Origin: Peteryoungia rhizophila
GTDB lineage: Bacteria; Pseudomonadota; Alphaproteobacteria; Rhizobiales; Rhizobiaceae
Direction of reading: 5' to 3'
Length of the DNA: 64,000 nt
Assembly: GCF_004912145.1 (NCBI RefSeq)
Contig: NZ_STGT01000001.1
Span: 62,001-126,000 of the forward strand
The notes beneath the pieces were generated by a model that was not told the DNA's origin, ran no database searches, and saw only the letters and a list, made by a program, of their open reading frames with translations. Shown here piece after piece: positions 1 to 64,000 of this stretch (within the stretch, counting starts at the first letter, position 1; each line of letters opens with the position of its first letter). The position numbers were made by a program, and so were the translations under genes.

Positions 1-179
1 AATTCGATTGCTCCGCAACAGCCGGACCACAGGCGGCCGTGGCCAAGGCCACAGACGATTGCCGGGCTTGCGAAATCCTGGCCGGCGCACTGGCGCAAAC
101 GGGCAAACCTCTTTATCGGAAACGCCATAGGTTTGGCGGCGCTTCGGCTCCGACCATTTGAACTATAGGGATAAGCGAC

Positions 180-1577
180 GTGGAATATGTTTCGACCCGC
201 GGCGAGGCCCCGAGCCTCGGCTTTTGTGACGCACTTCTGGCAGGCCTTGCCCGCGACGGTGGACTTTACGTTCCGCGCGAGTGGCCACAGATGTCGAAAA
301 AGGCGATCCGTGGCCTGCGTGGCAAGTCCTATGAGGACGTCGCCTTCGAGGTGCTGCTGCCCTTCACCAATGGCGAGATCGAGCCCCAGACCTTCCGGGC
401 GATGATCGACGAGGCCTATGCGACCTTCAAGCATCCGGCCGTCGCACCGCTCGTGCAGACCGGGCCGAATTCCTTCGTGCTCGAACTTTTCCACGGCACG
501 ACGCTCGCCTTCAAGGACGTGGCGATGCAGCTGATCGCCCGGCTGATGGACCATGTTCTGGAACAGCGCGGCGAACGGGCGACCATCGTCGGCGCCACCT
601 CGGGCGACACTGGAGGTGCTGCGATCGATGCCTTTGCCGGCCGCGCGCGGACCGACATCTTCATCCTCTTCCCGCATGGCAAGGTCTCGCCGGTGCAGCA
701 GCGCCAGATGACCTCGTCGACGGACGAAAACGTGCATGCCATCGCGCTCGAAGGCAATTTCGACGACTGCCAGAACCTGGTGAAGGCGATGTTCAACGAC
801 GGCGCCTTCCGTGACCGGGTCAGGCTTTCGGGCGTGAATTCGATCAACTGGGCCCGCATCATGGCGCAAGTGGTCTACTACTTCACATCCGCCGTTGCTC
901 TCGGCGCTCCCGATCGCAAGGTGTCCTTCACGGTGCCAACCGGCAATTTCGGCGACATCTTTGCCGGTTACGTCGCCAAGAAGATGGGCCTGCCGATCGA
1001 CAAGCTGGTCATCGCCACAAACGACAACGACATTCTGGCGCGCACGATGAAGACCGGGCGCTACGAAATGAAGGGCGTTTCGGCAACCACTTCGCCGTCG
1101 ATGGATATCCAAATTTCCTCCAACTTCGAACGCTTGCTGTTCGAAGCCTATGGCCGCGACGCATCCGCCATCCGCTCGTCGATGGAGGGGCTCAAGCAGT
1201 CCGGTGCCTTCGAGATCAAGCCCGAGGCCCTGAAGTTCATCCGCAAGGATTTTCGCGCCGGACGCGCGACGCAGAAGGAAGTGGCAAAGACGATCCGCGC
1301 CGTTCTCGACGAGACTGGCTATCTTCTCGACCCGCATACGGCCGTCGGCGTGCATGTCGCCAAGAAATTCGAGAAGCCGCAAAGCCCCATGGTGGTGCTT
1401 GCCACCGCGCATCCCGCCAAGTTCCCCGCGGCAGTAAAATCGGCCTCCGGTATTGACCCCGCGCTTCCGGCGTGGCTTGCTGATCTGATGGACAGGGAGG
1501 AGCGCTTCGAAGTCCTGCCCGCGGAACTGAAAGCCATCGAAAGCTTTGTCAGTGAACATGCGAGGGCAGTCAGATAG
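180..1577 (+). CDS. thrC: Threonine synthase
   Basis: Converts O-phosphohomoserine to threonine with pyridoxal phosphate, the last step of threonine synthesis, in the cytosol. The 465-residue length fits the long-form enzyme. The N-terminal stretch STRGEAPSLGF is typical, the PLP lysine is K112 in HGTTLAFKDVAMQ, and the phosphate-binding loop is GNFGDIFAG. The start is a GTG preceded by AGGGATAAG, and the encoded N-terminus MEYVSTRG matches the known rhizobial form as I remember it. It is followed 20 bases later by the M16 peptidase gene, so the two are probably co-transcribed. The preceding 179 bases hold no gene that I can see. Homoserine kinase (thrB) lies 10 kb away on the other strand. 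Confidence 0.96.
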   Translation: MEYVSTRGEAPSLGFCDALLAGLARDGGLYVPREWPQMSKKAIRGLRGKSYEDVAFEVLLPFTNGEIEPQTFRAMIDEAYATFKHPAVAPLVQTGPNSFVLELFHGTTLAFKDVAMQLIARLMDHVLEQRGERATIVGATSGDTGGAAIDAFAGRARTDIFILFPHGKVSPVQQRQMTSSTDENVHAIALEGNFDDCQNLVKAMFNDGAFRDRVRLSGVNSINWARIMAQVVYYFTSAVALGAPDRKVSFTVPTGNFGDIFAGYVAKKMGLPIDKLVIATNDNDILARTMKTGRYEMKGVSATTSPSMDIQISSNFERLLFEAYGRDASAIRSSMEGLKQSGAFEIKPEALKFIRKDFRAGRATQKEVAKTIRAVLDETGYLLDPHTAVGVHVAKKFEKPQSPMVVLATAHPAKFPAAVKSASGIDPALPAWLADLMDREERFEVLPAELKAIESFVSEHARAVR

Positions 1578-1597
1578 GAAGCGCGGAAAGACGAACC

Positions 1598-2896
1598 ATG
1601 AATGTTGAGTGCACCCGGCTTCCTTCGGGTTTGACTGTAGTAACCGAGAATATGCCGCATCTTGAAAGCGTGGCACTCGGCACCTGGATCAAGTCCGGCT
1701 CGCGTAACGAGACCGAAGCAGAGCATGGCATTGCGCATCTGCTCGAGCATATGGCGTTCAAGGGCACGAACAAACGTAGCGCCCGCCAGATTGCCGAGGA
1801 AATCGAGAATGTCGGCGGCGAAGTGAACGCCGCGACGTCGACCGAGACCACCTCCTATTACGCCCGCGTGTTAAAGGACAATGTCCCGCTCGCGGTCGAT
1901 ATTCTCGCCGACATCCTGACCGACAGCGTCTTCGACGAAGAGGAACTGGAGCGCGAGAAACACGTGATCCTGCAGGAAATCGGGGCTGCCGACGACACGC
2001 CGGACGATGTGGTCTTCGACCGCTTTTCCGAACAGGCCTATCGCGGCCAGACCATCGGGCGCAGCATTCTCGGCACTCCGGAGACGGTCAAGTCGTTCTC
2101 GAGCGACCAGATCCGCGCCTATCTCTCGCGCAATTACACGACCGACCGCATGTTCGTCGTGGCTGCCGGCCGGGTCGATCACGATGCCTTCGTCAAGCAG
2201 GTGGAGCAGCGCTTCGCCTCCCTGCCGACAAAGCCGTCTGCGACCCCGGTCATGGATGTCGCTCACTATACAGGCGGCGAAGCGCGCGAGGAGCGCGACC
2301 TGATGGACACACAGGTCCTGCTCGGCTTCGAGGGCAAGGCCTATCACATGCGGGACTTCTACTGCTCGCAGATCCTTGCCAATATCCTGGGCGGCGGCAT
2401 GTCGTCGCGGCTCTTCCAGGAAGTGCGCGAGATCCGCGGTCTCTGCTACTCGGTCTATGCCTTCCACTGGGGCTTTTCCGACACCGGCATCTTCGGCATC
2501 CATGCCGCGACAGGCGGCGAAAACCTGCCGGAACTGGTGCCCGTCATCATCGACGAATTGCGCAAGGTCTCCGACCATATCGACCAGCAGGAGATCGAGC
2601 GGTCACGGGCGCAGATCCGCGCGCAGTTGCTGATGGGCCAGGAAAGCCCTGCTGCACGCGCCGGCCAGATCGCCCGCCAGATGATGCTCTATGGTCGGAC
2701 TATTCCGAACCAGGAAATGATGGAACGGCTTGCCGGCATCACCACCGAACGCCTGACCGATCTCGCCGGACGCCTGTTCTTCGACACCACGCCGACGCTT
2801 TCCGCGATCGGCCCCGTCGATCACCTCGTTCCGCTCGACGACATCAGGGGCGCTCTCAACACGCAGCCAGCAGGCGTCCGCAAGGCCGTAGGCTGA
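1598..2896 (+). CDS. M16 family zinc peptidase (mitochondrial processing peptidase-like)
   Basis: A soluble processing-type metallopeptidase related to the beta subunit of the mitochondrial processing peptidase. The inverted zinc motif HxxEH is complete (HLLEH, residues 47-51). The distal zinc glutamate is E127 in LQEIG, the usual spacing of about 76 residues. The 432-residue length is right for a single-chain bacterial M16B protein with one catalytic and one inactive half (C-terminal half around GGGMSSRLFQEVRE). It lies 20 bases after thrC, a pairing common in rhizobia. The physiological substrate is unknown. It is often labelled mpp or PqqL-like, but no PQQ genes are present here. Confidence 0.93.
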   Translation: MNVECTRLPSGLTVVTENMPHLESVALGTWIKSGSRNETEAEHGIAHLLEHMAFKGTNKRSARQIAEEIENVGGEVNAATSTETTSYYARVLKDNVPLAVDILADILTDSVFDEEELEREKHVILQEIGAADDTPDDVVFDRFSEQAYRGQTIGRSILGTPETVKSFSSDQIRAYLSRNYTTDRMFVVAAGRVDHDAFVKQVEQRFASLPTKPSATPVMDVAHYTGGEAREERDLMDTQVLLGFEGKAYHMRDFYCSQILANILGGGMSSRLFQEVREIRGLCYSVYAFHWGFSDTGIFGIHAATGGENLPELVPVIIDELRKVSDHIDQQEIERSRAQIRAQLLMGQESPAARAGQIARQMMLYGRTIPNQEMMERLAGITTERLTDLAGRLFFDTTPTLSAIGPVDHLVPLDDIRGALNTQPAGVRKAVG

Positions 2897-2918
2897 CTGT
2901 CGCGGACGCTGAACTCGA

Positions 2919-2938
2919 CCGGCGGAGACCTCCGCCGG
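2919..2938 (+). other. Intergenic hairpin between peptidase and GNAT genes
   Basis: A perfect 8-bp stem (CCGGCGGA / TCCGCCGG) with a GACC loop lies just after the M16 peptidase stop codon. There is no proper T-run (ATTTCGCTC follows), so it is more likely an mRNA-stabilising or attenuating hairpin than a strong terminator. Confidence 0.45.
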
Positions 2939-2958
2939 ATTTCGCTCGGGGATTGACG

Positions 2959-3570
2959 ATGACGCGCTCGGTCTTTCGGTTTCTGTCCCGGCAGTCGGAC
3001 ATGCCGGAGCTCCACGGCGAACGGCATATGCTTCGTCTGCCGCGGTTCCGCGATTTCGAGCCATGGCACCAGTTGCGGCGGGAAAGCCGCGCCTTCCTGC
3101 AGCCCTGGGAACCCACCTGGCGCGCCGATGAACTGACCGAGCGGGCCTTCCGACAGCGCGTGCTGCGTAATGAACAGGAATTTCACTCAGGCCTGGCCGT
3201 GCCCTTCTTCCTGTTCGACCGGGAGGAAAACACCTTGCTGGGCGGGCTCACCGTCGGTCTCATCCGCCGGGGTGCCGCACAAAGCTGCATGATCGGCTAC
3301 TGGATGGGCGAGCGCCATTCGCGGCAAGGCCACATGTTTGCCGCACTTCAGCTGGCTATTCCCTACATCTTCGGGCCGCTCGAGTTGCACCGTATCGAGG
3401 CAGCCTGTATTCCGGACAACGTCAACAGCCTGAGGCTACTCGAAAAAACGGGATTTGAGCGGGAAGGTCTTTTGCGCGACTATCTGAAAATCAACGGGGA
3501 ATGGCGCGATCATCTGCTGTTCTCCCGGATCGGCGCCCCCAAGGCGCGGAACGGCAAGACGTCCTCATGA
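2959..3570 (+). CDS. GNAT N-acetyltransferase, RimJ/RimL type
   Basis: A GCN5-related acetyltransferase of about 203 residues resembling the ribosomal-protein alanine acetyltransferase RimJ. Visible family features are the acceptor region IGYWMGERHSRQGHMF, where the acetyl-CoA loop RQGHM is seen, and the C-terminal motif of this subfamily (DNVNSLRLLEKTGFEREG). The ATG at 2959 is chosen because CGGGGA sits a good distance upstream; an in-frame TTG six bases earlier is the alternative. Its stop overlaps the start of the following GGDEF/EAL gene (ATGA), so the two are translationally coupled. The true substrate may be a ribosomal protein or another amine and cannot be told from sequence. Confidence 0.85.
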   Translation: MTRSVFRFLSRQSDMPELHGERHMLRLPRFRDFEPWHQLRRESRAFLQPWEPTWRADELTERAFRQRVLRNEQEFHSGLAVPFFLFDREENTLLGGLTVGLIRRGAAQSCMIGYWMGERHSRQGHMFAALQLAIPYIFGPLELHRIEAACIPDNVNSLRLLEKTGFEREGLLRDYLKINGEWRDHLLFSRIGAPKARNGKTSS

Positions 3571-6479
3571 GCAAAACCGAACCCCTTTCGCGCGCCTCGC
3601 TTCGCCTGGCTGCCCTGTGCCTGGCTGCGCTTGCCGCACTGTTCGTCACACTTGGCGCCACCGCGGCGCTTGCGGTTGAACCGGTCAAGATCGCACGGGA
3701 CGACAATGCGCTGGATCTGACCGCCACCACCGAGATCTATACGAACCAGGGGGAGGCCTTCCAGGTTTCGACCGCCGCTGGTGGCGACGGCATTCGCCGG
3801 CGTATCGAAGTGCGGTCGAGCGCACCTGAACACCAGGGCGACTGGGCAGTCTTCGCGCTCGCCAATGTTTCCGAGGAACAGCTGGAGCGCGTGATCGTTG
3901 CGCCGCATTTCCGTCTTTCCGGCTCCAGGATGTTCTGGCCGGACCTCGGCTCGCAGCGGATCATGGCGATCACACCATCGGAAGGCTTTGCGCTCGACCG
4001 CGTGCCGGGGCCGGATGCCGACGTCTTCCGCATCACGCTCAATCCCGGCACCGTGATCACCTTCGTCGCCGAACTCGCGACGCCCGAACTGCCGCAGATC
4101 TATCTGTGGGAGCCCGACGCCTACAAGGACACGGTCAACGCATTCACCCTTTATCGCGGCATCGTGCTCGGCATTGCGGGCCTGCTTGCGGTCTTCCTCA
4201 CCATTCTCTTCGTCGTCAAGGGCACGTCGATGCTGCCGGCGGCCGCGGCGCTCGCCTGGGCGGTGCTCGCCTATATCTGCGTCGACTTCGGCTTCCTGGA
4301 AAAACTGATCACCCTCACCTCCTCCGATATCAGAATATGGCGAGCGGGCGCCGAGGTGGCTCTCGCCTCCTCGCTGGTCATTTTTCTCTTTACCTATCTC
4401 AACCTCAATCGCTGGCACGTGCATCTGGGCTACGCCACATTCGCCTGGATGCTGGGTCTCACCGTGCTCTTCGGCGTGGCGATCTTCGACCCCTCGATCG
4501 CGGCCGGCATTGCCCGGGTTTCCTTTGCGCTGACAGGCGTTGTCGGCATCGGCCTGATAATCTATCTCGGCTTCAATCGCTATGACCGCGCGGTGCTCCT
4601 GGTGCCGACCTGGGTGCTGATCCTCGTCTGGCTGTTCGCCGGCTGGATGACCGTGACCGGCCAGCTCGACAACGACATCATCCAGCCCGCACTCGGTGGC
4701 GGCCTCGTGCTGATCGTGCTTCTGATCGGCTTTACGGTCATGCAGCATGCCTTTGCCGGCGGCGCTTATCAGCAGGGCCTGTTCTCCGACCTGGAGCGCC
4801 AGTCGCTGGCGCTGACCGGTTCCGGCGACACCGTCTGGGACTGGGACGTGGCGCGCGACCGCGTGGTGACGAGCCCTGATGTCTCGATACGTCTCGGCCT
4901 GTCGCCGGGCACCATGCACGGCCCTGCCCGCAACTGGCTGCCGCGCCTGCATCCCGACGATCGCGACCGTTTCCGCGCCACGCTCGACGTGCTCTTAGAA
5001 CATCGCAAGGGACGGCTCAGCCACGAATTCCGCATCCGCGCAGAAGATGGCCACTTCCACTGGCTGAAGATCCGCGCCCGTCCCGTGCTGGGTTCCAACG
5101 GCGAGGTCATCCGCTGTGTCGGCACGATCATCGACGTGACCGAGCAGAAGAACTCGATCGACCGGCTGCTCGTCGATGCCATGCATGACAATCTGACGGG
5201 ACTTCCGAACCGCGAGGTCTTCCTCGACCGGCTGCAGGCAATCCTGTCGCTCGCCTCGACAACCGACAATGTACGGCCGACCGTGCTTGCCATCGATATA
5301 GACCGCTACAAGCAGGTCAACGACGCGCTCGGCATTGCCGCCGGCGACAACATCCTGATCGCGATCACGCGGCGCCTGCGCCGTCTCTTGAAGCCGCAGG
5401 ATACGCTGGCACGGCTTTCGGGCGACGAATTCGGTCTGATCCTGGTGTCCGAACGCGACCCCGGCAAGATCGCCGACTTCGCGGACGCGGTTTCCAAGGC
5501 GATCATGGTGCCGCTCAATTTCGCCAACCGGGAAATCAACCTGACGGCCTCGATCGGCCTCGTCTCCTGGGTAGACCAGCAGGAAAGCTCGGCGAGCTTG
5601 CTCGCCGATGCCGAGCTTGCCATGTTCCGGGCGAAACGCGCCGGCGGCAATCGCGTGGAGCCCTTCCGCCCGGCCTTCCGCACTGTGAGCACCGACCGCC
5701 TCCAGCTGGAAACGGATCTGCGCCGCGCCATCGAGCGCAAGGAGCTGTCGATGGCCTACCAGCCGATCGTCAAGCTCGCCAATGGGGAAATCGCCGGCTT
5801 CGAGGCGCTGATGCGCTGGGACCACCCCAAGCGCGGCACGATTTCGCCGACCGAATTCATTCCGATCGCGGAAATGTCCGACCTCATCGAGCCACTCGGC
5901 ATGTTCTCGCTGGAACGGGCAGCCACCGACCTGATGGACTGGGAGCGCCACACTGGCGAACTGCCGATCTTCGTCTCGGTCAACCTCTCTTCCGCCCAGC
6001 TGATCTCCAGCGAAATCTATAACGACGTGCGCGCTCTTCTCGTGAAAACCCAGTGCGACCCGAAGCGGATCAAGCTGGAGCTGACCGAATCCGTCGTCAT
6101 GGAGAACCCGGAACAGGCGCGCCTGATGCTGGAGAAGCTGAAGGATACGGGCATCAGCCTGGCGCTCGACGATTTCGGCACCGGCTATTCGTCGCTCGCC
6201 TATCTCACCCGCTTCCCCTTCGACACGATCAAGCTCGACAAGGCGCTCGTCTGCGACCAGTCCGACAAGAAGTCGGTCCTCTTGCGCTCCGTCGTCTCGA
6301 TGGCGCGCGGGCTCGACATGCAGGTGGTGGCCGAGGGCATCCAGACCGACCAGGATGCCGCCGACCTCGCAATGATGGGCTGCGACTTTGGCCAGAGCTA
6401 TCTCTTCGGCCCGCCGCTTGGATCGGAATCGGTGCTGCGGTTGCTCAAGGAGCGGTTTCCGCTGATGAAGCGGGCGTGA
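3567..6479 (+). CDS. Membrane-bound 7TMR-PAS-GGDEF-EAL cyclic-di-GMP protein
   Basis: A 970-residue signalling protein. A signal peptide (residues 1-36, ending ALA) is followed by a periplasmic domain of about 150 residues and a seven-helix membrane block (about 195-395), resembling the 7TM-DISM sensor layout. Then come a PAS domain with its PAC part (about 410-530), GGDEF (about 530-700) and EAL (about 710-965). The cyclase signature is SGDEF (near residue 617) instead of GGDEF. The phosphodiesterase signature EALMRW is intact, as are downstream metal-site motifs such as DDFGTGYSSL. It probably links an extracytoplasmic signal to c-di-GMP turnover at the inner membrane. The ATG at 3567 overlaps the previous stop. 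Net activity (synthesis or breakdown) cannot be read from sequence. Confidence 0.9.
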   Translation: MSKTEPLSRASLRLAALCLAALAALFVTLGATAALAVEPVKIARDDNALDLTATTEIYTNQGEAFQVSTAAGGDGIRRRIEVRSSAPEHQGDWAVFALANVSEEQLERVIVAPHFRLSGSRMFWPDLGSQRIMAITPSEGFALDRVPGPDADVFRITLNPGTVITFVAELATPELPQIYLWEPDAYKDTVNAFTLYRGIVLGIAGLLAVFLTILFVVKGTSMLPAAAALAWAVLAYICVDFGFLEKLITLTSSDIRIWRAGAEVALASSLVIFLFTYLNLNRWHVHLGYATFAWMLGLTVLFGVAIFDPSIAAGIARVSFALTGVVGIGLIIYLGFNRYDRAVLLVPTWVLILVWLFAGWMTVTGQLDNDIIQPALGGGLVLIVLLIGFTVMQHAFAGGAYQQGLFSDLERQSLALTGSGDTVWDWDVARDRVVTSPDVSIRLGLSPGTMHGPARNWLPRLHPDDRDRFRATLDVLLEHRKGRLSHEFRIRAEDGHFHWLKIRARPVLGSNGEVIRCVGTIIDVTEQKNSIDRLLVDAMHDNLTGLPNREVFLDRLQAILSLASTTDNVRPTVLAIDIDRYKQVNDALGIAAGDNILIAITRRLRRLLKPQDTLARLSGDEFGLILVSERDPGKIADFADAVSKAIMVPLNFANREINLTASIGLVSWVDQQESSASLLADAELAMFRAKRAGGNRVEPFRPAFRTVSTDRLQLETDLRRAIERKELSMAYQPIVKLANGEIAGFEALMRWDHPKRGTISPTEFIPIAEMSDLIEPLGMFSLERAATDLMDWERHTGELPIFVSVNLSSAQLISSEIYNDVRALLVKTQCDPKRIKLELTESVVMENPEQARLMLEKLKDTGISLALDDFGTGYSSLAYLTRFPFDTIKLDKALVCDQSDKKSVLLRSVVSMARGLDMQVVAEGIQTDQDAADLAMMGCDFGQSYLFGPPLGSESVLRLLKERFPLMKRA

Positions 6480-6491
6480 GGCTGCAAAGGC

Positions 6492-7127
6492 TTACGTGCG
6501 CTGGAGAGCGACGTGAAGGCCAAGCCCGACGAGGATTGCGCCCCCTGCCCTTTGCAGATTGCGTTGCAGGGATGAGACCCGCGCCAAACGTTTGGTGACC
6601 ATGCTCGCCGCCATCACGCAGGCGATGTCGGCGACCGTGAACATCGCGTTGACCGTCGTGCCCAGGATGACGAATTGCAGCCAGACGGGAAAGGCTGCGG
6701 CCTGATCGATGAACTGCGGCAGGAAGGCGAGGAAGAAGATCGCCGTCTTCGGATTGAGCACTTCGACCAGCATGCTCTCCACGAAGGCCCGCCGTCCGGT
6801 TTTCGGTGCAAGCGTCATCTCTTCACCGCCCCCCTGCGATCGAGCGGCACGGAACATGCGTATACCGAGATAGATGAGATAGGCAGCGCCGGCGAGCTTG
6901 ACCGCCAGATAGAGCGTGGGCACCAGATGGAAGAGAACCGACAGACCCACTGCCGCGGCCGCCACATGCACATAGCAGCCAAGGTGGATGCCAAGCGTCG
7001 CCATCATCCCTGCCCGCCGATCCGCGGCCAGGGTGCGGGCTGCGACGTAGAGCATGGCGGGACCGGGAATGAAGGCAAAGACGGCCGTGGTGACGAAGAA
7101 GGCGAAGAGGATCTCGACGGCAGGCAT
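6492..7127 (-). CDS. LysE/RhtB family amino-acid exporter
   Basis: A 211-residue inner-membrane protein of the LysE superfamily, exporting amino acids or their analogues. The N-terminus has the family signature in the first helix pair (FAFIPGPAMLYVAARTL), and six hydrophobic segments can be seen. The central helix carries AYLIYLGIRMFR and the second half begins MLVEVLNPKTAIFFLAFLPQF. The start codon has GAGG about nine bases upstream. It converges with the GGDEF/EAL gene (12 bases between stops) and is divergent from the broken AraC gene, a common layout for an exporter and its regulator. The substrate is not predictable. Confidence 0.9.
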   Translation of the reverse strand: MPAVEILFAFFVTTAVFAFIPGPAMLYVAARTLAADRRAGMMATLGIHLGCYVHVAAAAVGLSVLFHLVPTLYLAVKLAGAAYLIYLGIRMFRAARSQGGGEEMTLAPKTGRRAFVESMLVEVLNPKTAIFFLAFLPQFIDQAAAFPVWLQFVILGTTVNAMFTVADIACVMAASMVTKRLARVSSLQRNLQRAGGAILVGLGLHVALQRT

Positions 7128-7307
7128 GGGATGGGCCTCACTTTGATCTGAGCATGATGGCCAGACGCATGCGACATTGACCTCTCAGGTGGAAAGATGC
7201 AAGCCTTGCAACCGGTGCCAACGACAGCGCATGGGCCAGTTCCGCAGGATTTGCCGGTCCAGATCGTGCAAGACTTCCGACGAATTCAAGCACGACAGAG
7301 GGTTCTC

Positions 7308-8160
7308 ATGCATCACCAGAAAGCCTATCACGACCGTCTCGATCGGGTCCTCGACTACATTTACGCCCATCTGGGCGAGGATCTCTCCTTCGACAGTCTA
7401 GCGGAAGTCGCCTGCCTATCGTCCTATCATTGGAGCCGGATCTATTCGGCCATGCGCGGAGAGACAGTTGTCGCAACGATCCGGCGGCTGAGGCTCCAGC
7501 GTGCGGCGGATCAACTCGCGAATTCCGATGCGGATATCCAGGCCATCACCCGGCGTGCCAGTTACAGTTCCAGTGACAGTTTCGGTCGGGCATTCAAGGA
7601 GACCTTCGGGACGAGCCCGGCTGCTTACCGCGAGATGCGGCTCGCATGCCGCGTTCAAGGCCGCAAGCATGGCCAGCGACGGCAGTCGCTTTCCCGTGAC
7701 GGTGGAAACCTTGCCGGAGCGGCGTTGCGCCGGGATCGATCACACAGGGTCTTACATGAAGATCGACCATGCCATGGGCAAGCTGTTTGCTGAACTTGTC
7801 CAGCGCCGCCTCCTACCGGCGGAACCTGCCATGATCGGCGTGTTTTTCGACGATCCCGATCTCGGACCCGAACATGCCTTGCGTTCGCGGGCCTGTTTGC
7901 CGATACACGTTTCGGTTGCCATCGATACGCCGCTGGTGGAAACGGTTCTGCGCGGCGGGTGCTAGGCGAAGCTCAGCTACAAGGGCCCCTATGCCGACAT
8001 GCGGAGTGCCTATCGTTGGCTGCTCGGCGTTTGGTTGCCCGCCTCGGGTTACGAGCCCGATGATGCGCCTATATTCGAAGCTTATCTCAACGACCCGCGT
8101 CACGTGCCACAAGCGGAACTGCGCACCGATATTCATCTGCCTCTGAAAGCCGTAGCATGA
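7308..8160 (+). pseudogene. Broken AraC-family regulator with GyrI-like effector domain
   Basis: The 5' part from ATG 7308 (AGAGGG upstream) encodes a good AraC DNA-binding domain, starting MHHQKAYHDRLDRVLDYIY and including a second helix-turn-helix ending in TFGTSPAAYREM. Around 7635-7680 the reading frame changes by one base: the GyrI-like (SOUL/Rob-type) domain continues in another frame as SRFPVTVETLPERRC and GSYMKIDHAMG. That frame then meets an in-frame TAG at 7963, where homologues carry an aromatic residue (GGC*AKLSYKGPYADM), and resumes to the true family end LRTDIHLPLKAVA at 8160. Two independent lesions make a functional full-length protein unlikely. A truncated HTH-only product remains possible. 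Confidence 0.82.
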
Positions 8161-8612
8161 CTGTGCCGCCTGTGCCGGACGAAATTTGCCGCGCACTCTC
8201 TCGTCACCCGGAAATTGTGCGGGAGCGTCTCCTCGAGATCCGCCAATTGATCTTCACGGTCGCGGCAGAGATCGGAGATGTCGGCCCTCTGACGGAAACG
8301 CTCAAATGGGGCGAGCCCGCTTACCTGACCGAGGTCAGCCGAAGCGGAACCACCATTCGGCTGGGCGCCACCAGAGAGGCGCCCCATGACAGCGCGCTGC
8401 TGTTCAGCTGCAAGACAAGCCTCATCGCCATGTTCCGCACCGCATTTCCGGACGAGTTCACGTTCGATGGAAACCGTGCGCTCATAATCCCTGCCAACCG
8501 CGCGATGCCTTACACGCCGTTGCTCTTCTGCCTGAATACAGCTCTGACCTATCATCGGCGGAAGGGAACGGGCTCTCGCAGCCAACGGTCGAACAAAATC
8601 GAGGAAGCCTAG
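8157..8612 (+). CDS. DUF1801 (YdhG-like) domain protein
   Basis: A 151-residue protein with the DUF1801 fold, recognisable from PLTETLKWGEPAYLTE and the late FTFDGNRALIIP region. The family is small, cytosolic and without a settled biochemical role, though it is often next to AraC/GyrI or iron-related genes. Its ATG overlaps the ancestral stop of the broken AraC gene (ATGA), so the pair was an operon before the regulator decayed. It converges with yqgE, leaving three bases between stops. The C-terminal tail is basic and lysine/serine rich. No specific function is assigned. Confidence 0.8.
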   Translation: MTVPPVPDEICRALSRHPEIVRERLLEIRQLIFTVAAEIGDVGPLTETLKWGEPAYLTEVSRSGTTIRLGATREAPHDSALLFSCKTSLIAMFRTAFPDEFTFDGNRALIIPANRAMPYTPLLFCLNTALTYHRRKGTGSRSQRSNKIEEA

Positions 8613-8615
8613 TTC

Positions 8616-9221
8616 TCAAGCGTGCCCAGCATCCATCGACAGCATCGCGGGATTGATGCCCATCAGGGCCAACGCGCGATCATATTTGTTGTCAAGGCAG
8701 CGGTCGAAGATCAGGCTTTCGGTGGGGGCGCAATGCAGCCAGCCATTCTGGGCGATTTCTTCTTCCAGCTGGCCAGGCCCCCAGCCGGCATAACCGAGCA
8801 GCATGGTGGCGTGGCGGGGGCCGCGGCCGTCGGAGATGGCGCGGACGATGTCGAGGGTCGCGGTGAGCGAGATGTCGTCACTGACGGGGATGGAACTGTC
8901 GGAGAGGTAATCGTCGGAATGCAGCACGAAGCCGCGGTTCTGCTCCACCGGGCCGCCGCACTGGATGGGGAAATGGCGGGCGTGGTCGGGCAGCATGATG
9001 GCGTCGTTGCGGTCGATCAGTTCCAGATGCAGCAAAAGGTCGGCAAAGGTCACCGACTGCGAGCGGTTGATGATGAAGCCCATGGCGCCGGCATCGGAAT
9101 GGGCGCAGATATAGACGACCGCGCGGGCAAAATTGCCGTCTGCCATGCCGGGCATGGCGATCAGCAGGTTACCATCCAGGAAACCGCGTTCTCTCAGACT
9201 GGTTTTCGACGACAATGCCAT
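8616..9221 (-). CDS. yqgE: YqgE/AlgH family protein (UPF0301)
   Basis: A 201-residue cytosolic protein of the YqgE/AlgH family. Conserved stretches seen are [20 protein letters not shown] near the N-terminus, [24 protein letters not shown] and [14 protein letters not shown]. The role is uncertain; AlgH was first described as affecting alginate in Pseudomonas. The start chosen is the ATG at 9221, which follows a strong AAGGAGG; an upstream ATG at 9251 would add ten residues without a ribosome site. It is divergent from the DsbD-like gene, with about 190 bases between. Confidence 0.93.
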
Positions 9222-9408
9222 GCCCGCCTCCTTGGTTTGCCACTTGGGCAATCGGCTTCATGCGTGGTTCAGATGTGGTCTCTCATTCAAGATGGGGCAG
9301 AAGCGGATTGCGATCAACCCAAAATGATGACCATGAAGCAAGCGTGACTGGCCAAGGCTGCTGCGATCTTCTAGAGCCGGATGCATGATCTCCAGGACAG
9401 ATACAGAC

Positions 9409-10257
9409 ATGTCTTTTTCCCGCCTGTTCCAAGCGCTCTGCCCTACTCGTCTGACGCCGTTCGCGGCAATCCTCGGCATGCTTTTTATGCTGCCCGCCTT
9501 ACCGCTGATGGCTGCGAGTAGCGATTGGGCAGTCAACGAAGGCGGGCGGATGCGGCTGATCCTGTTGCCCGAGGGCACCGATGGTCTGCGTCAGGGAGCG
9601 CTGGTGATCGAGCCGAGCCCCGGCTGGATCACCTATTGGAAGGAGCCGGGCGATGTCGGCATTCCTCCCGCCATCAAACCCGCTCCCGGCGCTTCCTACA
9701 CCGTCGACAGCATCGGCTTCCCCGTGCCGAAGGTGCTGATGAGCGGCGACATGATCGATGTCGGATACGATCATGCTGTTACCCTGCCGATCACCCTCAA
9801 GAATGCGCCAGACACGGCCGGCGTGACGCTCAACGCTTTCGTCGGCGTTTGCCAGAATATCTGCATTCCGTTCCAGGCCGATCTCACCGTACCGCCGGAT
9901 ACAGGCGGCGTCAGCGATCCGGCGGCGGCAGCGCTCGTTGCTGCAGCGCTTGCACAGATCCCGCCCGGGCCCTCAGAGGAATTTCACATCGTTGACCACA
10001 AGCTGAGACACGATGCCAAGGAGCTCGTCGTTCGGGCAGTCCTGCCGGAGGGGTCGACGGCAACCAAGGTCTTCGTCAGCGGTCCGAGCGGCCATGTCTT
10101 CGTCAATGCCGAAGTCACTGCCGGGACCAGCGGCGAGACGATCCTGACCATGCCGATCGGCAAGCTGCCGAAGAAATACAAACTGGCCGGCAAGCGCTGG
10201 GGCATTCTGATCGTGAGCGCCGATCGCGCGATGGAAACCACGCTTGCCTTCGACTGA
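9409..10257 (+). CDS. Periplasmic DsbD N-terminal-domain-like protein
   Basis: A 282-residue exported protein with a signal sequence (residues 1 to about 36, hydrophobic core LGMLFMLPALPLMA). The mature part resembles the N-terminal immunoglobulin-like domain of the thiol reductant carrier DsbD: WITYWKEPGDVGIPP and GVCQNICIPFQADL, the latter with a close cysteine pair as in nDsbD. The usual DsbD membrane core and thioredoxin domain are absent. It probably handles thiol transfer in the periplasm, partnered by a membrane reductase elsewhere. The ATG at 9409 has AGGA about ten bases upstream; an in-frame ATG at 9385 is possible. A peroxiredoxin gene follows 72 bases later. Confidence 0.82.
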   Translation: MSFSRLFQALCPTRLTPFAAILGMLFMLPALPLMAASSDWAVNEGGRMRLILLPEGTDGLRQGALVIEPSPGWITYWKEPGDVGIPPAIKPAPGASYTVDSIGFPVPKVLMSGDMIDVGYDHAVTLPITLKNAPDTAGVTLNAFVGVCQNICIPFQADLTVPPDTGGVSDPAAAALVAAALAQIPPGPSEEFHIVDHKLRHDAKELVVRAVLPEGSTATKVFVSGPSGHVFVNAEVTAGTSGETILTMPIGKLPKKYKLAGKRWGILIVSADRAMETTLAFD

Positions 10258-10329
10258 CCCGATCCTATATTCGCGTCATCGCCGCACGGAGGGGTTCCGC
10301 GGGGCGCAACGCGAGCGAGGACGACATTC

Positions 10330-10821
10330 ATGACCATTGCCATCGGCGACAAGCTGCCTCAGGCCACCTTCAAGGAAAAGACCGTGGACGGACCGGTGGA
10401 GATCACCACCGAAAACCTGTTCGCCGGCAAGAAGGTCGTCGTCTTCGCCGTCCCCGGCGCCTTCACGCCGACCTGCACACTGAACCACCTGCCCGGCTAT
10501 CTGGAAAACCGTGACGCTCTGATGGCGCGTGGCGTCGACGACATCGCCGTGATCGCCGTCAACGACTGGCACGTCATGGGCGCCTGGGCGCAGCACTCCG
10601 GCGGGATGGGCAAGATCCACTTCCTCGCCGACTGGGATGCCGGTTTCACCAAGGCACTCGGCCTCGATGCGGATCTTTCCGCCGGGGCGCTCGGCGTGCG
10701 CTCCAAGCGCTATTCCATGCTGGTCGAAGACGGCGTGGTGAAGAGCCTCAACATCGAAGAAAATCCCGGCCAGGCGACCGTGTCGTCGGCCGCCACGATG
10801 ATCGAGCAGCTCGGCGCCTGA
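10330..10821 (+). CDS. Peroxiredoxin, Prx5 type
   Basis: A 163-residue thiol peroxidase reducing hydrogen peroxide and organic hydroperoxides. The peroxidatic cysteine is C49 in VPGAFTPTCT, the Prx5/AhpE-like signature, and the later conserved arginine lies in GVRSKRYSMLVEDG. No thioredoxin or glutaredoxin domain is fused. AGGA lies upstream of the ATG. It stands after the DsbD-like gene, and a strong hairpin terminator follows 26 bases after its stop. Electron donor (glutathione/glutaredoxin or thioredoxin) is not visible from the sequence. Confidence 0.95.
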   Translation: MTIAIGDKLPQATFKEKTVDGPVEITTENLFAGKKVVVFAVPGAFTPTCTLNHLPGYLENRDALMARGVDDIAVIAVNDWHVMGAWAQHSGGMGKIHFLADWDAGFTKALGLDADLSAGALGVRSKRYSMLVEDGVVKSLNIEENPGQATVSSAATMIEQLGA

Positions 10822-10847
10822 CGGAACTGCCCTTCATTCAGAACAGG

Positions 10848-10876
10848 AGGCCCGGGAAACCGGGCCTTTGTCGTTT
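10848..10876 (+). terminator. Rho-independent terminator after peroxiredoxin
   Basis: A perfect 8-bp stem AGGCCCGG / CCGGGCCT closes on a GAAA tetraloop (10848-10867), followed by TTTGTCGTTTT. It ends transcription of the peroxiredoxin gene and may also serve the convergent Dabb gene. Confidence 0.85.
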
Positions 10877-11185
10877 TCAGTGGGCGAGATCGAAGACGAG
10901 AATCCCGGCCAGGCCGCCATCCGTGGCGCCGACGATCCTCTCGCCGACCTCCACATGCTTGGGATGTTTGAGATAATAGTCGCGGACCATCTCGTCCTCG
11001 AAGGTCACGATGAAGCCGTCATTGTAGCCGCCGCTCAGGCCTTCCGGCGAGACGTTGGGCCCCGACTTCACCTCCAGCATGCCTGGCACCACATCCTTCA
11101 AATCGGCAATCGCCGCATAGATTGCCTGCTTCTCGGCCTCCTGAACGGCGGCCTTGAAGCGCAAGAATACGCAGTGCTGGATCAT
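10877..11185 (-). CDS. Dabb (stress-responsive alpha/beta barrel) domain protein
   Basis: A 102-residue protein with the dimeric alpha/beta barrel fold. Family markers are the N-terminal MIQHCVFLRFKAAV and the later GYNDGFIVTFEDEMVRDYYL, HPKHVEVGERI. Members are small cytosolic dimers, often stress-induced, without a general catalytic role. The ATG at 11185 has GGGGAGA upstream; the longer upstream reading (to 11401) is basic, low-quality sequence overlapping rnhA on the same strand and is not coding. It runs downstream of thrB-rnhA with 95 bases between. Confidence 0.88.
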   Translation of the reverse strand: MIQHCVFLRFKAAVQEAEKQAIYAAIADLKDVVPGMLEVKSGPNVSPEGLSGGYNDGFIVTFEDEMVRDYYLKHPKHVEVGERIVGATDGGLAGILVFDLAH

Positions 11186-11280
11186 GGATGTCTCCCCGTC
11201 GGTTTGGTTTTGACGCGAGCATAGGGGCAACGGGGGAAAGGGCAAGTGGGGGCGGCCCCGCGCCATCCGCCTCCGAGCGG

Positions 11281-11748
11281 TCATTTCACCAGAAGCGACC
11301 GCCCAAAACCCGACGTCTTGAAGGGCTCCATGCCACGGCGGGCGAGCTCGTCGGCGCGTTCGTTTTCCGGATGGCCGGCATGGCCCTTGACCCAGTGCCA
11401 CTTGACCTTGTGGCGCTGGTTGGCGACATCAAGCGCCTGCCAGAGTTCACCGTTTTTCACAGGCTTGCGGTCGGCGGTCTTCCAGCCGTTCTTCTTCCAG
11501 CCGAAGATCCATTTGGAAATGCCGTCCATGACATATTTGCTGTCGGTATAGAGATCGACCTCGCAAGCGTCTTTCAGGGCATTCAACGCCGTGATGGTGG
11601 CGAGCAGTTCCATGCGGTTGTTGGTGGTGTCTGCCTCGCCGCCGAAGAGTTCCTTCTCGGTCTCGCCGTAACGCATGACCGCACCCCAGCCGCCGGGACC
11701 GGGATTGCCCGAGCAGGCGCCGTCTGTGTAGATTTCGACATGTTTCAT
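11281..11748 (-). CDS. rnhA: Ribonuclease HI
   Basis: Cleaves the RNA strand of RNA-DNA hybrids during replication. At 155 residues it is a full-length bacterial enzyme. The four carboxylates are all present: D9 in [16 protein letters not shown]47 in NRMELLA, D69 in YTDSKYV and D133 in NERADELA, together with H123/H126 in KGHAGHPEN. The start ATG overlaps the stop of thrB (four bases), so translation is coupled. This thrB-rnhA arrangement is typical of rhizobia. Confidence 0.98.
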
Positions 11749-12710
11749 GCGATCAGTCCGTATTCGGAGGCATTGGTGACGGCGCGGTGGAAGCGCAGCT
11801 TCTTCAGATATTCGAGCGGGTCCTTCTTGACCACCAAGGCGCCTGCCGGCGTCGTCAGCCAGTCATAGAGGCGGGTGAGGAAGAAGCGGAGTGCAGAGCC
11901 GCGGCAGAGGATCGGCAGTGCTTCGATCTCGGCGGCCGAGAGCGGGCGCACCGACTGGTAGCCCTCGATCATCGCCTTGCCTTTGGTGATGTTGTAGGCG
12001 CCGTCCTTTTCGAAACACCAGGAGTTCAGGCAGATCGAGAGATCGTAGACCAGGAGATCGTTGCAGGCGAAGTAGAAGTCGATCAGGCCGGAGAGCTGAT
12101 CACCGAGGAAGAAGACGTTGTCCGGGAAGAGGTCGGCATGGATGACGCCTGCGGGCAGATCCTTCGGCCAGTGGATAGCGAGGACATCGAGTTCCGCGCC
12201 GATCTCGGCCTCAAGCCCCTCCTCCACTTCGTCGGCCCGGCCCTCGGACTTGGCCCAGAGGATTTGCCAGCCTTCGAGGGAAAGCGCGTTCGGCCGCGTG
12301 AGCTCGAAACCCTCGCCGGCGATGTGCATCTTTGCCAGCGCCGCGCCCACTTCGCGGCAATGCTGGGCCTCGGGCTTTCTCAGCCACATGCCTTCGAGGA
12401 AGGAAATCAGCGCCGCCGGACGGCCGGAAAGTTCGCCGAGCAGTTCTCCATCCTGGCGCGGCAGGGGCAGCGGACAATTGAGCCCGCGCTCCGACAGGTG
12501 ATGCATCAGGCCGAGGAAGAAAGGCAGGTCGGATTTCTCGACGCGCTTTTCATAGAGCGTCAGGATCAGCGGGGACTTGGACGTATGGAGCAGGAAGTTG
12601 GAATTCTCGACGCCTTCGGCGATGCCCTTGTAGGAGAGCAGTTCTCCAGCGTCATACTGCGCGAGAAAGGCCTTGAGGTCGATTTCGTTGATGTCGGTAT
12701 AGACTGCCAC
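11745..12710 (-). CDS. thrB: Homoserine kinase (aminoglycoside-phosphotransferase fold)
   Basis: Phosphorylates homoserine to O-phosphohomoserine, the substrate of ThrC. It belongs to the choline-kinase/APH-type ThrB found in alphaproteobacteria and pseudomonads, not the GHMP type. It has 321 residues and the Brenner-type catalytic motif [13 protein letters not shown] followed by the metal-binding [11 protein letters not shown]. The start is a GTG at 12710 (MAVYTDI in the protein). The gene overlaps rnhA and is about 1 kb from ispH, with the PAS-GGDEF-EAL gene between on the opposite strand. Confidence 0.95.
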
Positions 12711-12927
12711 AGGTTCAGGTTCCGTGCCGCTTCGGGAATGAGAGCAGTCCTATAACGGGTGCGGCGCGCATGCCAGCCCCGCAGCGACACGGGGCACAGG
12801 AAATGGGGCGGATGGTGCACGCGCAATGCGCATCATTCAACAACCTACCCCACCGCCTCAGGAATTTTACGCTTCCCTAATTCTATCCCGTTAGCCTTTC
12901 CTGTAACGATGATCGGGATGCGCCAGT

Positions 12928-14631
12928 ATGGATCTGCCGGACACTGCCAAGATGGCGCATGATTTTGCCGCGGCGATGAGCCATGCGCTCATAGTCGTCG
13001 ATGGCAATGGTGCAATCCGCTTTGCCAATCCAGCCTTTTGCGACATGTTCGACTATCGGGAGGACGAGGTTCTCGGCCAGCCGATTACGCTGATCATTCC
13101 CGAGCGCATGCGCGGTGCCCATACCGCCGGCATGGCCAATGTGGCGGCCGGGGCCAAGCCCGGTCTGGCCGGAAAGGCCGTCGAAGTATGCGCGCTGAAG
13201 CGGGATGGCAGCGAATTTCCGATCGAGATCACGCTCGCGACCTGGACCGACGGTGGCGGCTTCTGGGCCGGCGCCACGATCCGCGACATATCGGAGCGGC
13301 GCGAGCGGGACGCCCGGTTGATGCGCCTTGCGTCACACGACACCCTGACAGGCCTGCAGAACCGCCACGAATTCATGACGGTTCTTGGCGACAAGCTCTC
13401 CGTGGGCAGACCGTGCACCCTACTGCTCCTCGACCTCGACGGCTTCAAGGACGTCAACGATATGCATGGACATGCCGTCGGCGACAGCCTGCTGCAGGCC
13501 GTGGGCGTGCGGCTTCCCTATCTCCTCGGCGAGAAGGCTGCCATCGGCCGCCTCGGTGGTGACGAATTCGGTGTGCTGCTGCCCGACTGCGGCGATCCAC
13601 GCCTCGCCCAGAAACAGGCAGCACAGATCCTCGATGCCTTCCGCAAGCCCTTCAGCCTTGGTGGCCTGGAACTCGAACTCGGTGCCAGCATCGGGATCGC
13701 CATCGCGCCGCTTCATGGCGGCGAGGCGGAGGAGCTGTTAGCCTCTGCCGACTTCGCGCTCTATCGGGCAAAGGCGGCCGGCGGGCGCGCCTATCGCTTC
13801 TTCGAGATTTCCATGCGCAACGAGAGCCAGGCGAAGCGCGACATGCGCGACCGCTTGCGCCGCGCCCTGCACCTCGGCGAACTCGAACTCTATTATCAGC
13901 CGCAAGTCGAGCTTGCGACCCGCAGCGTGGTGGGCTTCGAGGCTCTCATTCGCTGGAACCATCCGGAGCGCGGCCTCCTGCTGCCCGGCGTGTTCCTGCC
14001 TTCGCTGGAGCAGAGTGCGCTCGCATCCGAGATCGGATGGTGGACGATCGACGAGGCATGCCGGATGGCGGCCGAAATCAATGGCAAGGACGGGAGCTAT
14101 CGCATCGCCGTCAATCTCTTTGCCCAGCAGTTCCGCGCACCGCAACTGTGCGACAGGGTAGCGGAGGCGCTGGAGCGCCATGGCGTGGCCCCGGAATGCC
14201 TCGAGCTCGAGGTGACCGAAGAAGTCGCACTGAATGACGAAGAAGCGAGCCTGCAGAGATTGAAGGCCATCCGCGACATCGGCGTCGGCGTCGCCTTCGA
14301 CGATTTCGGAACCGGATTCGCCTCACTGAGTTCACTGCAGCGCTATCCCCTGACGACGCTGAAGATCGATCGCGGCTTTATCCGCGACATCCGCAAGTGC
14401 CCGTCGGACGCAGCCATTACCCGCGCGCTGGTCGCGATGAGCCGTGAAATGGGGTTGCGCACCGTGGCAGAGGGCATCGAGACACCCGAGCAGGAGACCC
14501 TGTTGCGGGAGATCGGCTGCCAGGAGGGTCAGGGCTATCTCTTTGGACGACCTATGCGCGAACAGGACGCGATCGCCTCTCTGGCAGCGGCCGAGACGGC
14601 GCCCGCGACGAGCAAGGCAAAACGCATCTGA
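12928..14631 (+). CDS. Soluble PAS-GGDEF-EAL cyclic-di-GMP protein
   Basis: A 567-residue cytosolic protein: PAS (about 10-125, with IVVDGNGAIRFANPAFCDMF), GGDEF (about 130-295) and EAL (about 310-555). Both signatures look intact: RLGGDEF near residue 207 and EALIRW near 338, plus ECLELEVTEEVAL and DDFGTGFASL. No transmembrane segment is seen, so sensing is internal through PAS. It may be bifunctional or have one domain serving as a GTP-sensing regulator. The 217 bases upstream (divergent from thrB) should carry its promoter; I see no clear box. It converges with ispH. Confidence 0.93.
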   Translation: MDLPDTAKMAHDFAAAMSHALIVVDGNGAIRFANPAFCDMFDYREDEVLGQPITLIIPERMRGAHTAGMANVAAGAKPGLAGKAVEVCALKRDGSEFPIEITLATWTDGGGFWAGATIRDISERRERDARLMRLASHDTLTGLQNRHEFMTVLGDKLSVGRPCTLLLLDLDGFKDVNDMHGHAVGDSLLQAVGVRLPYLLGEKAAIGRLGGDEFGVLLPDCGDPRLAQKQAAQILDAFRKPFSLGGLELELGASIGIAIAPLHGGEAEELLASADFALYRAKAAGGRAYRFFEISMRNESQAKRDMRDRLRRALHLGELELYYQPQVELATRSVVGFEALIRWNHPERGLLLPGVFLPSLEQSALASEIGWWTIDEACRMAAEINGKDGSYRIAVNLFAQQFRAPQLCDRVAEALERHGVAPECLELEVTEEVALNDEEASLQRLKAIRDIGVGVAFDDFGTGFASLSSLQRYPLTTLKIDRGFIRDIRKCPSDAAITRALVAMSREMGLRTVAEGIETPEQETLLREIGCQEGQGYLFGRPMREQDAIASLAAAETAPATSKAKRI

Positions 14632-14652
14632 CACGGGACGGCACGCTTACGC

Positions 14653-15657
14653 TCAGCCGTTGACCCAGGCCATGTCCTCGCGTGTCAGTTCGACATCGCG
14701 CAGTTCCCGATTAACGAGGAAATGTTCGTTTTCCTCCGCCGTGATCGCCAGTTCCACCTTGGCGTCGAAGCGCTCGCGAAAAGCGTCGATGATCTCGTCG
14801 ACGATGACCTCGGGCGCGGAAGCGCCGGCGGAAATGCCGAGCGTGCCAATCTCGCCGACACCGTCCCAGTCGATCTCGGAGGCCCGCTGCACCAGCAGAG
14901 AGCGGGTGGCCCCTGCCCTCAAGGCCACTTCGACAAGGCGCTTGGAATTGGACGAATTCGGCGCACCGACGACGATGAAGAGATCGCAGCCGGGAGCTGC
15001 GTGCTTGACGGCTTCCTGGCGGTTGGTGGTCGCGTAGCAGATGCTGTCGGCCGAGGGCGCCGTCAGGTTCGGGAAGCGCTCCCTGAGCCGGGCAATGACG
15101 CCGGCAGTATCATCAACCGAGAGCGTGGTCTGGGTGACGTAGCCGAGATTGTCAGCGTCGAGCGGCTGATAGGCGTCCGCGTCCTCGACCGTCTCGACGA
15201 GGGACACGGAGCCTTCGGGAAGCTGCCCCATGGTGCCAATCACTTCCGGATGGCCGGCATGGCCGATCAGGATCACGTGGCGACCGAGGCGCTGGTGGCG
15301 CATGGCCTGCTTGTGCACCTTCGAGACCAGCGGGCACGTGGCGTCGAGATAGAAGAGGTTGCGGCTCGCGGCATCCTCCGGCACCGACTTCGGCACGCCA
15401 TGGGCGGAGAAGACCACAGGCTGCTGGCGATGCTCCGCCGGGATCTCGTCGAGTTCCTCGACGAAGATTGCGCCCTTGGCCTCCAGGCCTTCGACGACAT
15501 AGCGGTTGTGGACGATCTCGTGGCGCACATAAACCGGGGCCCCGTAGCGCTTGAGCGCCAGAACGACGATCTGGATGGCACGATCGACTCCCGCACAGAA
15601 GCCGCGCGGGCCGCAGAGCCTAATCGTCAAAGGAGGGCGGTTCATATGCATGTTCAT
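14653..15657 (-). CDS. ispH: 4-hydroxy-3-methylbut-2-enyl diphosphate reductase
   Basis: Last enzyme of the MEP isoprenoid pathway, converting HMBPP to IPP and DMAPP with an Fe-S cluster. Three cluster cysteines lie in [25 protein letters not shown] and [10 protein letters not shown], and the substrate-binding HEIVHN and SAHGVP motifs are present. The start at 15657 ([10 protein letters not shown]) is chosen because it falls just after the stop of the DUF1304 gene; the internal ATGs at 15651 and 15645 and an upstream one at 15672 are alternatives. The first enzyme of the same pathway, Dxs, is encoded at 49.6-51.5 kb. Confidence 0.97.
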
Positions 15658-15661
15658 CGGG

Positions 15662-16027
15662 TCAGCCAGCAATCAGGACAGCGATAATGGCGAGCGCCGC
15701 GGGCAGAGCCTGGATGACGAAGATCTTCCGCGAGGCCGTCGCTCCCCCATATAGGCCCGCGACCAGCACACAGCCAAGGAAAAACAACTGAATTTGTGTG
15801 CCGAAGGCGACATCCGGATGCAGCAGGCCCCAGATCAGGCCGGCCGCGAGGAAGCCGTTGTAGAGACCCTGGTTGGCGGCCATGACCTTGGTTGCTGCCG
15901 CCTGCTCGGGCTTCATGCCGAAGGCGCGGCGGCCGATGGGCGTGGTCCAGAGAAACATCTCGAGGATCAGAATATAGACGTGTTCGAGGGCGACGAGTGC
16001 CACGAGCGTGGAGGCGAGATAGGACAT
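15662..16027 (-). CDS. DUF1304 small membrane protein
   Basis: A 121-residue inner-membrane protein with four hydrophobic segments. The family signature is in the first half: [12 protein letters not shown] and a conserved [15 protein letters not shown]. The function of DUF1304 proteins is unknown. The ATG at 16027 is preceded by GAGGAAA; the upstream reading to 16066 is not needed. It lies between SURF1 and ispH, four bases before ispH, so it is probably in one transcript with them. Confidence 0.85.
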
Positions 16028-16098
16028 GCAGTTTCCTCGGCACGGCGGTCTCTTCGCCGTCTTCATTTGGCCGTTCTAGCGGAAAATCTTCCGTCGCT

Positions 16099-16857
16099 CT
16101 ATCGGGATTTCCGACGGATCAGGCCCGCAAGCACGACCGCCACCAGGGCAAAAGCAAGGCCGTACCAGGTGATGACATATTGCAGATGGTTGTTGGGCAG
16201 GTCGATCTGGGTCACGCCGCCTTTGGGCAGGCCGCCTGCGACCGGGGTCGCATCGGCATCGAGGAAGAAGGGCAGGACGCGATCAGCCGGCAGGTCGACG
16301 GACGCTGCCATGCGGGCGCGGTCTTTCCAGTAAAAGATGTTCGCCGTCTCATCATTGTCCGGAACCAGCGAGGACGGTTTCTCTGTGAGTTCCGCGCGAG
16401 CGAGACCGGTGACCGTCTGCTCACCCTGGACGAAGCTCTCCGGACGGGTCTCCGGCTCCTTGCGGTCATAGGGCACGAAGCCGCGGTTGACGAGGATATA
16501 GCGACCGTCAGCGAGCTCCAGCGGCGTGTAGAGGTAGAAACCCGACTGGCCCTGGAAAGTCGCGAGGAAGTGGCGTTCCTTGTCGTTCAGGTACCGGCCA
16601 GTGGCTGTGGCATGGCGGTAGTCGACCGCTTCACCTGATGTCAGCAGGCGTTCCAGTTCCGGGATATCGACAGGGGCGGCGGTGCTGCGTTGCTGGATGT
16701 CGGCAAGCAGGGCCTCCTTCCAGTGCAGGCGGTTGACCTGCCATGTGCCGAGCGAAATGAGGATGAAAAGGGCGACGGGCACGATGACCAGAGCGGCCCA
16801 GAAGCGCCACGTGCGGCGACCCGTCTCGGCCCCCTCGTCGATCCGCGTGTCAGCCAC
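16099..16857 (-). CDS. SURF1 family cytochrome oxidase assembly protein
   Basis: An inner-membrane assembly factor that helps insert haem A into CoxA. The 252-residue protein has two membrane helices, one N-terminal (about 20-38) and one C-terminal (about 228-246), flanking a periplasmic domain, as is normal. Markers are LGTWQVNRLHWKE and YILVNRGFVPYDRK. The start is GTG at 16857, overlapping by eight bases the end of the DUF983 gene. It is separated from the cta structural operon by a terminator at 17328-17353. Confidence 0.94.
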   Translation of the reverse strand: MADTRIDEGAETGRRTWRFWAALVIVPVALFILISLGTWQVNRLHWKEALLADIQQRSTAAPVDIPELERLLTSGEAVDYRHATATGRYLNDKERHFLATFQGQSGFYLYTPLELADGRYILVNRGFVPYDRKEPETRPESFVQGEQTVTGLARAELTEKPSSLVPDNDETANIFYWKDRARMAASVDLPADRVLPFFLDADATPVAGGLPKGGVTQIDLPNNHLQYVITWYGLAFALVAVVLAGLIRRKSR

Positions 16858-17233
16858 GGTCGATCACTCCCTGGGACGCATTGTGCTTGTATTGAAGCGC
16901 GATCAGCAGCGCCTTCAGGAAGCGCATGAGCCAAAGGGTAAGCGCCACGCCGAGGGGTGCGAAAACGAGGATATGGAGCCACATCGAAGGTTGATAAGTC
17001 AGTTCCACCCAGACCGCGAACCCGACGACCAGCAGGTCGGCCAAGAGGATGACGAAGATTGCCGGGCCGTCGCCAGCATCCACCCAGGAGAGATCCAGAC
17101 CGCAGGAATTGCAGCGTGCCTTCGGCTTGGTGAAGCCGTCGAAGAGCTTGCCATTTCCGCAGCGCGGGCAGGATGCCGTGAGTGCCGCCTTGACCGGATC
17201 CACAGGCGGAAATTTCGCATTGTCTTCGGTCAT
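16850..17233 (-). CDS. DUF983 zinc-ribbon membrane protein
   Basis: A 127-residue protein with an N-terminal CxxC...CxxC ribbon (CPRCGNGKLF and CNSCG) and two membrane helices (about 58-78 and 88-108). DUF983 proteins are regularly found between coxC and SURF1 in alphaproteobacteria and are thought to help oxidase biogenesis, though not by a proven mechanism. The ATG at 17233 has AGGAGAGAG upstream. Its end overlaps the SURF1 start, so the two are coupled. Confidence 0.9.
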   Translation of the reverse strand: MTEDNAKFPPVDPVKAALTASCPRCGNGKLFDGFTKPKARCNSCGLDLSWVDAGDGPAIFVILLADLLVVGFAVWVELTYQPSMWLHILVFAPLGVALTLWLMRFLKALLIALQYKHNASQGVIDRG

Positions 17234-17327
17234 CGGCTCTCTCCTGTTTGATGCGGCTCGTCCCCGGCAACCCATAGAGCATGCGAGAGTTCCCTCCCAG
17301 TGCTCGATCGTCGCATGGCTGAAAACA

Positions 17328-17353
17328 CAAAGGGCGGCTTTCGCCGCCCTTTG
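17328..17353 (-). terminator. Terminator of the cytochrome oxidase operon
   Basis: An 11-bp perfect stem (CAAAGGGCGGC on one arm) with a four-base loop. Read on the minus strand it is followed by TGTTTTC, so it ends transcription 18 bases after the coxC stop codon. DUF983-SURF1-ispH therefore probably has its own promoter. Confidence 0.85.
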
Positions 17354-17370
17354 ATCAAACCCTGCCCAGA

Positions 17371-18246
17371 TCAATGGGCGAGCGGTGCGCCCCAATCGCC
17401 CCAGATGTAGATGGCGAAGAAGAGGAACAGCCAGACGACGTCGACGAAGTGCCAGTACCAGGCGGCAGCTTCGAAGCCGAAATGCTGCTGCGGGGTGAAG
17501 TGCCCGGCGAGCGCACGGAACAGGCAGACGATCAGGAAGATCGTGCCGACCAGAACGTGGAAGCCGTGGAAGCCGGTCGCCATGAAGAAGGTCGCGCCAT
17601 AGATAGAATTCGTGAAGTCGAACGGCGAGACTGCATACTCATAGGCCTGCACGAAGGAGAACAGGGCGCCGAGCAGCACGGTCAACAAGAGACCGTAGAC
17701 GAGTCCCTTGCGATCATTGTGCAGCATCGCATGGTGGGCCCATGTCACGCAGGTTCCCGACAGCAGCAGGATGACAGTGTTGTAGAGCGGCAGGTGCCAG
17801 GGATCGACAACCTCGATGCCCTGCGGCGGCCAGGTGCCACCGGTGAACTCGACGCGGCTTGCCTGGATCGCTTCATTGGCGAAGAGGCTGGCGTCGAAGA
17901 AGGCCCAGAACCAGGCGACGAAGAACATCACTTCCGACGCGATGAACATGATCATGCCGTAGCGCAGGTGAAGCGATACTACGCGGGTATGATGGCCCTC
18001 GTGAGCCTCCTTGATGGTATCGGCCCACCAGGCGAACATCGTGAAGAGCACGATGGCAAGGCCGATGTAGAAGAGCCACGGGCTGGCAAAGTTCATGCCG
18101 AACAGGTTCAGCGAACCGCCATTCAGGTAGCGCATGTAGCCGACGCCACCGAAGGTGAGGACGAAGGCGCCGATCGAGGCCAGGAGCGGCCAGGGGCTCG
18201 GATCGATGATGTGGTAGTCGTGGTTCTTCTGGTGCGCTTCGGCCAT
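17371..18246 (-). CDS. coxC: Cytochrome c oxidase subunit III
   Basis: Membrane subunit III of the aa3 oxidase, stabilising the proton-pumping core. It has 291 residues and seven hydrophobic segments. Markers are the N-terminal YHIIDPSPWPLL, the helix III WWADTIKEAHEGHHT, and GFHGFHVLVGTIFL. The N-terminus is full length (alphaproteobacterial type). It is the last gene of the cta operon; the terminator follows directly. The gap from ctaG is 55 bases. Confidence 0.97.
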   Translation of the reverse strand: MAEAHQKNHDYHIIDPSPWPLLASIGAFVLTFGGVGYMRYLNGGSLNLFGMNFASPWLFYIGLAIVLFTMFAWWADTIKEAHEGHHTRVVSLHLRYGMIMFIASEVMFFVAWFWAFFDASLFANEAIQASRVEFTGGTWPPQGIEVVDPWHLPLYNTVILLLSGTCVTWAHHAMLHNDRKGLVYGLLLTVLLGALFSFVQAYEYAVSPFDFTNSIYGATFFMATGFHGFHVLVGTIFLIVCLFRALAGHFTPQQHFGFEAAAWYWHFVDVVWLFLFFAIYIWGDWGAPLAH

Positions 18247-18301
18247 TTCAGCAATCCCCGAATGTCAATTTCATTACGAGTTCCGGCGAACCGGAGCCCT
18301 C

Positions 18302-18910
18302 TCACAGTTTCGGCTGTCCCTTGTCTTCCCCGACCGACAATGCGGCCACCGGCTCCTGATCAGCGCGCGGGTAGAAAGTGTAGGACAGGGTAATCGTTCC
18401 GATGCCCTTTGTCTCCTCCGACTCGACGATGGCGGGGTCGACGAAAAAGACAACAGGCATTTCGAGCGTCTCGCCAGGCTGCAACGTGGTCTCTGTAAAG
18501 CAGAAACACTGGACCTTGTTGAAGTAGGCACCGGCTTCCAGGGGGGTGACGTTGAATATCGCCTCGCCTGTGACCGGATGCGGCGAATTGTTCGTCGCGG
18601 TATAGGTGATCTGCACGGTTTCACCGATCCTCGGTGTCACCTTCTTGTCGACCGCCTTGAAATCCCAGTTCAGACCGGAGGAAGCATTGGCGTCGAAGGT
18701 CACGTTGATCGTGCGGTCGAGCACCACGTCCGACACCTGATCCACCCGTTGGGTGGTGCCGCCGAAACCCGTCACCTGGCAGAAGAGCTGGTAAAGCGGC
18801 ACGGCCGCATAGGCCATGCCCACCATGGTGCCGACGAAGACGACGCAAGCGCCCGCCACGCCGAGATTTCGACGGTTGGAGGGCTCAGTCCTGTCATTCG
18901 ATACAGTCAC
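18302..18910 (-). CDS. ctaG: Cytochrome c oxidase assembly protein CtaG/Cox11
   Basis: Delivers copper to the CuB site of CoxA. It has a single N-terminal membrane helix (about residues 15-35) and a periplasmic immunoglobulin-like domain with the copper motif [21 protein letters not shown], the Cox11 signature, is present. About 202 residues. I choose the GTG at 18910 (protein [10 protein letters not shown]) because GAGG lies nine bases upstream; the longer reading into the small ORF has no ribosome site and overlaps it. It sits in the cta operon after the small membrane ORF. Confidence 0.94.
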
Positions 18911-18924
18911 GGTGCTGTGCCTCG

Positions 18925-19062
18925 TTACCCGATATTGCCGATCTTGATGATGGTTACCACGTAGAAGATCACCACCAAGGCTGCGAGGACCACGCCAAGC
19001 GCGATATTGCGGCCACGACGGGACTTCTTCTGCTTGTCGTTGAGTTCGATGGTATCCATCAT
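18925..19062 (-). CDS. Small single-helix membrane protein in the cta operon (CoxF-like)
   Basis: A 45-residue protein with a charged N-terminus ([18 protein letters not shown]) and one membrane helix (about residues 19-40). Its ATG overlaps the cyoE stop (ATGA) and has GGAGG six bases upstream, so translation is real and coupled; an ATG three bases later could also be used. A short protein at exactly this position, between cyoE and ctaG, is common in alphaproteobacterial oxidase operons. It may assist assembly, but no function is proven. It is easily missed by gene finders because of its size. Confidence 0.8.
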
Positions 19063-20015
19063 GCGGCACCTCCGAGGGTCACAGCCAGCGGCGCGACGTA
19101 GTAGTCGATCATCAGCGCTGCGAAGATCGCGAAGAGATAGAAGATCGAATAGGCGAAAAGCTTCTTCGCCGGCACCATCTTCTCGTCGCCGTCGGCCATG
19201 CGCCAGACGGCGATGGAACAGTGGACGAAATAGGCGCCGAGCAGGCCAGCGACAATCCCGTAACCGAGCGAAGCAAGGCCGGTAAATGTCGGAAGCACAC
19301 CCGTGACGGCGGTCAGCACGGCATAGACGGCGATCTGGCGCTTGGTCGATGGGATGCCGGCGACATTGGGCATCATGGGAACGCCGACTGAGCCATAGTC
19401 CTTCATCTTGAAGAGCGCGAGCGCCCAGAAATGCGCCGGCGTCCAGAGGAAGATGATCATGAACATGATGACGCTGTCGAGGGCGACGCCACCTGTGACA
19501 CAGGCCCAGCCGACCATGGGCGGGAAGGCGCCGGCCGCACCGCCGATGACGATGTTCTGCGGGGTCGAGCGCTTCAGCCACATCGTGTAGACGACGGCAT
19601 AGAAGAAGATGGTGAAGGCGAGCAGGCCGGCCGCGAACCAGTTGACCGCGAGACCGAGAATGCCCACCGAAAAGACCGAGAGCACGAGGCCGAAGGCGAG
19701 AGCCTCATGCGGCGTAACGCGGCCAGCCGGGACCGGGCGGGTCGCCGTGCGCGTCATGATGGCGTCGATGTCGGCATCGTACCACATGTTGAGCGCGCCC
19801 GAGGCGCCAGCGCCGACAGCTATGCAGAGAATTGCGATAAAACCGAGGACCGGGTTGATCTCGCCCGGGGCGAGCAGCAGGCCGGCCAGCGCCGTGAAGA
19901 CGACAAGCGACATCACACGCGGCTTCAGAAGCGCGAAGAAATCGCGGGGACCGGCTTCGGAGAGGCGCACCTCGCCGTCCAGGCCGAAAACGCCGCTGTT
20001 GTCGATGACCGTCAT
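19059..20015 (-). CDS. cyoE: Protoheme IX farnesyltransferase (haem O synthase)
   Basis: Transfers a farnesyl group onto haem B to make haem O, the precursor of the haem A of this oxidase. At 318 residues with about nine membrane helices it is a normal UbiA-family enzyme (also called CtaB). The aspartate-rich motif [19 protein letters not shown] is present, and the second, helix-linked motif includes [13 protein letters not shown]. In the operon between coxA and the small membrane ORF. CtaA, needed for haem O to haem A, is not in the window. Confidence 0.96.
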
Positions 20016-20046
20016 ACTGTCGAATTCCGTCTTGCTTGCTGTTTGG

Positions 20047-20081
20047 TCGGGCGCCGCGATCCCCTGGACCGCGGCGCCCGA
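20047..20081 (-). other. Stable hairpin in the coxA-cyoE intergenic gap
   Basis: A perfect 12-bp GC-rich stem (TCGGGCGCCGCG paired with its complement) around an 11-base loop, between the coxA stop and the cyoE start. There is no T-run on either strand, so it is not a standard terminator. It would be transcribed as part of the cta mRNA and could stop 3' decay of the coxBA part. Confidence 0.65.
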
Positions 20082-20108
20082 ACTTGTTCATGTCAGCCTA
20101 GGAGCGGC

Positions 20109-22666
<2,558 letters not shown>

Positions 22667-22995
22667 CACGGTTTGGTCTCCCACAAGCGCTTGATCCACA
22701 TCAAACCATAGCGCAAAAATCATGCTAGTGTCGCCGTTTCAAATCACAGATTGGCCGCAATCGCAATACGCCCGCGCGAAAGCCGGTGCGGCATTTTTGC
22801 GCTTCATCAAATACATGTAGCCGAGATGCACAGGCTTTCACCAGATGGGGCAGGAACGGGCGCGTGATTGCGCTGCCACGGGAAAAATGCAGTCCCAATT
22901 ATGCCGCAGTCGGCCTTAAAACAGGGTGCGGGGCTTTCCATTTGCGCACCCCGGCGACAAGAATGTCGGCAATGATTCGTTTTCCAGAGGTTTTC
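22667..22995. promoter_or_regulatory. Divergent coxB / ialB control region
   Basis: A 329-base gap between two divergent genes. It holds the FNR-like box next to coxB (22691-22704), the likely coxB promoter upstream of it, and, on the other side, a GGGTGCG/CGCACCC inverted repeat (22924-22951) before the ialB-family gene. I see no further gene; several weak ATGs in frame with the ialB-family gene lack ribosome sites. Confidence 0.55.
22691..22704 (-). promoter_or_regulatory. FNR/FixK-type anaerobox upstream of coxB
   Basis: The sequence TTGATCCACATCAA is an exact match to the FNR-family consensus TTGAT-N4-ATCAA. It lies 25-38 bases upstream of the coxB start codon, too close to the gene for a class I/II activating site unless the leader is very short. 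A repressing role under low oxygen is the simplest reading, as an inference. Confidence 0.7.
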
Positions 22996-23526
22996 ATGGG
23001 TCTGCCAAGACTTGCCTGGTCCAGCCTGACCGCGGGCGCCGTGCTGATGGCCGCTCTCGCGACACCGGCACAGAGCCAGCAACCCCAGCAACAGCCGGGC
23101 TCGATCCGTTCCAACCACGGCGCGTGGTCTGTCATCTGTGACAAGCCGGCCGGTGCGACCGAAGAACAGTGCGCGCTGATGCAGAACGTCATCGCCGACG
23201 ACAGGCCGGAGGTCGGCCTGTCGGTCGTGGTACTCAAGACCGCCGACCGTCAGGCGCGCATCCTGCGCATCCTCGCGCCACTCGGCGTGCTCCTGAAGGA
23301 CGGGATGGAGCTCTTCGTCGACGGCAACAATATCGGGCGGGCCTATTTCACCCGCTGCTTCTCGGAGGGCTGCTACGTCGAGGTCGAGATCGACGAGGAA
23401 CTGATGAAGATCCTGCGCGCCGGCAAGGCCGCGGTCTTCGCACTGCGCGAGTCCGCCGACCAGGATCGCGTCGGTATTCCGATCGAGCTCGCCGGATTTG
23501 GCGAAGGATACGACAAGCTGCCGTGA
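22996..23526 (+). CDS. Invasion-associated locus B (IalB) family protein
   Basis: A 176-residue exported protein. A signal peptide (residues 1 to about 30, with AVLMAALATPAQS) is followed by a glutamine-rich linker and an IalB-like domain: NHGAWSVICDKPAGATEEQCALMQ near the start, then LFVDGNNIGRAYFTRCFSEGCY, with paired cysteines suggesting disulfides. First described in Bartonella; widespread in free-living rhizobia, where its role is not established. The ATG at 22996 has AGAGG five bases upstream. A terminator follows at 23563. Confidence 0.86.
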   Translation: MGLPRLAWSSLTAGAVLMAALATPAQSQQPQQQPGSIRSNHGAWSVICDKPAGATEEQCALMQNVIADDRPEVGLSVVVLKTADRQARILRILAPLGVLLKDGMELFVDGNNIGRAYFTRCFSEGCYVEVEIDEELMKILRAGKAAVFALRESADQDRVGIPIELAGFGEGYDKLP

Positions 23527-23562
23527 GCGGCGCAGTCGCTGGATCGTGATGACCTTATAGAT

Positions 23563-23595
23563 AAGGGGCAAGTCCGGCGGGCTTGCCCCTTTTTC
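23563..23595 (+). terminator. Rho-independent terminator after the IalB gene
   Basis: A 10-bp stem AAGGGGCAAG / CTTGCCCCTT (23563-23572 with 23582-23591) around TCCGGCGGG, followed by TTTC. It separates the ialB-type gene from tldD. Confidence 0.85.
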
Positions 23596-23638
23596 GTTGC
23601 GCGCCTACATGCAAGAGCCAGCGCCCAAGGAGACATGC

Positions 23639-25054
23639 ATGACCCAGGACCTTCTCTCCCTCTTCGATTGTGACGAAGCCACGCTAACGCGGCGCGTCGC
23701 CGATGCACTCGAGGGTGCCGACGATGGAGAGCTCTTCGTCGAGCACGCCCAGGCCGAGTCACTCACCTTCGACAATGGTCGCCTCAAGGGCGGCTCGTTC
23801 AATACGGACCAGGGCTTCGGTCTGCGCGCCGTGGCCGACGAGGCCGTGGGTTATGCCCATTCCGGCGAACTGTCGCTTTCCGCCCTCTCCCGCGCGGCGG
23901 ATGCAGTGGGTGCCGTCACACACGGCTATTCCGGCTCCTATGCCACCGCCCCACAGCGTACCAATGCCAAGCTCTATGGCGACGGCAATCCGATCGGCTC
24001 GCCGACCTTCGAGGAGAAGGTCAAGCTCTTGTCCGAAATCGACGCCTATCTGCGTGACAAGGATCCCAAGGTTCGCCAGGTGACGGCGACCGTCGGCGCG
24101 AGCTGGCAGGTGGTCGAAATCCTGAGGGCCGATGGCCACCGGGTGCGCGATACCAGGCCGATGACCCGGATCAACATCTCGGTCATCACCGGTGCTGGAG
24201 ACCGTCAGGAAAGCGGCTCCTTCGGGGTCGGCGGGCGCATGGGTTTCAACGATTTTCTCACTCAGGAAAGCTGGCAGCGCGGCGCCGACGAGGCGCTTCG
24301 CCAGGCACTGGTCAATCTCGAAGCTCAGGAGGCCCCGGCCGGCACGATGGACATCGTGCTTGGCAATGGCTGGCCGGGTGTGATGCTGCACGAGGCTGTC
24401 GGCCACGGGTTGGAAGGCGACTTCAACCGCAAGAGAACGTCCGCCTTTGCCGGGTTGATGGGCGAAATGGTGGCGGCTCCCGGCGTCACCGTCGTCGATG
24501 ATGGCACGATCAACGACCGGCGCGGCTCGATCACCATTGACGACGAGGGCACACCTTCGGCCTATAACGTGCTGATCGAGAACGGAAAGCTGGTCGGCTA
24601 CATGCAGGATCGGCAGAATGCGCGTCTAATGGGCATGAAGGCGACTGGCAATGGCCGTCGCCAGGGCTATGCGCACCAGCCCATGCCGCGCATGACAAAT
24701 ACCTACATGCTTTCGGGCGACAAAAGCCCCGAGGAAATCATCTCGTCGGTGAATAAGGGCATCTATGCTGTCTCCTTTGGCGGCGGACAGGTCGACATCA
24801 CCTCCGGCAAGTTCGTCTTCGGTTGCACTGAGGCATATCTCATCGAAAACGGAAAGATCGGCGCTCCGGTCAAGGGCGCCATGCTGATCGGCAACGGTCC
24901 GGACGCCATGCGCCGGATCTCGATGATTGGCAACGACACCAAGCTCGACACCGGCATCGGCAATTGCGGCAAGGCTGGCCAGTGGGTGCCGGTCGGCGTC
25001 GGCCAGCCGCATCTGAGGATGGACCAGATCACGGTGGGTGGCACGAAGGCGTGA
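23639..25054 (+). CDS. tldD: Metalloprotease TldD
   Basis: One half of the TldD/TldE (PmbA) protease, which degrades unfolded or small peptides and matures some RiPPs. 471 residues. The zinc motif HExxxH is HEAVGH at residues 251-256, followed by GLEGDFNRK. The C-terminal cysteine region GKFVFGCTEAYLIENG is typical. AAGGAGA lies just upstream of the ATG at 23639. Its partner TldE/PmbA is not in the window. The next genes are the parD antitoxin and a broken parE. Confidence 0.96.
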   Translation: MTQDLLSLFDCDEATLTRRVADALEGADDGELFVEHAQAESLTFDNGRLKGGSFNTDQGFGLRAVADEAVGYAHSGELSLSALSRAADAVGAVTHGYSGSYATAPQRTNAKLYGDGNPIGSPTFEEKVKLLSEIDAYLRDKDPKVRQVTATVGASWQVVEILRADGHRVRDTRPMTRINISVITGAGDRQESGSFGVGGRMGFNDFLTQESWQRGADEALRQALVNLEAQEAPAGTMDIVLGNGWPGVMLHEAVGHGLEGDFNRKRTSAFAGLMGEMVAAPGVTVVDDGTINDRRGSITIDDEGTPSAYNVLIENGKLVGYMQDRQNARLMGMKATGNGRRQGYAHQPMPRMTNTYMLSGDKSPEEIISSVNKGIYAVSFGGGQVDITSGKFVFGCTEAYLIENGKIGAPVKGAMLIGNGPDAMRRISMIGNDTKLDTGIGNCGKAGQWVPVGVGQPHLRMDQITVGGTKA

Positions 25055-25145
25055 GGGAGAGCAGATTAGCTCCGCGAGATTGGCAAAACAGTCTCTAGAT
25101 GGCAAACTGCAGGCTCTGCTTCCTGAACCACGGAGTATTTCCATC

Positions 25146-25394
25146 ATGGAGCGCCGCCACCTCAACATCGTCCTCGATGATGATCTCGCCACGCATGTCG
25201 ATCGCAGGGTGCAAGGCGACGGTGCGTTCAGGTCGGCCGATGACTATGTCGGTGAGTTGATCCGTCGCGACATGGAAGACGATGCAGACGCAGCGCAGTT
25301 TCTCGACGAGCTGCTCTCGGAAACCCTGATGGATGGCGATCAAGCCTTCCTCGCGGTGAGTGCCGCAGAGGTTCTTCGCCGCAACGCGAAGTGA
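25146..25394 (+). CDS. ParD-type (ribbon-helix-helix) antitoxin
   Basis: An 82-residue protein whose N-terminus has the ribbon-helix-helix pattern of ParD/CopG antitoxins (LNIVLDDDLATHVDRRV, then FRSADDYVGELIRRDME). The acidic C-terminal half would wrap the toxin. It overlaps none of its neighbours; the toxin pseudogene begins four bases after its stop. The ATG at 25146 is chosen as the start of the conserved part; an upstream in-frame GTG-type reading to 25038 is not supported. With the toxin dead (see below), this is an orphan antitoxin that may still repress its own promoter. Confidence 0.8.
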   Translation: MERRHLNIVLDDDLATHVDRRVQGDGAFRSADDYVGELIRRDMEDDADAAQFLDELLSETLMDGDQAFLAVSAAEVLRRNAK

Positions 25395-25398
25395 TGAC

Positions 25399-25752
25399 AT
25401 GAGCGCCGTCCTGTTTCACCCGATAGCTGACGGGGACCAGGACGAAATCTATCGATGGACGGTCGCAAACTGGGGTGAAGGCAAGGCCGCAGCCTACTTA
25501 ACAGGCCTGCACGTTCATCTGCAGCTGCTTGCTCAATCGCCGGGCCTGTGACGACCTCTTTCGAGCAGGCTCACCGTTCTGATCAAGACGGATGAGCCTA
25601 TATATGTTTCACGCTATAGAATGCACTACGTGTTCTTCCGCAGGCTCCACGAGGGCCGGTTGGGTGTCTAAAGACTGATCGACGTGCGTCGAGACTTCCC
25701 GAGGAAGCTCAGAAGAGAACTAATCCAGATGGCAAGGGATCCCCTGCAGTAA
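25399..25752 (+). pseudogene. Decayed ParE-type toxin
   Basis: From the ATG at 25399 the frame encodes the first half of a RelE/ParE toxin (MSAVLFHPIADGDQDEIYRW ... VHLQLLAQSPGL). It is cut by TGA at 25549, where homologues have a tryptophan (TGG to TGA). Translation continues readably in the same frame: SRYRMHYVFFRRLHEGRLGV, then TAA at 25669, then RLIDVRRDFPRKLRREL, the conserved C-terminus. Two nonsense codons in one frame, with the reading frame otherwise preserved, show recent decay. A truncated 50-residue product could still be made, but it would lack the C-terminal active part. Confidence 0.8.
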
Positions 25753-25825
25753 AATGGGTTTGGGCAGAGTGTGACTTGATCAACGGCACGCACTTCGCGG
25801 ACCGCTAGTAGCCGTATCCGAACAC

Positions 25826-27139
25826 TCACCCCCGAGCCGGCATCAGCACGCAGTCGTAGCGCTGGCGCACCAGCTTGTCGCAGGCGATGCGGGCTTCTTC
25901 CTTGGTCTCGAAACCGGTGAAGCGGGCGCGATAGAAGGTCATGCCGTTGCGGGTGACCATCTCCGTGTACGTGTCGAGGCCCTGCAGCGGTGTGCCGACC
26001 TTCTGGCGGGCCTGGGACAGGAGGTCCATGGCGGCCTGGGCCGAGGTGGCGGCGGCGATCTGGATCTGCCAATGGTTTTCGGCGGCAACCTGTGGCGTGC
26101 TTCCCGTATGCTGCGCATCAACAGGAGCGAAACGGGTGGCCGGGTTGGCGACCAGTTCTGCGGCGGCGGAGTTCGACGGGGCATAGGCCGAGGCGGTGCC
26201 CAGGGCCGAGGCACCCGTTGCGCCGGCCATGCCCTGGACGGCTGCCAGTGCCGACTGGCGGGACGCCGGAACAGGAACCTCGTCGCCGAGACGGGCGAGG
26301 TCCATCTGCACGCCGGTCGAGCGCGAGACCAGCAATTGCTGGCCGGATGAGGCCTTCTTGATGTTGGCGTCGATCAGCCGCTCCATGATCTTGTCGCGGC
26401 TCGCGGCCGTGCGGCCTCCGAGCACGACGCCGACGACGCGGCGGCCATTCAGTTCGACGGCGCTAACGAGGTTGAAGCCCGAAGCATTGGTATAGCCGGT
26501 CTTGATGCCGTCCATGCCCTTGTAGCGATACATCAAGTTGTTGTGACCGGTGATCGTCTTGCCGCGGAACTTGAAGCTCTTCGTGGCGAAGAGCTCATAG
26601 TCCTTCGGAAAGTCGCGCATCAGGGCGACACCCAGGGTCGACATGTCACGGGCGGTGGTGAACTGCTGCGCATGTGGCAGGCCCGAGGCGTTGAAGAATG
26701 TGGTGTTCGTCATGCCGAGCGAGCGGGCCTTGCGTGTCATCAGGGCCGCAAAGCCTTCTTCGCTGCCGCCGATCTTTTCGCCCACCGCGGCTGCCGCGTC
26801 ATTGGCCGACTTGACGATCATGGCGAGCACGGCTTCGCGCACCGTGATCGTATCTCCTGCCTTGACGAAGAGCTTCGTCGGCGGGCGGGAGGCTGCATGT
26901 TTCGAAAAGGGAACCGGGCTGTCCCAGCTGAGCTTGCCGGCCTTGATCGCGTCCAGGACCATGTAGACCGACATCATCTTGGTCAGCGAGGCCGGATGAT
27001 TGAGCTCATCGGAGTTTTCCGATGCGAGAACTTCACCGGTACGGGCATCGAGGAGAAGCTGAGCGCTGCCGGCATGGGCTGCAGTCGAGAGTGAGAAGAT
27101 CGCCACGCAAAACGACAACGCGATCAGCAACTTGCTCAT
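25826..27139 (-). CDS. D-alanyl-D-alanine carboxypeptidase with C-terminal SPOR domain
   Basis: A penicillin-binding protein (PBP5/6 class) trimming the terminal D-Ala of peptidoglycan stem peptides. A signal peptide (1-23) precedes the catalytic domain with all three active-site motifs: SLTK (51-54), SAN (111-113) and KTG (213-215). From about residue 350 a SPOR domain (NHWQIQIAAATSAQAAMDLL ... ARIACDKLVRQRYDCVLMP) replaces the usual amphipathic anchor of PBP5; SPOR domains bind denuded glycan at the division septum. A low-complexity linker (about 285-345) joins them. 437 residues. It is convergent with the parDE remnant. Confidence 0.93.
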   Translation of the reverse strand: MSKLLIALSFCVAIFSLSTAAHAGSAQLLLDARTGEVLASENSDELNHPASLTKMMSVYMVLDAIKAGKLSWDSPVPFSKHAASRPPTKLFVKAGDTITVREAVLAMIVKSANDAAAAVGEKIGGSEEGFAALMTRKARSLGMTNTTFFNASGLPHAQQFTTARDMSTLGVALMRDFPKDYELFATKSFKFRGKTITGHNNLMYRYKGMDGIKTGYTNASGFNLVSAVELNGRRVVGVVLGGRTAASRDKIMERLIDANIKKASSGQQLLVSRSTGVQMDLARLGDEVPVPASRQSALAAVQGMAGATGASALGTASAYAPSNSAAAELVANPATRFAPVDAQHTGSTPQVAAENHWQIQIAAATSAQAAMDLLSQARQKVGTPLQGLDTYTEMVTRNGMTFYRARFTGFETKEEARIACDKLVRQRYDCVLMPARG

Positions 27140-27341
27140 GAAAACTCCAATGCGGCCCGGATTTCGATGATGACAGCTGGTTCGATTCGATCGCCCCGAC
27201 GTCTTGAGCCTGAGCCCCTATGGCAAGAATGGGGCGACAATCAGCCGATCGGAATCAAATGCAACTGTCATTCCACATAACGTCGCTCAATCATGGTGAA
27301 TGGAGGGTTAATCCACAGGGCGAAAGCTTGCAGTGGCACCG

Positions 27342-27785
27342 TCAGCGGGAGAGCGAGACCCCACCCGTGCCCTCTTTGGCGAGAGTGTCGGAAGGGTTGA
27401 CCAATTGGCAGCGCTGCATCGACAGACAGCCGCAGCCGATGCAGCCGTCGAGATCGCTGCGCAGCCTCTCAAGAACGCGGATGCGGGCATCAAGTTTTTC
27501 GGCCCATCCGGTCGCGATCCGGCGCCAGTCTTCCGGTGTCGGCGTTCGCCCTGCCGGAAGAGCTGACAAGGCGCCTGCGACCTCCGACAACGGCAACCCC
27601 ACCTCCTGCGCCGCCCGGATCAAGGCCAGACGCCGCAGCACATCGCGGCCATAGCGGCGCTGGTTTCCGCCAGTCCTGTCGGCAAAGATCAGGCCCTTGC
27701 GCTCATAGAAATGGATGGCCGAAACCGCCAATCCGCTGCGGCGGGCGACGTCTCCGACGGTCAGATGCATTTTTTGTTGCGCCAT
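27342..27785 (-). CDS. soxR: Redox-sensitive transcriptional activator SoxR
   Basis: A MerR-family regulator with a [2Fe-2S] cluster that activates its target promoters when oxidised by redox-cycling drugs or superoxide. 147 residues: a winged-helix DNA-binding domain (1-75, with GLAVSAIHFYERKGLI), a dimerisation helix and the cluster motif C-x2-C-x-C-x5-C (C115, C118, C120, C126). The ATG at 27785 is used because GAGGT, part of the SoxR operator, serves as ribosome site; an internal ATG at 27770 has none. Divergent from the MFS pump. No soxS is present, as expected in alphaproteobacteria. Confidence 0.95.
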   Translation of the reverse strand: MAQQKMHLTVGDVARRSGLAVSAIHFYERKGLIFADRTGGNQRRYGRDVLRRLALIRAAQEVGLPLSEVAGALSALPAGRTPTPEDWRRIATGWAEKLDARIRVLERLRSDLDGCIGCGCLSMQRCQLVNPSDTLAKEGTGGVSLSR

Positions 27786-27788
27786 GGC

Positions 27789-27819
27789 TTTACCTCAACT
27801 TCGGTTGAGGTTGTAGCAT
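27789..27819 (+). promoter_or_regulatory. SoxR box within a 19-bp-spacer promoter
   Basis: An 8-bp perfect inverted repeat ACCTCAAC / GTTGAGGT around TTCG (27792-27811). It lies between a -35-like TTTACC (27789-27794) and a -10-like TAGCAT (27814-27819), which are 19 bp apart. This matches the unusual MerR/SoxR promoter architecture seen in E. coli soxS. It reads toward the MFS gene at 27865. Confidence 0.85.
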
Positions 27820-27864
27820 GGCCGCAAATCGCATTCTATCGCATCCCGCAGAGAGAGTTCTTCC

Positions 27865-29352
27865 ATGACAGATACCGCGACCGACAGCCTTGCCGGCACG
27901 CCCACGCCAGCCGCCGCAGACAGTATTCGGGAGGCCGAGCCGGCGGCGGCCGATGCTGGCGGTTGGCTCGATCTGCTTCAGCCCGCCCATCTCGCCACGA
28001 CCCTGATGCTGAGCATGGGGGTGGCGCTCTTCGCGTTCAACGGCTTCTTCGTCTCGACCGTGTTGCCGAGCGCAATCGCGGAGATCGGCGGCGGCCACCT
28101 CATCGCCTGGTCAGTGTCGCTCTATCTGATCGGCTCGATCGTCGCCGGCGTGACGGCTGCCCAGCTGAAGCAGCGTTTCGGCGCGCGCCGGGTGCTGGTC
28201 GTGGCGACGGTCCTATTCATCGTCGGTACGGTCGTCGCGGCCCTGGCGACGTCGATGGAACAGGTCTTGCTGGGGCGGGTCGCGCAGGGGCTGGGCGAAG
28301 GGGTCGTGGCGGCGATCTGTTATGCACTGATCCCGGCGCTTTTTCCTGCCCGACTGGTGCCCAAGGTCTTCGGGGTAGAAGCGCTGGTCTGGACCTGTGC
28401 CTCCTTCGGCGGCCCGTTTGCGGCGGGCTGGCTCGCCGAGAGCTTCTCCTGGCGCATAGCCTTTCTGATCAATGTTCCCTTCGGTCTGCTGTTCATCCTG
28501 CTAGCTTTGTTTACCGCAACGACGCGCGAAAAGGTTCTAGAGGGATCGAGGATGCCGGTTTCCCCGCTCTTATTCCTGTCGCTGGGCATGCTTATGGTGC
28601 TTTCCTCTGGCATCGTTGGGAATGCCCTGTTGTCGGCAGCGCTGGTATTTGCGGGCCTCGCCCTGCTCGGTTTCAGCGTCATCAGGGACCGCCTGTCCCC
28701 ATCAAGTCTGATGCCGCACAGCGCCTTCGGGCTATCCTCCACAGTCGGCACGGGCCTCTGGCTGGTGCTGTTGATGCCGGTCGCCCAAGCGACGAGCAGC
28801 GTCTATTTCGTCTTCGGCCTGCAGCGCGGCTTCGGCTTCGGACCAATGGCGGCGGGCGGCCTGGGGGCCGTCATGGCGATGAGCTGGAGCCTGGTCGCTG
28901 TTCTCGTCGCTCATATCGGGGCAGGATCGGCGCGTCGGCGTTCGATCGAGGCAGGCCCTATCCTGCAATGCGGCGGGATGCTGCTGGTCGCGCTCGGGTT
29001 TCATCAGGGTTCGCTCACGCTTCTCATCGTCGGGCAGATCGTCGTGGGTGCTGCCTTCGGTGCGAGCTGGGCCTTTCTCAGCCAGATGCTGATGGAGGCG
29101 AGCGAAGCAAAGGAGCGCGACAAGACCTCAGGCCTCATCCCGACCCTGCAATCGGCCGGATTTGCGATCGGAGCCGCGCTTGCCGGACTTGCCGGTAACA
29201 GCCTCGGCCTCGCCGAGGCATCGAGCGACGGCAAGACAGGCGTCGCATTCGCCGCCACCTTCTTGATCCCGGTGCTGTGGACGATCCCTGCCATGCTGCT
29301 CGCCAGGCGCTCAACCCGGCTTGCCCGCGGGGTTTTGCCGCAATCCCCATAA
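27865..29352 (+). CDS. MFS multidrug efflux transporter (SoxR target)
   Basis: A 495-residue inner-membrane transporter of the major facilitator superfamily, DHA2-like, with twelve to fourteen hydrophobic helices. The N-terminal half has the motif-A-like AAQLKQRFGARRVLVV and motif C region GLGEGVVAAICYALIPALF. The first 45 residues are hydrophilic and alanine/acid rich. It probably exports redox-active or toxic compounds. Its promoter carries the SoxR box, which makes it the direct target of the divergent soxR gene. A similar soxR/MFS pair has been described in Agrobacterium, as I recall. Confidence 0.9.
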   Translation: MTDTATDSLAGTPTPAAADSIREAEPAAADAGGWLDLLQPAHLATTLMLSMGVALFAFNGFFVSTVLPSAIAEIGGGHLIAWSVSLYLIGSIVAGVTAAQLKQRFGARRVLVVATVLFIVGTVVAALATSMEQVLLGRVAQGLGEGVVAAICYALIPALFPARLVPKVFGVEALVWTCASFGGPFAAGWLAESFSWRIAFLINVPFGLLFILLALFTATTREKVLEGSRMPVSPLLFLSLGMLMVLSSGIVGNALLSAALVFAGLALLGFSVIRDRLSPSSLMPHSAFGLSSTVGTGLWLVLLMPVAQATSSVYFVFGLQRGFGFGPMAAGGLGAVMAMSWSLVAVLVAHIGAGSARRRSIEAGPILQCGGMLLVALGFHQGSLTLLIVGQIVVGAAFGASWAFLSQMLMEASEAKERDKTSGLIPTLQSAGFAIGAALAGLAGNSLGLAEASSDGKTGVAFAATFLIPVLWTIPAMLLARRSTRLARGVLPQSP

Positions 29353-29435
29353 ATTGAGGCGAAGTGTTGAACCTCGCTTAAGGACTGAAAGGTAACCTTC
29401 CGGCCATTGTGAAGAATGGTATTTCAGGCAGGGCT

Positions 29436-30482
29436 ATGGCGGGGCGGTTCAGACAGCAGTTGAAAAGGGCGGTGATAAGCGCCGGGCTGGAGGCATCCTT
29501 CCTCCTGTCGCGGCTCGGGCTGGCCAGAGGCCTCAAGGGACGCGGCGTGATCTTCACGCTGCATCATGTTCGGCCGGACAAAACCGACGCTTTCCAGCCG
29601 AACCGGCATCTGGCCATCACACCCGAATATCTGGATGCGGCGATCCGGACGCTCGCCGCGCGCGGCTATCGTTTCCTGCGGCTGGAAGACGTGCCAGCCG
29701 CCCTGGCCGAGCCGGAGGGTGCGACCCCCTTCGCGGTCTTCACCCTCGATGACGGGTTCCGCAACAATCGCGACCATGCCTTGCCGGTCTTCGAACGCCA
29801 CGGGGTCCCCTTCACCATCTTCGTCTGCAAGGGACTTTCGGAACGCAGCCACAGCATGTGGTGGGAGACGCTGGCGACGCTCATTGCGGCCCGGAGCCGC
29901 GTGGCGCTCTGCCTGCCGGCCGGCAGGATCGACATGGATTGCGGCACGACACGCGCCAAGACAGAAGCGTTCGAGGCCGTGGCGCGCTGCCTGATGGCGG
30001 GGGACGAGGCCAAGGGCGTGGCACAGCTCGACGCGGCGGCGAATGCAGCCGGCATCAACCCGCATGCGCTGGTCTCCGAAGCCGTGATGGATCGCGACGA
30101 ACTGACGGCGCTCGCTCGCCATCCGCTAGTCTCCTACGGCGCCCATACGGTGAGCCATCGGGGCCTTGCCGACCTGAACAATGAGGAACTGCTGCACGAA
30201 TACAACGACAGCGCCGATTACGTGGCCCAGATCACCGGCAACCGGCCGGTGACCTTTGCCTATCCCTACGGCGATGCCCGCAGCGCCACGGTGCGCACGG
30301 CGGGTTATGCCGACTGGGCCGGCTTCAAGCTTTCGGTGACGACCCGACCGGGTACGTTGACACCGGCCTCAATGGAAACGCCGCAACTCCTGCCGCGGAT
30401 CTCCCTCAACGGGCTCTACCAGAAGCGTCGCTATGTGGAGGCGCTCGCCTCCGGCCTGCCGTCACGGCTCGCCGGCGGCTGA
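29436..30482 (+). CDS. Polysaccharide deacetylase (NodB-homology) family protein
   Basis: A 348-residue carbohydrate esterase family 4 protein. The metal-binding aspartate motif is in FTLDDGFRNN (TxDDG form) and the histidine pair in GAHTVSHRGLAD. The substrate pocket region YPYGDARS is also seen. There is no clear signal peptide, only a weakly hydrophobic N-terminus (VISAGLEASFLLSRLGLA). It may deacetylate a surface polysaccharide; the exact polymer is unknown. The ATG at 29436 has GCAGGG close upstream; a GTG at 29409 is the other option. Convergent with pdxH. Confidence 0.86.
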   Translation: MAGRFRQQLKRAVISAGLEASFLLSRLGLARGLKGRGVIFTLHHVRPDKTDAFQPNRHLAITPEYLDAAIRTLAARGYRFLRLEDVPAALAEPEGATPFAVFTLDDGFRNNRDHALPVFERHGVPFTIFVCKGLSERSHSMWWETLATLIAARSRVALCLPAGRIDMDCGTTRAKTEAFEAVARCLMAGDEAKGVAQLDAAANAAGINPHALVSEAVMDRDELTALARHPLVSYGAHTVSHRGLADLNNEELLHEYNDSADYVAQITGNRPVTFAYPYGDARSATVRTAGYADWAGFKLSVTTRPGTLTPASMETPQLLPRISLNGLYQKRRYVEALASGLPSRLAGG

Positions 30483-30495
30483 GCGCCCTCCCCTA

Positions 30496-31110
30496 TCAGG
30501 GATACATCCGGACTTTCGACCAGCCGTCCCCGTCGCGACGAAACTCGATGCGATCATGCAGGCGGAACTTGCGGTCGTGCCAGAATTCGATTGAACTCGG
30601 GATGATGCGGAAGCCGGACCAATGCGGCGGGCGCGGGACGTTGCCCAACGCGTATTTTGCCGTGTATTCGGCAACGGCCTTCTCCAACGCGAAACGGCCT
30701 TCCAGCGGGCGGGATTGTTTCGAAGCCCAGGCGCCGATCCGGCTGCCGAGCGGGCGTGACTGGTAGTATTCGTCGGCTTCCGCGTCGGAAACCACCTCGA
30801 CTTCCCCCCTCAGACGGAGCTGACGGCGCAGCGATTTCCAATGAAAACACATTGCCGCCTTTTTCTGGCCGAGAATTTCCTGTCCCTTCTGGCTCTCGAA
30901 ATTCGTGTAGAACACAAAGCCTCTGACATCGAACCCCTTGAGAAGCACCATACGCACATTCGGTAGACCATCCGCATCCACGGTGGCGAGAGCCACCGCA
31001 TTGGGATCGTTGATCTCCGAGTCTTCTGCGTCCTTCAGCCATGTCGCGAAGAGGGCGAAGGGCTCGCTCTCTTCCGTGAAGTCACCAGTTGTTAACCCGA
31101 TATCTGACAT
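30496..31110 (-). CDS. pdxH: Pyridoxamine 5'-phosphate oxidase
   Basis: Oxidises pyridoxamine/pyridoxine 5'-phosphate to pyridoxal 5'-phosphate with FMN, the last step of vitamin B6 synthesis. 204 residues. Conserved parts are [33 protein letters not shown] and the C-terminal [16 protein letters not shown]. The ATG at 31110 gives the usual length; the reading upstream to 31209 overlaps the lipoprotein region on the other strand and is not needed. PLP feeds several enzymes in this window (ThrC and the Cys/Met lyase). Confidence 0.96.
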
Positions 31111-31220
31111 ATTGTGTAAAATGCTCCCGATATGCATATTGGCCGCCGATGACGAAGCACTGGATCGTAGGCCCCTTGGAAGACATAGCAAAGTCGGTCG
31201 AGCGTACAAAGGGTTGGTGC

Positions 31221-31631
31221 ATGCGTAGAAGCTCGATCTTGCTGGTCATCACTGCGACACTTCCGCTCAGCGGCTGCTTCGGCGGCAGCATGGACTTGTT
31301 CGGCTCCGACAGCGTCGACAGTTCGATCTCCACGGCGACCGTGACCAAGACCGGTAATCCGACCAGCCACTCCGACGAACTGACGGTGCAGAGTGCAGTG
31401 TCGTCCGCCGATCTTTCCAAGACGGAAGGCAAGCCGCTTCCCTGGGCCAATGCGACGACCGGCAGCGCCGGCGTGGTGACGGCGATCCAGGAAGAGAAGG
31501 GCAATGGTGTGATCTGCCGAAACTTCTCGACCACCCGCCATTCCTACGAAGGCATCGCCTATTTCTCGGGCAAGACCTGCACGGCGGGAACCGGGAACTG
31601 GCAGTTGATGAATTTCGACCGCCAATCGTAA
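31221..31631 (+). CDS. Outer-membrane lipoprotein, surface-antigen (RT0821/Lpp0805) type
   Basis: A 136-residue lipoprotein. The signal peptide ([19 protein letters not shown]) ends in the lipobox LSGC with the lipidated cysteine at residue 19. The mature part has the repeated layout of the 16/17 kDa surface-antigen group: [16 protein letters not shown], then [20 protein letters not shown] and a final [10 protein letters not shown]. It shares a divergent region of about 110 bases with pdxH. GGG lies upstream of the ATG. Function is unknown. Confidence 0.75.
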
Positions 31632-31855
31632 ACGCCGGGTCTATTTCGGTCGCATTCGAAATAATTGCTTAAGCTAACCGGAAGAAATAGGCCGCCGCCG
31701 CCATGCGCTGTGTAACGTTCAATTAGCAGTTCCCGTGCAACGCTTTCCGAGATTGTAGATCCCGCACCCGCATGAACGCGGCGGGACGGCATAAGAGTTT
31801 CGCGGACGGGGCGCCATGAGCGGGTCCTGCTGCATGAGGTGTGTTGGTGTCCTCG

Positions 31856-33160
31856 ATGCGTGATTTCTATTCGATACTCGGCGTAAAGCGCGATGCTGGC
31901 GCAGACGAAATCAAGTCGGCCTGGCGCACGAAGGCGAAATCCGTGCATCCGGACCAGAACCGAGACGACCCGCACGCGCACAACCGCTTTGCGGAAATCG
32001 GCCGTGCCTATGAAGTGCTGAAGGACCCGGCCAAGCGAAGCCGGTATGACCAACAACGCATGAAGGTCGAAGCCTTGGAACGCGAACAGACAATCATGCA
32101 GCAGCGCAATGCGGCCCGGGAGGCCGCTGAAAAGGCCAAGCAGGCAAAGGCCAATGCCGAGCGCGTGCTGGAAGAATTGGCGCGCGCCGAGGCGGAGAAG
32201 GCCAAGGCGGATGCGGCCCAGGCGGCCAAGATGAAGGCGGCCCAGCAACAGGCCGCGGACGCAAAAGCCAAGGCTCAGCCACAGGCCAATGCCGGTGTGA
32301 AGGACGAGGCGTCAGAGGCAGCTGCGGCTGGCGCGGCGGCGAACGGTACAGACAGAGCGTCAGCCCCGGGTTCGGCCGGCGGCGCAACAGGGCGCTCGAC
32401 TGCGGGCACGGCCGCAGGTCCAACGGCATCCGTGGGTGGCACGGCATCCGGCCCGGAGGAAGCTGCATCGCGAATCTTCGGCGACAGCCCGGAAGCTGCG
32501 GCGGCGGCAGAGAACCTTCGACGCGAGCAGGAAGCAGCGGAGCTTGCAGAAGGCATGCCGCTGAAGCCGGCCGCTTCTCCCCTGCTCGCCCCGATCGAAC
32601 TGCTGAGCTCACTGGTACGCCGGCTGCGCGGCGCGCCACCTGCCCTGCCGGAGAAGGCACCCGATATATATGCCGAAGTCGTGGTCACGATCGCGGACCT
32701 CCTCGAACAGAAATCCGTGTCGCTCATGCTGAACGACGGGCGCGAGGTTCGCGTACCGCTCGAAGGCGTGACGGAAGGCCACGTCGTGCGCCTGAAGAAC
32801 CAGGGGCTGAAGTTCCAGGGGCTGCAGCGCGGCGATGTTGCGGTGACCATTAAGGTCCTCCGCGCCGAACGGTTCATCGTCGACCAGTTCGACATCCGAA
32901 CCGTTCTGCCGATCACGCTGGAAAATGCCGTCCTCGGCTGCGAGACGCAGGTCGAAGGACCTGATGGCACGATGGTACCCGTCACCGTTCCCGCCTGGTC
33001 CAACTCCGATCAGATGATCCGGATCGAAGATCTGGGTCTGCCCAACGGCGATGGCACCCGCGGCGCCCTCGTCGTGGAATTGCGGGTCATGCTGTGGGAA
33101 AAGCCGGACGAGAAGGTGACCGACCTCATGCGCCTGATGCGCGAGGGGCTCTACATCTGA
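31856..33160 (+). CDS. DnaJ-domain co-chaperone with DnaJ_C region, CbpA-like
   Basis: A 434-residue J-protein. The J domain (residues 1-68) has the Hsp70-stimulating HPD motif (VHPDQNR) and a typical helix IV. No glycine/phenylalanine region or zinc finger follows. Instead, residues about 70-145 form a long alanine/lysine/glutamate-rich coiled coil, then an alanine/glycine/threonine-rich low-complexity stretch (about 145-240). The C-terminal part (about 265-425) is a DnaJ_C substrate-binding region (GREVRVPLEGVTEGHVVRLK, PITLENAVLGCETQVEGPDG). It is CbpA-like but has an unusually long middle. It probably works with DnaK. Short 5' start options exist; ATG 31856 begins the J domain. Confidence 0.86.
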   Translation: MRDFYSILGVKRDAGADEIKSAWRTKAKSVHPDQNRDDPHAHNRFAEIGRAYEVLKDPAKRSRYDQQRMKVEALEREQTIMQQRNAAREAAEKAKQAKANAERVLEELARAEAEKAKADAAQAAKMKAAQQQAADAKAKAQPQANAGVKDEASEAAAAGAAANGTDRASAPGSAGGATGRSTAGTAAGPTASVGGTASGPEEAASRIFGDSPEAAAAAENLRREQEAAELAEGMPLKPAASPLLAPIELLSSLVRRLRGAPPALPEKAPDIYAEVVVTIADLLEQKSVSLMLNDGREVRVPLEGVTEGHVVRLKNQGLKFQGLQRGDVAVTIKVLRAERFIVDQFDIRTVLPITLENAVLGCETQVEGPDGTMVPVTVPAWSNSDQMIRIEDLGLPNGDGTRGALVVELRVMLWEKPDEKVTDLMRLMREGLYI

Positions 33161-33361
33161 GGCCTCGCGCCGTAGAGACCCGACCCGAGCGCGTCGTCGG
33201 CCGGTGTCTCGGCACCTGCAGACAAGGACAGTACGCGCGGCACTGACGAGCAAGGATCGCGGGGCCTGCGGCGGCACTTTAACCTGACATATGAAGGATT
33301 TCAGGCACCGGCATGATTTGTCGGGGCACGGATGCATCGATGTCGGACTGCAATCTTGAAC

Positions 33362-33391
33362 GGTGGAACAGCCTATGCCATAGGCTCCACC
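33362..33391 (+). other. Hairpin in the fabI 5' leader
   Basis: A 12-bp imperfect stem (outer GGTGG/CCACC, inner AGCCTAT/ATAGGCT) with a three-base AAC bulge and GCC loop, ending 25 bases before the fabI start codon. It would be in the mRNA leader; the inner part is also a palindrome that a dimeric regulator could bind. Confidence 0.55.
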
Positions 33392-33416
33392 AACGAAAGT
33401 CTCAAAGGGTCCCGAT

Positions 33417-34235
33417 ATGGTTCAAGGTTCCGGCCTCATGGCAGGCAAGCGCGGCGTCATCATGGGTGTCGCCAACAATCGCTCCATCGCCTGGGGCATC
33501 GCGAAAGCCTGTCGCGACCAGGGTGCCGAGATCGCACTGACCTGGCAGGGGGATGCGCTGAAGAAGCGCGTCGAGCCGCTCGCCAAGGAACTCGACGCTT
33601 TCCTCGCCGGCGATTGCGACGTGACCAATCTGGACAGCATCGACGCCGTCTTCAACAATCTCGAAGCCCATTGGGGAAAGATAGATTTCGTCGTTCATGC
33701 CATCGCCTTCTCCGACAAGGATGAGTTGACGGGCCGCTACATCGAGACCAGCCGCGACAACTTCGCCCGGACGATGGACATCTCCGTCTATTCGTTCACG
33801 GCCGTCGCCGCCCGCGCCGAAAAGATCATGAACGATGGCGGCTCGCTTCTGACGCTCACCTATTACGGCGCCGAAAAGGTCATGCCGCATTACAACGTCA
33901 TGGGTGTGGCCAAGGCCGCACTCGAGGCTTCGGTTCGCTACCTCGCCGTCGACATGGGCGGGCGTGGCATTCGCGTCAACGCGATTTCGGCCGGCCCGAT
34001 CAAGACGCTCGCCGCCTCCGGCATCGGCGATTTCCGCTATATCCTGAAGTGGAATGAGTATCACTCGCCGCTGAAGCGTAACGTCACCACGGACGAGGTG
34101 GGCCAGTCGGGCATGTATCTCCTGTCGGACCTCTCCACCGGCGTGTCGGGCGAAGTGCACCACGTCGATTGCGGCTATCACACGGTCGGAATGAAGTCGG
34201 TGGATGCGCCCGACATCGTACTCGGCAAGGACTGA
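33417..34235 (+). CDS. fabI: Enoyl-[acyl-carrier-protein] reductase (NADH)
   Basis: Last reductive step of each fatty-acid elongation cycle; target of triclosan. A 272-residue SDR enzyme. The cofactor loop is GVANNRSIAWGIAKA, and the catalytic Tyr-x6-Lys is Y159 and K166 in MPHYNVMGVAKAALE. The C-terminus is normal. GGG lies just upstream of the ATG at 33417; a second in-frame ATG at 33438 is less likely. Followed 16 bases later by the histidine phosphatase gene. Confidence 0.97.
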   Translation: MVQGSGLMAGKRGVIMGVANNRSIAWGIAKACRDQGAEIALTWQGDALKKRVEPLAKELDAFLAGDCDVTNLDSIDAVFNNLEAHWGKIDFVVHAIAFSDKDELTGRYIETSRDNFARTMDISVYSFTAVAARAEKIMNDGGSLLTLTYYGAEKVMPHYNVMGVAKAALEASVRYLAVDMGGRGIRVNAISAGPIKTLAASGIGDFRYILKWNEYHSPLKRNVTTDEVGQSGMYLLSDLSTGVSGEVHHVDCGYHTVGMKSVDAPDIVLGKD

Positions 34236-34251
34236 CATCGGAGACTGCGCC

Positions 34252-34842
34252 GTGCTCATCTACATGATCCGTCACGGCCAGACCGACTGGAACGCCGAAG
34301 GCCGGATGCAGGGGCAGAAGGATATCGGCCTCAACGACATCGGCCGCCAACAGGCCACCGAAAACGGGCGCAAGCTCGCCAAGATCCTCGGCGCCCGCGC
34401 CGGGGATTTCGATTTTGTGAGCTCGCCGCTCGGGCGCACGCGTGACACGATGGAGCGCGTGCGAGCCGCCATGGGCCTGCAGCCGCAAGCCTATCGCCTC
34501 GATGACAGGCTGAAGGAAGTCTCGTTCGGGGATTGGGAGGGCTCGACATTACCAGAACTCGCCCAGATTTCCCCGGAGCGGGTCGCGGAACGTGCTCGGC
34601 AGAAATGGGGCTTCATCCCCCCGGGCGAAGACGCAGAAAGCTATGAAATCCTGTCCTGGCGGATCGGCGCCTGGCTGCAATCGGTCGAGGGTCCGACCGT
34701 CTGCGTCAGCCATGGCGGGGTTATCAGAACATGCTTCCGCATCATCGGCGACGTGAATGAAGACGAGGCCTGCGAGATGAACATACCGCAGGACCGTATC
34801 CTGAAAATCGACAGGGATCAGAAGCAGATCAGCTGGCTCTGA
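34252..34842 (+). CDS. Histidine phosphatase (phosphoglycerate mutase-like) family protein
   Basis: A 196-residue member of the branch-1 histidine phosphatases. The catalytic histidine is in MIRHGQTDWNAEGRMQGQ at the N-terminus, the second in CVSHGGVIRTCFRI. The SPLGRTRDTMERV segment fits a cofactor-independent phosphatase of the GpmB/CobC type and not true phosphoglycerate mutase. The start is a GTG at 34252 with GGAGA seven bases upstream. It probably shares a transcript with fabI. The substrate is unknown. Confidence 0.9.
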   Translation: MLIYMIRHGQTDWNAEGRMQGQKDIGLNDIGRQQATENGRKLAKILGARAGDFDFVSSPLGRTRDTMERVRAAMGLQPQAYRLDDRLKEVSFGDWEGSTLPELAQISPERVAERARQKWGFIPPGEDAESYEILSWRIGAWLQSVEGPTVCVSHGGVIRTCFRIIGDVNEDEACEMNIPQDRILKIDRDQKQISWL

Positions 34843-34868
34843 ACCCGCCCCGCCAGCGGTGCTTCGCG

Positions 34869-35129
34869 TTACGGCAGGACTTCCAGATCGTCGACAACGC
34901 GCTTGCCGTCCACTTCCGTATAGAAGACGATGACCTTCTGGCCAGGCTCGAGACCCTCGAAGTTGAATTCGGCTGGCACCGCATAAGTCTTGCCGTCATC
35001 GAGCACCAGGCTCATGCCATCGATGTTCACATCCTGAATGGTCGCCTCGACATCGGCGCTGCCGGCGAGGACCGTGACCGGCGACAGGAAGCTTGCCGTT
35101 GCAAGAAGCAGGGATATCACGACACGCAT
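34869..35129 (-). CDS. DUF1344 exported small protein
   Basis: An 86-residue protein with an N-terminal signal peptide (MRVVISLLLATASFLSPVTVLA) and a compact beta domain of the DUF1344 family: ADVEATIQDVNIDGMSLVLD, then KTYAVPAEFNFEGLEPGQKV. Such proteins are common in rhizobia. A function is not known. AAGGTGG lies upstream of the ATG at 35129. It converges with the histidine phosphatase gene and is divergent from the large GGDEF/EAL gene. Confidence 0.82.
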   Translation of the reverse strand: MRVVISLLLATASFLSPVTVLAGSADVEATIQDVNIDGMSLVLDDGKTYAVPAEFNFEGLEPGQKVIVFYTEVDGKRVVDDLEVLP

Positions 35130-35417
35130 CTGAACCACCTTCGACCAAATCACTGCTGAAAACCTTTTCAAACTAGCCTCCCGAATGTGGCGGAATTCGC
35201 CCGTCATGATGACAATTCAATGGGAATGTGGACCCGAACGGCGGCCGGGATCAAGCCGCCTGAAGAGGTTATCCTTGACCCATTTCGGTTGCATCTACTG
35301 GCCGAGGCTCACCTGGCTCAAAGCACAGGCGAGACGAAATACGTGCTTTACCCGAAATCCTAAATTAACCGGCAGCGCATAGACTTAGCCGAGTTGGTGA
35401 TCAGGGGATACTTACAC

Positions 35418-38400
35418 TTGCGCGACTTGACGAGGAACCCGCGTGCCGAGAGCAGATGGGGCAACGGCATGCTCTGGCTTATCGGAGGCGCCTTGCTCAG
35501 TGTCGTGATCGTTTCCACGGGGCTGATGATCGACAGGCAGACGGCGCTTGCCGAGCGCGGTCGCATCGAACACGCGGTGCTCGACCGCCTGCGGCACGTC
35601 AAGTCCGAGATCGAGACGCAGATCCTGCGTGATACAAATCTGGCACTGTCCATTGCCGACGATATCGCCGACGACAGCATGATTTCGCCGCCCGAAGTCA
35701 ACCGGATGATCGCGCGCACGCTGACGGACAATTCACATATCCAGTCCATCCGCTTCGAACCACTGAGCGACCCCGGTCGCATGGCCTTCACGCCGGCGAT
35801 CAGACAGACCGAGCGGACGTTCGTGATCGATATTCCCGTCCCGCCTCTGCCTTGGCAGGCCCAACAGGGCTGGATTTCCCTGATCGTCGCGATCGACGGC
35901 AACCGCTTCTTCGACGATCATAACCTTCTGTCGGACGACGAACTGCCGGAGCATGAAGAACACGACCATACGAAGATCGCGGTGACGCTGCCTTCGGTCA
36001 CCGGTGGAGACCTCGTCTTCGGCGATTCCTCGATCTTCAACGAAATGCCGGTCGCGATCGCAGTCACCGAAGGAGGCCTCGACTTCCAGATCTTCGGTGT
36101 TCCCGCCGACGGCTGGGATGCGGCGATGAACCGGATGCTGCCGAGCCGCCTGCTGGTGCTGGCGGGTGTCGTCGCGATGATGATCTCGGTGCTGCTTGCC
36201 GTCTTTCTGCTCAGCGAACGCAATCTGAACATCGCCCGCCTCCGGGCCCGTGAACAGCGCCTGCTCGAACTTTCGGAACGCTTCCAACTGGCGCTCGAAA
36301 CCTCCAATACCGGCATCTGGGAAATCGACCCCGTCACCCACGCGCTGATCTGGGACAACCGCAGTGCCGGCCTGCACGGCCTGCCCGAAAGCCTTGCCGA
36401 CGACGAGGACAGGCTCGCAGACTGGTTCGCCTCGCTCCATGCCGAGGATATCGGCAAGGGCGAGCAGCTTTACTTCGACTGCGTCGTCGCCGCCACGGCC
36501 GATCGATGGGACATCAGCTACCGGGTCCCACTCTCCGATCAGAGCTTCCGCTACCTGCGTTCCGTCGGCGCCCGCACGATCGACGGCAGCATCACCGGGA
36601 TCGTCTGCGACGTTACCACCGATACGCTGGTCACACAGTCGCTCAGCCGGGCAAAGGAAAACAGCGACATCAAAAATGCGGAGCTCGAACTCGCACTCGA
36701 GGAACTGTCTAGCCGCGAGCACCAGCTGGCCGAGGCCTCGCAGCGGCTGGATCTCGCGCTCGGTTCCTATAATTGCGGCACCTGGGAAGGCGATCCCGTG
36801 ACCAAGACCGCCATCTGGGATGAGCGCATGCACCAGCTCTATGGCGTGCCCTTCACCGACAATGCAGTCACCGAACATGTCTGGCTTTCCCGGCTTCATC
36901 CCGACGAGCGCGGCGAGATCCAGCTGGCCACAAAGCGGGCCGCGACGCTCGACCAGATCATCAACACGACCCAGCGGGTGGTGCTGCAGAACGGCGAGAT
37001 GCGCTACATTCGCTCCGTCGGACAGCCGCATGTCGGTCGCGACGGCAAGAAGAAGCTCATCGGCATCGCCTTCGACGTGACCGCCGACGCTCTGCTCGCG
37101 GAGCAGCTGCGCAGCGCCAAGGCGGAAGCCGACATGCGCAATATCGAGCTGGAGCTTGCCAAGAACCGGATCGAATTCAACGCCCTGCACGATCCCCTCA
37201 CCTCGCTCGCCAACCGGCGCAAGCTCGATCTCGAGCTCGACATGCTGGGGCGCAGCGGCGATCGGCAGGCCACCAGGTTCGCGATCCTTCATCTCGATCT
37301 CGACCGATTCAAGGAAATCAACGACACGCTCGGCCACGCGGCCGGTGACGCGATGCTGGTGCACGCTTCGCGCATCCTGATGAAACATGTGCCGCGGGGC
37401 GATCTCGTCGCCCGTATCGGCGGTGACGAATTCGTCGTTCTGGCCCGCCGCCAGACCACCATGGAAGAATTGGCAACCCTTGCCAGCAAGATCATCGAGG
37501 AGATGCGCCAGCCTCTCGACTTCGAAGGCTTCGACTGTCGCTGCGGCGTGTCGATCGGCATCGCGCAGGCGCAAGGGCCAGCACCCGATGCGCGCAAGAT
37601 CCTGATCAATGCCGATATCGCGCTTTACCAGGCCAAGGAGAAGGGTCGGAACTGCTATGAGTTCTTCACGCCCGACCTGCAGGCCAATATCGTCGCCAAG
37701 AAGCGCATGGCCGATGACATTCTCGCCGGCTTCGACAGGGACGAGTTCGTCGTGTTCTATCAGCCGCAATTCGAGGCATCCAGCATGCAGCTCTGCGGCG
37801 CCGAAGCGCTGATCCGCTGGCGCCATCCGGATCGCGGCATCCTTGCCTCCGGTAACTTCCTCAAGGTTGCCGAAGACCTGAACGTCATGGCCCGCATCGA
37901 CGAGCTGGTGCTGCAGACTGCGTTGAAGGACCAGATGCGCTGGACGGCGCTCGGCATGCAGGTGCCGCGCATCTCCGTGAACGTCTCGTCGAAGCGACTG
38001 CATGACGGCAACCTCATCGACCAGTTGAAGGGCTTGGCGATCAGCCCCGGCTCGATCTGTTTCGAACTGGTGGAATCGATCTTCCTCGACGAGAGCGACA
38101 CGCTCGCCTCGGACAATATCGAGAAAATCAAATCGCTCGGTATCGACATCGAAATCGACGATTTCGGCACCGGGCATACATCCATCGTCAGCCTGTTGAA
38201 GCTGAAACCGAAACGGCTCAAGATCGACCGCCAGCTGGTGTTGCCTGTCACGGTGCAGCCGCAGGAACGCAGCCTGGTGCGCAATATCGTCGAGATCGCC
38301 CGCTCTCTTGGAATCGAGACGGTGGCGGAAGGCGTGGAAACGCACGAACATGCCGGTATTCTGCGTCAGCTCGGCTGCGACTATCTGCAAGGCTATGCCT

Positions 38401-38471
38401 TCGCCAAGCCGCTTTCCTTCGACGATTTCACCCGCTTCGTCGATCACCTACCCCAGCGCAAGGCCTCGTGA
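35418..38471 (+). CDS. Membrane dual-PAS GGDEF-EAL cyclic-di-GMP protein
   Basis: A protein of about 1017 residues. An N-terminal membrane helix (about 20-40) and a second one (about 250-275) flank a periplasmic sensor of about 200 residues, which I do not recognise. Two PAS/PAC repeats follow (about 285-415 and 435-565), then GGDEF (RIGGDEF near residue 667) and EAL (EALIRW near 795, DDFGTGHTSI later). Both catalytic signatures are intact. The two PAS units are similar to each other (SYNCGTWEGDPVTKTAIWDE versus SNTGIWEIDPVTHALIWDN) and look like an internal duplication. The TTG at 35418 has AGGGG about ten bases upstream; TTG 35394, GTG 35397 and ATG 35469 are alternatives. Confidence 0.88.
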   Translation: MRDLTRNPRAESRWGNGMLWLIGGALLSVVIVSTGLMIDRQTALAERGRIEHAVLDRLRHVKSEIETQILRDTNLALSIADDIADDSMISPPEVNRMIARTLTDNSHIQSIRFEPLSDPGRMAFTPAIRQTERTFVIDIPVPPLPWQAQQGWISLIVAIDGNRFFDDHNLLSDDELPEHEEHDHTKIAVTLPSVTGGDLVFGDSSIFNEMPVAIAVTEGGLDFQIFGVPADGWDAAMNRMLPSRLLVLAGVVAMMISVLLAVFLLSERNLNIARLRAREQRLLELSERFQLALETSNTGIWEIDPVTHALIWDNRSAGLHGLPESLADDEDRLADWFASLHAEDIGKGEQLYFDCVVAATADRWDISYRVPLSDQSFRYLRSVGARTIDGSITGIVCDVTTDTLVTQSLSRAKENSDIKNAELELALEELSSREHQLAEASQRLDLALGSYNCGTWEGDPVTKTAIWDERMHQLYGVPFTDNAVTEHVWLSRLHPDERGEIQLATKRAATLDQIINTTQRVVLQNGEMRYIRSVGQPHVGRDGKKKLIGIAFDVTADALLAEQLRSAKAEADMRNIELELAKNRIEFNALHDPLTSLANRRKLDLELDMLGRSGDRQATRFAILHLDLDRFKEINDTLGHAAGDAMLVHASRILMKHVPRGDLVARIGGDEFVVLARRQTTMEELATLASKIIEEMRQPLDFEGFDCRCGVSIGIAQAQGPAPDARKILINADIALYQAKEKGRNCYEFFTPDLQANIVAKKRMADDILAGFDRDEFVVFYQPQFEASSMQLCGAEALIRWRHPDRGILASGNFLKVAEDLNVMARIDELVLQTALKDQMRWTALGMQVPRISVNVSSKRLHDGNLIDQLKGLAISPGSICFELVESIFLDESDTLASDNIEKIKSLGIDIEIDDFGTGHTSIVSLLKLKPKRLKIDRQLVLPVTVQPQERSLVRNIVEIARSLGIETVAEGVETHEHAGILRQLGCDYLQGYAFAKPLSFDDFTRFVDHLPQRKAS

Positions 38472-38645
38472 GCGGCAGGTCAACGGATCATCGCAGGTCC
38501 GGAGACACTGTGTTGTCGCAAAACAGCGGCACGGGACGCAAAAGCGCTTCACAGAAATTGCGGATTTGCTCTATGAGTGACCCCATCCAAGGCAGGGCCA
38601 GACGGGAGACGTTCCGGATGGCGAGAATGGAATGGTAACTCAGGA

Positions 38646-39740
38646 ATGTCGCACAACACCTTCGGTCATCTCTTCCGCGTCACCACCTGGGGCGAAAGCC
38701 ACGGACCGGCGCTCGGCGCGGTCGTCGACGGCTGCCCTCCGGGCGTCCGTTTCGCTCAAGAGGACCTGCAGGCCTTCATGGACAAGCGCAAGCCCGGCCA
38801 GTCGCGCTTCGTGACGCAGCGGCGCGAGGACGACATCGTGAAGGTGCTCTCCGGCGTCATGCCGCAGGAAGACGGCACGATGATCACGACGGGCACGCCT
38901 GTGTCCCTCCTCATCGAGAACACCGACCAGCGCTCGAAGGATTACGGCGACATCGCCAAGCGTTATCGCCCCGGCCATGCCGATTACACCTATGATCTGA
39001 AATACGGGATCCGCGATTATCGCGGCGGCGGCCGCTCGTCCGCCCGCGAAACGGCGGCCCGCGTGGCGGCAGGTGCGCTCGCCCGTCTCGCCATGCCCGG
39101 CGTCACCATTCGCGGCGCCCTGGTGCAGATCGGCACGCACAAGATCAACCGCGACAACTGGGATTGGGCACAAGTCGACCAGAACCCGTTCTTCTGCCCG
39201 GACGCCGCCATGGTGCCGGTGTTCGAGGACTATCTCGACGGTATTCGCAAGGCCGGCTCCTCCGTAGGTGCCGTGATCGAAGTCGTGGCTGAAGGCGTGC
39301 CGGCCGGGATCGGCGCACCCGTCTATGGCAAGCTCGATCAGGAGATCGCCTCGGGCCTAATGTCGATCAATGCCGTCAAGGGCGTCGAGGTCGGCAATGG
39401 CTTCCAGGCTGCCGAGATCACCGGCGAGGAGAATGCCGACGAAATGCGGATCGGAGCGGATGGCAAGCCGGTTTTCCTGTCGAACCATGCTGGCGGCGTG
39501 CTCGGCGGCATCTCGACCGGCGAGCCGATCGTCGCGCGTTTCGCCATCAAGCCGACCTCGTCAATCCTGACCGAAAAGCGCTCGATCGATGCCGACGGCA
39601 ACGAGGTGGACGTGCGAACCAAGGGACGTCACGACCCGTGTGTCGGTATTCGCGCAGTGCCCGTCGGCGAGGCGATGCTTGCCTGCATCCTTCTCGATCA
39701 TATTTTGAGAGACCGTGGCCAGAACGGCCGGACAAGGTGA
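38646..39740 (+). CDS. aroC: Chorismate synthase
   Basis: Makes chorismate from EPSP with reduced FMN, the last shared step to aromatic amino acids. 364 residues. Signature regions: [39 protein letters not shown] and [17 protein letters not shown]. The ATG at 38646 follows CAGGA. It is 10 bases before ribB and probably co-transcribed with it. The gap of about 175 bases after the GGDEF/EAL gene holds the likely promoter. Confidence 0.98.
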
Positions 39741-39750
39741 GGACTAACCC

Positions 39751-40851
39751 ATGAGCTATGACCAGAAGCGTGTCGCGGAAGCAATCCGGGCCTTCGAAGC
39801 CGGCGAAATCGTCGTGGTCATGGACGACGACGACCGCGAAAATGAAGGCGACCTGATCGTCGCTGCCGTTCATTGCACGTCTGAGAAGATGGCCTTCATC
39901 GTGCGCCACACGTCGGGCATCGTCTGCGCGCCGATGCCGAAGGAAGAGGCCAAGCGCCTCAACCTCTCGGCCATGGTCGCCGAGAACGACAGTGCGCACA
40001 CGACCGCCTTCACCGTGTCGGTCGATTTCAAGCATGGCACGACGACCGGCATTTCGGCTGACGACCGGACGTTGACGGTGCGCAATCTCGCCAATCCGAA
40101 TGTCGGCGCCGTCGATTTCGTGCGCCCGGGCCACATCTTCCCGCTGGTCTCGCGTGAAGGCGGCGTGTTGATGCGGTCCGGCCACACGGAAGCGGCTGTC
40201 GATCTCTGCAACATGGCGGGCCTGCCGCCGATCGGCGTGATCTCCGAACTGGTCAATGACGACGGCACCGTGATGCGCGGCCCGCAGGTCTCTGCCTTTG
40301 CCGAGCAGCACGGCCTGAAACAGGTGTCGGTCGCCGATCTCATCGCCTACCGCCAGCGCAAGGAAACGCTGATCCAGCTCGTTTCCAAATTCGATGTGCA
40401 GACGCCTTACGGTCCGGCCAAGGCGCATGCCTATTCGCTGCCTTGGGATCCGATGCAGCATGTGGCACTCGTCTTCGGCGACATCCGGGACGGCGAGGAC
40501 ATTCCCGTGCGCTTGCATCTCGAAGATGTCGGTCGCGACGTCTTCGGCGTGGATCGCCAGATCGACGGCATCATGAAGCGGATTGCGGAAAAGGGCCGTG
40601 GCGTCATCGTCTATCTGCGCGAGGGCTCGGTCGGCGTCGGCGTATCGACCACCGCGCGCACCGGCAAACACGACCGGGAAGCGCATCAGGAAGCCCAGGT
40701 GCGCGACAGCGAATGGCTGGAAATCGGATTGGGCGCGCAGATTCTGAAGGATCTGGGCGTCACCTCGATCCGCCTCTACTCCTCGCGTGAGCGTCATTAT
40801 GTCGGGCTCGAAGGATTTGGTATCCAGATCTCGGCGACAGAGATCGTCTGA
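39751..40851 (+). CDS. ribB: 3,4-dihydroxy-2-butanone 4-phosphate synthase with degenerate GTP cyclohydrolase II-like domain
   Basis: Makes the four-carbon precursor of riboflavin from ribulose 5-phosphate. The N-terminal RibB part (residues 1 to about 205) has the acid motif VVVMDDDDRENEGDLI and the HTEAAVDLCNMAG region. The C-terminal half (about 210-366) aligns with GTP cyclohydrolase II, but the three zinc cysteines are missing: the stretch reads RLHLEDVGRDVFGVDRQIDG where the active enzyme has C-x10-C-x-C. So GTP cyclohydrolase activity is very unlikely here. 366 residues, ATG 39751. Confidence 0.93.
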   Translation: MSYDQKRVAEAIRAFEAGEIVVVMDDDDRENEGDLIVAAVHCTSEKMAFIVRHTSGIVCAPMPKEEAKRLNLSAMVAENDSAHTTAFTVSVDFKHGTTTGISADDRTLTVRNLANPNVGAVDFVRPGHIFPLVSREGGVLMRSGHTEAAVDLCNMAGLPPIGVISELVNDDGTVMRGPQVSAFAEQHGLKQVSVADLIAYRQRKETLIQLVSKFDVQTPYGPAKAHAYSLPWDPMQHVALVFGDIRDGEDIPVRLHLEDVGRDVFGVDRQIDGIMKRIAEKGRGVIVYLREGSVGVGVSTTARTGKHDREAHQEAQVRDSEWLEIGLGAQILKDLGVTSIRLYSSRERHYVGLEGFGIQISATEIV

Positions 40852-40879
40852 CTAGCTGGACTTTCTTACCGTCGCCTGA

Positions 40880-41027
40880 TCACCCCACCCCGGACCTTCG
40901 GTCCGACCCTCCCCCTCAAGGGGAGGGTGGCGTGTAAGGCTGGCTCGAATCTGCACATCGGCGGACCGCGGCCAACCACCTACCCCTTGAGGGTGTGAGG
41001 TCGACGCGCTGCGTCGGGTGGGGGTGA
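40880..41027. repeat. Palindromic intergenic repeat element (about 150 bp)
   Basis: A nested inverted-repeat element in the gap between ribB and the RES gene. Outer ends: TCACCCCACCC (40880-40890) and GGGTGGGGGTGA (41016-41027). Inner arms: CTCAAGGGGAGGGTGG (40915-40930) and CCACCTACCCCTTGAG (40976-40991). A short GGACC-TTC-GGTCC hairpin sits inside the left half. The CCTCCCCCTCAAGGGGAGGG text is familiar from repeats scattered in rhizobial genomes. Confidence 0.7.
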
Positions 41028-41046
41028 CCCGGATGCTGCCAAAACC

Positions 41047-41745
41047 TCAAGACCCGATCGGCCCCTCCACCACGGGCTCCGGCCTGCCCTTCCAGGTGAG
41101 CCGCCAGACATCGCCCTGGCGAACGGACTGGACGGCGGCGGGGCGCAGGATGGCGAAGCAGGTTCCACCGACATGGCGGACCGAGGGGTAGATGACGCCG
41201 TTCAGCCCTGCGCGTCGGGCTTTTAGGGCAAGCATGTTGCCTTCCGCATATCCGACCGTTTTGTCCGGCGAGAGGGCCGGATGGGCGGGCTTCGACCTCA
41301 GGTCGAGAAACTCTCCCGAAACGCTGCAGAACATTTCCGCATAATCCGCCACCGCCTCGTAAACGCCCGTGCGGGCGAGGAAATCGGTCATGTGGAAAGT
41401 AATCTCCGCAAGGCAGGTCTCGACCGAGAGTGCCGCATACCAGGCGCCGCGCGTCTCGCCATTGAAGCGGTTGGGCTCGCGGGGCTTGGAATAGGCGAAG
41501 CTGGCATTGATGAAATGCGCATGCGGCACGTCGTAGACGAGTTCCCTGGCGGACAGGCCGGATATGCCGGTCGCCTGGGCCTGCATGCGGCTCGACGTGG
41601 CCGCCTCGATCTCGGCGAGTTCGGCCAGTTCTCCGGGATCGTCGGCCAGGGAGGCCAGTACCGGCGCGCGCAACCGCGCGGTCGAGACGAGGCGCACCGT
41701 CCTAGAATGAGCGACGGTGGAGACCGGAAGATCGGCGATCTCCAC
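41047..41745 (-). CDS. RES-domain toxin (NAD+ phosphorylase type)
   Basis: A 232-residue protein with the RES domain, named for its Arg, Glu and Ser. Members of this toxin family break down NAD+. Recognisable parts are YDVPHAHFINASFAYSKPRE, TRGAWYAALSVETCLAEITFH and the late GLNGVIYPSVRHVGG. It starts with GTG at 41745, immediately after the stop of the Xre gene, with GGAGG seven bases upstream. This is the toxin of a type II Xre/RES (ParST/MbcTA-like) pair. Residues below the domain level cannot be checked by eye. Confidence 0.88.
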   Translation of the reverse strand: MEIADLPVSTVAHSRTVRLVSTARLRAPVLASLADDPGELAELAEIEAATSSRMQAQATGISGLSARELVYDVPHAHFINASFAYSKPREPNRFNGETRGAWYAALSVETCLAEITFHMTDFLARTGVYEAVADYAEMFCSVSGEFLDLRSKPAHPALSPDKTVGYAEGNMLALKARRAGLNGVIYPSVRHVGGTCFAILRPAAVQSVRQGDVWRLTWKGRPEPVVEGPIGS

Positions 41746-42174
41746 TCAAAGGCCTCCGCGCACCGCATCGAGATAGCGGCGCACTTCCAGCATGTGCGGG
41801 ATGCCGCCTACGATCATGGCGGCGACTGGCGTGCGGCGATCGAAGAGTGGACCCGTATTTTCCAGCATTGGCCAGCGGTCGGCCATGGCGTCGACGAAGA
41901 GCAGATGCAGCGCCTTGTAGATGCCTGTCAGCGCCGAAATCCGGGTCATCTGGTCCTGGCTCAGCGTTTTCGTCACGCTCTCCGGCTTCAGCCGCTCCCA
42001 GGTGCTGACGGAGACCCCGAGCAGGGCCGCCGCCTGCTGGCTGGTCAGATCCCAGTGGGCAACGATGCGGCGGAAAGCCTTGAGTGCCGTGGCTGACAGC
42101 CGCTTGCGGTCGGTTTCATCGGCGAACCCCGGCGAAGGCATGGCCGGAGCCAGGGATCTTTCGGCCGAACTGAG
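41746..42174 (-). CDS. Xre/MbcA/ParS-type antitoxin of the RES toxin
   Basis: A protein of about 142 residues with a helix-turn-helix (LTSQQAAALLGVSVSTWERLK) and the C-terminal DUF2384-like region of Xre antitoxins (ISALTGIYKALHLLFVD, RWPMLENTGPLFDRRTPVAAM). It neutralises the RES toxin and should repress the operon. I choose the ATG at 42174, which has GGAGAG upstream; an ATG at 42189 and a TTG at 42192 are possible but fall in the palindrome. Its stop abuts the RES start codon. Confidence 0.88.
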   Translation of the reverse strand, partial: LSSAERSLAPAMPSPGFADETDRKRLSATALKAFRRIVAHWDLTSQQAAALLGVSVSTWERLKPESVTKTLSQDQMTRISALTGIYKALHLLFVDAMADRWPMLENTGPLFDRRTPVAAMIVGGIPHMLEVRRYLDAVRGGL

Positions 42175-42185
42175 CATAGCACTCT

Positions 42186-42222
42186 CCATCAAATGACATA
42201 GAAAATATATGTCATTTGATGG
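42186..42222. promoter_or_regulatory. Large palindrome upstream of the Xre/RES operon
   Basis: Perfect 15-bp arms CCATCAAATGACATA (42186-42200) and TATGTCATTTGATGG (42208-42222) with an AT-rich seven-base spacer GAAAATA. It lies just before the antitoxin start codon and is the natural operator for autoregulation by the Xre antitoxin, as an inference. Confidence 0.8.
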
Positions 42223-42239
42223 GCATTACAAGTCTGAAA

Positions 42240-42656
42240 TCAGATCACCCTGCGCGCCATGCCCACCGAGCGGGGGGCAGTTTCGTCGAAGCCGAACTGG
42301 GCGTAGAGGCGGTTAGCCGGCACATCCGCGATCAGGCTGACATAGGCTGATTTCGGCAGGGTGGCGATGAAATCGGAGAGCGCCGCCATGATCAGCTTGG
42401 CCAATCCCCTGCCCTGATGAGCCGGGAGTATGGCAATGTCGGTGACCTGGAAGAAGCAGCCACCATCGCCGATAATGCGGCCCATGCCGATGGTTTCGTC
42501 ACCCAGCATCAGGCAAACGCCGAAGATCGAGTTCGGTAGTCCCTTTTCGGCAGCTTCTCGGGAAAAGGGCGTCAGCCCGGACTCGAGACGCAGGCGCATA
42601 TAGTCGTCGATGGCGGGCACGCGAGGTTCGATGCGGTAGGCGCAGTTGTCGGTCAC
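42240..42656 (-). CDS. GNAT family N-acetyltransferase
   Basis: A 138-residue acetyltransferase. The acetyl-CoA loop is seen in VTDIAILPAHQGRGLAKLIM (Q-x-x-G-x-G/A form), and the C-terminal part ends SLIADVPANRLYAQFGFDET, the classic GNAT finish. The region GRIIGDGGCFFQV is typical of small GNATs acting on amines or antibiotics. The substrate is unknown. It stands upstream of the Xre/RES operon on the same strand, 65 bases apart, so the palindrome region must hold the operon's promoter. Confidence 0.87.
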   Translation of the reverse strand: MTDNCAYRIEPRVPAIDDYMRLRLESGLTPFSREAAEKGLPNSIFGVCLMLGDETIGMGRIIGDGGCFFQVTDIAILPAHQGRGLAKLIMAALSDFIATLPKSAYVSLIADVPANRLYAQFGFDETAPRSVGMARRVI

Positions 42657-42692
42657 GTCTCTGGTCTTTCTGTCTATTGTGTTTGTCTTCGG

Positions 42693-43880
42693 TCAGCCGA
42701 GCCAGCCGGACTGGAGGCGGAAGGTCTCCATGCCAGCGAAGCGGGCGACACGCTGGAGTTCGGCCTCCAGTTTTTCCAGCCGACCGGCACTCGGCTTCAC
42801 GCCTGGCTCCAGCCAGAGGCGGCGCACGTCGAGCACGCCCTCCTTGCGCTCTGCCTTCATGTCGATCCGGCCGATCAGCCGGTCGCCCTCCAGCAGCGGG
42901 AAGACATAGTAGCCATATTGCCGCTTGGGCTCGGGCACGAAGACCTCGATGCGGTAGAAGAAGCCGAAGAGGCGTTCGGTGCGGTTGCGGTCGCGGATCA
43001 GTGGATCGAAGGGTGAGAGCACGCGGATGCGGGCGGGCGGTTCCGGAGCGTCCAGGAGCGCCGCGACCCTGTCGGCAAAGGCGAAGGAGGCGCGTGGCTT
43101 GCCGTCCTCGGTTTCGATCAATACGTCCTGCAACTCGTCGCGATGCGCGATGACCCAGGCCTTGGCCTCGTCCGGTGTGACAATGTCGAAGAAGGCGGCA
43201 ATCTCGCCCGAAGTGGCGAAGCCGAGCCGGGTGAGCGCCGAGCGGCAGGCCCAGTCGACGAAGGCGTCGTGTTCGACCTCCGGGGCATGATGCTCGGCAG
43301 GGATGACCCGCTCGGCGAGGTCATAGACCTTCTGAAAGCCCTCGCGGCGCGCAATCGCCAGCTTGCCGGTGTGCCAGAGGAATTCGAGCGCGGTCTTCGA
43401 CGGATGCCAGTTCCACCAGCCGCCGGACTTGTGGTCCTCGGCCTTCACATCGCGGGCCATGACCGGGCCATGATCGCGGATGCGGGCATAGGTTTCCTCG
43501 AAGGCCTGATCGAACCCTTCCCCCTGCCATCTGGCCCAGTTTTGCCGGATCCGTTCCTCGCGGCGGACGAAGCGGTGTTTCCAATAAGGGAAGAAGGCCG
43601 ACGGGATGATCGAGGCGTCATGCGTCCAGTGCTCGAAAAGCGAGCGGTCCTTCTCGGCCAGATGGGCGAGATCCCCAGGTCGATACGTCTGATTGCGGGA
43701 GAAGAGGATCTGATGGTGAGCACGCTCGACCCACTGGATGCTGTCGACCTGTACGAAACCGAGATCGTGAATCATATCGTACAGCCCCTGCCGCCCCAGC
43801 GCCTTCGACGGCGAGCGGGAAAGTCCCTGCCGTTCGAGGAAGATTTTTCGCGCCAGCGTGTTGGGAATGGGAATCGCCAT
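42693..43880 (-). CDS. AlkX/YcaQ family DNA glycosylase (HTH_42 winged-helix protein)
   Basis: A 395-residue winged-helix protein of the HTH_42 family, to which the E. coli crosslink glycosylase YcaQ (AlkX) and Streptomyces AlkZ belong. The proposed catalytic motif Q-hydrophobic-D is QVD at residues 44-46 (LGFVQVDSIQWVERAHHQIL). Further parts include FEHWTHDASIIP and, near the C-terminus, SPFDPLIRDRNRTERLFGF. AlkX removes alkylated bases and unhooks interstrand crosslinks. The ATG at 43880 (MAIPIPNTLA) is full length. It lies 36 bases upstream of the GNAT gene on the same strand. Confidence 0.88.
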   Translation of the reverse strand: MAIPIPNTLARKIFLERQGLSRSPSKALGRQGLYDMIHDLGFVQVDSIQWVERAHHQILFSRNQTYRPGDLAHLAEKDRSLFEHWTHDASIIPSAFFPYWKHRFVRREERIRQNWARWQGEGFDQAFEETYARIRDHGPVMARDVKAEDHKSGGWWNWHPSKTALEFLWHTGKLAIARREGFQKVYDLAERVIPAEHHAPEVEHDAFVDWACRSALTRLGFATSGEIAAFFDIVTPDEAKAWVIAHRDELQDVLIETEDGKPRASFAFADRVAALLDAPEPPARIRVLSPFDPLIRDRNRTERLFGFFYRIEVFVPEPKRQYGYYVFPLLEGDRLIGRIDMKAERKEGVLDVRRLWLEPGVKPSAGRLEKLEAELQRVARFAGMETFRLQSGWLG

Positions 43881-44064
43881 GGAGGGAGGCTAGGACATGT
43901 TCGTGGTTTGTTCAATGGCCTAGGATTGGCTGTTTTGGATCGCTCGGACCGCTCCCGGTTCCTGGACCTCACCGTTCTCGTGAAATACACGGCCGTGAAG
44001 ACATCTGGCACCTCCCCCCTCGTCGGTCTATAGCATCACCAACTGCCCCCCGGAGACCGCCGCC

Positions 44065-44745
44065 TTGCACATCCGTTTCGACCAGGCCGAATTGCGCTAC
44101 GGCGACCGTATGGCGCTGCACCCGCTCTCGCTGTCGCTCGCCGAGGCGCGCATCGGCGTGATCGGGCTCAATGGTTCCGGCAAGACGAGTTTCGCGCGGC
44201 TGATCGCGGGGCTCGCGAAGCCCTCCTCCGGCACTGTCACGCTGGATGGCCTCGACACCGTGGCGGACGAGAAAGCGGCGCGGGCGAAGACGGGCTTCAT
44301 CTTCCAGAATCCCGGGCATCAGATCATCCTGCCTGTCATCCGCGAGGATATCGCACTGGGACCGAAGTCTCGGGGGCTGCCCGCGGCAGATGTCGACCGG
44401 CTGGTGGAAGACGCCCTTGCCCGCTTCGGTATAAGCGACCTCGCCAGGCGGCGTCCGCATGAGCTGTCCGGCGGCGAATTGCAGCTCGCAGCACTTGCCG
44501 CAGTCTCAGTCAACCGGCCCGAGGTGGTGATCTTCGACGAGCCGACGAACCAGCTGGATCTGAAAAATCGCGCCACGGTAAAGGCGGCGATCGGGGGACT
44601 AGTCGAACAGGCCATCGTCATCAGCCATGACCTGGAGCTCGTTTCCGACTTTTCCCGGGTCCTGGTCTTCCATGACGGCGCGCTCGTTTTTGATGGTATG
44701 GGAGAGCAAGCGATCGCGCGCTACCGGGAGATTGCCGGATGCTGA
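44065..44745 (+). CDS. bioM: Biotin transporter ATPase BioM
   Basis: ATP-binding subunit of an energy-coupling-factor biotin transporter. A 226-residue ABC protein: Walker A GLNGSGKTS, Q-loop IFQNPGHQI, signature LSGGE, Walker B VVIFDEPTNQLDL and a switch histidine in VISHDLELV. The start is a TTG at 44065, consistent with GGAGA upstream. It overlaps bioN by seven bases. Rhizobial BioMNY is used to take up biotin, which many rhizobia need. Confidence 0.94.
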   Translation: MHIRFDQAELRYGDRMALHPLSLSLAEARIGVIGLNGSGKTSFARLIAGLAKPSSGTVTLDGLDTVADEKAARAKTGFIFQNPGHQIILPVIREDIALGPKSRGLPAADVDRLVEDALARFGISDLARRRPHELSGGELQLAALAAVSVNRPEVVIFDEPTNQLDLKNRATVKAAIGGLVEQAIVISHDLELVSDFSRVLVFHDGALVFDGMGEQAIARYREIAGC

Positions 44746-45344
44746 CGAGCCTGCATGTGGAGGGCCGGAGCCTGCTGCATCGCATCCCGGTCAAGCCGAA
44801 GCTGCTGGGGCTGATGGTCTTCGGGCTCGCGCTTTATCTGATCGCCCAGCCGCTGGTGCTCACTGCCGCGCTCGTCCTGACAGGCTTCCTCTATCTCTCG
44901 ACCGGCGTTGGCTTGTGGGAAGGATTGCGGCGCCTGAAGCCCGTGCTCTTCACCATTGCCTTTCTCGCCGCCGTCAACCTTATCCTTCTTTCGCCGGAAG
45001 AGACGCTCGTCACAACGCTTCGGCTCGTCGCCATCCTCTTCCTCGCCGCGGCCGTGACGGCCTCCACGACCATTGCGGATTTCATGGCCGCCGTCACCGA
45101 TTTCGCCTGGCCGCTGGAGCGTCTGGGCCTCATGAAGGCGGCCGATCTCGGGCTGGCGCTCGGACTCGTGCTGCGTTTCGTGCCCGAGATCGCCCAGCGT
45201 TACGAAGCGCTGAAGGAGGCGCATGCGGCACGTGGTATTCCGGTCAAGCTTTCTCGCATGCTCGGGCCGCTGATCATTTCGACGCTGAAGGATGCGGATC
45301 GGATCGCCGAGGCGATTGACGCGCGGGGAATTCGGGATCAGTAA
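44739..45344 (+). CDS. bioN: Biotin transporter transmembrane subunit BioN
   Basis: Coupling (T) component of the ECF biotin transporter, 201 residues with about five membrane helices. The T-component A-R-G motifs, which contact the ATPase, appear as AAHAARGIPV and IDARGIRDQ. The ATG overlaps the end of bioM. Translational coupling and the next gene bioY show a complete BioMNY system. Confidence 0.92.
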   Translation: MLTSLHVEGRSLLHRIPVKPKLLGLMVFGLALYLIAQPLVLTAALVLTGFLYLSTGVGLWEGLRRLKPVLFTIAFLAAVNLILLSPEETLVTTLRLVAILFLAAAVTASTTIADFMAAVTDFAWPLERLGLMKAADLGLALGLVLRFVPEIAQRYEALKEAHAARGIPVKLSRMLGPLIISTLKDADRIAEAIDARGIRDQ

Positions 45345-45374
45345 AAAGCCTTTCAGATTTTGGGGGACCCCTTG

Positions 45375-45938
45375 ATGACGACCAGAGACCTCGTGCTCGC
45401 CGCCCTTTTCACCGCCATCATCATCGTGCTCGGCTTCCTGCCGCCCGTTCCGATCCCGCTTCTGCCGGTTCCGATCACCGCGCAGTCGATGGGCGTCATG
45501 CTGGCCGGTTGCATCATCGGCGCCAAGCGCGGGGCGCTCGCCTATGCATTGCTCGTCGTTCTCGTCGCCGTCGGCCTGCCGGTGCTGTCGGGTGGTCGCG
45601 GCGGCCTCAACGTGCTGATGGGTCCGACCGGCGGTTACATCTTCGGCTGGATCATTGGGACGTTCGTCACCGGCTTGCTCGCCGAGAAGCTGGTCCGCGA
45701 AGGTCAGACGGCGACCAAGCAGATGGCCGGCTTCTTCATCGCAAGCGTCGTCGGCGGCATCGGCGTGGTCTATCTCTGCGGCATGCCGTGGCTCTCGGTC
45801 GTCGCCGGCACGCCCTTCCCCGCAGTGCTCACAGGCTCGCTCGCCTTCATTCCGGGCGATCTGGTCAAGGCCGCGATCGCAACGCTTGCCGCGCGCGCTG
45901 TGCTCGTCGGTTATCCGCTGCTGCCAGCCCGGGCGTAA
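45375..45938 (+). CDS. bioY: Biotin transporter substrate-binding subunit BioY
   Basis: Integral-membrane biotin-binding S component, 187 residues, six helices. Typical parts are FLPPVPIPLLPVPITAQSMG, GGRGGLNVLMGPTGGYIFGW and FIPGDLVKAAIATLAAR. The ATG at 45375 is chosen; an upstream ATG at 45360 would add five residues. The gap from bioN is 30 bases, and a terminator follows the stop. Confidence 0.94.
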   Translation: MTTRDLVLAALFTAIIIVLGFLPPVPIPLLPVPITAQSMGVMLAGCIIGAKRGALAYALLVVLVAVGLPVLSGGRGGLNVLMGPTGGYIFGWIIGTFVTGLLAEKLVREGQTATKQMAGFFIASVVGGIGVVYLCGMPWLSVVAGTPFPAVLTGSLAFIPGDLVKAAIATLAARAVLVGYPLLPARA

Positions 45939-45962
45939 AGTCTCTGTACATTTTCAGAATCA

Positions 45963-45999
45963 AGAAAGCCCGCAGCTTGCGCTACGGGCTTTCTCTTTT
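45963..45999 (+). terminator. Terminator of the bioMNY operon
   Basis: A 10-bp stem AGAAAGCCCG / CGGGCTTTCT plus three inner pairs around TTGC, followed by CTTTT. It ends bioMNY and may also act for the convergent DUF2188 gene. Confidence 0.85.
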
Positions 46000-46023
46000 G
46001 CCTGAACTCAAAAATGATCAGGC

Positions 46024-46281
46024 TTACCGGTCGTCCTCGACATCGTCGACGACGTCCGTCATGGGGCGGTCCGCACCGTCCGCATGTTCGTGATGCCACT
46101 CGCCTTCGGCGTCCTGCCAGCTGATTTCAGCGTCGCCATCGGCAAGCTGCTGGGCGCCTGCTGCCTTACGGGCGGCCGCCACCGCTTCGTCGTGCGTCGC
46201 ATAGGGCTCCGAATATACGTTGCCCAGACGGTACGCATAACCTTCGTCATGCTCCACGACGTGATAGGTCACCTTGACCAT
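46024..46281 (-). CDS. DUF2188 domain small protein
   Basis: An 85-residue soluble protein of the DUF2188 family (TYHVVEHDEGYAYRLGNVYS, THDEAVAAARKAAGAQQ, then a histidine/aspartate-rich C-terminus). These proteins are often near stress genes and have no established role. The C-terminal tail HHEHADGADRP is unusually acidic and histidine-rich and could bind metal, as an inference. It is eight bases after the DUF883-type gene and probably co-transcribed with it. Confidence 0.75.
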   Translation of the reverse strand: MVKVTYHVVEHDEGYAYRLGNVYSEPYATHDEAVAAARKAAGAQQLADGDAEISWQDAEGEWHHEHADGADRPMTDVVDDVEDDR

Positions 46282-46289
46282 GGCTGGCC

Positions 46290-46697
46290 TCAGTTCCAGC
46301 GCCAGCGGCTGTCGCGGGCCGGCGGAGTGGAATTTGCAAGCAGATAACCGACGACACCGCCGACGATGCCGAGCGTGATCAGGCCGGCGGAGGTGGCGGC
46401 AGCCGGATGACGGCGAACGACGCCAGCAACCGTGTCTGCGCCTTCGCGGGCATAGTCAGCCACGACATGGGCCGTGCGGGAGGCACCGTTGACGACGTCA
46501 GACGCGCGGTTGCGGATGTCATCGCGGTCGTAGCCGGTCACGGAAGAAGCCGCGCGGCCTGCTTCGTCCAGCGCTTCGGAGGCGCGGTTGCGCATGTTGC
46601 GGCTGCTGCGGCCTGCTTCGCGGCTGATCATGTCCTTGAGATCATTCATCTGTTCACGAAGTTCACGCAGTTCTGCCTGGAGATTCGAAGACGCCAT
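46290..46697 (-). CDS. ElaB/YqjD-type (DUF883) membrane-anchored protein
   Basis: A 135-residue protein resembling the ElaB/YqjD/DUF883 family. A long amphipathic helical part (residues about 5-100, LQAELRELREQMNDLKDMIS) leads to a C-terminal membrane helix (about 105-125, SAGLITLGIVGGVVGYLLA). Such tail-anchored proteins can bind ribosomes in stationary phase in E. coli. The ATG at 46697 follows AAAGGAACC; the longer upstream reading has no support. Downstream is the DUF2188 gene. Confidence 0.8.
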   Translation of the reverse strand: MASSNLQAELRELREQMNDLKDMISREAGRSSRNMRNRASEALDEAGRAASSVTGYDRDDIRNRASDVVNGASRTAHVVADYAREGADTVAGVVRRHPAAATSAGLITLGIVGGVVGYLLANSTPPARDSRWRWN

Positions 46698-46790
46698 TGG
46701 ACGGTTCCTTTCATGTTGTGTCGGTCTTGCGGAACAAACGTGCCCGACCCCGGAAGGTTCCATCGCCGCTGTCGTACGAGATGTCACAGC

Positions 46791-46830
46791 CGAAACGAAA
46801 AACGCCCGGCACCTGAGCGGTACCGGGCGT
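46791..46830 (-). terminator. Terminator of sodB
   Basis: An 8-bp stem ACGCCCGG / CCGGGCGT with three further inner pairs. Read on the minus strand it ends in TTTTCGTTT. It lies 26 bases after the sodB stop codon. Confidence 0.85.
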
Positions 46831-46856
46831 CACGAACAGGACAGGCCGAAACGGAA

Positions 46857-47459
46857 TTACTTCGTTGCGGCTTCGTACATTTCGAGAACGTAGTCCCAGT
46901 TGACCAGGCTGTCGACGAAGGCTTCGAGATACTTCGGACGGGCGTTGCGGTAGTCAATGTAGTAGGAGTGTTCCCAGACGTCGACGCCGAGGATCGGGGA
47001 CGCACCGTGGATCAGCGGGCTTTCGCCGTTCGGGGTCTTGGAGATTTCGAGCTTGCCGTCCTTGACGGAGAGCCAGGCCCAGCCGGAGCCGAACTGGGTG
47101 GTGCCGGCTGCGACGAAATCGGCCTTGAACTTGTCATAGCCGCCAAGGTCGCTGTCGACTGCAGCCTGCAGCTTGCCAGGAAGCTTGTTGCCGCCGCCAT
47201 CCTTCTTCATCCAGTTCCAGAAGTGGATGTGGTTGTAATGCTGGCCGGCATTGTTGAAGAGGCCGGCATTCTTGCCGTGGGACTGCTTGACGATCTCTTC
47301 GAGCGACAGGCCTTCCAGGCCAGAATCCTTCAGGAGATTGTTGCCGTTGGTCACATAGGCCTGGTGGTGCTTGTCGTGGTGAAACTCGAGCGTTTCAGCC
47401 GACATGAACGGTGCCAGCGAGTCGTAAGCATACGGGAGGGCGGGCAATTCGAAGGCCAT
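46857..47459 (-). CDS. sodB: Superoxide dismutase [Fe/Mn]
   Basis: Dismutates superoxide to oxygen and hydrogen peroxide in the cytosol. 200 residues. Metal ligands are the usual three histidines and an aspartate: HHDKHHQAYV, NNAGQHYNHIHFW and DVWEHSYYIDYRN. The glutamine in NNAGQH is the Fe-type position, while other residues are shared by Mn and Fe forms, so the metal may be either (rhizobial enzymes can be cambialistic). AAGGAG lies upstream of the ATG at 47459. Confidence 0.95.
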   Translation of the reverse strand: MAFELPALPYAYDSLAPFMSAETLEFHHDKHHQAYVTNGNNLLKDSGLEGLSLEEIVKQSHGKNAGLFNNAGQHYNHIHFWNWMKKDGGGNKLPGKLQAAVDSDLGGYDKFKADFVAAGTTQFGSGWAWLSVKDGKLEISKTPNGESPLIHGASPILGVDVWEHSYYIDYRNARPKYLEAFVDSLVNWDYVLEMYEAATK

Positions 47460-47654
47460 GGTGAGATCTCCTTTTGGCAAATGGATTGCGTTTTGGCAGG
47501 TGACGGGAACATAGGTGCGGAACATCACTCAGGCAACCTTCGCTCTTCCAAAATCCGACCTTCAAGAGAAAGAAATGTCTTCCGTTTTTGGACTTGCGCG
47601 ACTTGGCGTTCCGACCGACGCTCTGCGCCACAGTGCACCCAACCGAGGTTCCCC

Positions 47655-47984
47655 ATGTTCCGTTCCCGACAGTTTCTTACTGCTACCGCGCTCGCCTTGC
47701 TCACAGTCTCGTCGTCGGCAATCGCCTCGTCCGGCGATGCCTGGGACGCGTTCGCCAAGGATGTCGCGGCCAAATGTACTGTCCTGGCGGAGGGGCGGAT
47801 CGAACAGCCGAAGGTGGTGGTCGATCCGTTCGGGACGGAGAGCTATGGCGTCGCCATCCTCACCGGCAAGGCTGTCGGGGCCGATGCGACGGTCAGCTCG
47901 ATCTGCGTCTATGACAAGAAGAGCCAGGCGGCGGAGATCGGCGGCGAGCTGCCGGCGGACCAAGTGGTCATCAGCATCCCCTAA
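47655..47984 (+). CDS. Small exported protein of unknown function
   Basis: A 109-residue protein with a signal peptide (MFRSRQFLTATALALLTVSS, cleavage after SAIA). The mature part contains two cysteines (AAKCTVLAEG and VSSICVYDKK) that could form a disulfide; otherwise I recognise no family. GAGG lies upstream of the ATG at 47655. It is convergent with the YkgJ gene (five bases between stops) and divergent from sodB. Confidence 0.7.
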   Translation: MFRSRQFLTATALALLTVSSSAIASSGDAWDAFAKDVAAKCTVLAEGRIEQPKVVVDPFGTESYGVAILTGKAVGADATVSSICVYDKKSQAAEIGGELPADQVVISIP

Positions 47985-47989
47985 GGGGG

Positions 47990-48331
47990 TCAGGCCTCAT
48001 AGATATCGGGCTCCGGCAGGCCGTCGATCGGGAAACCGAACTCTGCGCGGGCGATCTTGCATTCCTCGTCGCCCGGCATGCAGGTGCGGCAAACATGCGG
48101 GCGCACGAGGTAGACGGCGCAACCGACATGTTTGCCAACCTCGCCGGTCAGGGCCGCACAGCGTCCATTCTCGAACTTCATGCCGCTCTCGTCCTTGGCG
48201 ATCATCGCTTCGGGGATGGCGGCGATCTCCTCGTCGCTTTCCAGCGAAAAGCGGGGCCAGTCGGCGGAATAGGCGCAGCAGGCGCCGCAGGACTGGCAGT
48301 CGAAGATCTCGGGTGGTGAGGTTTCCAGCAT
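47990..48331 (-). CDS. YkgJ family cysteine-cluster protein
   Basis: A 113-residue protein with the YkgJ cysteine pattern that probably binds zinc or iron: FDCQSCGACCAYS at the N-terminus, ENGRCAAL, GCAVYLVRPHVCRTC and GDEECK. It is compact and cytosolic; no reaction is known. The MFS gene starts upstream (stop four bases before this start), so the two are one transcript. Confidence 0.86.
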   Translation of the reverse strand: MLETSPPEIFDCQSCGACCAYSADWPRFSLESDEEIAAIPEAMIAKDESGMKFENGRCAALTGEVGKHVGCAVYLVRPHVCRTCMPGDEECKIARAEFGFPIDGLPEPDIYEA

Positions 48332-48335
48332 GGTT

Positions 48336-49520
48336 TCAGCGCCTCGCGGCGCGGACGCGCATCAGGTTCATGGCGAAGAAAGCGGTGAAGACCAGCATCA
48401 AGAGGCCGACGAAGACAGGGCCGGCATCGACCGAGACGAGGTCCATGGTGAGGCCCGTGGTGCCGGAACCGGCCGCACTGCCGATCGCGTAGGCGAGCGC
48501 GAAGACCGCGCTGCCCGAGACCAGAAGGCCGCCACGGAAGCGTTCGCCGAGCAGGGTAAGCGCTGCCGTGTAGAGCGAGAAACTCGCGGCCCCGAGGATC
48601 GAAATGGTGATCAGAAGGGCCACCTGGGACGTCATGAAGGGGAGCACCAGGAAAGCGATGGCGGCGATCAGCGAACCCGAGACAGCAATGACCGGCCGCG
48701 ACAATCGGTCGAGCAGCCAGCCGACGAAGGGCTGGGCGAGCGCCGTCGGCAGCGCCACCATGGTCACGACGAAGGCCGCAAAATTCTGGCTGTAGCCTCG
48801 CTCGACGAAATAGAGCGGAATCATCGAAATGGCCGCGATGTCTGAGAAGCCGAAGGCAACGACCATCAGGGTGAGAACCGGCGCGAGCTTGACGAAGGTG
48901 ATGAGACCGCCGGCCTCGGAGGCCTCGGGCTTGGTCTTGGCATAACGGCCGAGCATGACCGAGGCGAAGGCGACGAGCGCGACATAGGCAGCCGTCAGGG
49001 CAAAGGCGAAGCCATCCTCGATGCCAAGAAGCGGAATGGCGAGCGGGCCGGCGGCAAAGCCTGCACACATGCCGGCGCTATAGGCCCCCGACACGCGGCC
49101 ACGCAGGCGGTCCGGACATGCGGTGTTCAGCCAGGCTTCGGAGACCGTGTAGATGATGCTGGTGCAGAACCCTAGCATAAAGCGGGCGACGAACCAGACC
49201 CAGAGCTGATCGAAGGCCGAGAAGGTCGCAAGACAGACGGAGACGCCGAGCAACGAGGCGACGATCAGCCTGTCGCCGCGCATCCTTTGCGTCAACATCC
49301 CGATCATCAGCGTCGAGGAGGCAAGTCCGAGCGCGAAGACAGACGCGTTCAATCCGGCCATGCTGGAGGAAACGCCGCGGCCTTCGAGGATCAGCGCAAT
49401 CAGCGGATAGGTGAGCCCCTGCCCCACCGCAAAGGCCGTGACGCCAAGGATGACGACCGCGATCGCTGCCCAATCAGGCGCGATGTCAGCTGCGATATCC
49501 GTGGTGTGTGCCATGTGCAT
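48336..49520 (-). CDS. MFS transporter, YfcJ/sugar-exporter-like
   Basis: A 394-residue major facilitator with twelve helices. Half-motifs: MLTQRMRGDRLIVASLLG (motif A region) and FMLGFCTSIIYTVSEAWLN (helix 4). SEAWLN in helix 4 is seen in the group of MFS proteins annotated as YfcJ-type or UhpC-like; the substrate cannot be named. The ATG at 49520 has GGAGG directly upstream. It is 98 bases downstream of dxs and precedes the YkgJ gene. Confidence 0.85.
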   Translation of the reverse strand: MHMAHTTDIAADIAPDWAAIAVVILGVTAFAVGQGLTYPLIALILEGRGVSSSMAGLNASVFALGLASSTLMIGMLTQRMRGDRLIVASLLGVSVCLATFSAFDQLWVWFVARFMLGFCTSIIYTVSEAWLNTACPDRLRGRVSGAYSAGMCAGFAAGPLAIPLLGIEDGFAFALTAAYVALVAFASVMLGRYAKTKPEASEAGGLITFVKLAPVLTLMVVAFGFSDIAAISMIPLYFVERGYSQNFAAFVVTMVALPTALAQPFVGWLLDRLSRPVIAVSGSLIAAIAFLVLPFMTSQVALLITISILGAASFSLYTAALTLLGERFRGGLLVSGSAVFALAYAIGSAAGSGTTGLTMDLVSVDAGPVFVGLLMLVFTAFFAMNLMRVRAARR

Positions 49521-49618
49521 GGAGCCTCCAGAACCCGTTTCAGGGTCTGCTGATGAGGCCCCGGTCTAGCGGGGCGTTTGGGGGAAGTCCAGAGACGGGC
49601 AGGCGAGAGTGTTCAACC

Positions 49619-51538
49619 TCAACCCGCCGCAATCACACCGGGCACGTCCTGACCAAGCGCTGCAAACACCGTCTTCAAGATGCCGGCGGCGTCGAGGCCG
49701 GCCTTGGCATACATGGTCTCTGGCTTGGCCTGGTCCATCCAGTAATCGGGCAGCACGAGGGAGCGGACCTTGAGGCCGTTGTCGAGCAGGCCCTCGTTGA
49801 CGAGGAAATGCATGACATGGCTGCCGAAGCCGCCGACGGCGCCCTCCTCGACCGTGACGACCACCGCATGGTGGCGGGCGAGCTGGCGGATCAGGTCGTG
49901 GTCGAGCGGCTTGGCGAAACGGGCATCGGCGACGGTGGTCGAGAGGCCGGCGGCGTCAAGGTCTTCGGCGGCGAGCAGACAGTCAGCCAGGCGCGTACCG
50001 AAGGACAAGAGCGCCACCTTGGAGCCCTGCTTGACGATGCGGCCCTTGCCGATTTCTAGGATCTCGCCGCGTTCGGGCATGGGCACGCCGACGCCCTCGC
50101 CGCGCGGAAAGCGGAAGGAGATCGGACCTTCGTCGTAAGCAGCTGCCGTGCGGACCATGTGCTTCAGCTCCGCCTCGTCGGCCGCGGCCATGACCACAAA
50201 GCCAGGCAGTGCCGCGAGGAAACCGGTATCGAAGGAGCCAGCATGGGTCGGGCCGTCGGCGCCGACGAAGCCGGCGCGGTCGATGGGAAAACGGACCGGC
50301 AGACCCTGGATGCCGACATCGTGCACGACCTGGTCGTAGCCGCGCTGCAGGAAGGTGGAATAGAGCGCGCAGAAGGGCTTGAAGCCTTCGGCAGCCAAGC
50401 CGGCTGCGAAGGTCACGGCATGCTGTTCGGCGATGCCGACATCGAAGGTGCGCTCGGGGAAGAGCGACTGCAGCTTGTCGAGGCCGGTGCCGTTCGGCAT
50501 GGCGGCGGTGATGCCGACGATCTTCTCGTCGTGGCGGGCTTCCTCCACCAGCGCATCGGCGAAGACGGCGGTATAGGCCGGCGCATTCGGCTTTGCCTTG
50601 GCCTGGGTGCCGGTGATGACGTCGAACTTGTTGACGCCGTGATACTTGTCGGCGGCGGCTTCGGCGGGTGCGTAGCCCTTGCCCTTCTGGGTGACGACAT
50701 GGATCAGCACCGGGCCCTTGGCATTGTCGCGGACATTACGCAGGACGGGCAGCAGGTGATCGAAGGAATGACCGTCGATCGGGCCGATGTGGTAAAAGCC
50801 CAGTTCCTCGAACATGGTCCCGCCGGTGACGTAACCACGGGCATGTTCGACGGCGCGGGTGATCGCGCGGTCGACGGTCTTGCCGAGATAGGCGGTCAGT
50901 TTCTTGCCGAACTCGCGGAAGCCCATGTAGCTGCGGCCGGAGGCGAGACGCGCGAGATAGGCGCTCATCGCGCCCGTCGGCGGGGCAATCGACATGTCGT
51001 TGTCGTTGAGGATCACGATCAGTCGGGCGTCGAGGGCGCCTGCATTGTTCAGCGCCTCATAGGCCATGCCGGCCGACATCGCGCCGTCACCGATCACGGC
51101 GATCACCTTGCGGTCGGTCTTCGACAGCTCGGCAGCGACTGCCATGCCGAGGCCAGCGGATATCGAGGTCGAGGAATGGGCAGCACCGAAGGGATCGTAT
51201 TCGCTCTCGGCACGCTTGGTGAAGCCGGAGAGGCCATCTTCCTGGCGCAGTGTGCGGATCCGCTCGCGGCGGCCGGTGAGGATCTTGTGCGGATAGCACT
51301 GGTGGCCGACGTCGAAAATCAACCGATCGCTGGGCGTCTCGAAGACCTTGTGGATCGCGATCGTCAACTCGACGACGCCGAGGCCGGCCCCCAGATGACC
51401 ACCCGTCTTCGACACGGCATCGATCATCTCGTCTCGCACTTCACGCGCCAGCTGCGGCAGATCGCGGTCCTCAATGGCCTTCAGGTCCTTCGGGAACTCG
51501 ACCTTGTCCAGCAGCGGCGTATCGGGCATGGATGTCAC
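49619..51538 (-). CDS. dxs: 1-deoxy-D-xylulose-5-phosphate synthase
   Basis: First enzyme of the MEP isoprenoid pathway; condenses pyruvate with glyceraldehyde 3-phosphate using thiamine diphosphate. 639 residues. The TPP motif is [18 protein letters not shown] to [13 protein letters not shown], the catalytic histidine region [14 protein letters not shown] is present, as is the transketolase domain with [16 protein letters not shown]. The GTG at 51538 (MTSMPDTP) is used, as other rhizobial enzymes start with a similar MTxMP sequence as I remember; ATG at 51529 is the alternative. In many bacteria dxs is next to xseB; here xseB is 12 kb away. Confidence 0.97.
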
Positions 51539-51628
51539 GGGGCTCTTGCCTCTTCAACTCGTTTGGGTGCGCGATAGCATCCCAAGACGAACTGGGCAAA
51601 TATCCGACACCACGCGCTTATATAGACG

Positions 51629-52555
51629 TCAACGGCCCTCCGGCAAAGGCACGAACTCCTCTTCGTCGCCGGGAACGATGTCGAATCGGCCAGTTCTCCA
51701 CTCCTCCTTGGCCTGTTCGATGCGCTCCTTGGACGACGAAGCAAAGTTCCACCAGATATGTTTCTTGGTTTCCATGGCCGCGCCGCCGAAGAGCATGACG
51801 TGGCAGCCGGTCGCGCCGCCGATCAGAGTGATCTCGTCGCCGGGGCGGAAGACCAGCAACTGATCCTGCGCAAAGCGGTCGCCGGCGATCTCGATTTCGC
51901 CGGAGAGGACATAGAGCGCGCGCTCCTCCTGGCTGGCATCGAAGGGGAAGCGAACACCCCGTTCCAAGGTGAGATCGACATAAAGCGTTTCGGAAAAGGT
52001 CTTCACCGGCGAGTGCAGGCCGCCCATCGCGCCGATCACCACGCGTCCGGAGGCACCACGGTCGTTGAAGGTCGGCAATTCGGTCTTTGCAGTATGGGCG
52101 AAGGCCGGATCGATCTCTTCCATCTGATCCGGCAGGGCAATCCAGGTCTGGAGCCCCGACATGGAGAGCGGATGACCGCGCAGGTTTTCCGGTGTGCGCT
52201 CGGAATGCACGATGCCGCGCCCCGCCGTCATCAGGTTGATGTCGCCGGGAGCGATGACCAGTTCGGTGCCGAGGCTGTCGCGATGCTTGATCTCGCCGTC
52301 GAAGAGATAGGTAACGGTGGAGAGGCCGATATGCGGATGCGGGCGGACATCCATTGCCTCATCCGCCTTCAGGATGGCCGGACCCATGCGGTCGAAGAAG
52401 ATGAAGGGACCGACAAGGCGGCGCTTCACAGAGGGCAGCGCGCGGCGAACAGAAAAACCGCCGATGTCGCTGGAGCGGGGGATGATGAGGTGTTCGATGG
52501 CGTCGCAGGCAAACGCGTCACCGGGGACTGGGTCATTGCCGGGAAAGAAGGACAT
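51629..52555 (-). CDS. Pirin family protein
   Basis: A 308-residue double cupin. The pirin metal site of the first cupin is seen in DVRPHPHIGLSTVTYLFDGE, HRDSLG and the following RGIVHSERTP. The C-terminal cupin is recognised from ERALYVLSGEIEI. Bacterial pirins can act as quercetinases or regulators, so the role is open. The ATG at 52555 has AGAGG upstream; an in-frame ATG at 52582 is less well supported. It is the first gene upstream of dxs on the same strand. Confidence 0.92.
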   Translation of the reverse strand: MSFFPGNDPVPGDAFACDAIEHLIIPRSSDIGGFSVRRALPSVKRRLVGPFIFFDRMGPAILKADEAMDVRPHPHIGLSTVTYLFDGEIKHRDSLGTELVIAPGDINLMTAGRGIVHSERTPENLRGHPLSMSGLQTWIALPDQMEEIDPAFAHTAKTELPTFNDRGASGRVVIGAMGGLHSPVKTFSETLYVDLTLERGVRFPFDASQEERALYVLSGEIEIAGDRFAQDQLLVFRPGDEITLIGGATGCHVMLFGGAAMETKKHIWWNFASSSKERIEQAKEEWRTGRFDIVPGDEEEFVPLPEGR

Positions 52556-52646
52556 GGGAAACCTCTTCGTTCGAATGTCCAAAGACTAGCAGGTCTCCAC
52601 GCCGAGACTAGGACGGATCAACAGGGCTGCCGGTGACGCAGTGTCT

Positions 52647-53036
52647 TCACCGGGATGGCTCGACGGCACCGCCATCCTGCCGGCATGCGAAGAGAACAGC
52701 CTCCCTGCCCGGCGCATCGCCAAGTGTCTGGCAGCCGCCGGCGTGACACAATGTCCAGCCGCTGGGTGTCGCGCCGGATGAAGCGAGCCGCAATTCGGAA
52801 ACGGGCGCGAGCGCTGGTTTCCAACGCCACCAGCCATCGTCGAGCACCGCCCCCTCGCCCGGCTCCATGCCGGCACCGGATCCCTTGACGCTCGCTTGAC
52901 GCAGTTCCAGCCCCTCTGACGTCACCGCCCATTCCTCGCGCCACTCGACCTTCTCGACCGAATGAACCCATGACAGGGAGAATGTTGTCGCCGGAATCGT
53001 CAGCACCGTCGCGGCGATGGCGATGCAGAGGCTCAT
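52647..53036 (-). CDS. DUF1850 protein associated with TRAP transporter
   Basis: A 129-residue exported protein with an N-terminal signal (MSLCIAIAATVLTIPATTFS) and the DUF1850 pattern: FSLSWVHSVEKVEWREEW, with the SVEK motif. DUF1850 genes are nearly always next to TAXI-type TRAP genes, as here: its ATG overlaps the TRAP permease stop (ATGA). The role is unknown; assistance of the transporter is likely. Confidence 0.85.
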   Translation of the reverse strand: MSLCIAIAATVLTIPATTFSLSWVHSVEKVEWREEWAVTSEGLELRQASVKGSGAGMEPGEGAVLDDGWWRWKPALAPVSELRLASSGATPSGWTLCHAGGCQTLGDAPGREAVLFACRQDGGAVEPSR

Positions 53037-55150
53037 GGCGTCTCTGTCTTGGGTGGTGTCGTCGCGATCGGCTCGGTAGCCTTACCGGGAAATTTCCAGA
53101 CCAGCAGGGCAAAGAGCAGCACGAGTGCTCCGCCGATCTCGTCGGTGATCGGCAATGCGGCCACCAGGAAGAAGGCGGCAGCGGCGGCCACCAGGCGATG
53201 CAGCAGCGGCAGCGGTCGGTTGAGGTAACCGATCACGGCGACACCCCAGAGACCGATCGAAAGGCTGGCCTTGATCACGATATAGACGACAGCCAGCGGA
53301 TAGCCGATCGCTGCCGCAAGGGGCCCTCCGTCCTGCAGCATCAGGGCCGGCGCATAGACGGCCATGAAGGGAATGACGAAGCCAGCGGCCGCCACCTTCA
53401 CCGCCTCGAATGAGATGCGCAGTCCGGATTCCTTCGCGATCGGGGCGGCCGCGAAGCAGGCGAGCGCCACCGGCGGCGTCAGGTCGGCCAGAATGCCGAA
53501 ATAGAAGACGAACATGTGGCTGACGATCAGGGGCACGCCGAGTTCGAGCAGTGCGGGGCCGGCGATCGAGGAGGTGATGATGTAATTCGGGATGGTCGGA
53601 ATGCCCATGCCGAGCAGGATGCAGGTGAGCATGGTCAGGATCAGCGACAGGAAGAGACTGTGCTGGCCAACGGCGACGACGAACTGGCCGAAGGTGTTGG
53701 CGGCACCCGTCAGTGTCATGGTGCCGACGATGATGCCGACCACGGCACAGGCGATGCCCACCGGCAGTGCCGTCTTTGCGCCATCCGCCAGGCTGTCGAC
53801 GCTGAGTTTCAAGGCTGCGCGGCCGCCCTTGACCATGAAATTCCAAGCGATCAGCACGAGGATCGCGATCAGCACGGCGCGGAAGCCATATTGGAAGAAG
53901 GACGCACCGGCGAGGCCGATGCCGATCCAGAAGATGGTGCGCACGGCGGTGTTGGACATGCCGATGGCGATCGAACTTCCGAGAATGAGCAGCATGGTGA
54001 GGGCGAGGCCGGCGGTGCCAGCGAATAGCGGCGTGTAGCCGGAGAAAAGGAGCCAGACGAGCGCGGCAAGCGGCAGCAGCAGATACCATTGCTGGCGGAT
54101 GGCGGCGAGCGGTGACGGCAAATCCTTGGGATCCAGCCCGCTCAGGCCACGCTTTCCGGCCTCCAGATGCACCATCCAGAACACGGAGGCGAAATAGAGA
54201 ATGGCCGGGATCAGCGCTGCCTTGACGATCTCGGCATATTCGACACCCAGCGTCTCGGCCATGATGAAGGCAACGGCGCCCATGACGGGCGGCATGATCT
54301 GGCCGCCCATCGAGGCGGTCGCCTCGACGCCGCCGGCGAAGGCGGGGCGATAGCCGAAGCGCTTCATCAGGGGGATGGTGAACTGGCCTGTTGTCACGAC
54401 ATTGGCAACGCCGGATCCGGAGATCGTGCCCATCAGGCCCGACGAGATGACCGAGACCTTAGCTGGGCCGCCGCGCTTGTGGCCGACCAGGCCGAGGGAG
54501 ACGTCGGTGAAGAGCTTGATCATGCCTGCCCGCTCCAGGAAGGAGCCGAACAGGATGAAGAGGAAGATGTAGGAAGACGATACATAGGTCGGGACGCCGT
54601 AGATGCCTTCCGTGCCATAGGCCATGTGGTCGATGACCTGGGAATAGTCGTAGCCGCGGTGATTGAGCGGCGACGGCAGGTATTCGCCAAAGAAACAATA
54701 GGCGAGAAACAGGCCCGAAATGATCGGGAGGGCCGGCCCCATGATGACCCAGGCGCCGATGAAGACAGTGGCGATCGCGACGACGCCGAAATAGAGGTCC
54801 AGTGGGACCAGATCGCCGGCGCGCAGGATCAGCGGTTCGTATTCAACGAATTGATAGACCGCCACCGCCACGCCAGCTGTCGCAAGTGCCCAGGCGCCGG
54901 CCGTGTAAAGGGCACCCTTGCGGAGATTGGCGGCAACCAGCGGAAAACCAAGCAACAGCAGGAAAGCGACATGGGTGGAGCGGACGAGCTGGCTCGGCAG
55001 GTCGATCAGATGCGCCGCGGTCGCGATCTGGAACAGCGAGAAAGCGACGGCGATGCCATAGAGCAGCTTTCCCTCGGCGGTTGCCGGAAAGTGCTGCTCA
55101 TGGGTGTTCGGTTCATGCGACAGGGTCTGGTCCGCGGTGGTGGCGCTCAT
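53033..55150 (-). CDS. TRAP transporter fused permease (TAXI type)
   Basis: A 705-residue inner-membrane protein fusing the small (DctQ-like, four helices) and large (DctM-like, twelve helices) TRAP subunits, the layout used with TAXI binding proteins. The large part has GTISGSGVANVVTTGQFTIP and a conserved GGVEATASMGGQIMPPVMGA. Transport is driven by an ion gradient. The ATG at 55150 is chosen; the reading further upstream has no support. It overlaps DUF1850 and follows the binding-protein gene. Confidence 0.93.
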   Translation of the reverse strand: MSATTADQTLSHEPNTHEQHFPATAEGKLLYGIAVAFSLFQIATAAHLIDLPSQLVRSTHVAFLLLLGFPLVAANLRKGALYTAGAWALATAGVAVAVYQFVEYEPLILRAGDLVPLDLYFGVVAIATVFIGAWVIMGPALPIISGLFLAYCFFGEYLPSPLNHRGYDYSQVIDHMAYGTEGIYGVPTYVSSSYIFLFILFGSFLERAGMIKLFTDVSLGLVGHKRGGPAKVSVISSGLMGTISGSGVANVVTTGQFTIPLMKRFGYRPAFAGGVEATASMGGQIMPPVMGAVAFIMAETLGVEYAEIVKAALIPAILYFASVFWMVHLEAGKRGLSGLDPKDLPSPLAAIRQQWYLLLPLAALVWLLFSGYTPLFAGTAGLALTMLLILGSSIAIGMSNTAVRTIFWIGIGLAGASFFQYGFRAVLIAILVLIAWNFMVKGGRAALKLSVDSLADGAKTALPVGIACAVVGIIVGTMTLTGAANTFGQFVVAVGQHSLFLSLILTMLTCILLGMGIPTIPNYIITSSIAGPALLELGVPLIVSHMFVFYFGILADLTPPVALACFAAAPIAKESGLRISFEAVKVAAAGFVIPFMAVYAPALMLQDGGPLAAAIGYPLAVVYIVIKASLSIGLWGVAVIGYLNRPLPLLHRLVAAAAAFFLVAALPITDEIGGALVLLFALLVWKFPGKATEPIATTPPKTETP

Positions 55151-55243
55151 GGGTGTCCGTCCGAAGGATAAGCCTAGGGGCAAAAGACCGGGCAGCATGG
55201 CGGCCACCCGGTCCTTTCATGCAGCTTCAGAAGCTCTCAAGCC

Positions 55244-56200
55244 TCACAGCATGCCCTTTTCCTTGTAGTAGCGTTCTGCGCCCGGATGCAGGGGGATCGG
55301 CATGCCCTTGGTGGCATCTTCCAGCTTGATGTCCTTGGCGGCATTGTGAGCCGCCTGCATGTCGGCCAAGTTCTCGAACAGCTGCTTGGTCATCTCGTAG
55401 GCGAGATCGTCGGAGACGTCCGAATGGGTCACCAGGAAGTTGACGACGGCCACCGTCGGCACATCCTCCGTCTGGCCCTCATAGGTACCGGCTGGGATGG
55501 TCGCGGCGATGTAGGGCGCGCCGAGTGCCGTGGCGACTTCGGCCGGAACGGCGACCAGTGAGACCGGCAGCGAGGTGGACAGGTCCTTCAGCGACGCCAC
55601 GCCGAGGCCGGCGGACTGGAGGGTCGCGTCGAGCTGGCGGTTCTTGATCAGTTCGACAGACTCCGCAAAGGGCAGATACTCGGTCTTGCCGAGATCTTCA
55701 TAGCTCATGCTCGCGGCTTCGAGGATGGCGCGGGCATTGAGTTCCGTGCCCGACTTCGGTGCACCGACCGAAAGGCTCTTGCCCTTGAGGTCGGCAAGCG
55801 ATGTCACGCCGGAATCCTTTGTGGCGACGATCTGGATGAAGTTCGGATAGATGGCGGCGATGCCGCGCAGTTTGTCGAGCGGTGCCTTGAAGCCGGCATC
55901 GGCATCACCTTCCGCCGCGAGCTTGACGCTGTCGCCGAGCGAGAAGCCGATTTCGCCCTTGCCCTGCTGCAACAGATTGAGGTTTTCGACCGAGGCCTTG
56001 GTCGCCTGCACCTGGGTGCGGACATCCGGGATCTTGTCGCCGTAGATCTTCGACAGGGCGACGCCCAGCGGATAGTAGACGCCGGAGGTTCCTCCGGTCA
56101 GCACGTTGACGAACTGCTCGGCTCTGACCGATGCTGCGCCAAATGCGACAGATGCAGCCACGGCGCCAGCGAGCAAGGTGCTAAGTCTCGAAAAATGCAT
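55244..56200 (-). CDS. TAXI family TRAP transporter solute-binding protein
   Basis: A 318-residue periplasmic receptor. The signal peptide covers residues 1-27 (LLAGAVAASVAFGAASVRA). Mature features: VNVLTGGTSGVYYPLGVALS at the start, VQATKASVENLNLLQQGKGEIGFSLGD, and the hinge ADLKGKSLSVGAPKSGTELNA. TAXI receptors often bind dicarboxylates or amino acids such as glutamate. GGGAGG lies upstream of the ATG at 56200. It forms a complete TAXI-TRAP/DUF1850 system with the next two genes. Confidence 0.93.
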   Translation of the reverse strand: MHFSRLSTLLAGAVAASVAFGAASVRAEQFVNVLTGGTSGVYYPLGVALSKIYGDKIPDVRTQVQATKASVENLNLLQQGKGEIGFSLGDSVKLAAEGDADAGFKAPLDKLRGIAAIYPNFIQIVATKDSGVTSLADLKGKSLSVGAPKSGTELNARAILEAASMSYEDLGKTEYLPFAESVELIKNRQLDATLQSAGLGVASLKDLSTSLPVSLVAVPAEVATALGAPYIAATIPAGTYEGQTEDVPTVAVVNFLVTHSDVSDDLAYEMTKQLFENLADMQAAHNAAKDIKLEDATKGMPIPLHPGAERYYKEKGML

Positions 56201-56316
56201 GATTGTCCTCCCAAACAATATTCGCAATTGCGACATCATGGGGAGACGAAAGAGGGGCGTCAACCTCGTATTTGACGAAGTTCAGGGATATCCCGGCGCA
56301 TCCCGAACTCTGCTGC

Positions 56317-56787
56317 TCATTCCCGGACCGGAATATGCAGCCCCACCTTCACGTCGCGCAGCACCACATTGGTATGCATGCGCCGAATCTGCGGGTTCTC
56401 GGCCATCAGTTGCGCAGTGATGTCGTCGTAGTGCTCGACGTCACGGGCGGTGATGATGGCGACCAGATCGACCTGGCCGGTGACGTAATAGACCTGCTGC
56501 ACATGCTCCTGCCTGTCAGCCCAGGCGCGGAAACGAGCAAGTGCATCGTAATTGTCGCGCTCGATCTCCATGCCGGTGATGAAGGTCATCGGGAAGCTCG
56601 TCGCCTTGCGGTTCACCACGGCGATCTCGGCGGTAATGATGCCCTCGTCGCGCAGGCGGCGCAGCCGGCGCTGCACGGCAGAGGGCGAGAGCCCCACCTT
56701 GTCGGCGATCGCCTCGGCCTTCAGCTGGCAGTCGCGCTGCACCACTTCCAGAATGCTGCGGTCGAATTGATCGAGCTTGTCCGGCAT
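56317..56787 (-). CDS. Lrp/AsnC family transcriptional regulator
   Basis: A 156-residue regulator: an N-terminal helix-turn-helix (LKAEAIADKVGLSPSAVQRRL) and a RAM ligand domain (about 65-150, with VQQVYYVTGQVDLVAII). Proteins of this family sense amino acids and usually activate or repress an adjacent gene cluster. It is divergent from the PAAT/sulfur cluster, with 183 bases between, and so is the likely regulator of that cluster. GAGGAGG lies directly upstream of the ATG. It is also 116 bases from the TAXI gene, in the same orientation. Confidence 0.93.
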   Translation of the reverse strand: MPDKLDQFDRSILEVVQRDCQLKAEAIADKVGLSPSAVQRRLRRLRDEGIITAEIAVVNRKATSFPMTFITGMEIERDNYDALARFRAWADRQEHVQQVYYVTGQVDLVAIITARDVEHYDDITAQLMAENPQIRRMHTNVVLRDVKVGLHIPVRE

Positions 56788-56906
56788 GCGTTTTTCCTCC
56801 TCGCGCACCGCGTTTTGTCGCTGCATAGACGATCGGAAAACCGTTTGCCATCTTTCCGCAGCAATCAAGCGTTCTGCGCGGGATTTCCCCGCAAGAAACA
56901 GCAAAT

Positions 56907-56943
56907 GCGACCAAAATCCGCAGCTTTGCGCCCATATGGTCGC
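56907..56943. promoter_or_regulatory. Inverted repeat in the lrp / ABC divergent region
   Basis: Arms GCGACCA (56907-56913) and TGGTCGC (56937-56943) lie 23 bases apart, about three turns between arm centres. It is a candidate Lrp/AsnC operator; the right arm lies 27 bases upstream of the ATPase gene start. Confidence 0.4.
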
Positions 56944-56970
56944 GCAATTGCCAAATGACCTGGAATCAAG

Positions 56971-57765
56971 ATGACAGGAACCGCCCCGGCCGCGCTCGAC
57001 GTGCACGACATCGCCAAGAGTTTCGCCGGCGTCGAGGTTCTCAAGGGCATCTCCGCCACTGCCCGTCGTGGCGACGTGATCTCGATCATCGGCTCGTCCG
57101 GTTCCGGCAAGAGCACCTTCCTCCGCTGCATCAACCTTTTGGAAGCGCCCGATCGCGGCCGTATAATTATCGGTGGTGAAGAGCTGAAGCTGCGCGCCTC
57201 CCGCAAGGGCAGCCTTGAGGCCGCCGACCGCAAGCAACTCGAGCGGTTGCGCACCGGGCTTGGGATGGTGTTCCAGAGCTTCAATCTCTGGGCCCATCGC
57301 ACTGTGCTGGAAAACGTCATCGAAGCACCGGTGCATGTTCTGAAGATGCCGCGTCGGGAGGCGATCGAGAAAGCGGAAGCGCTGCTCGCCAAGGTCGGGC
57401 TCTACGACAAGCGCGATGCCTATCCGGCCTTTCTCTCCGGCGGCCAGCAGCAACGGGCGGCGATTGCTCGCGCACTCTGTGTCGATCCGGCCGTCATGCT
57501 GTTCGACGAGCCGACGTCGGCGCTCGATCCGGAGCTTGTCGGCGAAGTGCTGAAGGTCATCCGGGATCTGGCCGATGAGGGCCGCACCATGCTTCTCGTC
57601 ACGCATGAGATGAGCTTTGCCCGCGAGGTCTCCAGCCATGTGATGTTCCTAGACAAGGGGCGCGTCGAGGAAGAGGGACCGCCGGACCAGGTCTTCGGCG
57701 ACCCGAAAAGCGCCCGTTGCCGTGAATTCACCCGCAGCCTCGGGGGGCGCGGGGCCACGGCCTGA
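56971..57765 (+). CDS. Polar amino-acid ABC transporter ATPase
   Basis: A 264-residue ATP-binding subunit of the HisP/OccP (PAAT) class. Walker A GSSGSGKST, Q-loop VFQSFNLWAHRTVLENV, signature LSGGQQQR, Walker B VMLFDEPTSALDPE and a histidine in LVTHEMSFAREV. It drives amino-acid import with the binding protein and permeases that follow. First gene of the operon that is divergent from the Lrp gene. Confidence 0.94.
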   Translation: MTGTAPAALDVHDIAKSFAGVEVLKGISATARRGDVISIIGSSGSGKSTFLRCINLLEAPDRGRIIIGGEELKLRASRKGSLEAADRKQLERLRTGLGMVFQSFNLWAHRTVLENVIEAPVHVLKMPRREAIEKAEALLAKVGLYDKRDAYPAFLSGGQQQRAAIARALCVDPAVMLFDEPTSALDPELVGEVLKVIRDLADEGRTMLLVTHEMSFAREVSSHVMFLDKGRVEEEGPPDQVFGDPKSARCREFTRSLGGRGATA

Positions 57766-57805
57766 ACACCCATTTCAACCTTCAATCCAATTGGGGAAAA
57801 CGACG

Positions 57806-58576
57806 ATGAAACTGATCTCCCTTCTTCTCGCCGGCGCCGCCTTTGCCGCGACCGCCGTCACCGCCCAGGCCGAAGTCCGCTTCGGCATCATGAACGAGGC
57901 CTATCCGCCCTTCTTCGCCAAGGATGCGTCGGGCACCTGGAACGGTTGGGAAATCGACCTGATGAACGCCGTCTGCGCAGAGATGAAGGAGATCTGCTCG
58001 GTCGTCGACGTCTCCTGGGACGGCCTGATCCCGGCGCTGCAGACGAAGAAGTTCGACGTCATCTGGTCGTCGATGTCGATCACCGAGGAGCGGTTGAAGA
58101 CCATCGATTTCACCGACAAATACTACAACACGCCGAGCAAGCTGATCGGACCGAAGGATGCGACGCCGGGTGCGACGCCTGAGGCCGTCGACGGCAAGAC
58201 GATCGGCATCCAGGTCTCGACCGTGCAGTCGGCCTATTATGCGAAGCACTTCGCCGAGAAGGCCGAGGAGCAGACCTACGCCACCCTGGACGAAGCCTTC
58301 CAGGATCTTTCCGCTGGCCGCATCGACTATGTCTTCGGCGATGCCATCCCACTTGCCGATTTCCTCAAGACCGATTTCGGCAAGGATTGCTGCGCCGACA
58401 TGGGCGACGTGGCGGCTGATCCGTCCGTTCTCGGCACCGGCATTGGCGGTGGCCTGCGCAAGGAAGACACCGAACTCAAGGCCAAGCTGAATGCGGCGAT
58501 CGCCGCCGTCCGCGCCTCTGGCAAGTATGACGAGATCACGAAGGCTTACTTCACCTTCGACGTCTACGGCCAGTAA
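57806..58576 (+). CDS. Amino-acid ABC transporter periplasmic binding protein
   Basis: A 256-residue family 3 solute-binding protein. The signal peptide covers residues 1-21 (LLAGAAFAATAVTAQA). Ligand-domain parts: VRFGIMNEAYPPFFAKDASG, NGWEIDLMNAVCAEM and IWSSMSITEERLKTIDFTDKYY. GGGGAAAA lies upstream of the ATG at 57806. Family 3 proteins bind amino acids or opine-like compounds; the aspartate, arginine and serine/threonine residues of an amino-acid site are in the expected places, but the ligand is not predictable. It lies 40 bases after the ATPase gene. Confidence 0.92.
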   Translation: MKLISLLLAGAAFAATAVTAQAEVRFGIMNEAYPPFFAKDASGTWNGWEIDLMNAVCAEMKEICSVVDVSWDGLIPALQTKKFDVIWSSMSITEERLKTIDFTDKYYNTPSKLIGPKDATPGATPEAVDGKTIGIQVSTVQSAYYAKHFAEKAEEQTYATLDEAFQDLSAGRIDYVFGDAIPLADFLKTDFGKDCCADMGDVAADPSVLGTGIGGGLRKEDTELKAKLNAAIAAVRASGKYDEITKAYFTFDVYGQ

Positions 58577-58597
58577 TCGGCAGGGATTGCGGACGAG

Positions 58598-59323
58598 ATG
58601 GCGACCGCTTCGATGACGGCATGGCAATTGCTGGCGCTTCAGCCTCCGGGCTGGGGCGGCGCGCTGTTGACCGGTGCTGCCACCACCGTCGCCATCTCGG
58701 CCTGCGCCTATTCGATCGGCCTCGTCATCGGGCTGTTCGGGGCGCTCGGCAAGCTTTCCAACAACCGGACCGTCGGACTGATCCTCAAGGGCTATACCTC
58801 TGTCATCCGGGCGGTGCCGGAACTCATCCTGATCGTCGGGCTCTATTATGCCGGGACCGATGGCCTCAACCGGCTGCTGATGGCCTTCGGTCTCCCGCCG
58901 GTCGAGGTCAATGGTTTCGTTGCTGCCGTCGCCGTGCTCGGCTTCGTGCAGGGCGCCTACATGACCGAGGTGCTGCGCGGCGCGATCCTGGCGATCCCGG
59001 CGGGGCAGATCGAGGCGGCGCGGGCCTTCGGCATGTCGCCGCTGCTGCGGTTTCGTCGAGTTACGCTGCCGGCATTTCTGCCGAACGCCCTTCCCGGCAT
59101 GGCCAATCTCTGGATGTCGGTCACCAAGGACAGCGCGCTGGTCGCTGTCGTCGGCTATCAGGAACTGGCGCTGACGACGCGTCTCGCGGGTGCCAATACC
59201 AAGGAATATTTCCTCTTCTTCCTGGCGGCAGCTGTCCTCTATCTCGTCATCACGCTTCTCTCCAACCTCGTCTTCCATGGCATCGAGCGCCGCGTGCGCC
59301 GGGGCCAGAAGCCGGCGCATTGA
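58598..59323 (+). CDS. Amino-acid ABC transporter permease (HisQ type)
   Basis: A 241-residue inner-membrane permease of the HisM/HisQ type. It has about five helices and the EAA coupling loop near IEAARAFGMSPLLRFRRVTL. It follows the binding protein by 21 bases. With the next gene it forms the membrane channel. Confidence 0.93.
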   Translation: MATASMTAWQLLALQPPGWGGALLTGAATTVAISACAYSIGLVIGLFGALGKLSNNRTVGLILKGYTSVIRAVPELILIVGLYYAGTDGLNRLLMAFGLPPVEVNGFVAAVAVLGFVQGAYMTEVLRGAILAIPAGQIEAARAFGMSPLLRFRRVTLPAFLPNALPGMANLWMSVTKDSALVAVVGYQELALTTRLAGANTKEYFLFFLAAAVLYLVITLLSNLVFHGIERRVRRGQKPAH

Positions 59324-59335
59324 GGGGGACGTGAG

Positions 59336-60025
59336 ATGAATTTCGAATGGATCGCGAAATACTGGCCACTTCTGATCGAAGGCGCCTTCCAGACCGTTTC
59401 GCTGCTGGTGATCTCGGTCGGCTTCGGCTTCGTGCTGGCGGTGGGGCTCGCCTTTGCACGGGTGAGCGGCGGGCCTGTCATCCGCAATCTCGCGCTTGGC
59501 TATTCTACCGTGTTTCGCGGCACGCCGCTGCTGATCCAGCTCTGGCTCCTCTACTATGGCGTGGGCTCGCTGCTACCGATGGTACCAGGACTCCGCCAGA
59601 GCTTCCTATGGCCGATCCTGCGCGAAGGCTTCTTCTTTGCCGCCCTCTCCTTCACGCTCAACTTCGCCGCCTATCAGTCGGAAGTGCTTCGGGGGGCGCT
59701 GCTCTCCGTGCCGAAAGGTGAGCTGGAAGCGGGGCGCTCGCTCGGCATGAGCCCGTTGATGCTGATCAGACGCATCTGGCTGCCAAGGGCGATCCGCACG
59801 GCGCTGCCGACGATTGCCGGCGAGATCGTGCTGCAGCTGAAAGCCACGCCGCTCGCCTTCACCGTCACCGTGATGGATCTCTATGCCGTCGCCTTCAAGG
59901 TCCGCCAGGACACGCTTCTCGTCTACGAGCCACTGCTCGTCGTCACCCTCTTTTATGTCGCGCTCACGGCCCTCATCACCCGCGCCTTCGGGGTAGTCGA
60001 GGCGCAAGTGCCGATCCGCCGCTGA
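59336..60025 (+). CDS. Amino-acid ABC transporter permease (HisM type)
   Basis: A 229-residue second permease with five hydrophobic segments. The coupling loop is ELEAGRSLGMSPLMLIRRIW. Thus the ABC system is complete: one ATPase, one binding protein and two permeases. It lies 12 bases after the first permease and 22 bases before the PLP-enzyme gene, so transporter and enzymes are one operon. Confidence 0.93.
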   Translation: MNFEWIAKYWPLLIEGAFQTVSLLVISVGFGFVLAVGLAFARVSGGPVIRNLALGYSTVFRGTPLLIQLWLLYYGVGSLLPMVPGLRQSFLWPILREGFFFAALSFTLNFAAYQSEVLRGALLSVPKGELEAGRSLGMSPLMLIRRIWLPRAIRTALPTIAGEIVLQLKATPLAFTVTVMDLYAVAFKVRQDTLLVYEPLLVVTLFYVALTALITRAFGVVEAQVPIRR

Positions 60026-60047
60026 GGCGGCTTGAAAGTGAAATGCC

Positions 60048-61280
60048 ATGACGAAAGCCTTCGTGACCCATCCCCTGCCCGCATCTTCCGGTCCTGAAAC
60101 CCGGGCGCTCGATGCCGGCCTGGTGATCGATCCGGCGACCGGGGCGATTGCGCCCAATGTCTCGATGTCGGTCAACAATGTGCTGATGCCGGGCGATGGT
60201 GCCTTCTCCGCCGATGGCGTCGCTGATCTCGCCGATCTTCCCTATCTCTATGCGCGGTGGACGAACCCCACCGTGCGGCAGCTGGAACAGCGGCTGGCGG
60301 GCCTCGAAGGCGCCGAGGACGCGCTGGCGACGGCCACCGGCATGGCGGCGATTGCCGGTACGCTGTTCACCTTTCTCAAGGCCGGCGACCATCTCGTCGT
60401 CTCGGATGTCTGTTATGCGGGCGCCGTCGAACTCACCCAGCGGGTGCTGCCCGATTTCGGCATCGAGGTGACACCGGTCAACATGGCGCGTCTCGATCTG
60501 GTTGAAGCCGCCATGCGGCAGAATACCCGGCTCGTGCATTGCGAGAGCCCGGTCAATCCGATCCTGCGCATGGTTGATCTCGAAGCGCTTGCGAGGATCG
60601 CCCATAGGCATGGGGCGCTGATCTCGGTCGATTCCACCTTTGCCACCCCGGTTGCTACGCGCCCGCTGTCGCTCGGCGTCGATCTCGTCATCCATTCGCT
60701 GACCAAATTCATCAATGGTCATGGCGACGTGCTGGGCGGGGCCGTGATCGGGCGAAAGGAGCTGATCGCCCGTATCAGGGGTCGCGCCGGCGTCTATCTC
60801 GGGGCGTCGCTTTCGGCCCAGTCGGCCTGGCTGATCATGCGCGGCATCGACACGCTTTATCCGCGCCTGCGCATGGCTTCAGACAGCGCCCTTGCCGTCG
60901 CGACCTTCCTGGAAGGTCATCCGGAGGTGGAGCGTGTGATCTATCCGGGTCTCGCCTCCCACCCGCAGCATGATCTCGCGAAACGCCAGATGGATGTCTT
61001 CGGGGGCATGATCGCGTTTCGCACGCGCAACCCGAAAGCCGCCGCAGAGCGGCTAGCGACAAGGCTGCGCGTTGCCCACTATGCCTTTTCGCTCGGTCAC
61101 CAGCGCAGCCTCGTGGTGCTGCTCGATACCGAGGAGATGATGACCTCGACCTTCCGCCTCACGGGCGAGGCCCTCACCGATTACCGCGCCTATGCCAGCG
61201 ACGGGCTCTTCCGCCTGTCGATCGGCCTCGAGACCACAGGCGACATCATCGCCGATCTCGACCAGGCGCTTACCCCATGA
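60048..61280 (+). CDS. Cys/Met metabolism PLP-dependent enzyme (cystathionine/methionine gamma-lyase type)
   Basis: A 410-residue enzyme of the Cys/Met metabolism family (fold type I). The PLP lysine is K220 in HSLTKFINGHGDVLGG. Other marks are the Tyr/Arg pair LYARWTNPTVRQLEQRLAGLEG near the N-terminus and STFATPVATRPL. Methionine gamma-lyase, cystathionine gamma-lyase and synthase all look alike here. Its partner genes (homocysteine methyltransferase, amino-acid uptake, Lrp) favour sulfur amino-acid breakdown or transsulfuration. Position between permease and methyltransferase genes; ATG 60048. Confidence 0.9.
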   Translation: MTKAFVTHPLPASSGPETRALDAGLVIDPATGAIAPNVSMSVNNVLMPGDGAFSADGVADLADLPYLYARWTNPTVRQLEQRLAGLEGAEDALATATGMAAIAGTLFTFLKAGDHLVVSDVCYAGAVELTQRVLPDFGIEVTPVNMARLDLVEAAMRQNTRLVHCESPVNPILRMVDLEALARIAHRHGALISVDSTFATPVATRPLSLGVDLVIHSLTKFINGHGDVLGGAVIGRKELIARIRGRAGVYLGASLSAQSAWLIMRGIDTLYPRLRMASDSALAVATFLEGHPEVERVIYPGLASHPQHDLAKRQMDVFGGMIAFRTRNPKAAAERLATRLRVAHYAFSLGHQRSLVVLLDTEEMMTSTFRLTGEALTDYRAYASDGLFRLSIGLETTGDIIADLDQALTP

Positions 61281-61303
61281 CCACATCCGACGGAGACATA
61301 TCC

Positions 61304-62215
61304 ATGGCAGACACAATGATCCTCGACGGCGGCATGAGCCGCGAACTCTTGCGGCTCGGTGCAGAGCTGAAGCAGCCGCAATGGTCGGCGCTGGCGCTGA
61401 TGAACAGCCCCGAGATCGTGCGCCAGGTGCATGCCGAGTTCATCGCGGCCGGTGCCGATGTCGTCACCACCAACTCCTATGCGCTGGTGCCCTTCCATAT
61501 CGGCGAGGAGCGGTTCCAAACGGACGGTCCTGATCTCATTGAGCTCTCCGGCAAGCTGGCGCGGGAAGCTGCGGATGCGGCCGGCCGCAAGGTGGTGGTC
61601 GCGGGATCGTTGCCGCCAATCTTCGGCTCCTATGAGCCCCAGAATTTCGATCCGTCGACCGTACAGGACTATCTCAAGGTTCTGGTCGAGAACCTCGCGC
61701 CCCATGTGGACGTCTGGCTCGGCGAAACGCTCAGCCTGATTGCCGAAGGCGAAGCCGTGCGCAAGGCGATCCAGGCGCAGCCGAAGCCTTTCTGGATCTC
61801 GTTCACGTTGGCCGACGACGCAGGCCAGCTGGCCGGCGGCGAACCGAAGCTGCGCTCCGGTGAGACGGTCAAAGCCGCCGCCGAATGGGCCGCGGGCTCG
61901 GGTGCTTCTGCGCTGCTGTTCAATTGCGCCAAGCCGGAGGTGATGAAAAAGGCGGTGGAGACGGCAGCATCCGTGTTCGCGGAAAAAGGCTCATCGCTCA
62001 AGATTGGCGTCTACGCCAATGCCTTCGAGACCGACACCGAAGACAAGGCGGCCAACGAGGGCCTGCACGATACCCGCGAGGACCTGACGGGCGACGTCTA
62101 TTCCCGCTTCGCCTGCCAATGGGCCGAGGCCGGTGCCACGATGATCGGCGGCTGTTGCGGCATCGGGGCGGAACATATCCACCGAGTGGCTGGCGCGCTG
62201 AGAGCGCGGGGCTGA
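61304..62215 (+). CDS. Homocysteine S-methyltransferase family protein
   Basis: A 303-residue Zn-dependent methyltransferase of the BHMT/MmuM family. Zinc ligands are the first cysteine in LLFNCAKPEVM and the pair in MIGGCCGIG; N-terminal ILDGGMSREL is the typical barrel start. It would transfer a methyl group from S-methylmethionine or another S-methyl donor to homocysteine. The ATG at 61304 (MADTMILDGG) has GGAG eight bases upstream; an ATG at 61277 overlapping the lyase stop is also possible and would make the genes coupled. Last gene of the operon. Confidence 0.9.
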   Translation: MADTMILDGGMSRELLRLGAELKQPQWSALALMNSPEIVRQVHAEFIAAGADVVTTNSYALVPFHIGEERFQTDGPDLIELSGKLAREAADAAGRKVVVAGSLPPIFGSYEPQNFDPSTVQDYLKVLVENLAPHVDVWLGETLSLIAEGEAVRKAIQAQPKPFWISFTLADDAGQLAGGEPKLRSGETVKAAAEWAAGSGASALLFNCAKPEVMKKAVETAASVFAEKGSSLKIGVYANAFETDTEDKAANEGLHDTREDLTGDVYSRFACQWAEAGATMIGGCCGIGAEHIHRVAGALRARG

Positions 62216-62222
62216 CCCTGTT

Positions 62223-62253
62223 CAGCGGCGCCCAGGCCCACCTGGCGCCGCTG
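62223..62253 (+). terminator. Strong hairpin after the sulfur operon
   Basis: CAGCGGCG pairs with CGCCGCTG, continuing through a bulged C to an inner CAGG/CCTG-like stem, right after the methyltransferase stop codon. A T-run (TTTTTT) comes only about 20 bases later, so its efficiency as a terminator is uncertain. Confidence 0.5.
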
Positions 62254-62377
62254 CGATTGTGTCATTCCTGTGATTTTTTCTTGCCGCCTGCCTTGAACTC
62301 CGGATGACAGGCCCCATCTGAGCGTTTGCGGACCGGGCCCCTCTGGCGATGGATATTATCCTCGTGATGTCGGACCG

Positions 62378-62395
62378 CATCGAGCACGCTCGATG
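62378..62395. promoter_or_regulatory. 18-bp palindrome upstream of terC
   Basis: CATCGAGC and GCTCGATG flank a two-base AC centre, about 80 bases before the terC start. It may be an operator or part of the leader RNA. The rest of the 260-base gap has no gene. Confidence 0.45.
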
Positions 62396-62475
62396 TCATG
62401 CCCGGACCGGATCTCTCTTCTGCGAGACCGTGCGCGCGTTGCATCGAGCCAGATCATGCAACAGAGGTCAGACAC

Positions 62476-63489
62476 TTGGAACTCCTGCTCATACTCTTTC
62501 TCGGCAAGCCACTCTGGATGTGGCTGCTATTCATCCTGTTGGTCGTTGCGCTTCTGGCCTTCGACCTCGGCGTTCTCAACAAGGACGACCATGAAATCGG
62601 CATCGCCGAAAGTCTCAAGCTTTCGGCGATGTATATCACCCTCGGGGTGCTCTTCTCCGGCTTCATCTACTGGCAGATGGACACCACGGCGACCGCCCAG
62701 TATCTCACGGCCTTCGTGGTCGAGAAAACGCTGGCGATGGACAATATCTTCGTCATTGCGCTGATCTTCAGCTTCTTCGCCATCCCGCGCGAATACCAGC
62801 ATCGGGTTCTCTTCTGGGGCATTCTCGGCGTAATCCTGCTGCGCGGCATCATGATCGGCCTCGGCGCCACGATCGTCGATCAGTATCATTGGGTGCTCTA
62901 TCTCTTCGCCGGCTTCCTGATCCTGACGGGCATCAAGATGCTGTTCGTCGCCGACAAGGAGCACAAGATCGAGGATAATGCCTTGATCCGCTTCCTGAAG
63001 CGTCGGTTGAACGTGACGGAAGAAACGCATGGTCACGACTTCTTTGTGAAGAAGCCGGATCCGGTAACGGGCAAGATCAGGCGCTTCGCAACGCCGCTCT
63101 TGCTGGCGCTGATCATGATCGAGATCGCCGACCTCGTCTTTGCGGTCGACTCGGTGCCGGCGGTGTTCACCATCACCACCGACCCCTATATCGTCTACAC
63201 CTCGAACATCTTCGCGATCCTCGGCCTGCGCGCACTCTACTTCGCGCTGGATGCCATCCTGCACCGCTTCGCCTACCTGAAGTATGCGCTGTCGGTCCTC
63301 TTGATCTTCATCGGCTCGAAGATCTTCATCGCCTATGGCATGGGCTGGGAGAAGTTCCCGCCGGAATGGTCGCTGGGGATCACCTTCCTCATCCTCGGCG
63401 TTGGCGTTGCCTATTCGCTATGGAAGACGGGCGGTGGCTCCGATGGCACCGCGACCAAGGTCGTGGAAGCCAGGAACCCGGCCGAATAA
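62476..63489 (+). CDS. TerC family integral membrane protein
   Basis: A 337-residue membrane protein of the TerC/Alx family, which includes manganese exporters and tellurite-resistance proteins. The family signature is seen in VVEKTLAMDNIFVIALIF and IMIEIADLVFAVDSVPAVFTI, where acidic residues in the membrane form the metal site. About nine helices; a cytoplasmic loop holds ETHGHDFFVKKPDPVTG. It probably exports manganese, as for Alx. The start is a TTG at 62476 with AGAGG eight bases upstream; longer readings are less likely. I do not see a yybP-ykoY manganese riboswitch motif in the leader. Confidence 0.9.
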   Translation: MELLLILFLGKPLWMWLLFILLVVALLAFDLGVLNKDDHEIGIAESLKLSAMYITLGVLFSGFIYWQMDTTATAQYLTAFVVEKTLAMDNIFVIALIFSFFAIPREYQHRVLFWGILGVILLRGIMIGLGATIVDQYHWVLYLFAGFLILTGIKMLFVADKEHKIEDNALIRFLKRRLNVTEETHGHDFFVKKPDPVTGKIRRFATPLLLALIMIEIADLVFAVDSVPAVFTITTDPYIVYTSNIFAILGLRALYFALDAILHRFAYLKYALSVLLIFIGSKIFIAYGMGWEKFPPEWSLGITFLILGVGVAYSLWKTGGGSDGTATKVVEARNPAE

Positions 63490-63517
63490 GGCCGACATTC
63501 AGGATACCGGAAACGAC

Positions 63518-63541
63518 GAATGGCCCCGCAAGGGGCCATTC
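63518..63541. terminator. Bidirectional terminator between terC and xseB
   Basis: A 10-bp perfect stem GAATGGCCCC / GGGGCCATTC with a GCAA loop, 28 bases after the terC stop and 50 bases from the convergent xseB end. Both flanks are moderately T-rich in the reading direction. Confidence 0.75.
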
Positions 63542-63591
63542 TGTTGTGGGGGCGTCTCTTCAAATCGGCAGCCTCTTCGGCCAGCCGTCGA

Positions 63592-63846
63592 TCACGCGCC
63601 GTCGAGCGGTTCGACGCCTGCAGGCTTGCCGGCGCGGTCGAGGCGGATCTTTTCAATGCGGTTTTCGGCGGCCGAGAGCAGCTGCTCGCAATGCTTCTTC
63701 AGAAGCTCGCCGCGCTCGTAGATGGCGATGGATTCGTCCAGCGCCACGTCGCCCCGTTCGAGGCGTGCCACGATGCTTTCGAGCTCGGCCACGGCCTTTT
63801 CGAAGGAATAGCCGGTGAGATCGGCGGGAGCGGTGGCGTCGGACAT
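63592..63846 (-). CDS. xseB: Exodeoxyribonuclease VII small subunit
   Basis: Small subunit of the exonuclease that degrades single-stranded DNA; XseA is not in the window. 84 residues. The conserved block is [20 protein letters not shown] followed by [20 protein letters not shown]. The ATG at 63846 is chosen; the preceding TTG at 63852 is within the stop region of the upstream gene. It is separated by two bases from the end of the deacetylase-family gene, so they are coupled. Confidence 0.96.
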
Positions 63847-63848
63847 AC

Positions 63849-64000
63849 TCAACCCTTCATCAGTCTCAGAATGTGCAGGCCCGCCGATTCGGCGAGGCCT
63901 TCCAGATCATAGCCGCCTTCGAGCAGGCTGACGACCCGGTTATGGGCGAAACGGTCTGCGACCTCCAGGAGCCTGCCCGTCGCCCAGTCGAAATCCTCGC
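63849..64000 (-). CDS. Histone deacetylase family protein, 3' end (partial)
   Basis: Only the C-terminal 49 residues are inside the window; the 5' end lies beyond 64000. The frame reads [20 protein letters not shown], then [19 protein letters not shown] and a short end, matching the C-terminus of acetoin-utilisation (AcuC) / histone-deacetylase-like amidohydrolases, where LEGGYD is a strong signature. Stop at 63849, two bases before the xseB start. In rhizobia this gene commonly precedes xseB. Confidence 0.85.

What the first reader, a model, noticed from the sequence alone, without database searches (positions are those of the whole stretch)
56317..62215. Lrp-controlled uptake-and-processing cluster for a sulfur amino acid or S-methyl compound
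A complete PAAT importer, a Cys/Met gamma-lyase-type enzyme and a homocysteine S-methyltransferase are in one tight operon (gaps 0-40 bases) facing an Lrp-type regulator. Together these could import S-methylmethionine or a similar plant-derived compound, use it to methylate homocysteine, and break down or rebuild the products. The combination is coherent and its specific substrate appears untested for this layout as far as I can tell.
Basis: partly seen in the sequence, partly recalled or inferred. Interest (0 to 1): 0.6.

Follow-up and report, generated by a model that had tools for sequence, protein, structure and literature searches.

The report
Rhizobial S-methylmethionine uptake and breakdown operon
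A root-associated bacterium carries a gene set that probably imports a plant sulfur compound, S-methylmethionine, and uses it to make methionine; a third enzyme, a distant cousin of one that breaks down the legume toxin canavanine, may split the compound into dimethyl sulfide gas and homoserine, but none of this has been tested at the bench.

Summary
In detail: at 56317-62215 an Lrp-type regulator faces a tight six-gene operon: a complete cationic-amino-acid-type ABC importer, a Cys/Met-family PLP enzyme and a homocysteine S-methyltransferase (HMT). Survey work adds three things. (1) Importer plus HMT is the more conserved core in Rhizobiaceae; the PLP gene is optional. (2) The operon is a paralogue of the rhizobial canavanine-type operon: importer subunits are 62-71% identical, and some fuller relatives carry its homoserine dehydrogenase, aldehyde dehydrogenase, aspartate ammonia-lyase and homoserine-kinase-like genes. 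But the PLP enzyme is a separate clade (43% identical to the canavanine-type lyase), the tRNA editor CtdA and the SugE-type exporter are absent, and HMT is present. One genome (Ensifer sesbaniae) has both clusters. (3) The PLP enzyme keeps the catalytic residues of methionine gamma-lyase but not its specificity cysteine. Best reading: uptake of S-methylmethionine (SMM), methyl transfer to homocysteine, and gamma-cleavage of SMM to dimethyl sulfide plus homoserine. SMM with importer and HMT is likely (about 0.7); the cleavage step is a testable inference (about 0.5). Against it: a few clusters lack HMT, and many PLP relatives stand alone. Yeast has an analogous trio of genes. Substrate, product and regulation are untested.

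The parts
56317..56787 (-). Lrp/AsnC-family regulator (156 aa), divergent from the operon
   Evidence: HTH_AsnC-type, AsnC_trans_reg; Lrp relative in 31 of 32 PLP+importer loci
56875..56893 (.). candidate operator 1, TGCG-N11-CGCA near-palindrome
   Evidence: similar but not identical in close relatives, judged by eye; function inferred
56906..56922 (.). candidate operator 2, TGCG-N9-CGCA near-palindrome
   Evidence: judged by eye; function inferred
56971..57765 (+). ABC importer ATPase (HisP-like)
   Evidence: 71% identical to the ATPase of the canavanine-type cluster
57806..58576 (+). periplasmic binding protein, LAO/HisJ type
   Evidence: 62.5% identical to the canavanine-type cluster's protein, with fixed differences
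58598..59323 (+). importer permease 1 (HisQ-like)
59336..60025 (+). importer permease 2 (HisM-like)
60048..61280 (+). PLP enzyme of the Cys/Met family, proposed SMM gamma-cleaving enzyme; own clade
61304..62215 (+). homocysteine S-methyltransferase (alternative upstream start 61277); cysteines C217, C293, C294 (numbered from the upstream start)

Best explanation
The operon imports S-methylmethionine (SMM, a cationic sulfonium amino acid of plants) through a dedicated ABC importer. Inside, the HMT transfers a methyl group from SMM to homocysteine, giving two methionines. The PLP enzyme cleaves SMM at the gamma carbon, releasing dimethyl sulfide and leaving homoserine (or, less likely, 2-oxobutyrate plus ammonia); in some fuller relatives homoserine would be oxidised to aspartate semialdehyde and aspartate and deaminated to fumarate by genes of the same cluster. 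The Lrp-type regulator senses SMM, methionine or another product. Shown here: gene content, conservation, relationships, conserved residues. Inferred: substrate, products, regulation.
For: HMT and importer stay together without PLP (22 neighbourhoods: importer in 16, PLP in 7). Of 32 loci with PLP and full importer: HMT 30, Lrp 31, homoserine and aldehyde dehydrogenase both 7, CtdA 0, SugE-type exporter 0. Five loci combine homoserine genes, importer, PLP and HMT (L137, L141, L154, L155, L158), so homoserine is the simplest product. A. larrymoorei plasmid: PLP, phosphotransferase, Lrp, HMT. Canavanine-type clusters share the backbone but have another PLP, CtdA, exporter and no HMT. Importers split into two clades with fixed binding-protein differences. 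PLP keeps Y68, R70, Y123, D195, K220, S348, R389 but has Gly125 where 6 of 6 MGL-type rows have Cys. HMT keeps three cysteines in 95 of 95 rows (some genomes counted more than once). In print: MGLs are reported to gamma-eliminate SMM to DMS; yeast has the SMM permease MMP1, SMM-metabolising MHT1 and the PLP enzyme HSU1 on one segment, HSU1 variants affecting DMS from SMM (PMC10729969, passages).
Against: No ligand, product or expression was tested. Many PLP relatives have neither importer nor HMT nearby: 8 of 43 at 68% identity or more (some on short contigs), 15 of 17 at 60-68%, 19 of 19 below; they share the active-site residues. HMT scores under the NCBIfam cut-off (129.7 against 215). The window's own cluster lacks the homoserine genes. 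HMT relatives also occur with other importers and an M20 hydrolase. In yeast, loss of HSU1 gave an advantage on SMM, and its direct action on SMM is called only possible.
Confidence: 0.55

Rival explanations
1. It is a canavanine-utilisation operon: the importer takes up canavanine and the PLP enzyme is a canavanine gamma-lyase giving hydroxyguanidine and homoserine.
For: Importer 62-71% identical to that of the canavanine-type cluster; fuller relatives share homoserine dehydrogenase, aldehyde dehydrogenase, AspA, homoserine-kinase-like and Lrp2 genes; in the PLP tree the two groups lie together apart from MGL rows (97/83).
Against: PLP 42.6% identical and in a separate clade; own genome has no canavanine-type lyase at E<=1e-120 and no CtdA match at E<=0.001; CtdA and exporter in 0 of 32 such loci but 6 of 7 and 5 of 7 canavanine-type loci; HMT unexplained; G071 has both.
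Confidence: 0.1
2. A methionine or S-adenosylmethionine uptake and recycling operon: the PLP enzyme releases methanethiol from methionine (or methylthioadenosine from SAM) and HMT balances homocysteine and methionine.
For: Best NCBIfam hit is methionine gamma-lyase (348 bits) and best PDB relatives are MGLs; MmuM-type enzymes accept SAM too (recalled).
Against: Far below the MGL cut-off of 549.7; MGL Cys is Gly in 33 of 33 rows of the wider clade; binding protein is of cationic type; homoserine genes in fuller relatives do not fit 2-oxobutyrate as product.
Confidence: 0.15
3. Uptake of homoserine or an O-acyl or conjugated homoserine from root exudate, the PLP enzyme hydrolysing the gamma ester; HMT is only a neighbour.
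For: Homoserine genes in 7 of 32 loci; PLP family includes O-acylhomoserine enzymes; three clusters lack HMT.
Against: Cationic-type binding protein; HMT in 30 of 32 and in clusters without PLP.
Confidence: 0.1

Closest known systems
Canavanine-utilisation operon of Rhizobium leguminosarum and Pseudomonas canavaninivorans
   Same: Related importer (62-71% identical); in fuller relatives also homoserine dehydrogenase, aldehyde dehydrogenase, AspA and homoserine-kinase-like genes; gamma-cleavage by a Cys/Met-family PLP enzyme giving homoserine (for the window, inferred).
   Different: PLP of another clade (42.6% identical), no CtdA, no SugE-type exporter, HMT added. The rhizobial cluster used for comparison was recognised by CtdA next to a PLP lyase as PMC10018355 (passages) describes; it is not proven to be the published one, and the primary paper (Hauth 2022) was not held.
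E. coli mmuP-mmuM (S-methylmethionine uptake and salvage)
   Same: Uptake of SMM plus an SMM:homocysteine methyltransferase.
   Different: Single permease (recalled) instead of an ABC importer; no PLP enzyme or Lrp gene (recalled); HMT here only distantly related.
Yeast MMP1 - MHT1 - HSU1 segment
   Same: Same trio of roles: SMM permease, SMM-metabolising enzyme, Cys/Met-family PLP enzyme linked to DMS from SMM (PMC10729969, passages).
   Different: No ABC importer, no operon; direct action of HSU1 on SMM unproven there too.
Methionine gamma-lyase
   Same: Family and catalytic residues; reported to gamma-eliminate SMM to DMS (PMC10729969, passage).
   Different: Specificity cysteine is Gly125; W71, Y250, R353 differ; score below the family cut-off.

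Membership tests
Methionine gamma-lyase (TIGR01328) | score above curated cut-off of 549.7 bits | tested here: not met
   348.1 bits
Methionine gamma-lyase (TIGR01328) | specificity cysteine (C. freundii Cys115; role recalled) | tested here: not met
   Gly125 in the window and in 33 of 33 rows of the wider clade; Cys in 6 of 6 MGL-type rows (5 of these over the cut-off); Ala in 5 of 5 canavanine-type rows
Methionine gamma-lyase (TIGR01328) | catalytic Tyr, Lys, Asp, Arg of the family (roles recalled) | tested here: met
   Y123, K220, D195, R389 conserved in all groups
Canavanine-utilisation operon | gamma-lyase of the CtdA-linked type | tested here: not met
   42.6% identity, separate clade; none in own genome at E<=1e-120
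Canavanine-utilisation operon | CtdA (B3/4 tRNA editor) beside it | tested here: not met
   no hit in the window at E<=1e-5 nor in the own genome at E<=0.001; the same query finds relatives in other loci
Canavanine-utilisation operon | cationic-type importer of that operon | tested here: inconclusive
   62-71% identical subunits, but a separate clade
Canavanine-utilisation operon | activity on canavanine | not testable with these tools
   needs an assay
MmuM-type SMM:homocysteine S-methyltransferase | three zinc-binding cysteines (role recalled) | tested here: met
   C217, C293, C294 kept in 95 of 95 rows of at least 65% identity; aligned with chain 5dml, homocysteine S-methyltransferase
MmuM-type SMM:homocysteine S-methyltransferase | score above the NCBIfam cut-off (PRK09485, 215 bits; that this model is MmuM is recalled) | tested here: not met
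   129.7 bits, best of the five models matched
MmuM-type SMM:homocysteine S-methyltransferase | methyl transfer from SMM | not testable with these tools
   needs an assay
Polar amino acid (PAAT) ABC importer | ATPase, family-3 binding protein and two HisQ/HisM-type permeases in one operon | tested here: met
   both permeases pass the HEQRo_perm_3TM domain model

The most novel reading that the evidence does not exclude
A dedicated bacterial pathway in which a PLP enzyme splits imported S-methylmethionine into dimethyl sulfide and homoserine, evolved by retooling a canavanine-type operon (new lyase, HMT gained, tRNA editor and exporter lost): a gene candidate for SMM-to-DMS cleavage as a specific function, and a route from plant sulfur to DMS through root bacteria.
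Probability: 0.45. Interest if true: 0.7.

Novelty: new variant of a known kind. Interest (0 to 1): 0.55.

Why it matters
SMM is an important transport form of sulfur in many plants (recalled). If the reading is right, rhizobia can take it from roots, gain methionine from it, and turn the rest into homoserine and volatile DMS. It would offer genes for an activity described long ago in soil bacteria without a gene (recalled, not checked in print), and show how an operon for one unusual plant amino acid was adapted to another by swapping its lyase and accessory genes.

Tried and rejected
Canavanine as substrate: taken seriously because importer and PLP family fit; lowered after finding the CtdA-linked cluster, which differs in lyase, CtdA, exporter and HMT and coexists with the window type in G071. 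Methionine gamma-lyase: lowered on family score and residue 125. Riboswitch control: the one Rfam hit in the window at gathering threshold is terC RNA, beyond the operon. Neighbourhoods of stand-alone PLP relatives (Rhodobacterales; Der-linked Rhizobiaceae): no functional link seen. Operators: intergenic regions of more distant clusters align poorly, and the motif was picked by eye. Gene calls come from a simple script that misses or mislabels genes (for example in L033); the counts in the report use tblastn. The importer tally was too low because related query names competed for one place; one search replaces it. One search printed empty rows for L033-L072 through a naming slip; one search covers these. 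L192 was dropped for lack of a long PLP match (79 of 80 counted). Structure prediction and fold search were not run: the fold is not in doubt and would not settle the substrate. The primary canavanine paper (Hauth 2022) is not held. Paper searches on SMM with ABC transporter, Rhizobium or Sinorhizobium, mmuM, DMS, lyase, homoserine or methionine gamma-lyase listed nothing that by title or abstract start treats this operon; I saw passages only of PMC10018355, PMC12366255, PMC4239095, PMC9135737, PMC13412083 and PMC10729969, and most subscription papers are not in the library.
Full report
What is there. The window lies in a Rhizobiaceae genome (G000, 5.24 Mb). The nearest named relatives of the PLP protein (93-97%) are in Rhizobium species, Peteryoungia aggregata, Agrobacterium albertimagni and an Allorhizobium MAG. 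An Lrp/AsnC gene (56317-56787, minus) faces ATPase, binding protein, two permeases, PLP enzyme and HMT (56971-62215, plus), with gaps of 12 to 40 bases if HMT starts at 61304.

The importer. ATPase, binding protein and permeases score best with histidine or lysine-arginine-ornithine models, under those models' cut-offs; both permeases pass the general HEQRo_perm_3TM domain model. The best solved relatives of the binding protein are cationic-amino-acid, histidine and LAO binding proteins. A cationic amino acid is therefore the likely class of substrate; SMM, arginine and canavanine belong to it (recalled chemistry).

The HMT. Among five NCBIfam models matched the best is PRK09485, homocysteine S-methyltransferase (129.7 bits, cut-off 215); the best solved relative is 5dml, homocysteine S-methyltransferase (by recall the E. 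coli MmuM). Three cysteines aligned with it are kept in 95 of 95 rows of at least 65% identity, some genomes counted more than once, and in 15 of 15 rows of 50-65%. The genome has two further distant matches, 29% and 28% identical; that these are a betaine-type enzyme and MetH is a guess from recall.

Conservation. In a sample of 297 family genomes, 157 match HMT at E<=1e-10, 28 of them at 66% identity or more, the window's own included. I fetched larger neighbourhoods for 22 of the other 27: 16 of 22 hold the window-type importer (for L054 the ATPase lies just outside and is seen in L105) and 7 of 22 the PLP gene. Importer plus HMT is thus the core and PLP an addition. PLP matches at E<=1e-100 occur in 24 of 297 genomes.

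Named genomes. A scan of genome contigs with a 12-row PLP alignment found 197 confirmed places among those holding its peptide patterns and kept the best 80; 79 had a long match to the window PLP. Of 43 with at least 68% identity, 32 hold all four importer genes within 9 kb. Of these 32: HMT in 30, Lrp in 31, homoserine dehydrogenase with aldehyde dehydrogenase in 7, AspA in 4, homoserine-kinase-like protein in 7, DapA in 1, CtdA in 0, SugE-type exporter in 0. Of the other 11, three have HMT (L130 on a cut contig, L136, L182) and eight have neither, some on short or cut contigs. Of 17 loci at 60-68%, one has the importer (Tritonibacter, no HMT), one an HMT (Oryzibacter), 15 neither; of 19 below 60%, none has either. 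The species are related and do not count as independent events.

Fuller relatives. In Rhizobium phaseoli (annotated record) the order is Lrp, then homoserine dehydrogenase, aldehyde dehydrogenase, importer, PLP, aspartate ammonia-lyase, phosphotransferase, second Lrp; no HMT in the stretch. Five loci (L137, L141, L154, L155, L158) have homoserine genes and HMT, the HMT last; not all have AspA. On an A. larrymoorei Ti plasmid PLP, phosphotransferase, Lrp and HMT lie together beside another importer. In the R. phaseoli cluster the dehydrogenase passes the homoserine dehydrogenase cut-off and AspA a subfamily cut-off; the phosphotransferase matches only homoserine kinase models, under their cut-offs; the aldehyde dehydrogenase is not resolved by name. 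Homoserine to aspartate semialdehyde to aspartate to fumarate is the simplest reading, hence homoserine as product of the PLP step.

The canavanine-type operon. PMC10018355 (passages) reports that in P. canavaninivorans and R. leguminosarum a B3/4 tRNA editor (CtdA) lies directly before the canavanine degradation operon, whose key enzyme, canavanine gamma-lyase, gives hydroxyguanidine and homoserine. I searched 60 Rhizobium genomes with the B3_4 family and fetched 10 of the smaller hits. Two loci, L237 and L238, have the editor next to an importer, a Cys/Met PLP enzyme, a SugE-type exporter (122.7 bits, cut-off 126), homoserine dehydrogenase, aldehyde dehydrogenase, DapA and, in L237, AspA. 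The other eight showed no such cluster in 19 kb; one of them, L236, has a CtdA relative of 66% without it. A search with the L237 PLP found 5 more loci in 4 of 297 family genomes. Over these 7 loci CtdA is in 6, the exporter in 5 and HMT in 0 of the fetched stretches (L250 and L251 look incomplete). One of these genomes, G289, has an importer-HMT cluster elsewhere on the same contig (L037).

Comparison. Against L237 the window importer is 62.5-71% identical but the PLP only 42.6%. In the PLP tree (48 rows) the five canavanine-type rows (100/100) and the 33 rows with the window (99/95) are separate groups, lying together apart from MGL rows and own-genome paralogues (97/83); the root is for drawing only and the paralogues are long branches. 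In the importer tree (41 rows) the five canavanine-type importers form their own clade (100/100). Thirty binding-protein positions share no residue between 5 canavanine-type and 31 window-type rows (one is a gap at the end), among them 36-37 (FF against YT), 45 (W against A or S) and 140 (V or I against T); which of them touch the ligand was not determined. G071, the Ensifer sesbaniae genome by its contig length, holds both clusters, so they most likely serve different substrates. The window genome has no canavanine-type lyase at E<=1e-120 and no CtdA match.

The PLP active site. Core residues are kept. Position 125 is Gly in 33 of 33 rows of the wider clade, Cys in 6 of 6 MGL-type rows and Ala in 5 of 5 canavanine-type rows; W71, Y or H at 250 and R or K at 353 also set the clade apart. 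Stand-alone relatives share these residues, so context is lost while the enzyme stays.

Interpretation. Among cationic amino acids with a good leaving group on the gamma carbon, SMM explains importer, HMT and a homoserine-yielding PLP step at once; dimethyl sulfide would leave as gas, which may be why no exporter is needed (inference). MGLs are reported to turn SMM into DMS, and in yeast the SMM permease MMP1, the SMM-metabolising enzyme MHT1 and the PLP enzyme HSU1 share a segment, HSU1 being linked to DMS from SMM by trait mapping; the authors call the direct reaction possible, and loss of HSU1 was an advantage on SMM (PMC10729969 passages). Against the reading: HMT is missing from three fuller clusters and, in G029, from the genome at E<=1e-10; many PLP relatives have no such context; HMT is under its family cut-off; no experiment exists.

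Verdict. A real, conserved operon, a paralogue of a canavanine-type operon, most likely for SMM. The new element is the combination and the proposed step from SMM to DMS plus homoserine, which can be tested directly.

Noticed in passing
window 62325-62382 (+): terC RNA (RF03067, 59.4 bits) just before an ORF at 62398-63489 that looks like a TerC-type membrane protein (by reading, not searched).
   Followed up: no
window 53033-56263 (-): ORFs that look like a fused TRAP transporter membrane protein and a TAXI-type binding protein, next to the Lrp gene (by reading, not searched).
   Followed up: no
L182 / L051 (Aureimonas altamirensis): PLP, HMT and Lrp lie with a dipeptide-type ABC importer and an M20 amidohydrolase instead of the cationic importer; HMTs of 55-58% identity in L055-L060 lie with M20 relatives and mostly the same importer, L061 and L063 with M20 and another PAAT importer. 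This may mean a conjugated form of the substrate.
   Followed up: partly
L070, L071, L072: More distant HMTs (36-41%) lie near two DAO-GcvT proteins (Pfam run on L070 only, the others by similarity), so this HMT branch may serve N-methyl donors.
   Followed up: partly
L101, L102 (= L152), L103 (= L157), L146, L148: Close relatives (71-75%) of the PLP enzyme stand alone next to a der GTPase gene (named in L101, others by similarity), without importer or HMT.
   Followed up: partly
60 Rhizobium genomes; L239, L242: 32 of 60 genomes carry a further B3/4 match besides PheT in a smaller frame (about 80-92 bits); in the seven of these fetched none adjoins the genes searched for, and two are 36% identical to CtdA.
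   Followed up: partly
window 11913-12626 (-): A frame 28% identical to the homoserine-kinase-like phosphotransferase of the fuller clusters.
   Followed up: no
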